Assembly: GCA_947589545.1 (NCBI GenBank)
Contig: CANQBA010000030.1
Coordinates: 1-43,775, forward strand
Length of the DNA stretch: 43,775 nt
Reading direction: 5' to 3'
DNA from: an uncultured Oscillospiraceae bacterium
GTDB taxonomy: Bacteria; Bacillota; Clostridia; Oscillospirales; Oscillospiraceae
Under the pieces are notes generated by a model. That model searched no databases, was not told the DNA's origin, and saw only the letters and a program-made list of their open reading frames with translations. Numbering within the stretch: position 1 is the stretch's first letter; the number at the start of each line of letters is the position of its first letter. A program made the translations under genes and the position numbers. Of this stretch, positions 1 through 43,775 are shown one piece after another.

Positions 1-77
1 GGAATTGGCAGACTCGCTAGATTCAGGTTCTAGTGTGCATTACGCACGTGCGGGTTCAAGTCCCGCCTCGCGCACCA
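1..77 (+). tRNA. tRNA-Leu(CAG), 5' end outside the window
   Basis: Partial leucine tRNA. The anticodon stem CTAGA/TCTAG holds the loop TTCAGGT, giving anticodon CAG. A long class II variable arm (TGTGCATTACGCACG) follows, then the T arm with GGTTCAAGTCC, the acceptor 3' strand CTCGCGC, discriminator A and an encoded CCA at 75-77. About ten bases of the 5' acceptor and D stem lie before the window. The long variable arm excludes most other isoacceptors. Confidence 0.93.
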
Positions 78-80
78 GGA

Positions 81-113
81 AAGGCAGCCCAAAAGGGCTG
101 CCTTTCTTTCCTT
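81..113 (+). terminator. Rho-independent terminator of the tRNA-Leu gene
   Basis: Perfect 10-bp stem AAGGCAGCCC / GGGCTGCCTT with an AAAA loop, followed by a T-rich tail. It starts three bases after the tRNA CCA end. Confidence 0.88.
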
Positions 114-178
114 TCCGATAGATCTCGGCGGGCAGAAACAGGCGTTTTGATTACATCGAACCGGAACGGGGTGGGATC

Positions 179-2131
179 ATGATTTCAAAGGTACTTTTCG
201 GCAAGCCCTATCGGACGGACGCCGTCACGGCACCGGTGCCGGAGGCGGCGGAGGTCGCGCGGTTCCGGGTCACGGCGGGGGAGCGCGCCCTCACCTTTAC
301 CTGCCCTCTGGGGCCGGAGGACGCGGTCTACGGCCTGGGGGAGACTATGGGGCCGGTGAACAAGCGCGGGGGACGGTATATCTCCTTCAACACCGACACG
401 GCGGAGCATGAGGATACGAATCCCTCCCTCTACGCGTCCCACAATTTCCTGGCCGTGGACGGGGAGCGGCCCTTCGGGGTCTTTTTCGACACCCCGGCCC
501 GGGTGATCTTCGAGATCGACTACAAGCGCTCCGGCGTGATCCGGGTGGTCTGCGAGACGGGGGATCTGACCCTCTACCAGATGGAGAGCGGGAGTGTTCA
601 GGAGATGTGCCGGGAGCTTCTGGCCGCCGTGGGGCGCTGTTATCTGCCGCCGCTGTGGGCCTTCGGGTACGGGCAGAGCCGATTCGGATACGCCACGCCC
701 GAGGATTTCCGCAGGGTGGCGGACGGGCACCGGTTAAACGGCATCCCCCTGGATTACATCTGCATGGACATCGACTACATGGACGGATACCGGGATTTCT
801 CCTTCAACAAAAAGCACTTCCCGGACATCGCCGCCTTCGTCCGGGAGATGCGGGGGCGCGGCGTTCGCCTGGTGCCCATCGTGGACGCCGGGATCAAGAT
901 CGAGCCGGGGGATCCCGTCTACGAGGAGGGGATCCGGAACGGTTATTTCTGCCGGAACAGGGACGGCGGCTTTTTCCGGGCGGCTGTCTGGCCGGGGATG
1001 ACACATTTCCCGGACTTTTTGAATACAAAGGCAAGGGCGTGGTTCGGCGGCCTCTACCGGTTCTACACGCAGGCCGGGATCGAGGGCTTCTGGAACGATA
1101 TGAACGAGCCGGCCATCTTCTACAGCGAGTACAGCAAGGGACATGGAGCCGGGCCTCTTAAATTCCTCCTCAGCCTGCTTCCGGGGAAAAAACGCAGGGA
1201 GAAGCGGGCCAGGGAGCTTTTGCGGGATTACAAGTCCTTCTACCACGACATGGACGGGCGGCGGGCGCGGCACTACGACGTCCACAACCTGTTCGGGGCC
1301 ATGATGACCAGAGCCACCGGCGAAGGGCTTGAGAAGCTCCTGGATCACCGGTACATGCTCTTCTCCCGCTCCAGCTATATCGGCGCCGGCCGGTACGGCG
1401 GCGTCTGGACCGGGGACAACACCTCCAAATGGGAGCATCTGCGGCTGAACGTGCGGCATATGCCCTCCCTGAACATGTGCGGGTTCCTGTTTTCCGGCGC
1501 GGATACCGGCGGCTTCAACGGCAACTGCACCAGGGAGCTGCTGCTGCGGTGGCTGGCCTTCTCCGCCTTCACGCCGCTGATGCGCAACCACACCGGGAAA
1601 TTCACCCGCGCCCAGGAGGCATACGAATTTGGGGACACGGAGGCATTTCGCCGGATCATCGGTCTGCGCTACAGGCTTCTGCCATATATCTATTCCGAGT
1701 ACATGAAGGCGGCGCTCCGGTCGGATCTGTACATAAAGCCCCTGACGTTCGTCTATCCGGGGACGAGGGACATCGAGGATCAGCTTCTGGTGGGCGACAG
1801 CCTGATGATCGCGCCGGTGGTGGAGGAGGGGGCCGTGGGCCGGCGGGTCTATCTGCCGGAGGCCATGACCCTGGTGCGGTACGACGGGGAATTCCACTGC
1901 CAGCCGGTGAGCGCCGGCTGGACAGAGGTGAAGGCGGCGGTGGAAGAGGTGGTGTTCTTCATCCGGCGCGGCAAGCTTCTGCCCGTGGGGAAACAAATCG
2001 AGAGCACGGCGGAGTACGACTCGGAGCACCTGACCCTGCTGGGGGACGGGGAGAGCTACGAGCTCTACACCGACGACGGCCTGACCCGCGCCTGCGGCGA
2101 GGAGAATATCAGGGTGATAAAGAAAATATAG
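179..2131 (+). CDS. Glycoside hydrolase family 31 (alpha-glucosidase/alpha-xylosidase type)
   Basis: A retaining exo-glycosidase that releases alpha-linked glucose or xylose from oligosaccharide ends. No signal peptide is visible, so it is probably cytoplasmic and acts on imported sugars. The (beta/alpha)8 barrel spans roughly residues 150-500. The GH31 signature WNDMNEP sits at 305-311 with Asp307 as expected nucleophile. WTGDN at 410-414 supplies Asp413 as expected acid/base. The N-terminal beta-sandwich carries the usual YGLGE motif. At 650 residues it is a normal-length bacterial member. The ATG has only a weak purine-rich ribosome site. It stands alone after the tRNA terminator and is followed by a CDF transporter after about 95 bp. 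Substrate (glucoside or xyloside) cannot be decided from sequence. Confidence 0.92.
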   Translation: MISKVLFGKPYRTDAVTAPVPEAAEVARFRVTAGERALTFTCPLGPEDAVYGLGETMGPVNKRGGRYISFNTDTAEHEDTNPSLYASHNFLAVDGERPFGVFFDTPARVIFEIDYKRSGVIRVVCETGDLTLYQMESGSVQEMCRELLAAVGRCYLPPLWAFGYGQSRFGYATPEDFRRVADGHRLNGIPLDYICMDIDYMDGYRDFSFNKKHFPDIAAFVREMRGRGVRLVPIVDAGIKIEPGDPVYEEGIRNGYFCRNRDGGFFRAAVWPGMTHFPDFLNTKARAWFGGLYRFYTQAGIEGFWNDMNEPAIFYSEYSKGHGAGPLKFLLSLLPGKKRREKRARELLRDYKSFYHDMDGRRARHYDVHNLFGAMMTRATGEGLEKLLDHRYMLFSRSSYIGAGRYGGVWTGDNTSKWEHLRLNVRHMPSLNMCGFLFSGADTGGFNGNCTRELLLRWLAFSAFTPLMRNHTGKFTRAQEAYEFGDTEAFRRIIGLRYRLLPYIYSEYMKAALRSDLYIKPLTFVYPGTRDIEDQLLVGDSLMIAPVVEEGAVGRRVYLPEAMTLVRYDGEFHCQPVSAGWTEVKAAVEEVVFFIRRGKLLPVGKQIESTAEYDSEHLTLLGDGESYELYTDDGLTRACGEENIRVIKKI

Positions 2132-2155
2132 AGGGGCCGTCGATCGTCGAAGGAC

Positions 2156-2176
2156 GGGCCGCCCGGTGTGCGGCCC
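2156..2176. repeat. Dispersed GC-hairpin repeat, copy a
   Basis: GGGCCGC / GCGGCCC arms around a 7-base loop between the GH31 and CDF genes, ending in CCCCTACGG. It belongs to a seven-copy intergenic family in this window with consensus GGGCCGCC-n-GGCGGCCC. No T tract follows. Confidence 0.6.
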
Positions 2177-2227
2177 CTACGGAAGCGTATGAACCGAATT
2201 TCCGCTTTTTTGATAGGAGGGACACCC

Positions 2228-3331
2228 TTGGAACGGGAAAAGGCCATTGTGCGCGTCAGCGCGGTGGGGATCGTCGTGAATATCGTCCTGGTGGCCTTCA
2301 AGGCCGCCGTGGGTTTCGTGTCCGGCTCGGTGGCCATTATCATGGACGCCCTCAACAATCTGACGGACGTGCTGTCCTCCGTGATCACCATCGTGGGCAC
2401 GAAGATCGCCGCCAAGGCCCCGGACAAAAAGCACCCCTACGGCCACGGGCAGGTGGAATATGTCACCAGCATCACCGTGGCGGTGGTGATTTTGCTTGCA
2501 GGCGTCACGGCGCTGGTGGAGTCTGGAAAGAAGATCGTGGAGCCGGAGGCGGCGGTCTACAGCGTCCTTTCGCTGATCATCATCGCCGTATCCGTGGCCG
2601 GGAAGCTCCTGCTGGGCCGGTATGTGAAGGCCCGGGGCCGGGCGCTCAACTCCGAGGCGCTGATCGGCTCCGGGACGGACGCATTGCTGGACGCGCTGAT
2701 CTCCCTCTCCACCCTGGCGGCGGCGGTGGTGTCCATGCTCTGGCATGTGAACCCCGAGGGGTGGCTGGGCCTGGTCATCGCCGTGGTGATGCTCCGCTCC
2801 GGCGTCCAGCTTCTGATGACGAGCCTGGGGGAGATCATCGGCGCCCGGGTGGACAGCGAGCTTTCGGGCCGGCTCAAGGCCTTTATCTGCCGGTACCCCG
2901 GCGTGCTGGGGGCCTATGACCTGACGCTCCACCGCTACGGGCCGGAGAAGATCATCGGCTCCGTCCACGTGGAGCTGCCCGACGAGACGACGGCCAAGGA
3001 CATCCACGCCCTGACGCGGAGGATCTCCGAGGACGTGTTTCAGGATTTCGGGATCCTGCTGACCATCGGCATCTACGCCTCCAACACGTCGGTGGGGGAG
3101 TTTGCCGGGATGAAGGAGGAGCTGCGGTCGCTGATCGTCGAATACCCGGAGGTGCTGCAGATGCACGGGTTCTATGTGGACACCGGGCGGGGGCTGGTGA
3201 CCTTCGACCTCATCATTGACTTCGAGTCCAAGCGCAAGGAGATGATACGCGACCAGCTGATCGCCCGCATGAAGGAGCGCTACCCCGACTACGATTTCGC
3301 CGTGGTGCTGGACAGCGATATCAGTGACTGA
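2228..3331 (+). CDS. Cation diffusion facilitator (CDF) family metal transporter
   Basis: Inner-membrane divalent cation exporter using the proton gradient. I place the start at TTG 2228 because a perfect AGGAGG lies 7 bases upstream (2215-2220); upstream in-frame GTG and ATG codons have no such site. This gives 367 residues. TM2 carries D40-A-L-N-N44 and TM5 carries D151-x3-D155, where zinc CDFs of the FieF type have D-x3-D and H-x3-D. HPYGHGQVE at 69-77 is the family motif after TM2. The soluble C-terminal domain runs from about 205 to the end and is longer than in FieF. The Asp-only TM5 site is more common among Mn-type CDFs; metal choice is inference. Overall topology of about six TM helices fits. 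Confidence 0.9.
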   Translation: MEREKAIVRVSAVGIVVNIVLVAFKAAVGFVSGSVAIIMDALNNLTDVLSSVITIVGTKIAAKAPDKKHPYGHGQVEYVTSITVAVVILLAGVTALVESGKKIVEPEAAVYSVLSLIIIAVSVAGKLLLGRYVKARGRALNSEALIGSGTDALLDALISLSTLAAAVVSMLWHVNPEGWLGLVIAVVMLRSGVQLLMTSLGEIIGARVDSELSGRLKAFICRYPGVLGAYDLTLHRYGPEKIIGSVHVELPDETTAKDIHALTRRISEDVFQDFGILLTIGIYASNTSVGEFAGMKEELRSLIVEYPEVLQMHGFYVDTGRGLVTFDLIIDFESKRKEMIRDQLIARMKERYPDYDFAVVLDSDISD

Positions 3332-3387
3332 GAAACGGAATCGTTGGACGGAATATACATGAAATTCGGAAATCCCTGCCTATGACG

Positions 3388-3413
3388 AGGGGCCGCCTGG
3401 AGAGGCGGCCCCT
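3388..3413. repeat. Dispersed GC-hairpin repeat, copy b
   Basis: Perfect 11-bp stem AGGGGCCGCCT / AGGCGGCCCCT with loop GGAG, then ACGGCG. It lies in the 225-bp space between the convergent CDF and ArsP_2 genes and could terminate either transcript, although no T tract follows. Confidence 0.65.
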
Positions 3414-3482
3414 ACGGCGTTTATCGAAAAAATTTCGGGAAAATGTCGTGCGGGGAAAACCTGTTCTCCGCACCTGCCACCT

Positions 3483-3558
3483 CGCGGGCGCTCCCCGGGG
3501 TTCTCCACATAGGGGCTCGCAAGCCCCCGTCCGCCCGTGTCGGGCGGACAACCTTATT
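3483..3558. repeat. Composite repeat element, short form (modules R2 + R3)
   Basis: R2 (3483-3527, 45 bp) matches 16325-16281 on the minus strand with 3 differences. Two of those are paired: GGGGCT-CGCA-AGCCCC here is GGGGCC-CGCA-GGCCCC there, with the CGCA loop unchanged. R3 (3529-3558) is a hairpin GTCCGCCC/GGGCGGAC followed by AACCTTATT that runs into the stop codon of the minus-strand exporter gene. The same R3 end abuts the stop codon of lysA. Compared with the full element after lysA, the middle modules (R1 and a 34-bp palindrome) are missing here. Confidence 0.75.
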
Positions 3559-4414
3559 AAATCACCACGCCCATAAGATCCAGCGCGATGCCGGTGAGGA
3601 CGGCGGAAATTAGGGTGTAGAGCAGAAGCTTCACGTTGTCCCCCATAGCCCGGCGGTTGATGCGGAAGAGGACCAGGATGCCCACGCCGGAGGCGGAGAG
3701 CAGGCCCGCCATCATACTGCCCGTGGACATGGCCCCGGAGAGGTAGAGCTGGGTGATGAGGATGGAGGCGGCGCAGTTGGGGATGAGCCCCACAAGGCCG
3801 GAGAGCGCCGGCCCCAGGACGGGCCGGTCCAGCAGCAGGGACGACAGGGCGTCCTCGCCCACAAAACGCAGGACGAGCCCCAGAAGCAGATTCACCGCCA
3901 GCACGAAGCCCGCGATCTGCAGGGTGTGCAGCAGGGCGGAGCGCAGGATCCCCCGCTCCTCACAGCCGCAGTTCTCCTCCCGGCACAGCTCGTGGAGATC
4001 CACCCGTTCCCCCTCGTGCCGGCAGAGCCGGAAGATCCGATCCGCCGCCAGCCCCCAGAGAAGCCCCGCCAGCACCTTGACCCCCAGGAGCTTCAGAATC
4101 GTTACCGGGGAGACGGCGGAGGAGATGAGGATGGGCAGCATCTCGTCGGAGGTGGACAGGAACACCGCGATCAGCGTCCCGGCGGAGATGAGCCGCTGGG
4201 CGAAGAGATTGGACGCCGAGGCGGAGAAGCCGCACTGGGGGACGATCCCCACCAGCGCCCCCAGCACCGGCCCCAGCACGCCGGAATGGCGCACCAGCCT
4301 TAAGGAGCCCTGTTCGGCCTTCTCCTCGATGAATTCCAGCGCCAGGTAGGTCAGAAAGAGAAAGGGGAGCAGCTTTAGGGTGTCCAAAGCCGCGTCCAGA
4401 ATGACATCCAGCAT
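3557..4414 (-). CDS. ArsP_2-type (PF11449-like) putative heavy-metal/metalloid exporter permease
   Basis: Polytopic membrane protein of 285 residues, about 8-10 helices, with an internal duplication: GALVGIVPQC around residue 61 and SGLVGLIPNC around 214 occupy equivalent places in the two halves. Cys61 and Cys214 are candidate transport-path residues. The central cytoplasmic loop (131-151) is rich in Cys and His (Cys131, His133, His141, Cys144, Cys149, Cys151) and could bind metal. The start is ATG at 4414, preceded by GGAGG five bases upstream; an upstream TTG overlaps that Shine-Dalgarno and is rejected. Relatives are annotated as arsenic efflux or putative manganese transporters; the substrate is unproven. 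It is convergent with the CDF gene, so two metal transporters face each other. Confidence 0.8.
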   Translation of the reverse strand: MLDVILDAALDTLKLLPFLFLTYLALEFIEEKAEQGSLRLVRHSGVLGPVLGALVGIVPQCGFSASASNLFAQRLISAGTLIAVFLSTSDEMLPILISSAVSPVTILKLLGVKVLAGLLWGLAADRIFRLCRHEGERVDLHELCREENCGCEERGILRSALLHTLQIAGFVLAVNLLLGLVLRFVGEDALSSLLLDRPVLGPALSGLVGLIPNCAASILITQLYLSGAMSTGSMMAGLLSASGVGILVLFRINRRAMGDNVKLLLYTLISAVLTGIALDLMGVVI

Positions 4415-4541
4415 TTTTGCCTCCAAAACTTCACTTTAACTACGTATTTTACCATTCCTGACGGCATTTCGCAACAAAAAAATATTTTTATTCCTATTGA
4501 CCAATCGGACGGCGGCATTTTGCTGAAATTTGGGCAGACTA

Positions 4542-4570
4542 TTGAATTTTTCCCCAAAATCAGTTAAAAT
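4542..4570 (+). promoter_or_regulatory. SigA-type promoter for the PL9/SLH gene
   Basis: TTGAAT, 17 bases, TAAAAT. It ends 66 bp before the ATG in the divergent region between the exporter and the pectate lyase gene. The 5' leader shows no riboswitch motif I recognise. Confidence 0.6.
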
Positions 4571-4636
4571 AGGTATAAGTGTGGATGCCGCGCGGACGGC
4601 ATTCCGACATGAAAAAACATAAGGAGGAACTTGCAT

Positions 4637-7600
4637 ATGAAACATCTGGCAAAGAGAACGTTGTCGTTTGTACTCGTTCTCGCGATGCTCCTGAGCGCCG
4701 TCGCCGTGACGGCCCTGGCGGCGGATGACGTTCTTATCGCGCCAAATCCCAACGCCAATCCCAACAAGCATGTGCTGGAGGCCAATACCCTCACGGCGTT
4801 TGCTGATGGGAAGAAGGACGGAGACACCGAGGTCGTAGAGGATTATTTTACCATTTTATATTCCTCCAAGTCCAAGGTGGACAGCAGCAAAAAGACCTGG
4901 GAAGACGCGTACGCCTCCTCCCAGCGTATCAACTTCGGCGGCAAGGCTACCACTGAGAAAAACGCCGTCAAGTTCACCACCTCCGGCCCCGCCACGGTAA
5001 AGATCTGGTGGGCCCAGGCCGGCGATGACAACCGGGAATACGCCATTCTGGACTCCGCCGGGAAGGTGGTCGTAAAGACCTCCGGCACCTATAAGAAGGG
5101 CGATCCGTATATGTCCACCCTGGAGCTTACCGAGGCGGGCACCTACTTCCTGGGCGGCGAGACTAACAACAACTACCTCTTCAAGCTGGAGGTCACCGAG
5201 ACGTCCGGCACCAAGGAGTATGTGCTGGATGCCTCCACCTTCACCGAGGCTGACAAGGCCGACGCCCCGGAGGAGAAGTCCGGAACGGGCGACTACTTTA
5301 CCATCAATTGGGGCAATAAGGGCAAGATCGCCAAAACCGAGGCGGTCTTTGCCGACGGGTTCGCCCCGGGTCTGGCGGTGAACTTTGATGGCAAGTCCAG
5401 CTCCACCTCCCGCTTTATCCGGTTCACGACCACCCAGGCCGCCACTGTCAAGATCTGGTGGTACGGGAACGGTGACGGCCGCTTCATCCATGTGACCGAT
5501 GAGGACGGCACCGACGTGGTCAAGACCGCCGAGGGCGAAACGGGCAAGACCCCCAACATCAGTACCCTGGAGCTGCCGGATGCGGGCACATACACCCTGG
5601 CTACCCCCGAGGGCACCTGCCTCTTCATGAAGGTCGTCGTCACCGAGGGCACCGCGGAGAAGGCCCCCCGGGCCGAGTGGGCCGATGTGGCGCTCCCCGT
5701 CATCAAGAGCGTGGAGACGGATCCCGAGGCCCCTGGCAAGGTGAACGTCACCGTCACCGGCTCCGTGGGCTATGACGCCGCCGACCAGATCGCCGTCATC
5801 ATGCGCGACGGCGACGGCTGGCAGCTGAAGAGCCTCAACTCCCTGGCCGAGAAGGACGAGCACGTGCTGACCTTTGAGCCGTCCGCCACCGGGACGTACA
5901 CCTTCTCCGTCGCCGCCACCCGCGAGAAGGAGACGGCCGTCCACAAGGGGGAGAAGACCGCCGAGTTCAAGTTCACCTATCCCCTGGGCGTGCCCGTCAT
6001 GAAATACGCCGTCAACGACGGCAAGGGCGGCCTCACCGTGGAGTGGAACCCGGTGAAGGAGGCCACCGGCTACACCGTCAAGGCCGGGACCAAGACCGTC
6101 ACTACCACCGGCATCAACGCCACCAAGGCCGTGGTGAGCGGCCTGACGGTGGGCAGTGAGATCGACGTCACCGTCACCGCCCTGCGCGGCACGGAGACGG
6201 GAAAGCCCTGCGAGGCCATGAAGGTCACGGTGTCCGACGAGGCGGAGATCGCCTGGGTGTTCTCCACCTTCGGTACCAGCACCAATACCACCAACGACTT
6301 CTGTGAGCTTCTGGAGGACGGCAGCGTCAGAGTCGTCTCCCGGGAGGGCGCGGGCAAGATCCAGCCCGCCGCCGAGGACGGCCTGGCCTTCTATTACACC
6401 GCCATCGATCCCAAGACCACCAATTTCGTGCTCACCGTCACCGCCAACGTCAACACCTGGGACTACAACAACGGCCAGGAGGGCTTCGGCATCGGCGTTC
6501 TGGACCAGGTGGGCGTCAACGGCAGCAACGCGCCGGTGTGGACAAACTCCTTCATGCTGGCTGTGGCGGGCCTGAGCGGCGTTTCCAACAAGCGCCTGGG
6601 CGTTGGCGCGCTGGCGCGCACCGGCGTCACCGAGTACAGCGCCACGAAGCCTGACAGCTTCGCCGGCACCTGGCTTGCCGATCTGAGCGGCGTCTCCGAC
6701 GACGTGGCCAGGAACCTGGTGGGCAAAGCCACCAACCAGGATTCCCTGGATTCCCGCGGCCCCACCCTCAGCCCCGCCCTCACGTCCTTCAAGCTGAAGC
6801 TTGAGAAGAACGACCAGGGCTACTTTGTGACCTACACCGACCACAACGGTGTGGAGCACACCGAGAAGTACCCCGAGGAGCTGAGCCAGGTGGACGATTA
6901 CATCTACGTGGGCATGTTCGCCGCCCGCCGTATGGACGTGACCTTCAGCGACATCAGCTTCACCACCTCCGCGTCCTCCGGCTCCTCCGCCGGTACCGGC
7001 GCGGAAAAGACCGTGGCCCCCGACTACTCCTTCAAGAATCCCGCCGTCTCCAACACGGAAACCTTCGCCCTGGACTTCCGGGCCAACGCCGACGGCAAGG
7101 TGGAGATCACCGACAATGCCGGCAAGGAGCTTTACAAGGGCGTTGTCAAGGCGGGGGAGAAGGTCACCGTCCCCGTGACCCTTGCCAAGGGCGACAACAC
7201 CTTCAAGGCCGTTATGACCCCGGACGCCGCCTTCACCGTTGACGGCGCGAAGCTCACCAGCTACGAGGCCGCTGCCCTCACCACAACCGTCAAGTACGCC
7301 GTGGACGAGCGCGCCACCACCTATGTGTCCCCCAACGGCAAGGACGACGCCGCCGGCACCAGGGCCGATCCCACCACCCTGGCCGCCGCCGTGAAGAATC
7401 CCGCCCCCGGGGCCACCATCATCCTGCTGGCCGGCACCTACAACCTGACCTCCGGCGTCACCGTGGATCGGGGCATCAACGGCACCCAGGCCAAGCCCAT
7501 CACCCTGAAGGCCGATCCCGCCGCCGCCACCCGTCCCGTCCTGGACTGGGGCGAGAAGGGCAACGGACTGAGGATCAACGGCGACTGGTGGTATCTGGTG

Positions 7601-9037
7601 GGCTTCGACTCCACCCGCTCCACCGCCAAGGGCGTCCACATCGGCGGCAATCACAACGTAGTGGAGAGAGTCTGCGTCTATGAGAACCTGAATACGGGCC
7701 TGTCCATCAGCCGCATCAACTTCGGCGATTCCATCCCCGACTGGCCCAGCTACAACACCATCCTCAACTGCTCCGCCTGGCTCAACGCCGACGCCGGATA
7801 CGAGGACGCCGACGGCTTCGAGGCCAAGCTGACCTGCGGCGTGGGCAACGTCTTCGACGGGTGCGTGGCCGCCTACAACGCCGACGACGGCTGGGATCTC
7901 TTCGCCCGGGGCGCGGCCATCGGCGCCGTCACCGTCAAGAATTCCGTGGCCTTCAAGAACGGCTGGGATATCGTGGACGGCAAGGAGGTCAACGCCGGCA
8001 ACGGCAACGGCTTCAAGCTGGGCGGCGGCAACATCCCCGTGGAGCACAAGATCGTCAACTCCGTGGCCTTCGACAACAAGGCCAACGGCTTTACCTGCAA
8101 CTCCAACCCCGCCCTGAAGATCGAAAACTGCACGGCCTACAACAACGGCAAGGGCAACCTGGCCCTGTACACCAACGTGGCCGATCTGGACACCACCTTT
8201 GAGGTCAAGGGCTTCCTCTCCTACAAGGGCGGCAGCGACGACAGCATCAAGATCCAGGGCGCCCAGGTGAAGGCTGATTATCTGGGCGAGAGCAACTACT
8301 ATCAGGGCAACCTCTCCGGCGAGAAGGTGGAGGAGAGCTGGTTCAAGAAGCTTGACACCGCCGCCGCCATCAAGTCCGGCATCGCCCGGGGCGCGGACGG
8401 CACCATCACTCTGGACGGCTGCCTGGAGCTCACCGACAAGGCCCCCAAGGACACCGGCGCGCGCCTCCCCGCCGCCCAGACCCAGACCTTCCGCGACGTA
8501 GCCAAGGGCAGCTGGTACTATGACGCGGTGATGAAGATCACCAAGCTCGACCTGGTCAAGGGCACCGCCCCCGGCGTCTTCAATCCCGACGGCACCTTCA
8601 CCCGTGCCGAGATGGCCGTCATTCTCCACCGCGTGGCCGATAACCCCAAGGCGTCCGTCCAGTCCGCCTTCAAGGACACCGACCGCAAGGCCGGCAGCTG
8701 GTACATCGACGCCGTCGACTGGACCAACGAGAAGGGCTACATGACCGGGGCCGGCGACGGCAAGTTCCGTCCCGCCGCCAATATCACCCGCCAGGAGCTG
8801 GTGAAGACCCTCTACGTGTACGCCAAGGACGCGGGCGTTGACGTGACCGCCACGGGAACCACCGCCTTCAAGGACGACGCCTCCATCGCCCCCTGGGCCA
8901 GAGACGCCATGTCCTGGGCCTTCGCCTCCGGCGTGCTCCTGGGCGACGGCACCGGCAACGCCAACCCCGCCAAGACCGCCACCCGCGGCGATATGGCCGT
9001 CATCATCGCCCGCTTCGTGGATCTCCTGAATAAATAA
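4637..9037 (+). CDS. Secreted SLH-anchored pectate lyase, PL9 family, multidomain
   Basis: Surface enzyme of 1466 residues expected to cleave polygalacturonate by calcium-dependent beta-elimination. ATG 4637 lies 9 bases after AAGGAGG and is preferred to TTG 4631. Residues 1-28 form a signal peptide ending ALA-A. Two homologous beta domains follow (about 45-190 and 195-345; both contain TVKIWW and a GTY strand), then two FN3-like domains (to about 540), a lectin-like segment (545-775), another beta domain (795-890), and the PL9 right-handed helix (about 890-1270). Its calcium cluster is Asp1059 in ADGFEAK and D1083-D1084-G-W-D1087. Lys1127 in GNGFKLGG matches the catalytic lysine of Pel9A. 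Three SLH repeats close the protein (about 1280-1466). Strong C/G-ending codon bias suggests high expression. Confidence 0.92.
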   Translation: MKHLAKRTLSFVLVLAMLLSAVAVTALAADDVLIAPNPNANPNKHVLEANTLTAFADGKKDGDTEVVEDYFTILYSSKSKVDSSKKTWEDAYASSQRINFGGKATTEKNAVKFTTSGPATVKIWWAQAGDDNREYAILDSAGKVVVKTSGTYKKGDPYMSTLELTEAGTYFLGGETNNNYLFKLEVTETSGTKEYVLDASTFTEADKADAPEEKSGTGDYFTINWGNKGKIAKTEAVFADGFAPGLAVNFDGKSSSTSRFIRFTTTQAATVKIWWYGNGDGRFIHVTDEDGTDVVKTAEGETGKTPNISTLELPDAGTYTLATPEGTCLFMKVVVTEGTAEKAPRAEWADVALPVIKSVETDPEAPGKVNVTVTGSVGYDAADQIAVIMRDGDGWQLKSLNSLAEKDEHVLTFEPSATGTYTFSVAATREKETAVHKGEKTAEFKFTYPLGVPVMKYAVNDGKGGLTVEWNPVKEATGYTVKAGTKTVTTTGINATKAVVSGLTVGSEIDVTVTALRGTETGKPCEAMKVTVSDEAEIAWVFSTFGTSTNTTNDFCELLEDGSVRVVSREGAGKIQPAAEDGLAFYYTAIDPKTTNFVLTVTANVNTWDYNNGQEGFGIGVLDQVGVNGSNAPVWTNSFMLAVAGLSGVSNKRLGVGALARTGVTEYSATKPDSFAGTWLADLSGVSDDVARNLVGKATNQDSLDSRGPTLSPALTSFKLKLEKNDQGYFVTYTDHNGVEHTEKYPEELSQVDDYIYVGMFAARRMDVTFSDISFTTSASSGSSAGTGAEKTVAPDYSFKNPAVSNTETFALDFRANADGKVEITDNAGKELYKGVVKAGEKVTVPVTLAKGDNTFKAVMTPDAAFTVDGAKLTSYEAAALTTTVKYAVDERATTYVSPNGKDDAAGTRADPTTLAAAVKNPAPGATIILLAGTYNLTSGVTVDRGINGTQAKPITLKADPAAATRPVLDWGEKGNGLRINGDWWYLVGFDSTRSTAKGVHIGGNHNVVERVCVYENLNTGLSISRINFGDSIPDWPSYNTILNCSAWLNADAGYEDADGFEAKLTCGVGNVFDGCVAAYNADDGWDLFARGAAIGAVTVKNSVAFKNGWDIVDGKEVNAGNGNGFKLGGGNIPVEHKIVNSVAFDNKANGFTCNSNPALKIENCTAYNNGKGNLALYTNVADLDTTFEVKGFLSYKGGSDDSIKIQGAQVKADYLGESNYYQGNLSGEKVEESWFKKLDTAAAIKSGIARGADGTITLDGCLELTDKAPKDTGARLPAAQTQTFRDVAKGSWYYDAVMKITKLDLVKGTAPGVFNPDGTFTRAEMAVILHRVADNPKASVQSAFKDTDRKAGSWYIDAVDWTNEKGYMTGAGDGKFRPAANITRQELVKTLYVYAKDAGVDVTATGTTAFKDDASIAPWARDAMSWAFASGVLLGDGTGNANPAKTATRGDMAVIIARFVDLLNK

Positions 9038-9076
9038 GCGTAAAAACGGGAAAAAGCGAAAATAATGTTTCCCCGC

Positions 9077-9100
9077 AGGGGCCGCCGAAAGGCGGCCCCT
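9077..9100 (+). terminator. Terminator-like GC hairpin (repeat copy c)
   Basis: AGGGGCCGCC-GAAA-GGCGGCCCCT, a 10-bp stem with a GNRA tetraloop, 39 bp after the PL9/SLH stop and followed by GACTTTTG. It belongs to the dispersed hairpin family and is well placed to end that transcript. Confidence 0.6.
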
Positions 9101-9190
9101 GACTTTTGAACCCCCATAATTTCGCCAAAAAAACGCCGGAGGCCCATGGCACCACCGAATTCCGTAACATCCGATTTATACGCACCCCGT

Positions 9191-9317
9191 ACGGGCCGCA
9201 TTGGGGCCCCCGCGCGGCTGTCGCCGCGTGGGGATAGGAGGAGCGAACCGTGCGAGTGAGGGCGAACACTTGCAGCCCGAGCCATCGCCGGTTCCGCGAC
9301 GACGTCGGCCGGCCCGT
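9191..9317 (+). ncRNA. Candidate structured RNA module R1, copy 1
   Basis: A 68-nt core (9236-9303) is repeated at 16209-16142 on the minus strand with one difference. Five elements can be drawn: closing stem ACGGGCC (9191-9197)/GGCCCGT (9311-9317); a hairpin at 9208-9233 with a 10-bp stem; GCGAACC (9243-9249) pairing with GGTT-C-CGC (9290-9297); hairpin TGCGAGTG (9251-9258)/CACTTGCA (9267-9274); and a possible pseudoknot from GGCGA in that hairpin's loop to TCGCC (9285-9289). The closing stem and first hairpin have other sequences in copy 2 but still pair. No promoter is obvious upstream. It does not match an RNA family I know. Confidence 0.55.
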
Positions 9318-9355
9318 TCCTTCGTCTACCACCCAACTTTCATCATACGCCGTAG

Positions 9356-9413
9356 GGGCCGCCTCTCTTGGCGGCCCGCCGAATTCCCGGCGCATTTCAT
9401 ACAACGCACCCGT
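9356..9413. repeat. GC-hairpin repeat copy d joined to 34-bp repeat R4
   Basis: GGGCCGCC / GGCGGCCC at 9356-9377 is followed at 9380-9413 by a 34-bp unit starting CGAATTCCCGGCGCATTTC. The unit recurs at 29246-29279 with 2 differences, there placed before a GC hairpin instead of after it. Its first 15 bases recur at 12365-12379. The 455-bp gap between the PL9 gene and recG holds only these repeats, R1 and the recG promoter. Confidence 0.65.
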
Positions 9414-9451
9414 GGCCCTCCCATTTTCTCCTTCCCATTCGGAAAAATTTG

Positions 9452-9460
9452 TGCTACAAT
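9452..9460 (+). promoter_or_regulatory. Extended -10 promoter for recG
   Basis: TG-C-TACAAT, an extended -10 box (TGnTATAAT) 32 bp before the recG start. No good -35 is visible, which is usual for extended -10 promoters. Confidence 0.5.
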
Positions 9461-9492
9461 GGGTTACAGTAGAACGTGAAGGGGGGAGAGCC

Positions 9493-11550
9493 GTGGGCGT
9501 GCTGGAAACGGAAGTCCAATTCATCAAGGGCGTGGGGGAGCAGCGGGCCAAGGCCTTCGCCAAGCTGGGCGTGGAGACGCTGCGGGATCTGGTGATGGCC
9601 TTTCCCAGGGCCTATGACGACCGGACGGCGGTCAAGACCATCGGGGAGCTTCAAATCGGGGAGATGTGCTGTGTCAGCGCCACGGTGGCCGCACCCGCCA
9701 GGCTTTCCCGGGTGCGCCGGGGCCTGGAGATCACCAAATGCGCGGTGGTGGACGAGACGGCCCGGATGAACGTGGTCTTCTTCAACCAGAGCTACGTGGG
9801 GAAGAACCTGATCCCCGGCGAGAGCTACATCTTCTATGGCCGGGTGGGGGGCCGCATCGGCGCGCCGGAGATGCAAAATCCGGTGATGGAACGGGAAGCC
9901 CTGCCGCCGGCCTTCACCCGCCGCATCGTGCCCGTTTACCGGATGACCGCCGGCCTCTCCCAGCGGGTCTTCGCCAACGCCGTCCGCCAGGGCCTGGAGA
10001 AATGCGGCGAGGCGCTGCCCGAACAGCTGCCGGAGAGCGTCCGCAAGCGCTACAAGCTTGCCCAGACCCGGTTCTCCTACGAGAATATCCACTTTCCCCG
10101 GGACGCGGAGAGCCTGGAGCTGGCCCGCCGCCGGCTGATCTTTGAGGAATTTTTCGTTCTGAGCTGTACCCTGTCCTTCCTGCGCTCCCGCCAGCGGGAG
10201 AAGTCCGGGAAACGGGTGTCCGTGCCGGACATGGCCCCCTTCTACAAGGCTCTGCCCTACGCGCTGACGGGGGCCCAGAAACGCGCCGTGGAGGATATTT
10301 TGCGGGATCTGGCGGGGGAGCGCCCCATGTCAAGGCTTGTGCAGGGGGACGTGGGCTCCGGCAAGACGGCGGTGGCCGCCGCCGCGGCCTACGCGGTCGT
10401 TCAGGACGGCCGTCAGGCGGCCTTCATGGCCCCAACGGAGATCCTGGCGGAACAGCACTACCAGACCCTTTCAAAGCTCCTGGCGCCCCTGGGCGTCCGT
10501 GTGGGCCTGCTCACCGGGGGCCTGACGGTCAAACAGAAGCGGGAGGAGCAGGGGCGGCTCCGCTCCGGCGAGACCCAGCTCGTCATCGGCACCCATGCCC
10601 TGATCTCTGAGAGCGTGGAATTTGCCGACCTGGGCCTGATCATCGCCGACGAACAGCACCGCTTCGGCGTCCAACAGCGGGCGGCCCTCTCCGACAAGGG
10701 CGACACGCCCCACGTGCTGGTCATGTCCGCCACGCCCATCCCGCGCACCCTGGCTCTCATCGTCTACGGGGATCTGGACGTGTCCGTCATCGACGAGCTG
10801 CCCCCGGGCCGCCAGACCGTGGACACGTTCCTGGTGGGGGAGGACAAGCGCCAGCGGCTCTATGCCTTCGTCCGCAAGCATGTGGCCCAGGGCCGCCAGG
10901 TGTTCATTGTCTGTCCGGCGGTGGAGGAGTCCGAGGAGAACCCGGACGGGCTCAAGTCCGTGAAGGAGTACGCCCGGGAGCTGTCCGAGAAGGTCTTCCC
11001 CGACCTGCGGGTGGCCCTGGTCCACGGGAAGCTGAAGCCCAAAGAGAAGAATGAGGTGATGGCCTCCTTCGCGGCGGGGGACGTGGATATCCTGGTTGCA
11101 ACCACGGTCATCGAGGTGGGCGTGGACGTGCCCAACGCCACGCTGATGGTGGTGGAGAACGCCGACCGGTTCGGCCTCTCCCAGCTCCACCAGCTCCGGG
11201 GGCGCGTGGGGCGCGGGCCGTATAAATCCACCTGCGTGCTGATCCGCTCCGGCGGGGGCGAGGCCGCCACAGAGCGCCTCCGGGCCTTCTGCCGGACAAA
11301 CGACGGCTTTAAGATCGCCGAGGAGGATCTGGCCATCCGCGGCCCCGGGGACTTCTTCGGCTCCCGCCAGAGCGGTCTGCCCGACATGAACATCGCCAGC
11401 TTCGCCACGGATCTCGACATGCTCCGCTCCGCCCAGACCGCCGCCAAAGAGCTGCTGGAGGACGACCCCGGCCTTGCAAAGCCGGAGAACGCCCCCCTCC
11501 GGGAGAGCGTATCCCGGATGCTGGAGAAAAACAGGGGGACACTGAACTGA
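9493..11550 (+). CDS. recG: ATP-dependent DNA helicase RecG
   Basis: Branch-migrating helicase that regresses stalled replication forks and processes Holliday junctions. With GTG 9493 as start (purine-rich GGGGGGAG just upstream) the protein has 685 residues, the usual RecG size; the longer open frame upstream translates repeat DNA. The N-terminal wedge/OB domain begins with FIKGVGEQRAKAF. Walker A GDVGSGKT is at 285-292, DEQH at 386-389, followed by SATPIPRTLAL and the helicase C-terminal motif QLRGRVGRG. The stop codon shares its A with the ATG of the next gene (TGATG), so the two are translationally coupled. GTG 9499 is a possible alternative start. Confidence 0.96.
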   Translation: MGVLETEVQFIKGVGEQRAKAFAKLGVETLRDLVMAFPRAYDDRTAVKTIGELQIGEMCCVSATVAAPARLSRVRRGLEITKCAVVDETARMNVVFFNQSYVGKNLIPGESYIFYGRVGGRIGAPEMQNPVMEREALPPAFTRRIVPVYRMTAGLSQRVFANAVRQGLEKCGEALPEQLPESVRKRYKLAQTRFSYENIHFPRDAESLELARRRLIFEEFFVLSCTLSFLRSRQREKSGKRVSVPDMAPFYKALPYALTGAQKRAVEDILRDLAGERPMSRLVQGDVGSGKTAVAAAAAYAVVQDGRQAAFMAPTEILAEQHYQTLSKLLAPLGVRVGLLTGGLTVKQKREEQGRLRSGETQLVIGTHALISESVEFADLGLIIADEQHRFGVQQRAALSDKGDTPHVLVMSATPIPRTLALIVYGDLDVSVIDELPPGRQTVDTFLVGEDKRQRLYAFVRKHVAQGRQVFIVCPAVEESEENPDGLKSVKEYARELSEKVFPDLRVALVHGKLKPKEKNEVMASFAAGDVDILVATTVIEVGVDVPNATLMVVENADRFGLSQLHQLRGRVGRGPYKSTCVLIRSGGGEAATERLRAFCRTNDGFKIAEEDLAIRGPGDFFGSRQSGLPDMNIASFATDLDMLRSAQTAAKELLEDDPGLAKPENAPLRESVSRMLEKNRGTLN

Positions 11551-12329
11551 TGTTACCGGAAAAGCTTGAAAAGCTCCTGGGCGGCGCGACGGGATCCATG
11601 GATACGGTGGGCCAGTCCGGCGCCTCCGTGTGGCTCTACCCGGAGGCCGTGCTGAAGATCTCCCGGGACGACGACGCCGCCCGCCGGGAGGCCGGGATCA
11701 TGACGTGGCTGCGGGGAAAGCTCCCTGTGCCGGAGGTGCTGGCCTGTGAGCGGGAGGGGGGATATCAATACCTGTTGATGACCCGCCTGCCCGGGAAAAT
11801 GCTGTGCCACGGGGACGTGCTGGCCGATCCCCGCCTTGTCACCGGTCTTATGGCCCAGGCGCTGGAGACGGTGGGTGCGGTGGATATTGCCGGGTGCCCG
11901 TACATGGCGGATCTGGACACAGAGCTGGCCTTGGCCCGGGAGCATGTGGAGAGGGGAGAGGTGGACGCTGCCAACACCGATCCCGCCACCTTCGGCCCCG
12001 GAGGCTTTCGGGATCCGGCGCACCTGCTGGCCTGGCTGGAGGACAACCGCCCGGAGGAGGAGCGGCGCTTTACCCACGGGGATATGTGCCTGCCCAACAT
12101 CTTCACCGAAAACGGCAGGCTCTCCGGCTTACTCGACCTGGGCGGCGCGGGGATCGGCGACCCCTGCCGGGACTACGCCATCGCCCGCCGGAGCCTTCAC
12201 GACAACCTGGACGGCCATTACGGCCACACCTGCCCCGGCTTTGACGCCAATACCCTGTTTGACATGCTGAACCTGACCCCAAACCCGGACAAGCTGCGCT
12301 ATTACGCCCTGTTGGACGAGCTGTTTTGA
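11550..12329 (+). CDS. Aminoglycoside 3'-phosphotransferase-like kinase
   Basis: Small-molecule kinase with the eukaryotic-protein-kinase-like APH fold, 259 residues, typical of APH(3') proteins. The N-lobe has VWLYPEAVLKIS with the ATP-binding lysine. The Brenner motif THGDMCLPN gives catalytic Asp178, and LLDLGGAGIGD carries the metal-binding Asp. It overlaps the recG stop by one base. Its last 28 bases overlap the 3' end of the convergent DUF1376 gene. APH homologues often act on substrates other than antibiotics, so resistance is possible but not shown. There are no transposon ends nearby, and codon use resembles the neighbours, so it looks resident. Confidence 0.8.
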   Translation: MLPEKLEKLLGGATGSMDTVGQSGASVWLYPEAVLKISRDDDAARREAGIMTWLRGKLPVPEVLACEREGGYQYLLMTRLPGKMLCHGDVLADPRLVTGLMAQALETVGAVDIAGCPYMADLDTELALAREHVERGEVDAANTDPATFGPGGFRDPAHLLAWLEDNRPEEERRFTHGDMCLPNIFTENGRLSGLLDLGGAGIGDPCRDYAIARRSLHDNLDGHYGHTCPGFDANTLFDMLNLTPNPDKLRYYALLDELF

Positions 12330-13066
12330 CGAATTCCCGGGGGATCACCGTCCGGCCTATCCCACGAATTCCCGGCGCACCGCCCCAAATCCGACGGCCG
12401 GGACGGCGGGGACAGCGTACCCGCGAAATAGCCGGGGTGGAGCTGTAGAAACCGTTGCGTCGCCATACGGCTTACTTGCTTGGGCGAGCTGGCGGGTAAG
12501 GCCGCGCTGATCTCCTCCCGGAGCCGCCGCATCTCCGCCTCATAGTCGAACTCCACCTGCTTGACCGCTTCTGTCTTGCCGGTTGAAGCTTTCCACACAC
12601 TTTCAACACTCTCTCCACCGGGTTTTCCACATGTTTTTCCACAGGCCGTGCCGGCGGGGGCGGGCGTGGACTTTTTCTTTTCTTGATTTTCTTTTTCCGT
12701 TTCCTTTTCCGTTTCTATTTCTATTTCTTTTTCTATTTCTGTTTCTGTTTCTATAGGCAATGCCGTGGCATTGCCGGCCCACCGCTTGCGGCTGATCTCG
12801 GCCTGACGCTGAGAATATTTTTTTCGCCGCTGGATCTCGAAATCCGCCCGCTCATTGTAATATCTCCCGTCCTCGTCTACGCTGAGCAGCCTCATGAGAT
12901 TGTTGGACAGATAGCCTACGGCAGTCTCCATCGCCTCCAGCTCCAGATGGCCGTGCTGCTGCTGAAGGCAGATGAGGGTGATGAACTGTCCGCGCTCCTC
13001 CATGGACAGAAGATATGTAGCGCTGAGAAAGTCCGATGTGTATAAAAGCATCGCCGGGTCTTTCAA
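12302..13066 (-). CDS. DUF1376 (YdaU-like) phage-type protein, orphan
   Basis: 254 residues from TTG 13066, which lies 7 bases after AAAGGAGGG; longer upstream reading is rejected. The N-terminus (KDPAMLLYTSDFLSAT, then SMEERGQFITL) is the DUF1376 domain, found in phage replication or replisome-organiser-like proteins. Residues about 105-130 form a Glu/Lys/Thr/Ile repeat tract encoded by an imperfect hexanucleotide array (plus strand about 12670-12754). The C-terminal part (about 150-254) is low complexity, and its last 25-30 residues are encoded by R4-type repeat DNA, so the original end may be lost. There are no other phage genes nearby. A perfect SigA promoter precedes it. Function here is unknown. 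Confidence 0.75.
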   Translation of the reverse strand: MKDPAMLLYTSDFLSATYLLSMEERGQFITLICLQQQHGHLELEAMETAVGYLSNNLMRLLSVDEDGRYYNERADFEIQRRKKYSQRQAEISRKRWAGNATALPIETETEIEKEIEIETEKETEKENQEKKKSTPAPAGTACGKTCGKPGGESVESVWKASTGKTEAVKQVEFDYEAEMRRLREEISAALPASSPKQVSRMATQRFLQLHPGYFAGTLSPPSRPSDLGRCAGNSWDRPDGDPPGIRQNSSSNRA

Positions 13067-13106
13067 AAACCGTCCCTCCTTTGGACTCGTTTTATTGGAT
13101 GCTAGT

Positions 13107-13135
13107 ATTATACCATAAACAAAGTAAGATGTCAA
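13107..13135 (-). promoter_or_regulatory. Perfect consensus SigA promoter of the DUF1376 gene
   Basis: On the minus strand TTGACA, 17 bases, TATAAT, ending 40 bp before the TTG start. All twelve hexamer positions and the spacing match the vegetative consensus. Confidence 0.88.
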
Positions 13136-13177
13136 GAGAAATACTTAAAAAAGATTAAAAGATTTTCAGATAAAGCA

Positions 13178-13213
13178 AGCCCCCGTCGGAGAACCGGCGG
13201 GGGCTGTGTTTTT
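13178..13213. terminator. Terminator between the uracil permease and DUF1376 genes
   Basis: 12-bp stem AGCCCCCGTCGG / CCGGCGGGGGCT with one G-T pair and loop AGAA. It is followed by TGTGTTTTT on plus and by a T-rich stretch on minus. On the minus strand it ends the permease transcript. Confidence 0.82.
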
Positions 13214-13226
13214 GGATTCCGGCTGT

Positions 13227-14549
13227 TTATTTGGCCTTTTTCCCGGAGAGCAGGAGGTTGGTAAGGATGCCCAGGATCAGGGCGCAGGCCACCTCGGTGA
13301 TGGTGACCTTGCCGAAGGAGACGGCCATGCCGCCCACGCCGGCGATGAGGATAACGGACACCACGAAGAGGTTGTGGTTGTCGCCCAGATCCACGTGCTG
13401 GATCATCTTAAGGCCCGAGACGGCGATGAAGCCGTAGAGGGCGATGCAGACGCCGCCCATGACGCAGCTGGGGATAGTGGCCAGGAAGGTGGCGAAGGGG
13501 CCGAAGAAGCTGATGACGATGGCGAGAACGGCGGTGTAGACGATGGTGATAACGGAGGCGTTGCCGGAGATAGCCACACAGCCCACGCTCTCGCCGTAGG
13601 TGGTGTTGGGGCAGCCGCCGAAGATGGCGCCGGCGATGGATCCCACGCCGTCGCCCAGGAGCGTGTTGGCAAGGCCGGGATCCTTCAGAAGATCATGGCC
13701 GATGATGGAGGAGAGGTTCTTGTGGTCGGCGATGTGCTCGGCAAAGACCACGAAGGCCACGGGGGCGTAGGCCACGGCCAGGGTGGCGAGGTAAGTGCCG
13801 GTGATGCCCTTGAGGCCCTTGGCGGCCTTGAGGAAGGTGAAGTCGGGGATCCAGGTCATGGAGTCGAACTTACTGAAATCGATGATCTGCAGGGCAACGT
13901 TATCGCTGGCCCGGCCGATGAGGGTGAAGCACAGGGCCACCAGATATCCGGCCAGGATGCCGATGATGAAGGGGATCATCTTCACCATCTTCTTGCCGTA
14001 CACGGAGCAGGCCATGGTCACGCCCAGGGTCACCAGGCCGCAGAGGATGCACACATAGGTGGAGGCGCCGTTCTGCACGGCCCCGGAGGTGCCCAGAAGG
14101 TCGCCCACGGCGTTGCCGGCCAGGCTCAGTCCGATGATAGCCACGGTGGGCCCGATGATGACGGGAGGCATCAGCTTGTCGATCCAGCGGACGCCCACGG
14201 CCTTGATGACCAGGGCGATGACCACGTACACAAGACCGGCGATGAGGGCGCCCACGATGAGGCCCGCGTAGCCGATCTCCACGGAGACGGCGCCGGCGAA
14301 GGCGGCGTTCATGGAGCCGATGAAGGCGAAGGAGCTGCCCAGAAACACGGGGCTTTTGAAGCGGGTGAAGCACAGGTACACGATGGTGCCCACGCCGGCG
14401 CCGAAGAGAGCGGCGGTCTGGCTCATGCCGTTGCCGATGATGCCGGGCACCGCGATGGTGGCCGCCATGATAGCCAGCAGCTGCTGGAGGGCGAAGACCA
14501 GGGTGCGGGCAAAGCCGGGCTTGTCCTTGATGTTGTAAGTAAGATTCAT
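13227..14549 (-). CDS. uraA: Uracil permease, NCS2 (UraA) family
   Basis: Proton-coupled uracil importer in the cytoplasmic membrane, 440 residues and about 14 TM segments, the family norm. Hallmarks are GMSQTAALFGAGVGT in the first third and the NCS2 signature GGCPNTTYGESVG in the last third, whose Glu contacts the nucleobase. The ATG is preceded by GGGGAGG. It is a single gene between its own promoter and a strong terminator. I saw no clear PyrR attenuator in the short leader. Xanthine or other nucleobase specificity cannot be fully excluded, but the sequence is closest to uracil carriers. Confidence 0.9.
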   Translation of the reverse strand: MNLTYNIKDKPGFARTLVFALQQLLAIMAATIAVPGIIGNGMSQTAALFGAGVGTIVYLCFTRFKSPVFLGSSFAFIGSMNAAFAGAVSVEIGYAGLIVGALIAGLVYVVIALVIKAVGVRWIDKLMPPVIIGPTVAIIGLSLAGNAVGDLLGTSGAVQNGASTYVCILCGLVTLGVTMACSVYGKKMVKMIPFIIGILAGYLVALCFTLIGRASDNVALQIIDFSKFDSMTWIPDFTFLKAAKGLKGITGTYLATLAVAYAPVAFVVFAEHIADHKNLSSIIGHDLLKDPGLANTLLGDGVGSIAGAIFGGCPNTTYGESVGCVAISGNASVITIVYTAVLAIVISFFGPFATFLATIPSCVMGGVCIALYGFIAVSGLKMIQHVDLGDNHNLFVVSVILIAGVGGMAVSFGKVTITEVACALILGILTNLLLSGKKAK

Positions 14550-14607
14550 GCTGTTTTTCCTCCCCTTTGAACGTATAGTTGATAAGATTTGGAATCACGC
14601 TGTTGAA

Positions 14608-14637
14608 AATATAGCACCGTATCCGCGCCCGTGTCAA
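14608..14637 (-). promoter_or_regulatory. SigA-type promoter of uraA
   Basis: Minus strand TTGACA, 18 bases, TATATT, about 58 bp before the uraA ATG. Confidence 0.75.
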
Positions 14638-14731
14638 GGGGATCGTGGCAACGGATCGATTTTTGTCGAAAAAGATAAAAAAACCGCGGAACAGATGCGA
14701 AAATCGGTATAAAATTCTTTGCCGGAAACGG

Positions 14732-14760
14732 TTGCAATAAACCGGTAAAAGGTTTAAAAT
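14732..14760 (+). promoter_or_regulatory. SigA-type promoter of lysA
   Basis: TTGCAA, 17 bases, TAAAAT, 33 bp before the lysA ATG. The leader is too short for a lysine riboswitch. Confidence 0.68.
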
Positions 14761-14793
14761 AAATGTGTATTTTCACTTTGGAGGGATAAATCA

Positions 14794-16032
14794 ATGAAGA
14801 CCCCTTTCGCGACAAAGGAGAAGTTCCAGGAGATCGCGGCGGAATACGGCACGCCCATCCACATCTACGACGAGCGCGGCATCCGTGAGAACGCCCGCCG
14901 CCTGAACCGGGCGTTTTCCTGGAATCCCGGCTATAAGGAGTATTTCGCCGTCAAGGCGACGCCCACACCGAAGATCCTGAAGATCCTCAAGGAGGAGGGC
15001 TGCGGGGTGGACTGCTCCAGCCTCACCGAGCTTATGATGAGCGAAAGATGCGGTTTTTCCGGCTCCGATATCATGTTCTCCTCCAACGAGACGCCCGTGG
15101 CCGACATGAAGAAGGCCCGGGAGCTGGGGGCGTACATAAACCTGGACGACTACACCCATGTCAAGTTCTTAAACGACATCTGCGGCATCCCCGAGACGAT
15201 CTGCTGCCGCTTCAACCCCGGCGGCGTGTTCTCCGTGGCCAACCAGATCATGGATAACCCCCGGGACGCCAAATACGGCATGACCCGGGGCCAGATGAAG
15301 AGCGCCTACCGGGACCTGCTGGCCCTGGGGGCCAAAAATTTCGGCATCCACGCCTTTTTGGTGTCCAACGCCATCTTCAACGAGTACTATCCCATGATGG
15401 CCCGCCAGCTCTTTCAGCTGGCCGTGGAGCTCCATCAGGCCACCGGCGCGCATATCGAGTTCGTGAACCTGTCCGGCGGCATCGGCATCCCGTACTATCC
15501 CGACCAGCTGGCTCCCAACATCGAGGTCATCGCCGCCGGCGTCCGGGAGGCCTACAACGAGATCCTTGTCCCCGCCGGGATGGGGGACGTGAAGATCTTC
15601 ACGGAGCTGGGCCGGTACATGCTGGGCCCCTACGGGTGCCTGCTGACCCGCGCCATCCACGAGAAGCACATCTACAAGGAGTACATCGGCGTGGACGCCT
15701 GCGCCTGCAACCTGATGCGCCCGGCCATGTACGGCGCGTACCACCACATCACCGTCCTGGGCAAGGAGGACGCCCCCCACGACCACCTGTACGACGTGGT
15801 GGGGAGCCTGTGCGAGAATAACGACAAGTTTGCCATCGACCGGGAGCTGCCGGAGATCGACACCGGGGATCTTCTGGTGATCCACGACACCGGCGCCCAC
15901 GGCCACGCCATGGGCTACAACTACAACGGCAAGCTCCGCTCCGCCGAGGTGCTCCTGCGCGAGGACGGCACCACCGAGCTCATCCGCCGCGCCGAGACCC
16001 CGGACGATTATTTTGCCACGATGATCTTCTGA
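14794..16032 (+). CDS. lysA: Diaminopimelate decarboxylase
   Basis: PLP enzyme that decarboxylates meso-diaminopimelate to L-lysine, the last step of lysine synthesis. The 412-residue length is normal. An alanine-racemase-type barrel carries the PLP lysine Lys54 in YFAVKATP, the phosphate-binding glycines in NLSGGIGIP, and the C-terminal beta domain contributes DACACNLMRPAMYGAYH. ATG 14794 follows GGAGGG at good spacing. The gene stands alone, with no other lysine genes in the window. Its stop codon is directly followed by the R3 end of the composite repeat. Related ornithine/arginine decarboxylases of this fold are possible but less likely. Confidence 0.88.
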   Translation: MKTPFATKEKFQEIAAEYGTPIHIYDERGIRENARRLNRAFSWNPGYKEYFAVKATPTPKILKILKEEGCGVDCSSLTELMMSERCGFSGSDIMFSSNETPVADMKKARELGAYINLDDYTHVKFLNDICGIPETICCRFNPGGVFSVANQIMDNPRDAKYGMTRGQMKSAYRDLLALGAKNFGIHAFLVSNAIFNEYYPMMARQLFQLAVELHQATGAHIEFVNLSGGIGIPYYPDQLAPNIEVIAAGVREAYNEILVPAGMGDVKIFTELGRYMLGPYGCLLTRAIHEKHIYKEYIGVDACACNLMRPAMYGAYHHITVLGKEDAPHDHLYDVVGSLCENNDKFAIDRELPEIDTGDLLVIHDTGAHGHAMGYNYNGKLRSAEVLLREDGTTELIRRAETPDDYFATMIF

Positions 16033-16325
16033 ATAAGGTGTCCGCCTTATAGGCGGACGGTGATTTGCTTTTCTCCTTTTGGATTTCCAAAAGGAGAAAA
16101 GGCAACAAAAGAGGAAAAGAAACCAGAGGGGGGCTTTCCAAGTCGTCGCGGAACCGGCGATGGCTCGGGCTGCAAGTGTTCGCCCTCACTCGCACAGTTC
16201 GCTCCTCCTTTCCCCATCGGGCCGTCGCCCGATGGGGGCCCCGTCCCCTCTGGACTCCCCCTTTTAAAAACGACCACACAGGGGCCTGCGGGCCCCTATG
16301 TGGAGAACCCCGGGGAACGCCCGCG
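16033..16325 (-). repeat. Composite repeat element, full form (modules R2, R1, palindrome, R3)
   Basis: Read on the minus strand the order is R2 (16325-16281), R1 (16253-16123), a 34-nt hairpin with 16-bp arms (16101-16068, CTTTTCTCC... with a 2-base loop), and R3 (16058-16033, GTCCGCC/GGCGGAC then CCTTATT). R2 here extends into a 13-bp stem, CCACACAGGGGCC/GGCCCCTATGTGG, at 16274-16303. Fragments recur at 3483-3558 (R2+R3) and 9191-9317 (R1). No coding frame is conserved between copies. It could be a non-autonomous mobile element or a family of RNA genes. Confidence 0.7.
16123..16253 (-). ncRNA. Candidate structured RNA module R1, copy 2
   Basis: Closing stem CCAGAGGGG (16123-16131)/CCCCTCTGG (16245-16253) and an 11-bp hairpin at 16212-16237 (CCCCATCGGGC/GCCCGATGGGG) replace the differently sequenced but equally paired stems of copy 1. 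The 68-nt core (16142-16209) differs by one base, which changes a C-G pair to U-G in the inner stem. An extended -10 box about 200 bp upstream on the same strand could drive it. Confidence 0.58.
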
Positions 16326-16448
16326 GGAAGACGGACGCGGGAAGGGGATTTCCTCACGCACGGAATTTTCCCCATATTTTTTCCCCCTCAATGCACAATC
16401 CATCCGTACGGGCCGGACACCCGGCCGGCCTTTGGTTCGATTTTCCGT

Positions 16449-16457
16449 ATTATATCA
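16449..16457 (-). promoter_or_regulatory. Extended -10 promoter reading into the composite element
   Basis: Minus strand TG-A-TATAAT, a perfect extended -10. It points leftwards through R2, R1 and R3 towards the 3' end of lysA. No protein gene lies downstream on that strand, so any transcript would be non-coding or antisense to lysA. Confidence 0.5.
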
Positions 16458-16474
16458 TATACCGCCTCCTTACG

Positions 16475-16512
16475 AGCAATACCGGACTTCCCGCGGGAAG
16501 TCCGGTATTGCT
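16475..16512. terminator. 38-nt perfect palindrome after ftsH
   Basis: AGCAATACCGGACTTCCC / GGGAAGTCCGGTATTGCT, an 18-bp stem with a 2-base centre, 21 bp after the ftsH stop. There is no T tract on the minus side, so it may be a processing or stability hairpin or a protein-binding palindrome instead of a classical terminator. Confidence 0.55.
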
Positions 16513-16532
16513 TATCCTTATGCGCTATTTGC

Positions 16533-18551
16533 TTACTGATCCTCGGGAGTTTGCCAGGAATCCGGCGGGGTGAGGTTTTTCTCCTCCATCTCCACCCGGC
16601 GGGCGTCCTCCAGGGCCTGGGCCCGGATCTCCTGCATGATGGCGGGCTCCTCCGGCTGGGGCTCTTTGTTCTCCAGCTCCTCGGGGGCGGGGACGCGGCC
16701 GTGTTGGATGAGGTATTTGAACTGCTCGCCGGACATGGACTCGTGCTCCAGCAGGTACTCGGCGCTGGCGCGGACGATGTCGGCGTGCTGGGTCAGGATC
16801 TCCTCGCATTTTTTGGCGGCCTCGTCGAAGATGCGCTTGACCTCCTCGTCGATCATGGCCGCCGTCTCCTCGGAGTAGGACTTGGTGGTACCAAAGTCAC
16901 GGCCGATGAAGATGGAGTGGTCGGAGCTGTCGAAGCTGATGGGGCCCAGCCGGTCGCTCATGCCGTAGCGGGTGACCATGGCCCGGGCCACGTTGGTGGC
17001 GGACTGGATATCCCCGGACGCGCCGGTGGAGATATCGTCCAAAAACAGCTTCTCGGCCACGCGGCCGCCCAGGCTCATGACGATGTCCTCAAACATTTCG
17101 GAGCGGGACTTGTAATTCTCCAGATCCTCCTCCGGGCGGAACAGGGTATAGCCGCCGGCCTGGCCACGGGGGACGATGGTGATATAGTGGACGGGGTCGG
17201 TGTGCTCCAGGAACATGCCGGTGACGGCGTGGCCGGACTCGTGGTAGGCGGTGAGCCGCCGGGCCTTGTCGGACATTTTCCGGGATCTCTTCTCCGGGCC
17301 CATCTGCACCTTCAAAATGGCCTCGTCCACGTCGGCCATGGAGATGAAGGGCCGGCTGCCCCGGGCGGCCAGCAGGGCGGCCTCGTTCATGACGTTCTCC
17401 AGATCCGCGCCGGTGAAGCCGGGGGTGCCCCGGGCGATGCTGGCAAGATCCACGTCGTCCCCCAGGGATTTGCCCCGGGAGTGGATCTTCAAAATGGCCT
17501 CGCGGCCCTTCACGTCGGGGACGCCTACAAAGATCTGCCGGTCGAATCGGCCGGGACGCAGCAGGGCGGAGTCCAGGATATCGGCCCGGTTGGTGGCCGC
17601 CATGACGATGACGCCCTCGTTGGTGTTGAAGCCGTCCATCTCCACCAGGAGCTGGTTCAGCGTCTGCTCGCGCTCGTCGTGTCCGCCGCCCAGGCCGGAG
17701 CCGCGCTGACGGCCCACGGCGTCGATCTCGTCGATGAAGATGATGGCGGGGGAGAGCTTCTTGGCCTGGTCGAAGAGGTCGCGGACACGGGACGCGCCCA
17801 CGCCAACGTAGAGCTCCACAAAGTCGGAGCCGGAGATGGACAAAAACTGGACGTTGGCCTCGCCGGCCACGGCCTTGGCAAGGAGCGTCTTACCGGTGCC
17901 CGGGGGGCCCACCAGCAGCACGCCCTTGGGGATACGAGCGCCCAGGGCCGTGTATTTGTGGGGATCCTTCAGGAAATCCACGATCTCCTCCAACTCCGCC
18001 TTCTCCTCGTCGGCGCCGGCCACATCGGCAAAGGTGACCTTTTTCTTTTCCTCGGAGGCCAGCCGCGTCCGGGCGTGACCGAACCGGCCCGCGCCGTTGG
18101 CGCCGCCGCCCCCTGCGCCCATGCGGTTCATCATCACGTACCAGACGATGACCATCACCACCATGATGATGACATAGGGGATGATGGTGACCCACCAGGG
18201 CGTCTCATAGACGGGCTCCAGGTTGAATTGCAGGATCCCCCGGGCCTCCTGATCGGCGATCACATCGCCCAGGTCGTCCCAGAAGATGGAGATGCTCATG
18301 AGCTGGTGGTAGACGCTCTTGCCGGACGCCTCGTCCAGGGGCGTTTTCAGCTCCATGTATACGACGCCGTCCTCGATGGAGAAGTACTGCACGTTCTCCT
18401 TGAGGAACTGGTCGCGCATCTGCCAGTACTCGATGCCGGCGGACTTGTCCTCGGGGGTGCTGAGAAGGTAGATGGCCGCCACCAATATAATGATGATGAA
18501 TATATAAAATCCTATATCGGGCCGGCGTGATTTTCTGTTCAGATGGATCAG
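16533..18551 (-). CDS. ftsH: ATP-dependent zinc metalloprotease FtsH
   Basis: Membrane-anchored AAA protease that degrades misfolded membrane proteins and short-lived regulators. TM1 ([19 protein letters not shown]) starts about residue 15; TM2 is near 125-142. Walker A GPPGTGKT is at 215-222, Walker B IDEID near 273-277, and the zinc motif HESGH at 437-441. TM1 is upstream of the first ATG/GTG/TTG. Between an in-frame TGA and TM1 the only start-like codons are CTG 18551, 6 bases after AAAGGA, and CTG 18542. I use CTG 18551, giving 672 residues. Starting at TTG 18485 would cut TM1. It follows hpt, the usual tilS-hpt-ftsH order. Confidence 0.93.
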
Positions 18552-18583
18552 CTTCTTTCCTTTGGAATCGGCGGGGGAGACTC

Positions 18584-18604
18584 ACGCGGCCCCGGAGGCC
18601 GCGT
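18584..18604 (-). promoter_or_regulatory. Intercistronic hairpin between hpt and ftsH
   Basis: ACGCGGCC / GGCCGCGT, an 8-bp stem with a 5-base loop in the 59-bp hpt-ftsH gap. With no T run it is more likely a processing or attenuation site than a full terminator. Confidence 0.45.
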
Positions 18605-18610
18605 AAAGGG

Positions 18611-19150
18611 TCAGGCGTAGATCTCCGTTTTCAGTACGCCTATGTAGGGGAGGTTGCGGTAGCGCTCGGCGTAGTCCAGGCCGTAGCCCACGATGAAGGC
18701 GTCGGGGCACTCAAAGCCCACGTAGTCGGCGTTGATGTCCGCCTTGCGGCGGGCGGGCTTGTCGAGAAGGGTGCAGATCCTGACGGAGGCGGGCTTCCGG
18801 GCCTCGATGTACTTTTTCAGGTAGCTGAGGGTGACGCCGGAGTCCAGGATGTCCTCGATGAGGATGATATGCCGGCCCTCCACGTTGTAGGTCAGATCCT
18901 TGTTGATCTTCACGGCCCCGGTGGTGGTGGTGCCGGAGCCGTAGGAGGAGACGGCCATGAAGTCGATGTCGCAGTAGAGATCCACCGCCCGCATGAGATC
19001 GGCCATAAAGACGAAGGAGCCCTTCAAAACGCCCACGAACAGCGGATCCTTCCCGTCGTAGTCCCGGGTGATCTGCGCGCCCAGCGCCCGTACCCGGTCC
19101 TGAAGCTCCCCGGCGGAGAAGAAGATCCTGTCAATATCTTTTTCCAGCAT
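18611..19150 (-). CDS. hpt: Hypoxanthine phosphoribosyltransferase
   Basis: Purine salvage enzyme joining hypoxanthine or guanine to PRPP to form IMP or GMP. The 179 residues are the normal bacterial length. The PRPP-binding motif LIEDILDSGVT is at 97-107; FVGVLKGSFVFMADL (38-52) is the second family block. ATG 19150 begins one base after the tilS stop (TAACATG), so the two are coupled. In Firmicutes HprT and TilS are encoded together with ftsH and can regulate ftsH expression; conservation of the order here suggests the same. Confidence 0.95.
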   Translation of the reverse strand: MLEKDIDRIFFSAGELQDRVRALGAQITRDYDGKDPLFVGVLKGSFVFMADLMRAVDLYCDIDFMAVSSYGSGTTTTGAVKINKDLTYNVEGRHIILIEDILDSGVTLSYLKKYIEARKPASVRICTLLDKPARRKADINADYVGFECPDAFIVGYGLDYAERYRNLPYIGVLKTEIYA

Positions 19151-19151
19151 G

Positions 19152-20501
19152 TTATTGATCCTCCCATTTTTCGATTGTAATGACCACGGCCGGCTCTCCC
19201 ATGGCCGGCAGGGTGTCCGTGCTCTGTCCCAGTCCGCAGACCGCCAGAACGCGCTCCCCGCTGACGATCACGGGCAGGGCGTCCCGGCTCGCGGCCGGGA
19301 GCTTTCGGTCGATCATCAGGCGCTTGACGCTTTTCGTCCCGCCCGGCAGACGCAGGACGTCTCCGGTCCGGCGGGGCCGCGCCATGATCCCGTTTTTGAT
19401 TGTATCCCTTTTTATCGTAAATTTCGTTAAGGAATTGTAAATCTCAGCCTTTTCCTGGGGGACGGCGGTGATTTTCAGGCGGATATTCTCTATTATAACA
19501 GGCCTGTCAAGAGGGAGATCCACCGGCGCGAAGGTTTTCGGCCCCGGCGGCAGGGCGGTCAGGACGTTATATTCCCGCCGCAATGTCTTGTCCGGAAGCC
19601 TCGTCTCCCCGGAGGGATCCGGGGCGGCGGCCAGCCGCAGGGCAGCGTCCACATGGACGGCGGAGAGCTTTTCCCCAAAGAGGATCCGCACGGCCCGGGA
19701 GGCCACGGGATAGGGGAGAGCCGCCAGGGCGTCCGCGTCCACGCCGCCGGGGCGGGCGTGCTCCCGGATAAAGTCCTCCGCAAGGCTTGTCAGGTACTCC
19801 TCATCCTGCCGGAGAAGCGCCGTCATGTTGGACAGATCCAGCGCCGGATTCAGTTCCCTCAAAACAGGCACCACCGCGTGGCGGAGCCTGTTGCGGGGTT
19901 GATCGTCCAGGGCGTTGGTGGCGTCCTCCCGGTGGGGGACGCCGTTTTCCCGGCACCATGCGTCGATCTCACGCCGCGGGATCCCCAAAAGGGGCCGGAC
20001 GAGATTTCCGGACACAGGCGGGATGCCGCACAGGCCCTTGAGGCCCGTCCCCCGGACAAGGCGCATCAGTACCGTCTCTAAGTTGTCGTCGGCGTTGTGG
20101 GCGGTGGCGATCCGGGCGCCGTGAAGCGATTCGGAGAGATTGAAGAAGAAGCGGTAGCGCATCTCCCTTGCCGTCTCCTCGATGCCCCGGCCCCTCCGCC
20201 GGGCCTCCCCAGCCACGTCGCCGGAGGAGACGTAAAGGGGGACCTCATGCTCTGCGCACCAGGCCCGGACAAAGGCCTCGTCCCCGTCGGAAGCCTCCCC
20301 TCGGAGGCGGTGGTTGTAGTGGGCGGCGTAGAGGGGCGCGCCCGTCCGCCGGGAGAGCCGATGTAACAGCTCCAGAAGGCACATGGAATCGACGCCCCCG
20401 GAGACGCAGGCGATGACGGGGGCGTCCTCCGGGATCCCGGCCTGCCGGAAAAACCGGGCCAGGGCCTCGACCGATAGAGTCTCAGGCAAATCAATCCTCA
20501 T
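19152..20501 (-). CDS. tilS: tRNA(Ile)-lysidine synthase
   Basis: Converts C34 of the tRNA-Ile CAU anticodon to lysidine so that it reads AUA; essential in most bacteria. PP-loop SGGVDS is at 34-39, and HNADDNLETVLMRLVRG is the family motif about 100 residues later. The C-terminal TilS domain follows (GDVLRLPGGTKSVKRL). The ATG at 20501 overlaps the dnaB end by 11 bases (ATGAGGATTGA); a longer frame upstream only translates dnaB in another frame. 449 residues is a normal length. Confidence 0.95.
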   Translation of the reverse strand: MRIDLPETLSVEALARFFRQAGIPEDAPVIACVSGGVDSMCLLELLHRLSRRTGAPLYAAHYNHRLRGEASDGDEAFVRAWCAEHEVPLYVSSGDVAGEARRRGRGIEETAREMRYRFFFNLSESLHGARIATAHNADDNLETVLMRLVRGTGLKGLCGIPPVSGNLVRPLLGIPRREIDAWCRENGVPHREDATNALDDQPRNRLRHAVVPVLRELNPALDLSNMTALLRQDEEYLTSLAEDFIREHARPGGVDADALAALPYPVASRAVRILFGEKLSAVHVDAALRLAAAPDPSGETRLPDKTLRREYNVLTALPPGPKTFAPVDLPLDRPVIIENIRLKITAVPQEKAEIYNSLTKFTIKRDTIKNGIMARPRRTGDVLRLPGGTKSVKRLMIDRKLPAASRDALPVIVSGERVLAVCGLGQSTDTLPAMGEPAVVITIEKWEDQ

Positions 20502-21831
20502 AGCGCGATTCCAGAGAGGAGAAGGTGGTATATTCCGGCGTCCAGCGCAGCTCCACCGTGCCCGTCTCGCCCCGGCGGTTCTTGAGGACGATGCACTCGG
20601 CCACGTTGGGCCGCTCGGTGTCCTTGTTGTAGTAGTCGTCCCGGTACAGGGCCAGAACGATGTCCGCGTCCTGCTCGATGGCGCCGGATTCACGCAGATC
20701 CGACAACATGGGCCGCTTGTCCTGCCGCCCCTCGTTGGCGCGGGACAGCTGGGAAGCGCAGATCACCGGCACGTTCAGATCCTTGGCCATGATCTTCATC
20801 ATACGGCTGATCTCGGAGACCACGGTCTGCCGGTTCTCGTTGGCCCGGCTCTTGCCGCCGGCGGAGGTCATCAATTGAAGATAATCCACAATGACCAGGC
20901 CCAGGTTATCCACCCGCCGGCAGGCGGCGGAGATATCCGCCACGGTGAGCATGGGGTTTTCGTCGATGAGGATGTTCATATCGCTGATGGACACGCAGCT
21001 GGCTACCACCTTTTCCCAGTCAGTGGGGGTGAGCTGTCCCGTCTGGAGCTTTTTCAGATCCACCTGGGATTCCATAGCCAGCAGGTTCCGGCACAGCTGC
21101 GCCCGGCTCATCTCCAGAGAGAAGATGGCGATGGACACGGGGGCGGTGTGGGCCACGTTCAGGGCGATGTTCAGGGCGATGCTGGTCTTGCCCATGCCGG
21201 GCCGGGCCGCCACCAAGATGAGGTCGGACTTGTTGAGCCCCATGATGGCCCTGTCGAGATCGGCAAGGCCAGTGGAGAGGCCGGGGATCTTCTGGCCGCT
21301 TTTGCTGGCCTCGGCCAGGGCGGAATAGACGGTGGTCATCACCTCGGAGACCTTTTTGAGGCCCCCGTTCTCGCGCCCCTGGCGGATGTCATAGATCTTC
21401 TGCTCCGCCAGCTCCAGGATCTTGTCCGCCTCGCCCTGACCCTCCATGGCGGTGGCGTTGATGTCGCTGCCCGCCTCGGCCAGACGGCGCAGCAGCGCCT
21501 GATCCCGGACGATGTTGGCGTATTGAAGGGCGTTCAGGGAGGTGGGGGTCACCTGGACGATGTTGAAGATGTAATCCCTTGTCTCGTCGGAGTACGCGCC
21601 GTTCTGCTTCAGCTGATCCGACAGAGTCACGGGGTCGATCTTCTTGGAGTAGATGAACATGGAGTAGACGGTCTCAAAGAGCGTCCTGTTGAGATCGGAG
21701 TAGAAGTCCTCGGCCTTGAGGACGCGCACCACCTCCGCGATACAGCGCGGGTCAAAGAGCATGGAGCCGATGACCGCCTGCTCGGCGACGTTGTCGTGGG
21801 GCGGCTGGGGCATACTCATCAAATCGGGCAT
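20491..21831 (-). CDS. dnaB: Replicative DNA helicase DnaB
   Basis: Hexameric 5'-3' helicase of the replication fork (called DnaC in Bacillus). The N-terminal primase-interacting domain (PPHDNVAEQAVIGSML) occupies residues 10-110. The RecA-like domain has Walker A RPGMGKTS at 210-217, Walker B LVIVDYLQLM, and the motif LRESGAIEQDAD followed by an arginine-finger region. Its 446 residues are the usual size and no intein is present. ATG 21831 follows GAAAGGGGGG; Met5 or Met7 are less likely. It sits 39 bp after rplI and overlaps tilS. Confidence 0.96.
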   Translation of the reverse strand: MPDLMSMPQPPHDNVAEQAVIGSMLFDPRCIAEVVRVLKAEDFYSDLNRTLFETVYSMFIYSKKIDPVTLSDQLKQNGAYSDETRDYIFNIVQVTPTSLNALQYANIVRDQALLRRLAEAGSDINATAMEGQGEADKILELAEQKIYDIRQGRENGGLKKVSEVMTTVYSALAEASKSGQKIPGLSTGLADLDRAIMGLNKSDLILVAARPGMGKTSIALNIALNVAHTAPVSIAIFSLEMSRAQLCRNLLAMESQVDLKKLQTGQLTPTDWEKVVASCVSISDMNILIDENPMLTVADISAACRRVDNLGLVIVDYLQLMTSAGGKSRANENRQTVVSEISRMMKIMAKDLNVPVICASQLSRANEGRQDKRPMLSDLRESGAIEQDADIVLALYRDDYYNKDTERPNVAECIVLKNRRGETGTVELRWTPEYTTFSSLESRYED

Positions 21832-21870
21832 CCGCGTTTCCCCCCTTTCAGCGCGCGGCTTTCACGAAAA

Positions 21871-22320
21871 TCATTTGCTCTCGGTGACGAGCAGGTGGAT
21901 GGTGCCGGAGATCTCGTAGCCGAATCTGCACTTGACCTCGTAGCTGCCGTAGGCTTTGATGGGGTCGGCGATGATGATGCGGCTTTTCTCGATGTCGATG
22001 CCGTACTGCTCCCGGAGGGCGTCGGAGACGTCCTTGTTGGTGACGGAGCCGAAGAGCCTGCCGCCCTCGCCGGCCTTGGCGGCGATCTTCACCACCACGG
22101 ATTCCAGCTTCCCGGCGTTCTCCCGGGCCCGGGCCTTCTCCTCCTCCATCTTGCGCTGGCGAGCCTTCTCCTGGAGCTTCATGGTGTTCAAGGCGTCCGC
22201 CGTGGCGGGGACGGCCAGCTTCCGGGGGAGGAGGTAGTTGCGGGCGTAGCCGTCGGAGACCTCCACCATCTGACCCTTCTTGCCGTGATCGCGCACATCC
22301 TGCTGTAAAATGACCTTCAT
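21871..22320 (-). CDS. rplI: 50S ribosomal protein L9
   Basis: Two-domain ribosomal protein at the base of the L1 stalk that helps keep reading frame. The N-terminal signature VSDGYARNYLLPRKLAVPAT is at 21-40, a long central helix (about 41-75) is rich in Lys/Glu/Arg, and the C-terminal domain contains LFGSVTNKDV. 149 residues is typical. ATG is preceded by GAAAGGAA. It lies between gdpP and dnaB, the standard Firmicutes order. Confidence 0.97.
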   Translation of the reverse strand: MKVILQQDVRDHGKKGQMVEVSDGYARNYLLPRKLAVPATADALNTMKLQEKARQRKMEEEKARARENAGKLESVVVKIAAKAGEGGRLFGSVTNKDVSDALREQYGIDIEKSRIIIADPIKAYGSYEVKCRFGYEISGTIHLLVTESK

Positions 22321-22355
22321 AATAAATAGATTCCTTTCTGTGTGATTGTGGAAAA

Positions 22356-24371
22356 TTATTTCTCGGCGATGGAATAGTCCTCTAAGTACCGGTCGATGCC
22401 ACAGAGCAGCTCCTCCACGACCTCCTTCATGGTGCGGCCCGGGATCTGGGCACCGGCGGTGGACTTGTTGCCGCCGCCGCCCAGGCGCTCCACGATGACC
22501 TGGACGTTGATGTCCCCCAGGCTCCTGGCGGAGATGTTGACCTTGTCGTCCAGGGGGAACAGCACGAAGGACGCCTGGATCCCGGAGATGTTCAGCAGCT
22601 CATCCGCCGCCTGGGCCGCCACCACCCGGTTGGGGGTGTTCTCGGCCACGGCCACGGCGATGCCGGCCTTGTAGATCCTGGCCCGCTGGACGATGGCGTA
22701 TTTTGCCACGGCGGAGGCGAAATCCGACTGGAGCAGGTGCTTCACGTCCGAGGTGTCCGCCCCGGCTCTGCGGAGGAAGGCCGCCGCGTCGAAGGTGCGC
22801 CCGCCGGTGCGCAGGGTGAAATTCTTGGTGTCCAGCACGATGCCGGCCAGCAGGGATTCCGCCTCGATGCGCAGAATGTCCGACTGCTCCACCATGTACT
22901 GCAAAAGCTCCGTCACCAGCTCCGAGGCGGAGGAGGCGTAGGGCTCGTGGAAGCTGAGGGCCACGTTCTGGATGTAGTCAGCCGCCCGGCGGTGGTGGTC
23001 GATGACCGCCACCCGGTTGCAGGACTGGAGCAGGGACTCCGACTCCACCTGATCGGGCCGGTTGGTGTCCACGATGATGAGCAGGGTGGAGCCGTCCATG
23101 GCAAGTAAGGCGTCCTGGGGGTCGGTGAACACGTCGGCGTACTCCGGCTGGCGGAGCACCCGGTCGATGAGCTGCTGAGAGACCTGCGTCTCCATATTGA
23201 TGACGATCCTGGCCCGCTTGCCCAGACTGCGGGCGGCGCAGCACAGGCCCACGGCGGAGCCCACGGAATCGAGATCGGCGTATTTGTGGCCCATGATGAA
23301 GATCATGGAGGCGGAGCGCATCAGCTCCGAGAGGGAGCTTGCCATGACCCGGGACTTGACCTTGGTGCGCTTCTCCGCCTGGCTTGTCTTGCCGCCGTAG
23401 AACTCGAAGTTGTAGCGGTTTTTGATGACCGCCTGGTCGCCGCCCCGGGAGAGGGCCATCTCCAGCGCCAGGGCGGCGAACTGGTAGGACTCCTCCATGT
23501 GCCGGCCCTCCACGCCCACGCCGATGCTGATGGTGGGGTGCATCCCCTTGGGGGTGCTGAGCTCCCGGACAGCGTCCAGAATGGAGAATTTGGCGTCCAC
23601 GAAGCTCTGGAGATACCGCTCCTCACAGATGAAGATGTATTTGTCCCGGTCGGAGCGGGTGATGTAGCCGCCCTTGTCCTTGACCCAGCCGGTGAGCCGG
23701 TCGTCGATGGAGGAGATGAGGAGGGATTTGTCCTTCTCGCTCATGCCGGAGGTGAATTCGTCGTAGTTGTCCAGCATGATGATGCAGAAAACGGGCCGGG
23801 AGGAGACAAATTCCTCCGTGATCTGGGCGTACTCCGTCTCGTCCACCCAGTAGGTGGTGGCGATGAAATTCTTGACCCCCGGCGCGTCGGCCCCCCGCAC
23901 CAGGTTCCCGAAGACCCGAAAGCGCCTGCCGTTCATGGTCACAAGCTCCGGGTACTCGTTTTTGCCCTCCATCAGCCACCGGGCGGTAAAGCCGGGGACG
24001 ATGGAGGAGATGGTCAGGGCCAGAAGCCGCTCCTTCTCGCCGGCGGCGTCCAGAAAATGCTGGTTGGCGTAGAGGATCTCGTTCTCCTCCAGGGTGAAGG
24101 TGACCATGGGGAAGGGGAAGTTCTGGAGGGTGTTTTTGTTGGCGTTGTCGATGTTGGCGGTGACGGACTCGATGTATTTGAGCATCTCGCGGCTCTTGCG
24201 CCGGGAATTGATGCGGGTATAGACCAGCAAAATGGCGATCACCGCCGCTTCCGCCAATGTCAGCCACAGGGAATACTGGCCGAAGAAGAAGGTGGCGGCG
24301 GCGAACAGCACCAGCGTCGCCACATAGAGGTGGGTATTGGAGCTCAACAGGCTCCTGATCTTTCTGTTCAT
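22356..24371 (-). CDS. gdpP: Cyclic-di-AMP phosphodiesterase GdpP
   Basis: Membrane enzyme that hydrolyses c-di-AMP to pApA and so tunes cell-wall, potassium and beta-lactam responses. Two TM helices (about 14-31 and 34-52) lead to a PAS-like domain (85-180). A degenerate GGDEF domain follows (about 190-320, with GGDQA at 310-314 instead of GGDEF). The DHH/DHHA1 phosphodiesterase contains GHKYADLDS (361-369: His362, Asp366, Asp368), VDTNRPD (Asp435) and VIDHH (458-460). All expected metal ligands are present. 671 residues is normal. First gene of the run rplI-dnaB-tilS-hpt-ftsH. Confidence 0.95.
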   Translation of the reverse strand: MNRKIRSLLSSNTHLYVATLVLFAAATFFFGQYSLWLTLAEAAVIAILLVYTRINSRRKSREMLKYIESVTANIDNANKNTLQNFPFPMVTFTLEENEILYANQHFLDAAGEKERLLALTISSIVPGFTARWLMEGKNEYPELVTMNGRRFRVFGNLVRGADAPGVKNFIATTYWVDETEYAQITEEFVSSRPVFCIIMLDNYDEFTSGMSEKDKSLLISSIDDRLTGWVKDKGGYITRSDRDKYIFICEERYLQSFVDAKFSILDAVRELSTPKGMHPTISIGVGVEGRHMEESYQFAALALEMALSRGGDQAVIKNRYNFEFYGGKTSQAEKRTKVKSRVMASSLSELMRSASMIFIMGHKYADLDSVGSAVGLCCAARSLGKRARIVINMETQVSQQLIDRVLRQPEYADVFTDPQDALLAMDGSTLLIIVDTNRPDQVESESLLQSCNRVAVIDHHRRAADYIQNVALSFHEPYASSASELVTELLQYMVEQSDILRIEAESLLAGIVLDTKNFTLRTGGRTFDAAAFLRRAGADTSDVKHLLQSDFASAVAKYAIVQRARIYKAGIAVAVAENTPNRVVAAQAADELLNISGIQASFVLFPLDDKVNISARSLGDINVQVIVERLGGGGNKSTAGAQIPGRTMKEVVEELLCGIDRYLEDYSIAEK

Positions 24372-24414
24372 GGTTCGCCTCCCCGCTTACGGATTTTTTT
24401 GCATAGACACGATC

Positions 24415-24443
24415 ATTATACCAAACTTCTCTTGTATTAACAA
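24415..24443 (-). promoter_or_regulatory. SigA-type promoter of the gdpP-rplI-dnaB-tilS-hpt-ftsH run
   Basis: Minus strand TTGTTA, 17 bases, TATAAT, 43 bp before the gdpP ATG. I found no comparable promoter between the downstream genes, although weak internal ones may exist. Confidence 0.8.
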
Positions 24444-24518
24444 TACTAAAAACGCAAATTCTTTTCATTCCCCGGAAAAGATAATCGAACCTGAAAAAAA
24501 GAAACGGGGGAGAAAGAT

Positions 24519-26846
24519 ATGAAAGCGATCGTAATGGCCGGCGGCGAGGGGACAAGACTCCGGCCCCTGACGGAGGGGCGGCCCAAGCCCATGGTGGAGC
24601 TGCTGGGGCGGCCCGTGCTGGAACGGACGGTGGAGCTTTTAAAGGCCAACGGCGTCCGGGACATCTGCTTTACCCTGCGGTATCTGCCCGGCCAGATCCG
24701 GGACTGGTTCGGCGACGGGGAGAAATTCGGCGTCCGCATCACCCACCGGGTGGAGACGGAGCCCCTGGGCACCGCCGGGGGCGTCCGGGCCTGCCGGGAC
24801 TTCATCGGGGACGAGGAGGTGCTGATCCTCTCCGGGGACGCGGTGTGCAACTTCGATCTGCGGGCGCTGCTGGAATTTTATCAAAAGCGCCGGGCCGAGG
24901 CGGTCCTCGCCCTCTTCGAGCACCCGGAGCCCACCCGCTTCGGCCTGGTGATCACGGAGTCCGACGGGCGCGTCGCCGCCTTTTCGGAGAAGCCCTCCTG
25001 GGACAGGGTGGTCACCGGCATGGTGAACACCGGCATCTATATCCTCTCCCCGGAGGTGGTGGAGCTCATACCGGAGGGGAAGCCCTACGACTTCGGCAAG
25101 GAGCTGTTTCCCCGTCTCCTCCGGGAGGGGCGGCGGCTCTACGCCACGCCGGCCCAAAGCTACTGGTGCGACATCGGCTCCCCGGAGGCGTACCGCCGGT
25201 GCTGTCTGGACGCGGCGGCGGGCCGGATCGGCCTTGATCTGAAGGCCCCGGAGATACGCCCCGGCGTCCATGCCCATGTGCCCCTGGAGGGGGTGAAGGC
25301 GACGCCGCCGGTGTACGTGGGGGAGGGGTGTACGGTGGAGGCCGGGGCGGAGCTGGGCCCCAACGCCGTGCTCTCCCGGGGCTCCCACGTGGGCAAGGGC
25401 ACCCGCATCCGGGACAGCGTCGTAAACGGCGCCTGGGTGGATCGGGGCTGTGTGCTGGACGGTGCCGTCGTCGGCCGGGACGCCAGGATCGGCGCCGGCG
25501 CGGGCCTGGGCCGGGAGTGCGTGGTAGGGGACGGCGCCCATATCGGCGAGAACTGCGTCCTGGCCCCCGGCGTGCGGATCTGGACGGACCGGCAGGTGGC
25601 GGCGGGCCGCCGGGTGTCCCGGAGCATCACCGGGGAGACGCCGGCGGAGCCGGCCCGCTTCACCGACCAGAGCACCCTCCGGGGCGTCCTGGGCGTCTCC
25701 CTGACGCCGGAGATCGCCCTCTCATTGGGCGCGGAGCTGGGACGGGACGCCCGGGTGGGCGTGGCCTATACCGGCGGGAACGGGGCAAGGCTTGTGGCCG
25801 GCGCCCTCCTGTGCGGCGTCTCCGCCTCCGGAGGCGAGGCCGTCCGGCTGGACGCGGGCTTCGAGGCCCAGCTGGCGGGTGTCTCGGGCCTGTTCGCCCT
25901 CTCCTCCGCCGTCTTTGTGCGGCAGGCGGGAGAGGAGATCTCCGCCGTCTTCATGACCGGGGCGGGGACGCCCCTGAGCACGGACAGGCGGCGTAAGCTT
26001 GAGGCGGCCATCGGCGGCGACCACCCCCGTCCGGCCCCGGAGACAGGCGGGGCCTCCACCGTCTCCGGCGCGGCCAGGGCGTATATCTCCGGCGCGGTGG
26101 ATCTGCTCCGCAAAACCGTGGGGCCGGGAGCCCATGTGACCGTGGCGGTGACGGGCCGGGACGCGGAGAACAGGACGCTCCGTTGCGTCCTGGCGGGCCT
26201 GGGCTTCACAGTGGGCAAGGTGAGGGCCGGCACGGCCTCCTTCTCCCTGCTGCCCGGAGGCTTTGCCTTTGAGGCTAGGGACGAACGGGGCCGGGAGCTG
26301 GATCCCCGCCACGCCCTGGCATCAGCAGCCCTGGCGGCCATGCGCCTGAAGCTGACGCCCCTGGCCGCGCCCCGGGAGCTGCCCGCCGCCGCGGAGCGTC
26401 TGGCCGCCCGGTACGGGTGCAGGCTGATCCCCGCCGGCGGCCCCGGCTGGGAGGAGCTGTGGGCCGGACAGCGCTGGCTCCGGGACGGGACGGTGGGCGT
26501 GGCCCTGATCGCCTCGGTGATGGCCGGGGAAAAGACGGAGCTTGCCTCCCTCTACGACGACCTGCCCCCCTTCGAGACGGCGGAACGGCGGGTGGAGCTG
26601 GGCATGTCAAAAGCCCGGGCCATGGAGCTTCTGCGGGCGGAGAGCGCGGAGATGGCCGCGGAGCTGTCCGGCGGGCTTGCCCTCACCACCGGCCGGGGGC
26701 GCGTCCGCTTCGCCCCCACCTTCGACGGCGCGGCCCTGCGCGTGCAGGCGGAGGCCGCAAACCTGGAGACAGCCGACGAGCTTGCCTGCGGCGCGGAGGC
26801 CCTGATGCGCACTATAGAAAAGCGGGAGAAGCAGGGGAGACCGTGA
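24519..26846 (+). CDS. Sugar nucleotidyltransferase fused to a degenerate phosphomannomutase-like domain
   Basis: Three-part protein of 775 residues. Residues 1-235 are a nucleotidyltransferase with MAGGEGTRLRPLT and RPKPM near the start, expected to make an NDP-sugar from a sugar-1-phosphate. Residues about 255-370 form a left-handed beta-helix of hexapeptide repeats. From about 380 (LRGVLGVSLTPEIALSLG) it follows the phosphomannomutase/phosphoglucomutase fold, but the catalytic TASHNP phosphoserine loop appears replaced by FMTGAGTPLS, so mutase activity is doubtful. ATG 24519 follows GGGGGAGAAAG. The fusion type is known in Firmicutes and cyanobacteria, often called mannose-1-phosphate guanylyltransferase; the real sugar is uncertain. 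It may serve surface polysaccharide synthesis. Confidence 0.82.
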   Translation: MKAIVMAGGEGTRLRPLTEGRPKPMVELLGRPVLERTVELLKANGVRDICFTLRYLPGQIRDWFGDGEKFGVRITHRVETEPLGTAGGVRACRDFIGDEEVLILSGDAVCNFDLRALLEFYQKRRAEAVLALFEHPEPTRFGLVITESDGRVAAFSEKPSWDRVVTGMVNTGIYILSPEVVELIPEGKPYDFGKELFPRLLREGRRLYATPAQSYWCDIGSPEAYRRCCLDAAAGRIGLDLKAPEIRPGVHAHVPLEGVKATPPVYVGEGCTVEAGAELGPNAVLSRGSHVGKGTRIRDSVVNGAWVDRGCVLDGAVVGRDARIGAGAGLGRECVVGDGAHIGENCVLAPGVRIWTDRQVAAGRRVSRSITGETPAEPARFTDQSTLRGVLGVSLTPEIALSLGAELGRDARVGVAYTGGNGARLVAGALLCGVSASGGEAVRLDAGFEAQLAGVSGLFALSSAVFVRQAGEEISAVFMTGAGTPLSTDRRRKLEAAIGGDHPRPAPETGGASTVSGAARAYISGAVDLLRKTVGPGAHVTVAVTGRDAENRTLRCVLAGLGFTVGKVRAGTASFSLLPGGFAFEARDERGRELDPRHALASAALAAMRLKLTPLAAPRELPAAAERLAARYGCRLIPAGGPGWEELWAGQRWLRDGTVGVALIASVMAGEKTELASLYDDLPPFETAERRVELGMSKARAMELLRAESAEMAAELSGGLALTTGRGRVRFAPTFDGAALRVQAEAANLETADELACGAEALMRTIEKREKQGRP

Positions 26847-26878
26847 CCGTTCCTCGGAGGAGACATTATGTGCCGCAT

Positions 26879-26900
26879 GGGCCGCCCCTTTTGGCGGCCC
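26879..26900. repeat. Dispersed GC-hairpin repeat, copy e
   Basis: GGGCCGCC / GGCGGCCC with loop CCTTTT, 33 bp after the nucleotidyltransferase stop. It may act as a terminator, but no T tract follows. Confidence 0.6.
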
Positions 26901-26969
26901 GTGTGGCGTTATAGGGGTGTTATTCGGAAACATGAGGGGAGTCTTTAAAAAATATTTTCATTTTACCTG

Positions 26970-26998
26970 TTGCAGAGTTACCCAAAATCACCTATAAT
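26970..26998 (+). promoter_or_regulatory. SigA-type promoter of the binding-protein/asnS pair
   Basis: TTGCAG, 17 bases, TATAAT, 46 bp before the lipoprotein ATG. The region before it (26941-26968) is AT-rich. Confidence 0.78.
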
Positions 26999-27044
26999 AG
27001 TAACTTGGATTTCAAAAGCAGCGCATGGGAAATGTGGGAATACG

Positions 27045-27800
27045 ATGAGAAAGATACTTTCCGCCGCTCTGGCGGTTTTCATGATATGTACCCTTGCCGC
27101 CTGTCACCGGGGCCCCGCCAATCAGGTGCACTCCGCCGCCGATATGGCGGGCAGGACGGTGGGCGTTCTGGAGGGGAGCCTCTCCCAGGCGTATATGACG
27201 GCCTACGGCAGGGCGGAGATCAGGACATACGCCGACGCGCGTTCCCTGGCCGCCGATCTGCGCTCCGGCGTGCTGGACTGCGCCCTGGTCAGCTCCGAAA
27301 ACGCCGGCGACGTGGCCCGGTCCGGCCTCACCACCCTGTCCGAGCCCTACGCCGACGACGACTACGCCATCCCTGTCTCCGTGGAGAACCGGCTGATGAT
27401 CGAGAACCTGGAAAACGCCATGATCTTCCTGCGGGCCTCCGGCCAGCTGGGGGCCATCATCAACCGCTGGGAGAGCGGGCGCGGCACGGGGGCGTATACG
27501 GCGGACAACGACTATGAGCGGATCACCGTGGCCATCAGCGCCGACGTCTACCCCTACGCCTTCTACGACGAAAACGGCGACCTGGCGGGCATCGAGGTGG
27601 ACGTGGTGCGCGCCCTGGCCCACCGGCTGGAGCTGGAGCCCGTCTTCAACGTGGTGGCCCCGGATATCCTGCTCTATATGGCCGAGAGCGGCAAGACCGT
27701 CTTCGCCATTGGACGCATTGCCGCCGACCCTTCCAACCGGGCGGTGGCCTTCACGTCGTCCTATCTGCATTCCACACAACTCATCGTTGTGAGAAAATAA
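27045..27800 (+). CDS. Lipoprotein with a family-3 solute-binding domain in circularly permuted order
   Basis: 251 residues with signal peptide [20 protein letters not shown]; the lipobox LAAC gives lipid-anchored Cys20. Residues about 33-143 resemble the second half of a family-3 amino-acid-binding protein: [28 protein letters not shown], a DDDYAIPV strand and a closing [12 protein letters not shown]. Residues about 155-251 resemble the first half: [32 protein letters not shown], then [23 protein letters not shown] at the very end. The usual order is reversed. ATG 27045 is chosen because it starts the signal peptide; its ribosome site is weak. No permease or ATPase gene is near. asnS begins 11 bp later. 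Confidence 0.8.
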
Positions 27801-27811
27801 GAGGTAACCTT

Positions 27812-29236
<1,425 letters not shown>

Positions 29237-29245
29237 TGGCCCGCG

Positions 29246-29303
29246 CGAATTCCCGGCGCATTTCGTACACCGCACCCGTACGGGCCGCCGCCCTCGGCGG
29301 CCC
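29246..29303. repeat. 34-bp repeat R4 joined to GC-hairpin repeat copy f
   Basis: R4 (29246-29279) starts CGAATTCCCGGCGCATTTC and differs at 2 of 34 positions from 9380-9413. It is followed without a gap by GGGCCGCC / GGCGGCCC (29282-29303). The pair fills most of the 121-bp gap between asnS and the AAA gene. Confidence 0.65.
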
Positions 29304-29357
29304 AACAAATCCCCGAAAATCTTCCTCTTTCCAGTTCCTCCCTTGAGGTGACGCGTC

Positions 29358-30530
29358 ATGTCAGATAAGAAAAAATCCAAGACCTACGGCACGAATATCG
29401 ATTTCAACGCCTTCAATCTCCGCCCCGCGGCCTCGTATCTGGACGATATCAAGCGCTTAAAGGACGAGCTGACGGTATCCCTGACGGGCTTTGGCTCCAC
29501 GGTGAAGCCGGAGGAGAAGAAGCCCGCCGCGCCCAAGGTCTCCACCCCCGACAGGCCCGGCGTGGAGCCCATCAGCTTCGAGCCCCTGCAAAGCTCCATG
29601 GACGAAGCCAAAAAGGCGGCGGACGAGCTTTTGAAGGAGATGGAGAAGGGCTCCGGCGCGCTGGGCCCGGACGCCCCCAAGACCGAGGCGGAGAAAAGCC
29701 CCGAAAAGCCCGATCTCGACAAGCTTTTGGCGGAGCTTGACCAGCTTGTGGGCCTGGAGGACATCAAGAAGAACGTCCGCAGTCTCATCAACCTTGCCAA
29801 GGTGCGCAAGCTCCGGGAGGAGCACGACCTGCCCACCCCGGCCATGAGCCTGCACCTGGTGTTCATGGGCAACCCCGGCACCGGCAAGACCACGGTGGCC
29901 CGGCTCATTGCCCAGCTCTATTACGCCATCGGCGTTCTCTCCAAGGGCCAGCTCATCGAGGTGGATCGCTCCGGCCTGGTGGCGGGATTCGTGGGCCAGA
30001 CGGCCATCAAGACCGACGAGGCCATCAAAAAGGCCATCGGCGGCGTGCTTTTTATCGACGAGGCCTACTCCCTGGCCGCCAACACCGGGGAGAACGACTT
30101 CGGCCGGGAGGCCATCGAGACGGTGCTGAAGGGCATGGAGGACAACCGCCGGGATCTGGTGGTCATCGTGGCGGGGTACGAGGAGCTGATGGAGCGGTTT
30201 ATCAGCTCCAATCCGGGCCTCCAGTCCCGCTTCAACCGCTATTTCGTCTTTGACGACTACACAGGCGCCGAGCTTTACGAGATCTTCCTGTCCATGTGCC
30301 AAAAGAACAGCTATAAGCTGACCGTGGAGGCCCAGGAGTACGCCAAAAGGCTTTTCTCCGACCTCTATGAAAATCGCGGCCCCAACTTCGGCAACGCCCG
30401 GGACGTGCGCAATATCTTCGAGAACGTCATCGGCGTCCACGCCGACCGCGTCGCCGCCGATCCGGACATCGACGAGCGCGACCTGACCGTCGTCTTCCGC
30501 GAGGACATCGAAAAAGCGGCGGAATTGTAA
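29358..30530 (+). CDS. CbxX/CfxQ-type AAA+ ATPase, SpoVK-like
   Basis: 390-residue AAA protein of the CbbX/SpoVK group. SpoVK works in spore maturation in Bacillus; other members remodel enzymes. An extended Pro/Glu/Lys-rich N-terminal region (1-120) has no clear fold. The AAA core follows: QLVGLEDIKKNVRSL (129-143), Walker A GNPGTGKT (171-178), pore-type GLVAGFVGQT (206-215), Walker B VLFIDEAYSL (230-239), then sensor and arginine-finger region GLQSRFNRYF. The C-terminal lid holds NARDVRNIFE. ATG 29358 follows GAGGTGA. The N-terminal extension is about 100 residues longer than in B. subtilis SpoVK, so the exact role is uncertain. Confidence 0.85.
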   Translation: MSDKKKSKTYGTNIDFNAFNLRPAASYLDDIKRLKDELTVSLTGFGSTVKPEEKKPAAPKVSTPDRPGVEPISFEPLQSSMDEAKKAADELLKEMEKGSGALGPDAPKTEAEKSPEKPDLDKLLAELDQLVGLEDIKKNVRSLINLAKVRKLREEHDLPTPAMSLHLVFMGNPGTGKTTVARLIAQLYYAIGVLSKGQLIEVDRSGLVAGFVGQTAIKTDEAIKKAIGGVLFIDEAYSLAANTGENDFGREAIETVLKGMEDNRRDLVVIVAGYEELMERFISSNPGLQSRFNRYFVFDDYTGAELYEIFLSMCQKNSYKLTVEAQEYAKRLFSDLYENRGPNFGNARDVRNIFENVIGVHADRVAADPDIDERDLTVVFREDIEKAAEL

Positions 30531-30593
30531 CGCCGTCGCGTGAATTTTCGCCGCACCATCGAATTTCCCACAATCCCCCCTTAAACGCCGCAC

Positions 30594-30615
30594 GGGCCGC
30601 CGCCCTCGGCGGCCC
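30594..30615. repeat. Dispersed GC-hairpin repeat, copy g
   Basis: GGGCCGCC / GGCGGCCC, identical in arms and loop to copy f, flanked by CGCCGCAC-type short repeats. It occupies the 144-bp gap before the exonuclease gene, where a degenerate R4-like stretch (about 30541-30572) also occurs. Confidence 0.62.
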
Positions 30616-30674
30616 ACACGCCGCACCGCCGAATCCCCCTCATCCCCCCATTTCACGCCAAAGAAGGTGAACCC

Positions 30675-31628
30675 GTGATCGTTCTGGATTTGGAATTTAA
30701 CAGCGGCCTGTACGAGCCGGAGAACCTGGACGAGATCCTGCAGGTCGGCGCGGTCCGGGTGGACAGGCTGGGCGGGGCCGTGCGGGAGACCTTCAACGGC
30801 TACATAAAGCCCCGCGTCCACAAGCGTCTTTCCCCTGGGGCCCGGGTGCTCCCGGAGCTGGCGGAGAGTCTGGAGCGGGGCCGCCCCTTTGAGGAGGTCT
30901 ACCGGGCGTGGCTTACTTTCATCGCCGGGGAGACGGAATTTGCCGAGTGGGGCCGGGACGACTTCAAGATCCTCTGCCGCAACGCCCTCCACTACGGCCT
31001 GGAGCCGGTGTTCCCGGAAAAATACACCGATATCCAGTCCGCCTTCTCCAGAGCCCTGGGCGGCGTGAACACCGCCCAGCTCTACCAGGCGGCGGAGTAC
31101 TGCCGCGTCCCCGATACCTTCGTCTTTCACAACGCCCTCCACGACGCGCTGTACACCGGCCTCATCGGCGGCTTCCTGCCGGAGGAGGCCCTGGCGGAAA
31201 GCACCTTCCCCCTGACGAGGGAGGACGTGCTTTCCCAGCCCCACCCCCTGCGCAAGCGAAAGGGCACGGTGCGGATGGGCCCGTTCCTCACCCGGGAGCT
31301 GGCGCTGAACAACATGGGCTGTCGCCGGGCCGTGTGCCCGGAGTGCCGCCGGACGGAGCATGTAGCCAATTGGCACACCAGGGACGGCGCCACCTACCTG
31401 GGGGCTGTGGACTGCCCCGACCACGGGCCGGTGATCCGGCGGCTGAAGCTCATGAGCGACAGCACCGGGGCCTTCTGGACGTATAACGAGACGCTCCCCG
31501 CCACGGACAAGAACCTGCGGGCCCTGGCCAAAGCCTCCGCCGGGGAGACCTTCGCCTGCTCCCGCCGCAAGGGCTCCCGCGCCCGCCGCCGGAACCGGCA
31601 CGGCAAGAGAAAGGGGAAAAATACATAA
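30675..31628 (+). CDS. DEDDh-type 3'-5' exonuclease domain with C-terminal zinc ribbon
   Basis: 317 residues from GTG 30675, which has AAGAAGGTGA just upstream. The RNase T/DnaQ-type exonuclease fold carries Asp5 and Glu7 (LDLEFN), Asp95/Asp96 (GRDDF) and His152 or His156 with Asp157 (FHNALHDAL), the expected metal ligands and general base. A zinc ribbon follows (Cys221-x2-Cys224 and Cys247-x2-His250). The protein ends in a very basic Arg/Lys tail (about 295-317) that could bind nucleic acid. Substrate, DNA or RNA, is unknown. It ends at a strong terminator. Confidence 0.78.
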   Translation: MIVLDLEFNSGLYEPENLDEILQVGAVRVDRLGGAVRETFNGYIKPRVHKRLSPGARVLPELAESLERGRPFEEVYRAWLTFIAGETEFAEWGRDDFKILCRNALHYGLEPVFPEKYTDIQSAFSRALGGVNTAQLYQAAEYCRVPDTFVFHNALHDALYTGLIGGFLPEEALAESTFPLTREDVLSQPHPLRKRKGTVRMGPFLTRELALNNMGCRRAVCPECRRTEHVANWHTRDGATYLGAVDCPDHGPVIRRLKLMSDSTGAFWTYNETLPATDKNLRALAKASAGETFACSRRKGSRARRRNRHGKRKGKNT

Positions 31629-31663
31629 GCGGCATTTCCCGGATCGTGGGATGCCGCTTTTTT
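31627..31663 (+). terminator. Rho-independent terminator of the exonuclease gene
   Basis: AAGCGGCAT / ATGCCGCTT with an inner CCC/GGG pairing and a TTTTTT tail. It starts at the stop codon. Confidence 0.87.
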
Positions 31664-31721
31664 GATGGATTTTCAAATGGATTCTCAAGATCCGAGAGAG
31701 ATTTACGGTCTTGTGGGTGGA

Positions 31722-31746
31722 ATTCTAACCGACGTAACTTTAGAAT
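31722..31746. promoter_or_regulatory. Possible operator upstream of the XRE regulator
   Basis: Inverted repeat ATTCTAA-11-TTAGAAT, 33 bp before the regulator start. It could be an autoregulatory site, but only one copy is seen and the nearby promoter elements (TTGTGG with a poor -10) are weak. Confidence 0.35.
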
Positions 31747-31778
31747 GGAACCATGAAATACCGAAAGGGGAGATCCAC

Positions 31779-33083
31779 ATGGAGAAAAAAACCATCGGCG
31801 GCTTCATCGCCGCCCTGCGACGGGCCAACGGCATGACCCAGAAGGAGCTGGCCGACCGGCTGAACGTTTCGGACAAGACCGTCAGCCGCTGGGAGCGGGA
31901 CGAGGGCGCGCCGGATCTGAGCCTGATCCCGGTGATCGCGGAGGTCTTCGGCGTCACCTGCGACGAGCTGCTGCGGGGCCAGCGCCGTTCCCCGGCGGAG
32001 CGCACGGAGGGGGAGCCTGCGCCGGGATCCACGGAAAAAGGGGAGCGGGAGCGCCGGCGGCTTCTGAGATCCGCCCTGGCGGCCTTTAAAAACCGTTCCC
32101 TCATCGCCGTGGCCCTGGCGGCGGCGGGGCTGATCGCGGCCCTCATATGCAACTTCGCCTTTCTGCGGGCGTCGCTGGGGTTCTACGTTGGGGCGCTGTT
32201 CTTCGTGGCCGCCGCCGTCTGCCAGATCATCTTTGCCAACCGGGCCCTCTTCGCCGTGGACGACGAGGAGCCGGACACCCCGGAGAAGGCGGACTTCCGC
32301 CGCCGGGTGGCCGCCGTCACCCGCAACGTCCTGGCGATCACGGCGGGCCTTCTGGGCTTCACCGCCCCCATGGCGGCCATGGACGCCTATCTGGGTCTGT
32401 CGGCGGAGAGCCAGTTCACCCTGGGCGCCCTCGCCGCGGCGATTTTTCTGGCGGCGTTCTCGGTCATATGGTACTTCGTGTACGCCCGCCTCGTGAAAAC
32501 GGGCGTGGTGGTGCTGGGCGAGGGGGAGTGGGAGGTCTACCGCCGCAACCACCGGCTCAAGGGGCGCTGCGGCCTCGTCCTCCTGGCGGCGGCGTTGGCG
32601 ACGGGCATCGCCCAGGCCACCCTGAACCAGACGGAGCTGTGGATGAAGGGCACGGTGTTTGACGACTATGAGAGCTTCGGCGCCTTTATGGCGCAGGACG
32701 TACCCGACACCTTCTACGGGCCGGAGCCGCCCTCCGACGTCTATGAGATCGTATCTCCCGAAGGGGACACGCAGTATTTCGATGTATACGGCAACGAGAT
32801 CAGCCGTGAGGAATACGACCGGCGGGAGGAGGAATTATACCGGCGGGAGATCAGGGACGAGGACGGCAAGGTGCTGTTTACGTACCAGGATCGGAACGGT
32901 GACGTGGTGCGTGTAAATTACAGCGTGGAAAACGGCTCCGCCCTGCCCATCACCATCTATACCCGCCAGGATGTTCGCGCCGCCCAGGAGAAGGTGGGCT
33001 ACGTCAACGCCGCCTTCATCGCCCTCTACCTCCTGGAATCCCTCGCCGCCGTAGCGGTGTATTTTATAAAGAGGGAGAGATGA
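31779..33083 (+). CDS. XRE-family DNA-binding protein with membrane domain
   Basis: 434 residues from ATG 31779, preceded by AAAGGGGAG. The N-terminal HTH (about 5-62) has MTQKELADRLNVSDKTVSRWERDEGAPDL, clearly Cro/C1 type. A charged linker is followed by about five TM helices (107-126, 132-152, 183-200, 214-236, 263-281), an acidic Tyr/Glu-rich outside or cytoplasmic segment (285-405) and a final helix (412-430). HTH proteins joined to DUF-type membrane domains are common in Firmicutes and may respond to membrane signals. No target gene is evident; the next gene is convergent. Confidence 0.82.
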   Translation: MEKKTIGGFIAALRRANGMTQKELADRLNVSDKTVSRWERDEGAPDLSLIPVIAEVFGVTCDELLRGQRRSPAERTEGEPAPGSTEKGERERRRLLRSALAAFKNRSLIAVALAAAGLIAALICNFAFLRASLGFYVGALFFVAAAVCQIIFANRALFAVDDEEPDTPEKADFRRRVAAVTRNVLAITAGLLGFTAPMAAMDAYLGLSAESQFTLGALAAAIFLAAFSVIWYFVYARLVKTGVVVLGEGEWEVYRRNHRLKGRCGLVLLAAALATGIAQATLNQTELWMKGTVFDDYESFGAFMAQDVPDTFYGPEPPSDVYEIVSPEGDTQYFDVYGNEISREEYDRREEELYRREIRDEDGKVLFTYQDRNGDVVRVNYSVENGSALPITIYTRQDVRAAQEKVGYVNAAFIALYLLESLAAVAVYFIKRER

Positions 33084-33132
33084 CGCGGCGCCGGATGGCC
33101 GGCCGCGAATTCCCCGACGTATTATCACACAA

Positions 33133-33162
33133 AACACGCGGGCCGATCGCGGCCCGCGTGTT
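33133..33162. terminator. Bidirectional terminator between the XRE and SLOG genes
   Basis: Perfect 12-bp stem AACACGCGGGCC / GGCCCGCGTGTT with a 6-base loop, followed by AATTTTCTT on plus and TTTTGTG on minus. Its right arm overlaps the stop codon of the minus-strand SLOG gene. Confidence 0.82.
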
Positions 33163-33682
33163 AATTTTCTTCAATGATCAGCTCGATCACCCTGACGCCG
33201 GTGCGCCGGGCGTATTGGACGGTCTGCTCCGTGCCTCCCGGCGCGCCTGTGCGGACGGCGATCAGCACCTGGCTGGAATCCACCATATATTTATTCCGCC
33301 TCTGCATACACCCGGGGGTGTACGCCCGGGAGATCACGGTCACGTTGTCGCACTGGTGGAGGATATAGTCGTACCGCCGCCGCTCCTCCGGGCTCCAGCC
33401 ACGGGCCTGCGACTCGCAGGGGACGGCGGCCTCCAGGGTGACGCCCTGGTACTCGTCCCGCAGTGTAAGGACTGTCTCGGCAAAATAGAGGTCGCACCCC
33501 TTGGCCATCCCGCAGATGAACCGTCTGGCGCCGGCCCGGTAGACCCTGCGGACGGCGTCCTCCAGGCGCCGCTTCAGCTCCACACAGCGCCCGTCCCGCT
33601 CGTCGTCTCCCCAGGGCAGCTTCTCCGGCCGGTTCCCGGTGAAGGCGCAGACCTCGATATTCTCCAAAAACAGCTGCTCCAC
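33161..33682 (-). CDS. SLOG-superfamily protein (DUF1273/YspA-like)
   Basis: 173 residues from GTG 33682, 8 bases after GGAGG. The Rossmann-like SLOG fold shows CAFTGNRPEKLPWG near the start, ICGMAKGCDLYFAE in the middle and LIAVRTGAPGGTEQTVQYAR near the end. Such proteins bind nucleotide-derived ligands, and some act in cell-division or stress signalling. The substrate is unknown. It lies 23 bp after the glucokinase gene and is the last gene of a four-gene minus-strand set. Confidence 0.8.
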   Translation of the reverse strand: MEQLFLENIEVCAFTGNRPEKLPWGDDERDGRCVELKRRLEDAVRRVYRAGARRFICGMAKGCDLYFAETVLTLRDEYQGVTLEAAVPCESQARGWSPEERRRYDYILHQCDNVTVISRAYTPGCMQRRNKYMVDSSQVLIAVRTGAPGGTEQTVQYARRTGVRVIELIIEEN

Positions 33683-33705
33683 CGCCTTCGCCTCCCGCCA
33701 ATGAC

Positions 33706-34635
33706 TTACAGAAGATTCGCCATGCACCCGTACATGCCGGCGTCGTTGCCCAGCGCCGCCAGGACGATGGGCGTATCCTTACAGGCGTTGAAGGCGTACC
33801 GGCGGTAGTGCCGCGCGGTCATATCCAGAAGCGGCTGTCCCGCCCGGGACACGCCCCCGCCGATGACCACCACCTCCGGATCCACCGTGGCGGTGACGGC
33901 GGCCAGGCCCCTGGCCAGAATGTCGCAGAATGTATCGGCCACCCGCAATGCCAGGGCGTCCCCGGCCTTGGCCGCGTCCCAGACGGCGCGGGCGTCCACC
34001 TTCCGGGCGGAGCGCAGGGTCGAGGGCTCGTCGGAGCCCGCCAGGGCGTCCATAGCCAGACGGGCGCAGCCGGTGGCGGAGGCGTACTGCTCCAGGCACC
34101 CCCGGTTGCCGCAGCCGCAAAGGCGCGTCTCCGTGGGATCCATGGGGATGTGGCCGATCTCGCCGCCGGCCCTGTGGGCCCCCCGGAGGCACTTGCCGTC
34201 CAGGATGATGCCCCCGCCCACGCCGGTGCCCAGGGTGACAAACACAAGGCTCTGATACCCCTTGCCGCCGCCCTGCCAGTATTCGCCCATGGCGGCGGTG
34301 TTGGCGTCGTTGTCGCCCACCCAGCGCAAACCCGTGATCTCCCGGAGCCGCCCCAGAAGCGGGAAGCGCTTCCAGCCCAGATTCACCGCGTCGGCGGTAC
34401 CGTCATTCCAGAGCTGGCCGGGCACGCCGATGCCGGCGCCCAGATAGTCCTCCTTGGCAAAGCTGTGCTTGTTCATATCCGCCAAAATGGCCTTCCCGAT
34501 GTCTGTGGGAATGTTGACGCCGCCGTTTGTGGCGTCCGTGTCGATCTCCCACTTGTCCAGCAGCGCCCCGCTCTCAGCGAAAAGGCCCATCTTGACGGTG
34601 GTGCCGCCCAGATCCACGCCGTAACCGTATTTCAT
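33706..34635 (-). CDS. glk: ROK-family glucokinase
   Basis: Phosphorylates glucose with ATP to glucose-6-phosphate. It has 309 residues. ATP-binding DLGGTTVKMGLF is at the N-terminus, the LGTGVGGGI phosphate loop lies mid-protein, and GGEIGH precedes the ROK zinc motif CGCGNRGCLEQYAS. No DNA-binding HTH is fused, so it is an enzyme and not a ROK repressor. ATG 34635 overlaps the stop of the preceding gene (ATGA) and has AAAGGGAG upstream. Other hexoses are possible substrates. Confidence 0.9.
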   Translation of the reverse strand: MKYGYGVDLGGTTVKMGLFAESGALLDKWEIDTDATNGGVNIPTDIGKAILADMNKHSFAKEDYLGAGIGVPGQLWNDGTADAVNLGWKRFPLLGRLREITGLRWVGDNDANTAAMGEYWQGGGKGYQSLVFVTLGTGVGGGIILDGKCLRGAHRAGGEIGHIPMDPTETRLCGCGNRGCLEQYASATGCARLAMDALAGSDEPSTLRSARKVDARAVWDAAKAGDALALRVADTFCDILARGLAAVTATVDPEVVVIGGGVSRAGQPLLDMTARHYRRYAFNACKDTPIVLAALGNDAGMYGCMANLL

Positions 34636-35300
34636 GGTAAAATCTCCCTTTCTGATGATTCTTCGATGACGGAGCCGATATCCGTCAGGGGATACGCGGG
34701 AAAATCCTGTACCTCCAGCCCCCGGGAGGCGATAAACGCTCGAATGGCGGGCGCGTCCGGGTGAGCGGACAGGTCGCCGTTAAAGACGACGGTATCGCCC
34801 ACGCGGCCCGCCGCGCCGCCGAAAAAGCCCGTTTCAAAGCCAGGCAGGCAGACGCCGCCCTCCCGGATCTTCAGCATGGAGAGGGCCGGGATCTCCCTCA
34901 GCGCCGTGTAAAGGCCGGGGTCGGAGGTGATGAGGCTCCTGTCGTCCACGGGCAGGCAGGAGCACCGGGTATAGCCCTGGCGGACGTTCACCGCCCGGAG
35001 GCCATGCCCACGGCAGTATTGTACAAGCGCGGGGGCGGTGATGTCAAGACGGTGGATGAGAAATCCCTCCAGAACGACGGCGCAGAAGGCGGCGTTGTCC
35101 GGGTAAGCGGGGGAGCGGGGAGGCTCGGTGCTGAAAAGCACCGGCCCGCGGAGCCCCATTTTGCACAGCCGCAGGTCGGTATGGGCCTCCACGCCGGGGC
35201 CGTACCGGGGATCGTCCTGTGTCAGCACCACCGTGTGCCGCCGGGACAGGTACTCCAAAAGCGGCTCTCCCGCCGCCCGGGAGAGATAGACGCGGCTCAT
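34632..35300 (-). CDS. Uncharacterised GME-fold-like protein (DUF6873-type)
   Basis: 222 residues, no signal peptide or TM. Conserved-looking blocks are CAVVLEGFLIHRLDI, VNVRQGYTRCSCLPV (two Cys), SLITSDPGLYTAL, VVFNGDLSAHPD and FPAYPLTDIGSVIEE. These resemble a family NCBI calls DUF6873 with a guanidine-modifying-enzyme-like fold; I make that link from memory and give it modest weight. It overlaps both neighbours by 4 bases (ATGA), so it is translated together with the DUF3810 gene upstream and the glucokinase downstream. Function unknown. Confidence 0.65.
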   Translation of the reverse strand: MSRVYLSRAAGEPLLEYLSRRHTVVLTQDDPRYGPGVEAHTDLRLCKMGLRGPVLFSTEPPRSPAYPDNAAFCAVVLEGFLIHRLDITAPALVQYCRGHGLRAVNVRQGYTRCSCLPVDDRSLITSDPGLYTALREIPALSMLKIREGGVCLPGFETGFFGGAAGRVGDTVVFNGDLSAHPDAPAIRAFIASRGLEVQDFPAYPLTDIGSVIEESSEREILP

Positions 35301-36415
35301 TCCGCCGCCCCGCGGGCCGCCCTGGCGTAATAGGCCACCAGCAGATCCACGCAGGCCCCGTAGGAGCGGATGCCCAGCTCCTGGCCCTGGGCCTTCAGGT
35401 AGCCGTCGTAGACCTTGGAGCTGACCTCCTCCACCTTGCCCTCGAACTGCTGCCAGTAGGCGTGGTTGTCGTTCCAGTCCGTGCGCATCTCATCGCTCAT
35501 CAGCGGGACGAGCTCCCGCCAGAGCTCCGCGTCGGCGGCTGCCAGGGCGTTGGCCAGATGGACGGAGCCGGCCAGGAACCCGGAGTAGGCGTACACCGGG
35601 TCGCCGGAGGCGATGGCGGCGGCGATGCCCACAAAATTGGCCTCCTGCTCGGCGTAGACGCCCTTCTGATGGGCCAGCTCGTGGCAGATGGTCTGGGGGA
35701 TGAAGGCCCCGGGGGCCTCGATGTTGATGTTGGACTCCCCGGAGAAGGGGAAGTAGACCCCGGTGAAGCCCATCCAGGAGGAGATGCGGCTTGTCAGATA
35801 CATCTTCTTGGGCACGCGCGACCGGGCGGACAGGAAGGGAAATTCGGCGCTCAGATTTTTGTAAATGTCCCTGGATCTACCCAAATACCCGTCCAGCTCC
35901 TCCGCCCAGTGGAGGCCGCCGTCCCGCCTGACCTCTTTGGCGGTTCGGGCGGCGTTCTGGACGAAATATTTCGTCACGGCGTACAGCTCCTCCTTCTCCA
36001 CCGGCCCCGCCTCCAGGCCGCTTCTCTCGGAGAAGGAATCGGAGCGGTAGTCGATGGCGAAGCACCAGAGGAAAAAGACCAGGAGGTAGGCGACCGCCAG
36101 CAGAAAGACGCCGGTGCGCCGCAGGGCCAGCCGCAGGCCGTTTTCCCGGCGGACAGCCAGCACCACCGTACGGATGTTCCAGATCAGGATAAAGAGGAAA
36201 AGGGCTATGTACTCCAGCTCCATGACGGAGAGCGGGATGACGCCGAAGACCGTCCCCATCACCGCCTTCACCGGCCGGGAGACATAGGCGGTGACAAAAT
36301 TGGCGACTCCCCGTATGGGGGAGAGCAGGAGAAAGAGGAGCGCCAGCGCCACGGGGATCGCCACGGCAATGACCGCGCCGAGACGGGGCTTTTTCTTTTT
36401 TTCTACGGTTTCCAT
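35297..36415 (-). CDS. DUF3810 membrane protein with HEXXH metallopeptidase motif
   Basis: 372 residues from ATG 36415, 7 bases after GGAGGTG; the longer frame is rejected. TM helices lie near 12-31, 67-82 and 103-119, followed by a large outside domain. HELAH at 245-249 is the zinc-binding motif, and a downstream Glu in AEQEANF (about 256-258) could be the third ligand. DUF3810 proteins are predicted zinc peptidases of unknown substrate. First gene of the DUF3810/GME/glk/SLOG set, overlapping the next by 4 bases. Confidence 0.78.
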   Translation of the reverse strand: METVEKKKKPRLGAVIAVAIPVALALLFLLLSPIRGVANFVTAYVSRPVKAVMGTVFGVIPLSVMELEYIALFLFILIWNIRTVVLAVRRENGLRLALRRTGVFLLAVAYLLVFFLWCFAIDYRSDSFSERSGLEAGPVEKEELYAVTKYFVQNAARTAKEVRRDGGLHWAEELDGYLGRSRDIYKNLSAEFPFLSARSRVPKKMYLTSRISSWMGFTGVYFPFSGESNINIEAPGAFIPQTICHELAHQKGVYAEQEANFVGIAAAIASGDPVYAYSGFLAGSVHLANALAAADAELWRELVPLMSDEMRTDWNDNHAYWQQFEGKVEEVSSKVYDGYLKAQGQELGIRSYGACVDLLVAYYARAARGAAE

Positions 36416-36474
36416 GGGCGCACCTCCGGGCCTGAGCTTAACCGGCGCGGGCGGAAGCCCGGCGGCTTTTCTCC

Positions 36475-36483
36475 ATTCTAACA
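36475..36483 (-). promoter_or_regulatory. Extended -10 promoter of the DUF3810-glk gene set
   Basis: Minus strand TG-T-TAGAAT, about 60 bp before the DUF3810 ATG. The -35 is poor (TTTAAA at 17 bp). Confidence 0.5.
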
Positions 36484-36547
36484 CAGTTGTGCAAATTTTT
36501 AAACAGGTTTTTTTATCACAAAAGGACTTTCATCTTTTTCCTGAATG

Positions 36548-36556
36548 TGCTATAAT
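36548..36556 (+). promoter_or_regulatory. Extended -10 promoter of the deacetylase gene
   Basis: TG-C-TATAAT, a perfect extended -10 box, 58 bp before the ATG. It is back to back with the promoter at 36475-36483. The 199-bp intergenic region holds nothing else I can name. Confidence 0.68.
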
Positions 36557-36614
36557 TCTTTTCGGACAGTTCGACATTTTTCGACGTACCTAAAGATCGT
36601 TCGGGGGCCTGGAA

Positions 36615-38702
36615 ATGAAAAAATGCGCATCGTTGATAGCGGCGGTACTGGCGGCGGCACTGCTTTCGGGGGCCGCCCTGCTGGCGGGCCGGGAACCGCG
36701 CGCGGACGCGGCGGGTTCCGCCGTGCTCCCACCTCCCGAGATCGTGGTTTCGCCTCTCCCGCAGGACACCGGGGAAGGGGATACGGCGGACACGTCCGAT
36801 CCCGCCCCCGAGGAGGAGCCCCCGGCGGACAGCGTTAAGACGCCCCGGGAGGCCGCCGGACTTCTGAATACCCTGGGTATCATGAGCGGCGTGGGGAAGA
36901 ACCCCGACGGGACGGTGGATTTCGCCCTGGACAGGCCCATCACCCGGCAGGAGGCCGTGACCCTGATCGCCCGGGCCGCCGGCTACGACCAGGCCGGAGC
37001 CGATATGGATTTCCCGCACCCCTTTGAGGATGTCAGCGATTTTGCCCAGGGGAGCGTGGGCTTCGCCTACCGGAAGGGTATCACCAACGGCGTGTCCAAG
37101 ACCTCCTTCAACGCCGCTGCCCCCATGACCGGCCGGGAGCTTGTCACCTTTATGCTCCGGGCCCTGGGCTATGGGGACGACTTCGTCTGGAGCGGCGCCT
37201 GCGCCTTCTCCGACAGCGTGGGCCTCACGGACGGCGAGCTTGGCCAGGGCCTTGAGACGGTGACCCGGGGCGACGCGGCCCTGATCGTGTGGAAGCTCCT
37301 GACCACCGCGCCCAAGGGCCTTGAAAAGAATTACCTGTCGCGTCTGGTGGAGACGGGCGCGCTGACGCGGGAGACAGTGGCGGAGGCTGGCCTGGAGAGC
37401 GCCCTGTATCCTCAGATCCCCGCCTCCGTTGACGCCGGAGCGCTGGCGGAGACGTATAAAAACAGCCTCGTCACCCTTACGGCCAGGGATATCCTGCTGA
37501 AAACCACTGCCACCGCCCACGGCACGGTGCTGGCCCCCGGCGTGGTGGCCGCCCCCCTGGACGCGGTGAAGGGGAGCATGTACATGACCCTGACGGACAG
37601 CGCCGGCGGCGAGCTGACGTTCACCGGGATTCTGGGCCACGACGAGGCGCGGGGCGTCGTCTATCTGGGCTATGCCGTCCCGGCGGAGGGCGCGGCCCCC
37701 GCGCCCCTCTATGCCTCCGTGGCCCCCGGAGCCGGGGAGGAGAGCGGCGGCGAGCCCCCGGAGGACACCGCTTCCGAATTGCCGGAGGACACGACCGCCG
37801 ATACCGCCGGGGATACGGCCCCGGAGGACAAGCCGGCCCCCGAGGACAGCGGCGACGCGCTCCTTTACGCCGTGTCGGATACGGCGGTGGCCTTCGCCCG
37901 GGGGGAGGCCCTCTGCGCCCGGGAAGCGGCCATCGTCACCGACCATGAGGGGACGCTTTTGGGCATCTGCACCCGGACCGGCGTCTGGAGGCCGGAGGTG
38001 GAATTGGGCGCGGCCCTGGGCCTCTACGAATATACGGCCGCCAACTGGCCGGAGCTTCTGCCGCCGGTATACCCCCGTGGCGTCGACCCCGCCAAGCCCA
38101 TGACGGCGGTCACCTACGACGACGGCCCCAACGCCACGTATACGCCCATGCTGCTGGATATTCTGGAACAGCACGGCGCGGTCGCCACCTTCTTTGAGGT
38201 GGGGTACCGTGTGGAGAGATGGCCCCAGTTCATCCCCCGGATGGAGGCTATGCACTGCGAGGTAGCCAACCACACCTGGGATCACGCCGCCCTGAGACGG
38301 CTCACCCGCGAGGGCGTGATGAGCCAGGTTCAGCGCACCGACGCGGTCATCGAGGCGGTCACCGGCCACAAGGTCAACCTGATGCGCTGTCCCGGCGGCA
38401 ATTCCAACGATACGGTGGCGGAGGCCGTGGGCCACCCCATCATCTACTGGACCATCGACACCCGGGACTGGGAGGTGAGGAACGCCGCCAACGTCATCGC
38501 CCATGTAAAAAACGACGCCGACCTGGACGGGGACATCATCCTGATGCACTCCAATTACGCCTCCACCGTGGAGGCATCCAGAACCATCATCCCTTATATT
38601 TTGAATCAAGGCTGTCAGACCGTCACCGTCACGGAGCTTGCCTTCTTCCGGGGCGTAGAGCTCCAAAACGGCGTGACCTACAAGAGATTCCCGCCCAAAT
38701 GA
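36615..38702 (+). CDS. Secreted SLH-domain polysaccharide deacetylase (CE4)
   Basis: 695-residue exported protein expected to remove acetyl groups from peptidoglycan or another surface glycan. A signal peptide covers about 1-32, then a Pro/Asp/Glu-rich linker. Two to three SLH-like repeats lie at about 78-245 (ITRQEAVTLIARAAGY is one core). A middle beta-rich region (about 270-460), interrupted by an acidic Glu/Asp/Thr-rich insert, looks like a trypsin fold without its catalytic residues; this is inference. The NodB domain (about 495-690) has TYDDGPN (500-506; Asp502 and Asp503), zinc ligands His553 and His557 (HTWDH), RCPGG, and ILMHSNY. ATG 36615 is assigned because it opens the signal peptide. 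Confidence 0.88.
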   Translation: MKKCASLIAAVLAAALLSGAALLAGREPRADAAGSAVLPPPEIVVSPLPQDTGEGDTADTSDPAPEEEPPADSVKTPREAAGLLNTLGIMSGVGKNPDGTVDFALDRPITRQEAVTLIARAAGYDQAGADMDFPHPFEDVSDFAQGSVGFAYRKGITNGVSKTSFNAAAPMTGRELVTFMLRALGYGDDFVWSGACAFSDSVGLTDGELGQGLETVTRGDAALIVWKLLTTAPKGLEKNYLSRLVETGALTRETVAEAGLESALYPQIPASVDAGALAETYKNSLVTLTARDILLKTTATAHGTVLAPGVVAAPLDAVKGSMYMTLTDSAGGELTFTGILGHDEARGVVYLGYAVPAEGAAPAPLYASVAPGAGEESGGEPPEDTASELPEDTTADTAGDTAPEDKPAPEDSGDALLYAVSDTAVAFARGEALCAREAAIVTDHEGTLLGICTRTGVWRPEVELGAALGLYEYTAANWPELLPPVYPRGVDPAKPMTAVTYDDGPNATYTPMLLDILEQHGAVATFFEVGYRVERWPQFIPRMEAMHCEVANHTWDHAALRRLTREGVMSQVQRTDAVIEAVTGHKVNLMRCPGGNSNDTVAEAVGHPIIYWTIDTRDWEVRNAANVIAHVKNDADLDGDIILMHSNYASTVEASRTIIPYILNQGCQTVTVTELAFFRGVELQNGVTYKRFPPK

Positions 38703-38723
38703 CCCGGTAATAATTCGACGGTT

Positions 38724-38761
38724 AAAAAATATGACCACCCGTCCGGGTGGTCATATTTTTT
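38724..38761. terminator. Bidirectional terminator between the deacetylase and GGGtGRT genes
   Basis: A-rich/T-rich 17-bp stem: AAAAAATATGACCACCC / GGGTGGTCATATTTTTT with loop GTCC. A T run follows on each strand. Confidence 0.92.
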
Positions 38762-38778
38762 ACGCTTTGAAGGTGGCC

Positions 38779-39780
38779 TTACTTATTCAGCGCTTCGTTG
38801 ACGGCCACGGCGACGGCCACGGTGGCGCCCACCATGGGGTTGTTGCCCATGCCCAGGAAGCCCATCATCTCCACGTGGGCGGGGACGGAGCTGGAGCCGG
38901 CGAACTGGGCGTCGGAATGCATACGGCCCATGGTGTCGGTCATGCCGTAGCTGGCGGGGCCGGCGGCCATGTTGTCCGGGTGCAGGGTGCGGCCCGTGCC
39001 GCCGCCGGAGGCCACGGAGAAGTACTTCTTGCCCTGCTCCACGCACTCCTTCTTGTAGGTGCCGGCCACGGGATGCTGGAAGCGGGTGGGGTTGGTGGAG
39101 TTGCCGGTGATGGAAACGTCCACGCCCTCCTTGTGCATGATGGCCACGCCCTCGCGGACGTCGTCAGCGCCGTAGCAGCGCACGGCGGCCCGCTCGCCCT
39201 GGGAGTAGGGGATCTCCCGGACGATCTTCAGCTCGCCGGTGAAATAGTCAAACTGGGTCTGCACATAGGTGAAGCCGTTGATGCGGCTGATGATCTGGGC
39301 GGCGTCCTTGCCCAGGCCGTTGAGGATAACGCGCAGGGGCGTCTTGCGGGCCTTGTTGGCGTTGCGGGCGATGCCGATGGCGCCCTCGGCGGCGGCGAAG
39401 GACTCGTGGCCGGCCAGGAACGCGAAGCACTTGGTGTCGTCCCGGAGGAGCATAGCGCCCAGGTTGCCGTGGCCCAGGCCCACCTTGCGGTCGTCGGCCA
39501 CGGAGCCCTTGATGCAGAAGGACTGCAGGCCGATGCCGATGACCTCGGCGGCCTCGGCGGCGGACTTGACGCCGCGCTTTAAGGCGATGGCCGCGCCCAC
39601 GGTGTAGGCCCAGCAGGCGTTCTCAAAGCAGATGGGCTGGATGCCGCGGACGATGTTGTAGGCGTCCACGCCGGCGTCGTCGCAGATCTTCTTGGCCTCC
39701 TCCAGGGAGGCGATGCCGTTTTCATTAAGGACGGCATTGACGTTGTCTATTCTTCTCTCGTAGCTTTCAAAAAGAGCCAT
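38779..39780 (-). CDS. GGGtGRT protein
   Basis: 333-residue conserved protein named after its motif GGGTGRT (259-265), followed by LHPDNMAAGPASYGMTDTMGR. Function is not known. It contains several Cys residues (33, 51, 56, 89, 118, 202, 246) and no TM segment or signal peptide. ATG 39780 has GGAGG upstream; the longer frame is rejected. It begins 16 bp after the NifU-like gene, and this pairing is the usual genomic context of the family, pointing to a metal or Fe-S-linked role. Length matches the family. Confidence 0.9.
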   Translation of the reverse strand: MALFESYERRIDNVNAVLNENGIASLEEAKKICDDAGVDAYNIVRGIQPICFENACWAYTVGAAIALKRGVKSAAEAAEVIGIGLQSFCIKGSVADDRKVGLGHGNLGAMLLRDDTKCFAFLAGHESFAAAEGAIGIARNANKARKTPLRVILNGLGKDAAQIISRINGFTYVQTQFDYFTGELKIVREIPYSQGERAAVRCYGADDVREGVAIMHKEGVDVSITGNSTNPTRFQHPVAGTYKKECVEQGKKYFSVASGGGTGRTLHPDNMAAGPASYGMTDTMGRMHSDAQFAGSSSVPAHVEMMGFLGMGNNPMVGATVAVAVAVNEALNK

Positions 39781-39796
39781 TATTCCGTCCTCCTTC

Positions 39797-40489
39797 TTAT
39801 TCGTGGCGCGGGTCGATGTACTTGGCGGCATCCTTGAAGCGGCCGTAGGTGCCGGTGGCGGCCTTCATGGCCTCGTTGGCGTCGGTGCCCTTCTTGATGG
39901 CCTCCATCATCTTGCCGATATGTACGAACTCATAGCCGATGATCTGGTTCTCCTCGTCCAGCGCCAGGCGCGTGATGTAGCCCTCGGTGAGCTCCAAATA
40001 GCGGGGGCCCTTGGCCTTGGTGGCGAAGATGGTGCCCACCTGGCCGCGAAGACCCTTGCCCAGATCCTCCAGGGAGGCGCCGATGACAAGGCCGCCCTCG
40101 GAGAACGCGGACTGGCTGCGGCCGTAAACGATCTGGAGGAACAGCTCCCGCATGGCAGTGTTGATGGCGTCGCACACAAGGTCGGTGTTCAGGGCCTCCA
40201 GAATGGTCTTGCCGATGAGGATCTCGCCGGCCATAGCGGCGGAGTGGGTCATGCCGGTGCAGCCGATGGTTTCGACTAAGGCCTCCTCGATGATGCCCTC
40301 CTTGATGTTCAGGGTCAGCTTGCAGGCGCCCTGCTGGGGGGCGCACCAGCCGATGCCGTGGGTGAACCCGGAGATATCCTTTATCTCCTTGGCCTGGACC
40401 CACTTGCCCTCCTCGGGGATGGGGGCCGGGCCGTGATACGCGCCCTTGGCGACGGGACACATTTTTTCAACTTCTGCGGAATAAATCAT
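39797..40489 (-). CDS. NifU/IscU-like iron-sulfur cluster scaffold protein (partner of GGGtGRT)
   Basis: 230 residues from ATG 40489, preceded by GGGAG. NifU-N-like fold: Cys49 and Cys56 (GWCAPQQGAC), Cys77 in VETIGCTGMTHSAAMAGE and Cys106 in DLVCDAIN, the latter two in the positions of the second and third IscU cluster ligands. The C-terminal 120 residues extend beyond a standard IscU and lack a NifU thioredoxin-like domain. No cysteine desulfurase is nearby. It is probably co-transcribed with the GGGtGRT gene from the promoter at 40620-40648. Confidence 0.85.
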   Translation of the reverse strand: MIYSAEVEKMCPVAKGAYHGPAPIPEEGKWVQAKEIKDISGFTHGIGWCAPQQGACKLTLNIKEGIIEEALVETIGCTGMTHSAAMAGEILIGKTILEALNTDLVCDAINTAMRELFLQIVYGRSQSAFSEGGLVIGASLEDLGKGLRGQVGTIFATKAKGPRYLELTEGYITRLALDEENQIIGYEFVHIGKMMEAIKKGTDANEAMKAATGTYGRFKDAAKYIDPRHE

Positions 40490-40613
40490 GTGAAACTCCC
40501 TTCTTTGTATGTTGATTTGGCGGCGCTTCCACCGTGAAAGCGGCGGGAGAACCGTCACCTTAAGGTGACGGGAACCGAACACACGCGCTGGCGGCTCCCT
40601 CATCTTATTAGCT
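40490..40613 (-). promoter_or_regulatory. Structured 5' leader of the NifU-like/GGGtGRT operon
   Basis: About 120-nt leader with a perfect hairpin CCGTCACC-TTAA-GGTGACGG (40552-40571), a second hairpin CGCTTCC/GAAAGCG (40524-40542) and a possible closing pair GGGAG/CTCCC (40545-40549 with 40595-40599). It is long enough for a riboswitch or protein-binding leader, but I could not match it to SAM, T-box, cobalamin, FMN, NiCo or other known motifs. Confidence 0.45.
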
Positions 40614-40619
40614 TATCAA

Positions 40620-40648
40620 ATTATATCAGTTGCGGGCGGGTATGTCAA
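40620..40648 (-). promoter_or_regulatory. Perfect consensus SigA promoter of the NifU-like/GGGtGRT operon
   Basis: Minus strand TTGACA, 17 bases, TATAAT, 131 bp before the ATG. All hexamer bases match consensus, implying strong basal transcription. Confidence 0.88.
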
Positions 40649-40703
40649 TAAAATAACAGGCCCGGTTCCGGCTTTTTTACGAAAATCCTGGCCGCAGGCG
40701 CGG

Positions 40704-41882
40704 TCACGCCGGAAGCTTGAAAAAGTCGAAGACCTCGGCGTTCTTGCAGTCGTTGGCCCCGTACAGCACCAGCACCAGGTCCGGGGAGAGGGCGCGAAGC
40801 TCCTCCACAAGGCCGCCGGGATAGGCGCGCAGATCGATGGTGATGAGCCGTCCCGTCTGGATGGCCAGGAAGGGGGCCAGGGCGCAGGAGAGGGAGTCGC
40901 GGATCAGCACCACCGTGGGGCCCTCGGGATTCAGGCGGTTGACGATCTCCGCCCTGCCCCAGTCCCCGCCGGAATAATAGACGTAGCAGTTGCCGTTGAA
41001 ATAGTCGTCGTTCAGCCACTGGGGGAAGCAGAGGGCCTCGTCGAAGGTTCCGGCGCGGGGCGTCTCCAGGTTGTCGTAGGTGTAGGTGAAGCTCGTCTTG
41101 AAGTTGGGGCTGAGGACAGAAAAATCGTCCCTCCCGGCGTAGTAAAGCCCCACGCGCTTCCCCTGACTGCCCAGAAAGAGGCCGGGGTAGGTGGTGACAT
41201 TGTAGGAGGAAAGCTCCAGCGCCTGTGTGTTCACGGGGAAGCCGTATTTCTCCCCAAGCGCCCGCGTCAGGACGCCGCAGCCCAGAAGCGCCCCCTGGGC
41301 CGTCCAGTGGTGATCGGTCCTGAAAAAATACCCGTTCTCAGGCCCCGCGCCCGTAAAGGCCGGTCGCAGATCCAGGGTATCCACCTTCCCCGAAAGCATC
41401 GAAAGGAGCTCGTCGGCCATCTCGTTTGCGTAGTCCGGCACGCCGGAGGGCATCGTCGCCGCCGGATTTGTCAGCTTTGTGGGCGCGACGGCGTAGAGGA
41501 GGGGGATACCGCTTTGGGCCAGCTCCCGGTTGAGCCGCTCCAGATTGGCGGCGTTGTCCGACTGCTCCACCAGAACGTCGTTGCCGGCGAAGGTCAGCTG
41601 GCCGTTGGACAGCTTCGCCACGGGATACCCCGCCGGATCCTCCACCAGCCGTTTCCCCAGGAGCCGCTGGATGGCCCCGTAGACATTGATAAAGGCGTGG
41701 TTCTTGTCCAGGGTATTGTTGACGCCCGTCTCCCAGGCGGTGATATCGGGCGTACGCAGTCCCTTGGACACGGCCTCCGCCGTCCCGTGAACGCCGGAGC
41801 CGTTGAGGGCGTTGCGCCCCAAAACCAGGCTCATCAGGAGGACAAAGGCCGCCATCAGGCAGGGAAAGACTGTTTTTCTCAC
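40704..41882 (-). CDS. DHHW-family (AlgJ/AlgX-like) secreted SGNH-type O-acetylation protein
   Basis: 392 residues with an N-terminal signal or anchor (about 5-22). The defining motif DHHW is at 190-193 (RTDHHWTAQG) and would supply the Asp/His of an SGNH acyl-transfer triad. The Ser is likely in IRDSLSCALAPF (about 328). Such proteins accept the acetyl group exported by an MBOAT partner and place it on an extracellular polysaccharide. It lies 16 bp after the MBOAT gene, so the pair is one operon. The acetylated polymer is unknown. Confidence 0.85.
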   Translation of the reverse strand: MRKTVFPCLMAAFVLLMSLVLGRNALNGSGVHGTAEAVSKGLRTPDITAWETGVNNTLDKNHAFINVYGAIQRLLGKRLVEDPAGYPVAKLSNGQLTFAGNDVLVEQSDNAANLERLNRELAQSGIPLLYAVAPTKLTNPAATMPSGVPDYANEMADELLSMLSGKVDTLDLRPAFTGAGPENGYFFRTDHHWTAQGALLGCGVLTRALGEKYGFPVNTQALELSSYNVTTYPGLFLGSQGKRVGLYYAGRDDFSVLSPNFKTSFTYTYDNLETPRAGTFDEALCFPQWLNDDYFNGNCYVYYSGGDWGRAEIVNRLNPEGPTVVLIRDSLSCALAPFLAIQTGRLITIDLRAYPGGLVEELRALSPDLVLVLYGANDCKNAEVFDFFKLPA

Positions 41883-41898
41883 GGCGCGGGCCCTCCTT

Positions 41899-43347
41899 TC
41901 AGAAGTTGAAGTAGATAAAGGGGTTGTACGTCCCCTTGACGATATACGTCACCGACGCGGCGAACAGGATAAAGAGCGCCACCGGCTTCAGCCCGTCCAG
42001 CAGGAACGCTTTCAAGGGCCCGGACTTGACGCGCTTTTCCAAAATCTCCTCCACGGGCACGCAGAACACCGTGCCGATCAGGAGGTAATGCCAGTTTTCC
42101 CGGAGGAAGAACCCGGCGGAGGCGTCATAAAAGCCGTGGGCCCCCGCCATGGACAGGTAGTACCGCCCCGCGGCGGACACGGACTCCGCACGGAAAAGCA
42201 CCATCGCCAGGAGCACTACGGCCATGGTGTACAGCCACCGCAGGGGCCTGTTGCGGCGCTTGGTGATGTTCACAAGCTTTTCCAGGGCGATGAACACGTA
42301 GTGGAAAAGTCCGAACAGCACAAACGTCCAGTTGGCCCCGTGCCACAGTCCCGTCAGGAACCAGACGATAAACAGGGCCATATAGGAGGGGATCTTCTGT
42401 GCGCCGCGCCCCCATCTGGCCTTCAGCTTTTTCCCGGCGGTCATAAAGAGCCGGGAGCGGGAGACGGGGTAGAGCACATAGTCCCGGAACCACTCGCCCA
42501 GGGTGATGTGCCACCTGGCCCAGTACTCGGTGATGCTGGCGGACATGTAGGGGTGGGTGAAGTTTTCCGGGAATTCAAAGCCGAACATCAGCGCAAGGCC
42601 TATGGCCATATCCGAATAGCCGGAGAAATCGTAGTAGAGCTGGAGGGCGTAGGAGAAAAGCCCCAAAAGCGCCAGCGACGCCCCCGGCGCGGCGGCGGCG
42701 AAGGCCCCGTCGGCCACATAGGCCAGGGTGTTGGCCAGCAGAACCTTTTTGCACAGGCCCTGGGCGAACCGCTCCGTGCCCCGGGAGAACTTGTCCCAGG
42801 AGTGGACGCGGCCCCGGATCTGGGGGGCGAAGGTGGAATATTTGATGATGGGCCCAGCGATCAGCTGGGGGAAGAAGGAGATATACAGGCCCACGTTCAG
42901 GGGATTTTTCTCCGGCTCCACCGTGCCGGAGGCCACGTCGAACACATAGCTCATAGCCTGGAAGGTGTAGAAGGAGATGCCGATGGGCAGGGCGATGTCC
43001 GCCACCGGCAGGGAAGGGGCCAGGAGATTTATTTGCCGGGTGAGGAAGCTTAAATATTTGAACACAAACAGCACGCCCACGTTCACCAGCACCGCCGGGA
43101 TCACAGCCGGCTTTGCGCTCCGTCCCCGGGCGCGCAGTGTCCCCGCCCAGAGGCCGAAGAGCCAGTTGGCCGCGATGGAGAAGAGCATCAGCACCACAAG
43201 CCGCGGCTCGCCGCACCAGTAGAAGATTACGGACACCAGGAAAAGCAGGAGATTCCGGATCGTCCACCATTTTTTCGGCAGGGCGAAATACAGCAGCGTC
43301 ACCGCCGGCAAAAAGATAAAGAGGAACAAGGAGCTTGAAAAAAGCAT
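41899..43347 (-). CDS. MBOAT-family membrane O-acyltransferase (AlgI/DltB-like)
   Basis: 482-residue polytopic enzyme that moves acyl groups across the membrane for surface polymer O-acetylation. Conserved MBOAT features are ARWHITLGEWFRDYVLYP (His280) and the catalytic-channel His336 in LTGLWHGANWTF. PIGISFYTFQAMSYVFD is the AlgI-type block near 121. Length is normal. ATG 43347 has GGAGGG upstream. A weak promoter (TTACAA, 17, ATTATA on minus) lies between it and the IS110 end. Followed by the DHHW partner gene. Confidence 0.9.
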   Translation of the reverse strand: MLFSSSLFLFIFLPAVTLLYFALPKKWWTIRNLLLFLVSVIFYWCGEPRLVVLMLFSIAANWLFGLWAGTLRARGRSAKPAVIPAVLVNVGVLFVFKYLSFLTRQINLLAPSLPVADIALPIGISFYTFQAMSYVFDVASGTVEPEKNPLNVGLYISFFPQLIAGPIIKYSTFAPQIRGRVHSWDKFSRGTERFAQGLCKKVLLANTLAYVADGAFAAAAPGASLALLGLFSYALQLYYDFSGYSDMAIGLALMFGFEFPENFTHPYMSASITEYWARWHITLGEWFRDYVLYPVSRSRLFMTAGKKLKARWGRGAQKIPSYMALFIVWFLTGLWHGANWTFVLFGLFHYVFIALEKLVNITKRRNRPLRWLYTMAVVLLAMVLFRAESVSAAGRYYLSMAGAHGFYDASAGFFLRENWHYLLIGTVFCVPVEEILEKRVKSGPLKAFLLDGLKPVALFILFAASVTYIVKGTYNPFIYFNF

Positions 43348-43422
43348 CCCTATCCCTCCTCGTATAATAAGATTTGACAGGAATTTTGTAAGTGTTATCT
43401 GTCATTCACTCCGGAAAAACCA

Positions 43423-43678
43423 GCAGGCAAAGGGATGCCCGTGGTACAATGGCTGTAGGACAGCAGGGACAAGTTCTTATTCCTCCCGTTGCGCCGCAAG
43501 GCGGCTTCATGCAAAGTCAGTTCCCCTGGACCGGAAGTAAGCTGCAAACTCATTAGCTGTTTGCCGGAAGCGAGGCCGCCCTTTCAGCAGTGAGGGCTTT
43601 CGCATCGGCTCGCTCCGGAATGATTCTAATAAGCGAGGCTGCTGACGCTCCGGTTACCATGGGTATCCCTTTGCCTGC
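43423..43678 (+). ncRNA. Candidate IS110 bridge RNA region
   Basis: A 24-bp long-range stem closes a 256-nt region: 43423-43446 pairs with 43655-43678 with two G-U pairs and no other mismatch. Inside lie hairpins CCGC-AAG-GCGG (about 43508-43518), GCAAAC/GTTTGC with a 9-base loop (about 43542-43563), and a bulged stem CCGGAAGCGAGGCC/GGCTCGCTCCGG enclosing GCCCT/AGGGC (about 43564-43619). It sits directly upstream of an IS110-type transposase, where IS110-group elements encode their bridge RNA. Exact RNA ends and guide loops are not determined. Confidence 0.6.
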
Positions 43679-43713
43679 CAGTCCTTAAATCCCGCTGCGG
43701 GGAGGTGAAAATT

Positions 43714-43775
43714 ATGGATCCACTTTACGTTGGCATTGATGTGGGAAGCAGAAACAACGTTGCTTACCTCATGAG
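43714..43775 (+). CDS. IS110-family transposase, N-terminal fragment cut by window end
   Basis: The first 20 codons, MDPLYVGIDVGSRNNVAYLM, are visible. VGIDVGSRNNVAYL is the start of the RuvC-like DEDD domain of IS110-family recombinases, with the first catalytic Asp in GIDV. ATG 43714 follows GGGGAGGTG at 6-7 bases. The rest of the gene lies outside the window, so an intact reading frame cannot be confirmed. Confidence 0.85.
   Translation, partial: MDPLYVGIDVGSRNNVAYLM

Follow-up and report, generated by a model that had tools for sequence, protein, structure and literature searches.

A small, strongly folded and probably mobile element in the loops of two different hairpin repeats of an Oscillospiraceae genome

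REP/BIME, ERIC and BOX sequences and the Rickettsia palindromic elements are short, high-copy, hairpin-rich bacterial repeats, and they are sometimes read through inside genes. HEARO, the omegaRNA of IscB (RF02033), is a compact structured RNA linked to mobile DNA. Group I introns carry an internal guide sequence whose complement lies on either side of the insertion point. We analysed 43,775 nt from an uncultured Oscillospiraceae bacterium (contig CANQBA010000030.1; this whole stretch is the window), in which two stretches are copies of one small, strongly folded mobile element, here named E, that recurs in many copies among gut Clostridia and is also present in some of their phages. Like the palindromic repeats, E is short (~102-113 nt), high-copy, dispersed and hairpin-forming. 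Unlike them, it folds into several helices on one strand and ends sharply at the 3' side, and it comes with inverted target arms and duplicated gene ends. E shares with HEARO that it is compact, structured and tied to mobile DNA, but the HEARO covariance model had no match at an E-value ≤10 in the window's own genome. The arm that lies 5' of E could pair with the sequence on either side of the insertion point, like the guide of group I introns and IStrons. However, E is only ~105 nt long, no Rfam intron model matched a group I or group II catalytic core in the window or in 20 loci of other genomes, and a copy that lies antisense to lepA (L277) speaks against splicing as a general rule.

The preliminary description of this DNA had placed two copies of a repeat at 9191-9317 (+) and 16253-16123 (-), and both are present. 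By model matches, the element itself (GGGG...GACGACG) spans 9203-9304 on the + strand (copy 1) and 16141-16242 on the - strand (copy 2). The 68-nt stretch common to the two (AGGAGG...GACGAC) differs at one position, as had been noted. The window has exactly two occurrences of a 33-nt core, which was absent from all 100 shuffles, and a chance origin of core and fold was rejected on the shuffle controls together with the covariation controls given below. Copy 1 is flanked by a gene encoding an S-layer-domain/beta-helix protein and by recG. The recG frame (9250-11550, +) is open upstream into copy 1, and its mechanical start is a GTG inside the element, while the RecG domains begin past 9493. Copy 2 has as neighbours an ftsH-like gene (AAA and peptidase M41 domains) and a convergent gene for a PLP-dependent decarboxylase.

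The closing stems (ACGGGCC/GGCCCGT in copy 1, CCAGAGGGG/CCCCTCTGG in copy 2) had been read as compensatory change in one RNA. They do pair fully, but they belong to two different host hairpin repeats, whose arms they form and whose loops hold E. Copy 1 lies within a GTACGGGCC palindrome (9191-9317, +; ACGGGCC 9191-9197 with GGCCCGT 9311-9317) that does not belong to E, and E-less palindromes of the same kind adjoin two other copies (L014 and L017; n = 2, by eye). The loop that holds copy 2 belongs to a high-copy hairpin repeat (16031-16371, -) that measures ~230 bp without E and has very many copies in the genome and the genus, with query matches in 18 of the 21 genomes of the genus. Among 20 fetched stretches of this repeat, 15 lacked E (L364-L377 and L382), two of them from the window's own genome (C20 and C48), four carried E (L378-L381), and the remaining one (L383) was a different locus. 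On the evidence of the E-less copies, we rejected the closing stem as part of the putative RNA. A universal closing stem was rejected on flank-match frequencies by genome: exact inverted flanks of at least 7 nt were found at 31% of the own-genome copies (against 9.5%), at 14% of the copies in other genomes (against 7%, a mild enrichment), and at 63% (against 60%) in genome G020, where E lies inside GGGACGGTT/AACCGTCCC palindromes and all copies share one palindrome. Both window copies are passengers in the loops of two different host hairpin repeats.

Covariance model searches of related genomes, which the preliminary description had proposed, yielded many further matches with two models. R1 was built from 14 copies including those of the window, and it contained only the helices HP1 and P2. 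An alignment (A6) was then made from 38 R1 matches in 28 loci of other genomes, with two poor rows (L058:858 and L059:182) retained, and it was used to build R2; the alignment was thus made by a model whose seed included the window copies. Within the window, R2 found exactly the two E places (E-values 1.5e-11 and 2.1e-11). HP1 of copy 1 (CCCCGCGCGGC / GCCGCGTGGGG, 9208-9233, +) is seen in the fold and in the covariation of the family, and HP1 of copy 2 (16212-16237, -) in the fold. These first hairpins had been called unrelated in sequence yet fully paired; the pairing is complete, but the difference in sequence applies to the inner part only, as CCCC/GGGG is common at the base. AGGAGG (9236-9241, +), the most conserved stretch, follows HP1 and is a candidate built-in Shine-Dalgarno sequence. 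Next come helix P2 (9243-9297, +; 9243-9255 with 9285-9297, U9251 and C9294 bulged) and hairpin P3 (9260-9278, +; GGGC 9260-9263 with GCCC 9275-9278), which is seen in both fold and covariation and to which the inner hairpin described earlier for the core corresponds.

Against dinucleotide shuffles, the fold z-scores were -2.41 for copy 1 and -4.98 for copy 2. In A6, 91.8% of the cells were paired in the structure including P3, and 26 of the 29 pairs changed on both sides (226 such cells). The covariation was 0.585. Shuffles gave 0.210, with none of the 500 reaching the observed value, and sliding the structure gave no more than 0.148, so the stems covary beyond both kinds of control, as those of a structured RNA do. 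The covariation of HP1 and P2 leans on R1. P3 was absent from that model, and seven of its eight pairs change on both sides, with 81.7% of the cells paired. The foot of P2 seems, by eye, to alternate between tandem G.A and Watson-Crick pairs. The earlier suggestion of a selected fold with compensatory stem changes was therefore borne out by the covariation on A6, but the closing stems and the pseudoknot that it had included are not part of this fold. The pseudoknot can be drawn in the window copies (GCGAGUG:CACUUGC), but we rejected it as a conserved feature of the family, because pairings of at least 5 bp were found in only 11 of the 54 parsable copies and the variants lacked compensation. 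In alignments fitted to R2, G.U cells outnumbered A.C cells by 290 to 41. This excess points to the sense strand as the folded one, to which the conserved fold would then belong. A plain terminator or palindrome was rejected in view of the multi-helix fold on one strand. The 3' end of E is sharp (GACGACG).

No Rfam 15 family fits E at the gathering score, in line with the first impression that it belonged to no known family. Rfam had no match in the window, and on 20 loci of other genomes it matched only rRNA, tRNA and tmRNA, all beside E. Near the window copies, only sub-threshold, chance-like matches were found at E-values ≤10, the best of them being Phe_leader on a neighbouring hairpin (26 bits, cut-off 55). 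A match to a known transposon end had also been considered: E does behave like a mobile element, but no nameable element was matched. A literature search over the main text of open-access papers returned nothing recognisable as a description of E. Some members of the E family may already be among the 3161 structured RNA candidates that have been catalogued from human microbiomes (PMC8040213); nothing recognisable as E appears in the main-text passages compared. E is apparently an unnamed but real and widespread structured mobile element.

Searched with the core pattern at up to three mismatches, the window's own genome (3.83 Mb, 148 contigs) yielded two more copies. With 150 of 2050 candidates scored, there were at least 65 model matches at an E-value ≤1 and at least 58 at ≤1e-3; some of these copies are in tandem and some are nested (read by eye). 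R1 matched 53 of the 101 genomes of the family at an E-value ≤1e-3, and the copy counts in these genomes are lower bounds with at most 39 candidates scored per genome. R2 matched 63 of 291 genomes of the class at ≤1e-4 and 5 of 299 genomes of the phylum at ≤1e-5, three of the latter outside the class. In named genomes, 85 stretches matched an exact 31-nt pattern, and among the 80 of them listed were sequences from Pseudoflavonifractor, Oscillibacter, Flintibacter muris, Intestinimonas, Dysosmobacter, Colidextribacter, Gemmiger, Caproiciproducens and Fusibacillus. Hits L008-L011 and L013 were dropped as short, the element being absent by eye.

Tandem runs occur in L122 (1037-1472), L087 (670-1324) and L276 (672-1086), and the spacing in L122 is exactly 164 bp across three copies. 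In L063 (1501-1613, +), E lies inside an uninterrupted frame of 726 codons, with an EF-G-like C-terminus on one side and a YacP-like NYN domain on the other, and it may be translated within this frame. In L072 (1501-1604, +), a copy ends 4 nt ahead of a tmRNA gene, and a copy in L228 (1501-1600, -) is amid an rRNA operon, between the genes for large-subunit rRNA and tRNA.

E is also found in phage DNA. Pfam identified an operon of phage head and tail genes (terminase, portal, capsid and tail) around the E copies of genome G638 (L394) and a prophage tail protein at the E locus of genome G434 (L400), and an identical E is present at the homologous site of genome G258. The gene after the phage E encodes a head-completion protein with 352 relatives on phage contigs. 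E is just upstream in 6 of the best 80 of these (2 by script, 4 by eye); the other 74 have no E within the 60 nt printed, and the common E-less junction is GGAAGGTGTAAAT and then ATG. Of the 50,697 phage records, 2 matched a composite E query, as did 1 of the 72,556 plasmid records, and an exact pattern scan of viral contigs gave 0 matches. On a mobilizable plasmid of Subdoligranulum variabile (L393, OY725877.1), a stretch that matches E in part (70% of the query) lies ~1.8 kb away from a gene predicted to confer aminoglycoside resistance.

In 13 of the 214 distinct copies from genomes other than G000 and G020, an ATG lies exactly 2 nt past E. The ATG had to open at least 60 codons to be counted, and some of the 13 frames are unconfirmed as genes. 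The background rate was 1.28 per offset at offsets 10-59. By eye the 13 cases make up ~9 contexts, and the Poisson p is ~1e-9 for 13 and ~1e-5 for 9. At a spacing of 2 nt, the usual position of a ribosome-binding site is occupied by E's own 3' end, so that E's AGGAGG would do the work. Judged from its position, AGGAGG is a putative built-in ribosome-binding site.

At 17 sites in other genomes, the end of the neighbouring gene is repeated on the other side of E, as a direct repeat of 19-131 bp starting 2-3 nt after the element. These sites were drawn from ~145 copies compared first, 165 distinct later copies, and L143. Cases with other offsets or shorter repeats (L061, offset +58; L114, 14 nt; L312, 12 nt) and a second row of L308 were dropped, as were repeats that came from tandem or overlapping E copies (L122, L087, L006, L123, L124, L129, L232, L184 twice, L183, L278, and L276:777 twice) and apparent duplicates (L241 of L067; L316, which has the same repeat, arm and positions as L057). 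The target genes were rpoD in two genera (L012, L143), rplQ (L067, L276, L294), flagellin (L139, L194, L274), pgk (L249, L245, L308), NAD synthase (L070), tpiA (L059), formate-tetrahydrofolate ligase (L178), a pyruvate:ferredoxin oxidoreductase-like gene (L057, for which Pfam gave TPP and Fer4 only), a gene that we take to be GroEL-like (L247), and a lepA-like gene in which E is antisense at the 5' end (L277). Pfam covered 13 of the 17 sites (all but L067, L276, L194 and L247). In the set of ~145 copies, no own-genome copy had a direct repeat starting at +2 or +3. In the displayed sense cases, the upstream copy of the gene end retains the frame and the stop codon. One copy of the target gene is left intact, and E appears to settle without breaking genes.

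The bases ahead of E are related to the target as well. At all of the first seven sites, a stretch of 8-21 nt that ends 0-17 nt short of E reads as the reverse complement of the target sequence spanning the insertion point; at six of them none of 2000 control windows was as good, and the p for tpiA was 0.09. Overall, inverted arms were found at 15 of the 17 sites, the later set being scored without control windows. In L276 the arm lies ahead of the tandem run of E copies. The two exceptions are lepA, with a 13-nt inverted copy of one side inside the repeat, and rplQ in L294, where the arm covers one side only. At pgk, a tandem pair of units is present in L249, and in L308 a similar arm that lacks E comes after the right copy. 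Two of 30 fetched rpoD-like loci carry E, both at the same place, and 26 of the 30 have a recognisable gene end.

The two copies of a gene end differed by 22 synonymous and 4 non-synonymous changes at 14 of the 17 sites (all but L139, L143 and L277). With expected fractions of 0.63 and 0.27, which are our rough figures, this excess has a p of ~1e-9 if both copies drifted freely and 0.015 if one did. Both copies thus look recently functional, and one of them looks as if it came from a related genome. A diversity-generating retroelement was rejected, since the differences between gene-end copies are mostly synonymous.

High copy number, the sharp 3' end, occurrence in prophages and phages, placement in hairpin loops, and duplication of gene ends all argue for mobility. 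We put the probability at roughly 0.7 that E is a non-autonomous mobile element whose sense strand carries the conserved structure HP1, P2 and P3; its fold and mobility are well supported. The folded sense strand, as RNA or single-stranded DNA, would be what is moved or recognised. Since the bases just 5' of E are the inverted target across the insertion point, the target might be picked by base pairing. The P2/P3 helix would bring AGGAGG near the 3' end, where it could act as a built-in ribosome-binding site and keep the following gene translated. It is possible, though less likely than not, that E is a base-pairing-directed element, in which a ~105-nt fold with a 5' guide would place its sharp 3' end at a chosen point of a conserved gene, together with a replacement gene end that leaves the host unharmed and a helix-bridged ribosome-binding site. 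An inverted target copy combined with a spare gene end is a signature that, to our knowledge, fits no known transposition mechanism.

The gene-end duplications could also have arisen if site-specific recombination or homologous integration transferred a unit of gene end, inverted arm and E from one related genome to another, the unit carrying its own replacement gene end like an integrating cassette. The 22:4 synonymous bias, the tandem units at pgk in L249 and the use of the same gene in different genera (rpoD, rplQ, pgk, flagellin) agree with this. However, we saw no linked recombinase and no circle, donor or recipient pair, and single copies in hairpin loops are left unexplained, so that this explanation is possible but doubtful. 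Alternatively, E might be a mainly useful regulatory RNA (a translation or 3'-end element, or an sRNA) with mobility secondary. Strong covariation, the ATG at 2 nt in 13 of 214 copies and the position ahead of the tmRNA gene would suit such a role, but most copies inspected share no common neighbour gene, and E also lies within hairpin repeats, within coding frames and within further copies of itself, which makes such a role unlikely.

Two further explanations name an enzyme. In target-primed reverse transcription, the 5' arm would open the target and E would be copied from its 3' end, with a guide and primer-binding logic as in a prime-editing guide RNA. The sharp 3' end, the variable 5' side and the direct repeats of 19-131 bp would follow, and the 5' arm matches the target while the 3' flank is complementary to part of the 5' arm or the target. 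RVT_1 and Y1_Tnp were the only protein families compared with the presence of E. RVT_1 was weakly commoner with E (21 of the 53 genomes with E and 9 of the 48 without it, p = 0.03), which makes a role for a reverse transcriptase possible; but G020, which is 100% complete and has at least 39 matches, has no RVT_1 at an E-value ≤1e-6, and we regard this mechanism as improbable. Alternatively, Y1 (IS200/REP-associated) transposases might mobilise E as a hairpin of single-stranded DNA. Its placement in hairpin loops and the REP-like palindromes fit, and the sense-strand fold could form in single-stranded DNA as well, but Y1_Tnp was present in 17 of the 53 genomes with E and 10 of the 48 without it (p = 0.26) and absent from G046 (100% complete, 9 matches) and G089 (97%, 19 matches); there seems little chance that this is the mechanism. 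No near-complete genome with at least six matches lacks both families, and the four genomes with at least six matches and neither family are only 65-88% complete, so that E might need either one or the other. Pfam on ten frames near E copies revealed no common partner.

A high-copy, strongly covarying element that occurs across many Clostridia and yet is absent from Rfam is notable alone. If the base-pairing-directed reading is true, E would represent a new type of compact, guided mobile element. Should base pairing choose the target, E would be a very compact natural guided-insertion system, and the spread of tiny bacterial repeats without an obvious enzyme would become directly testable.
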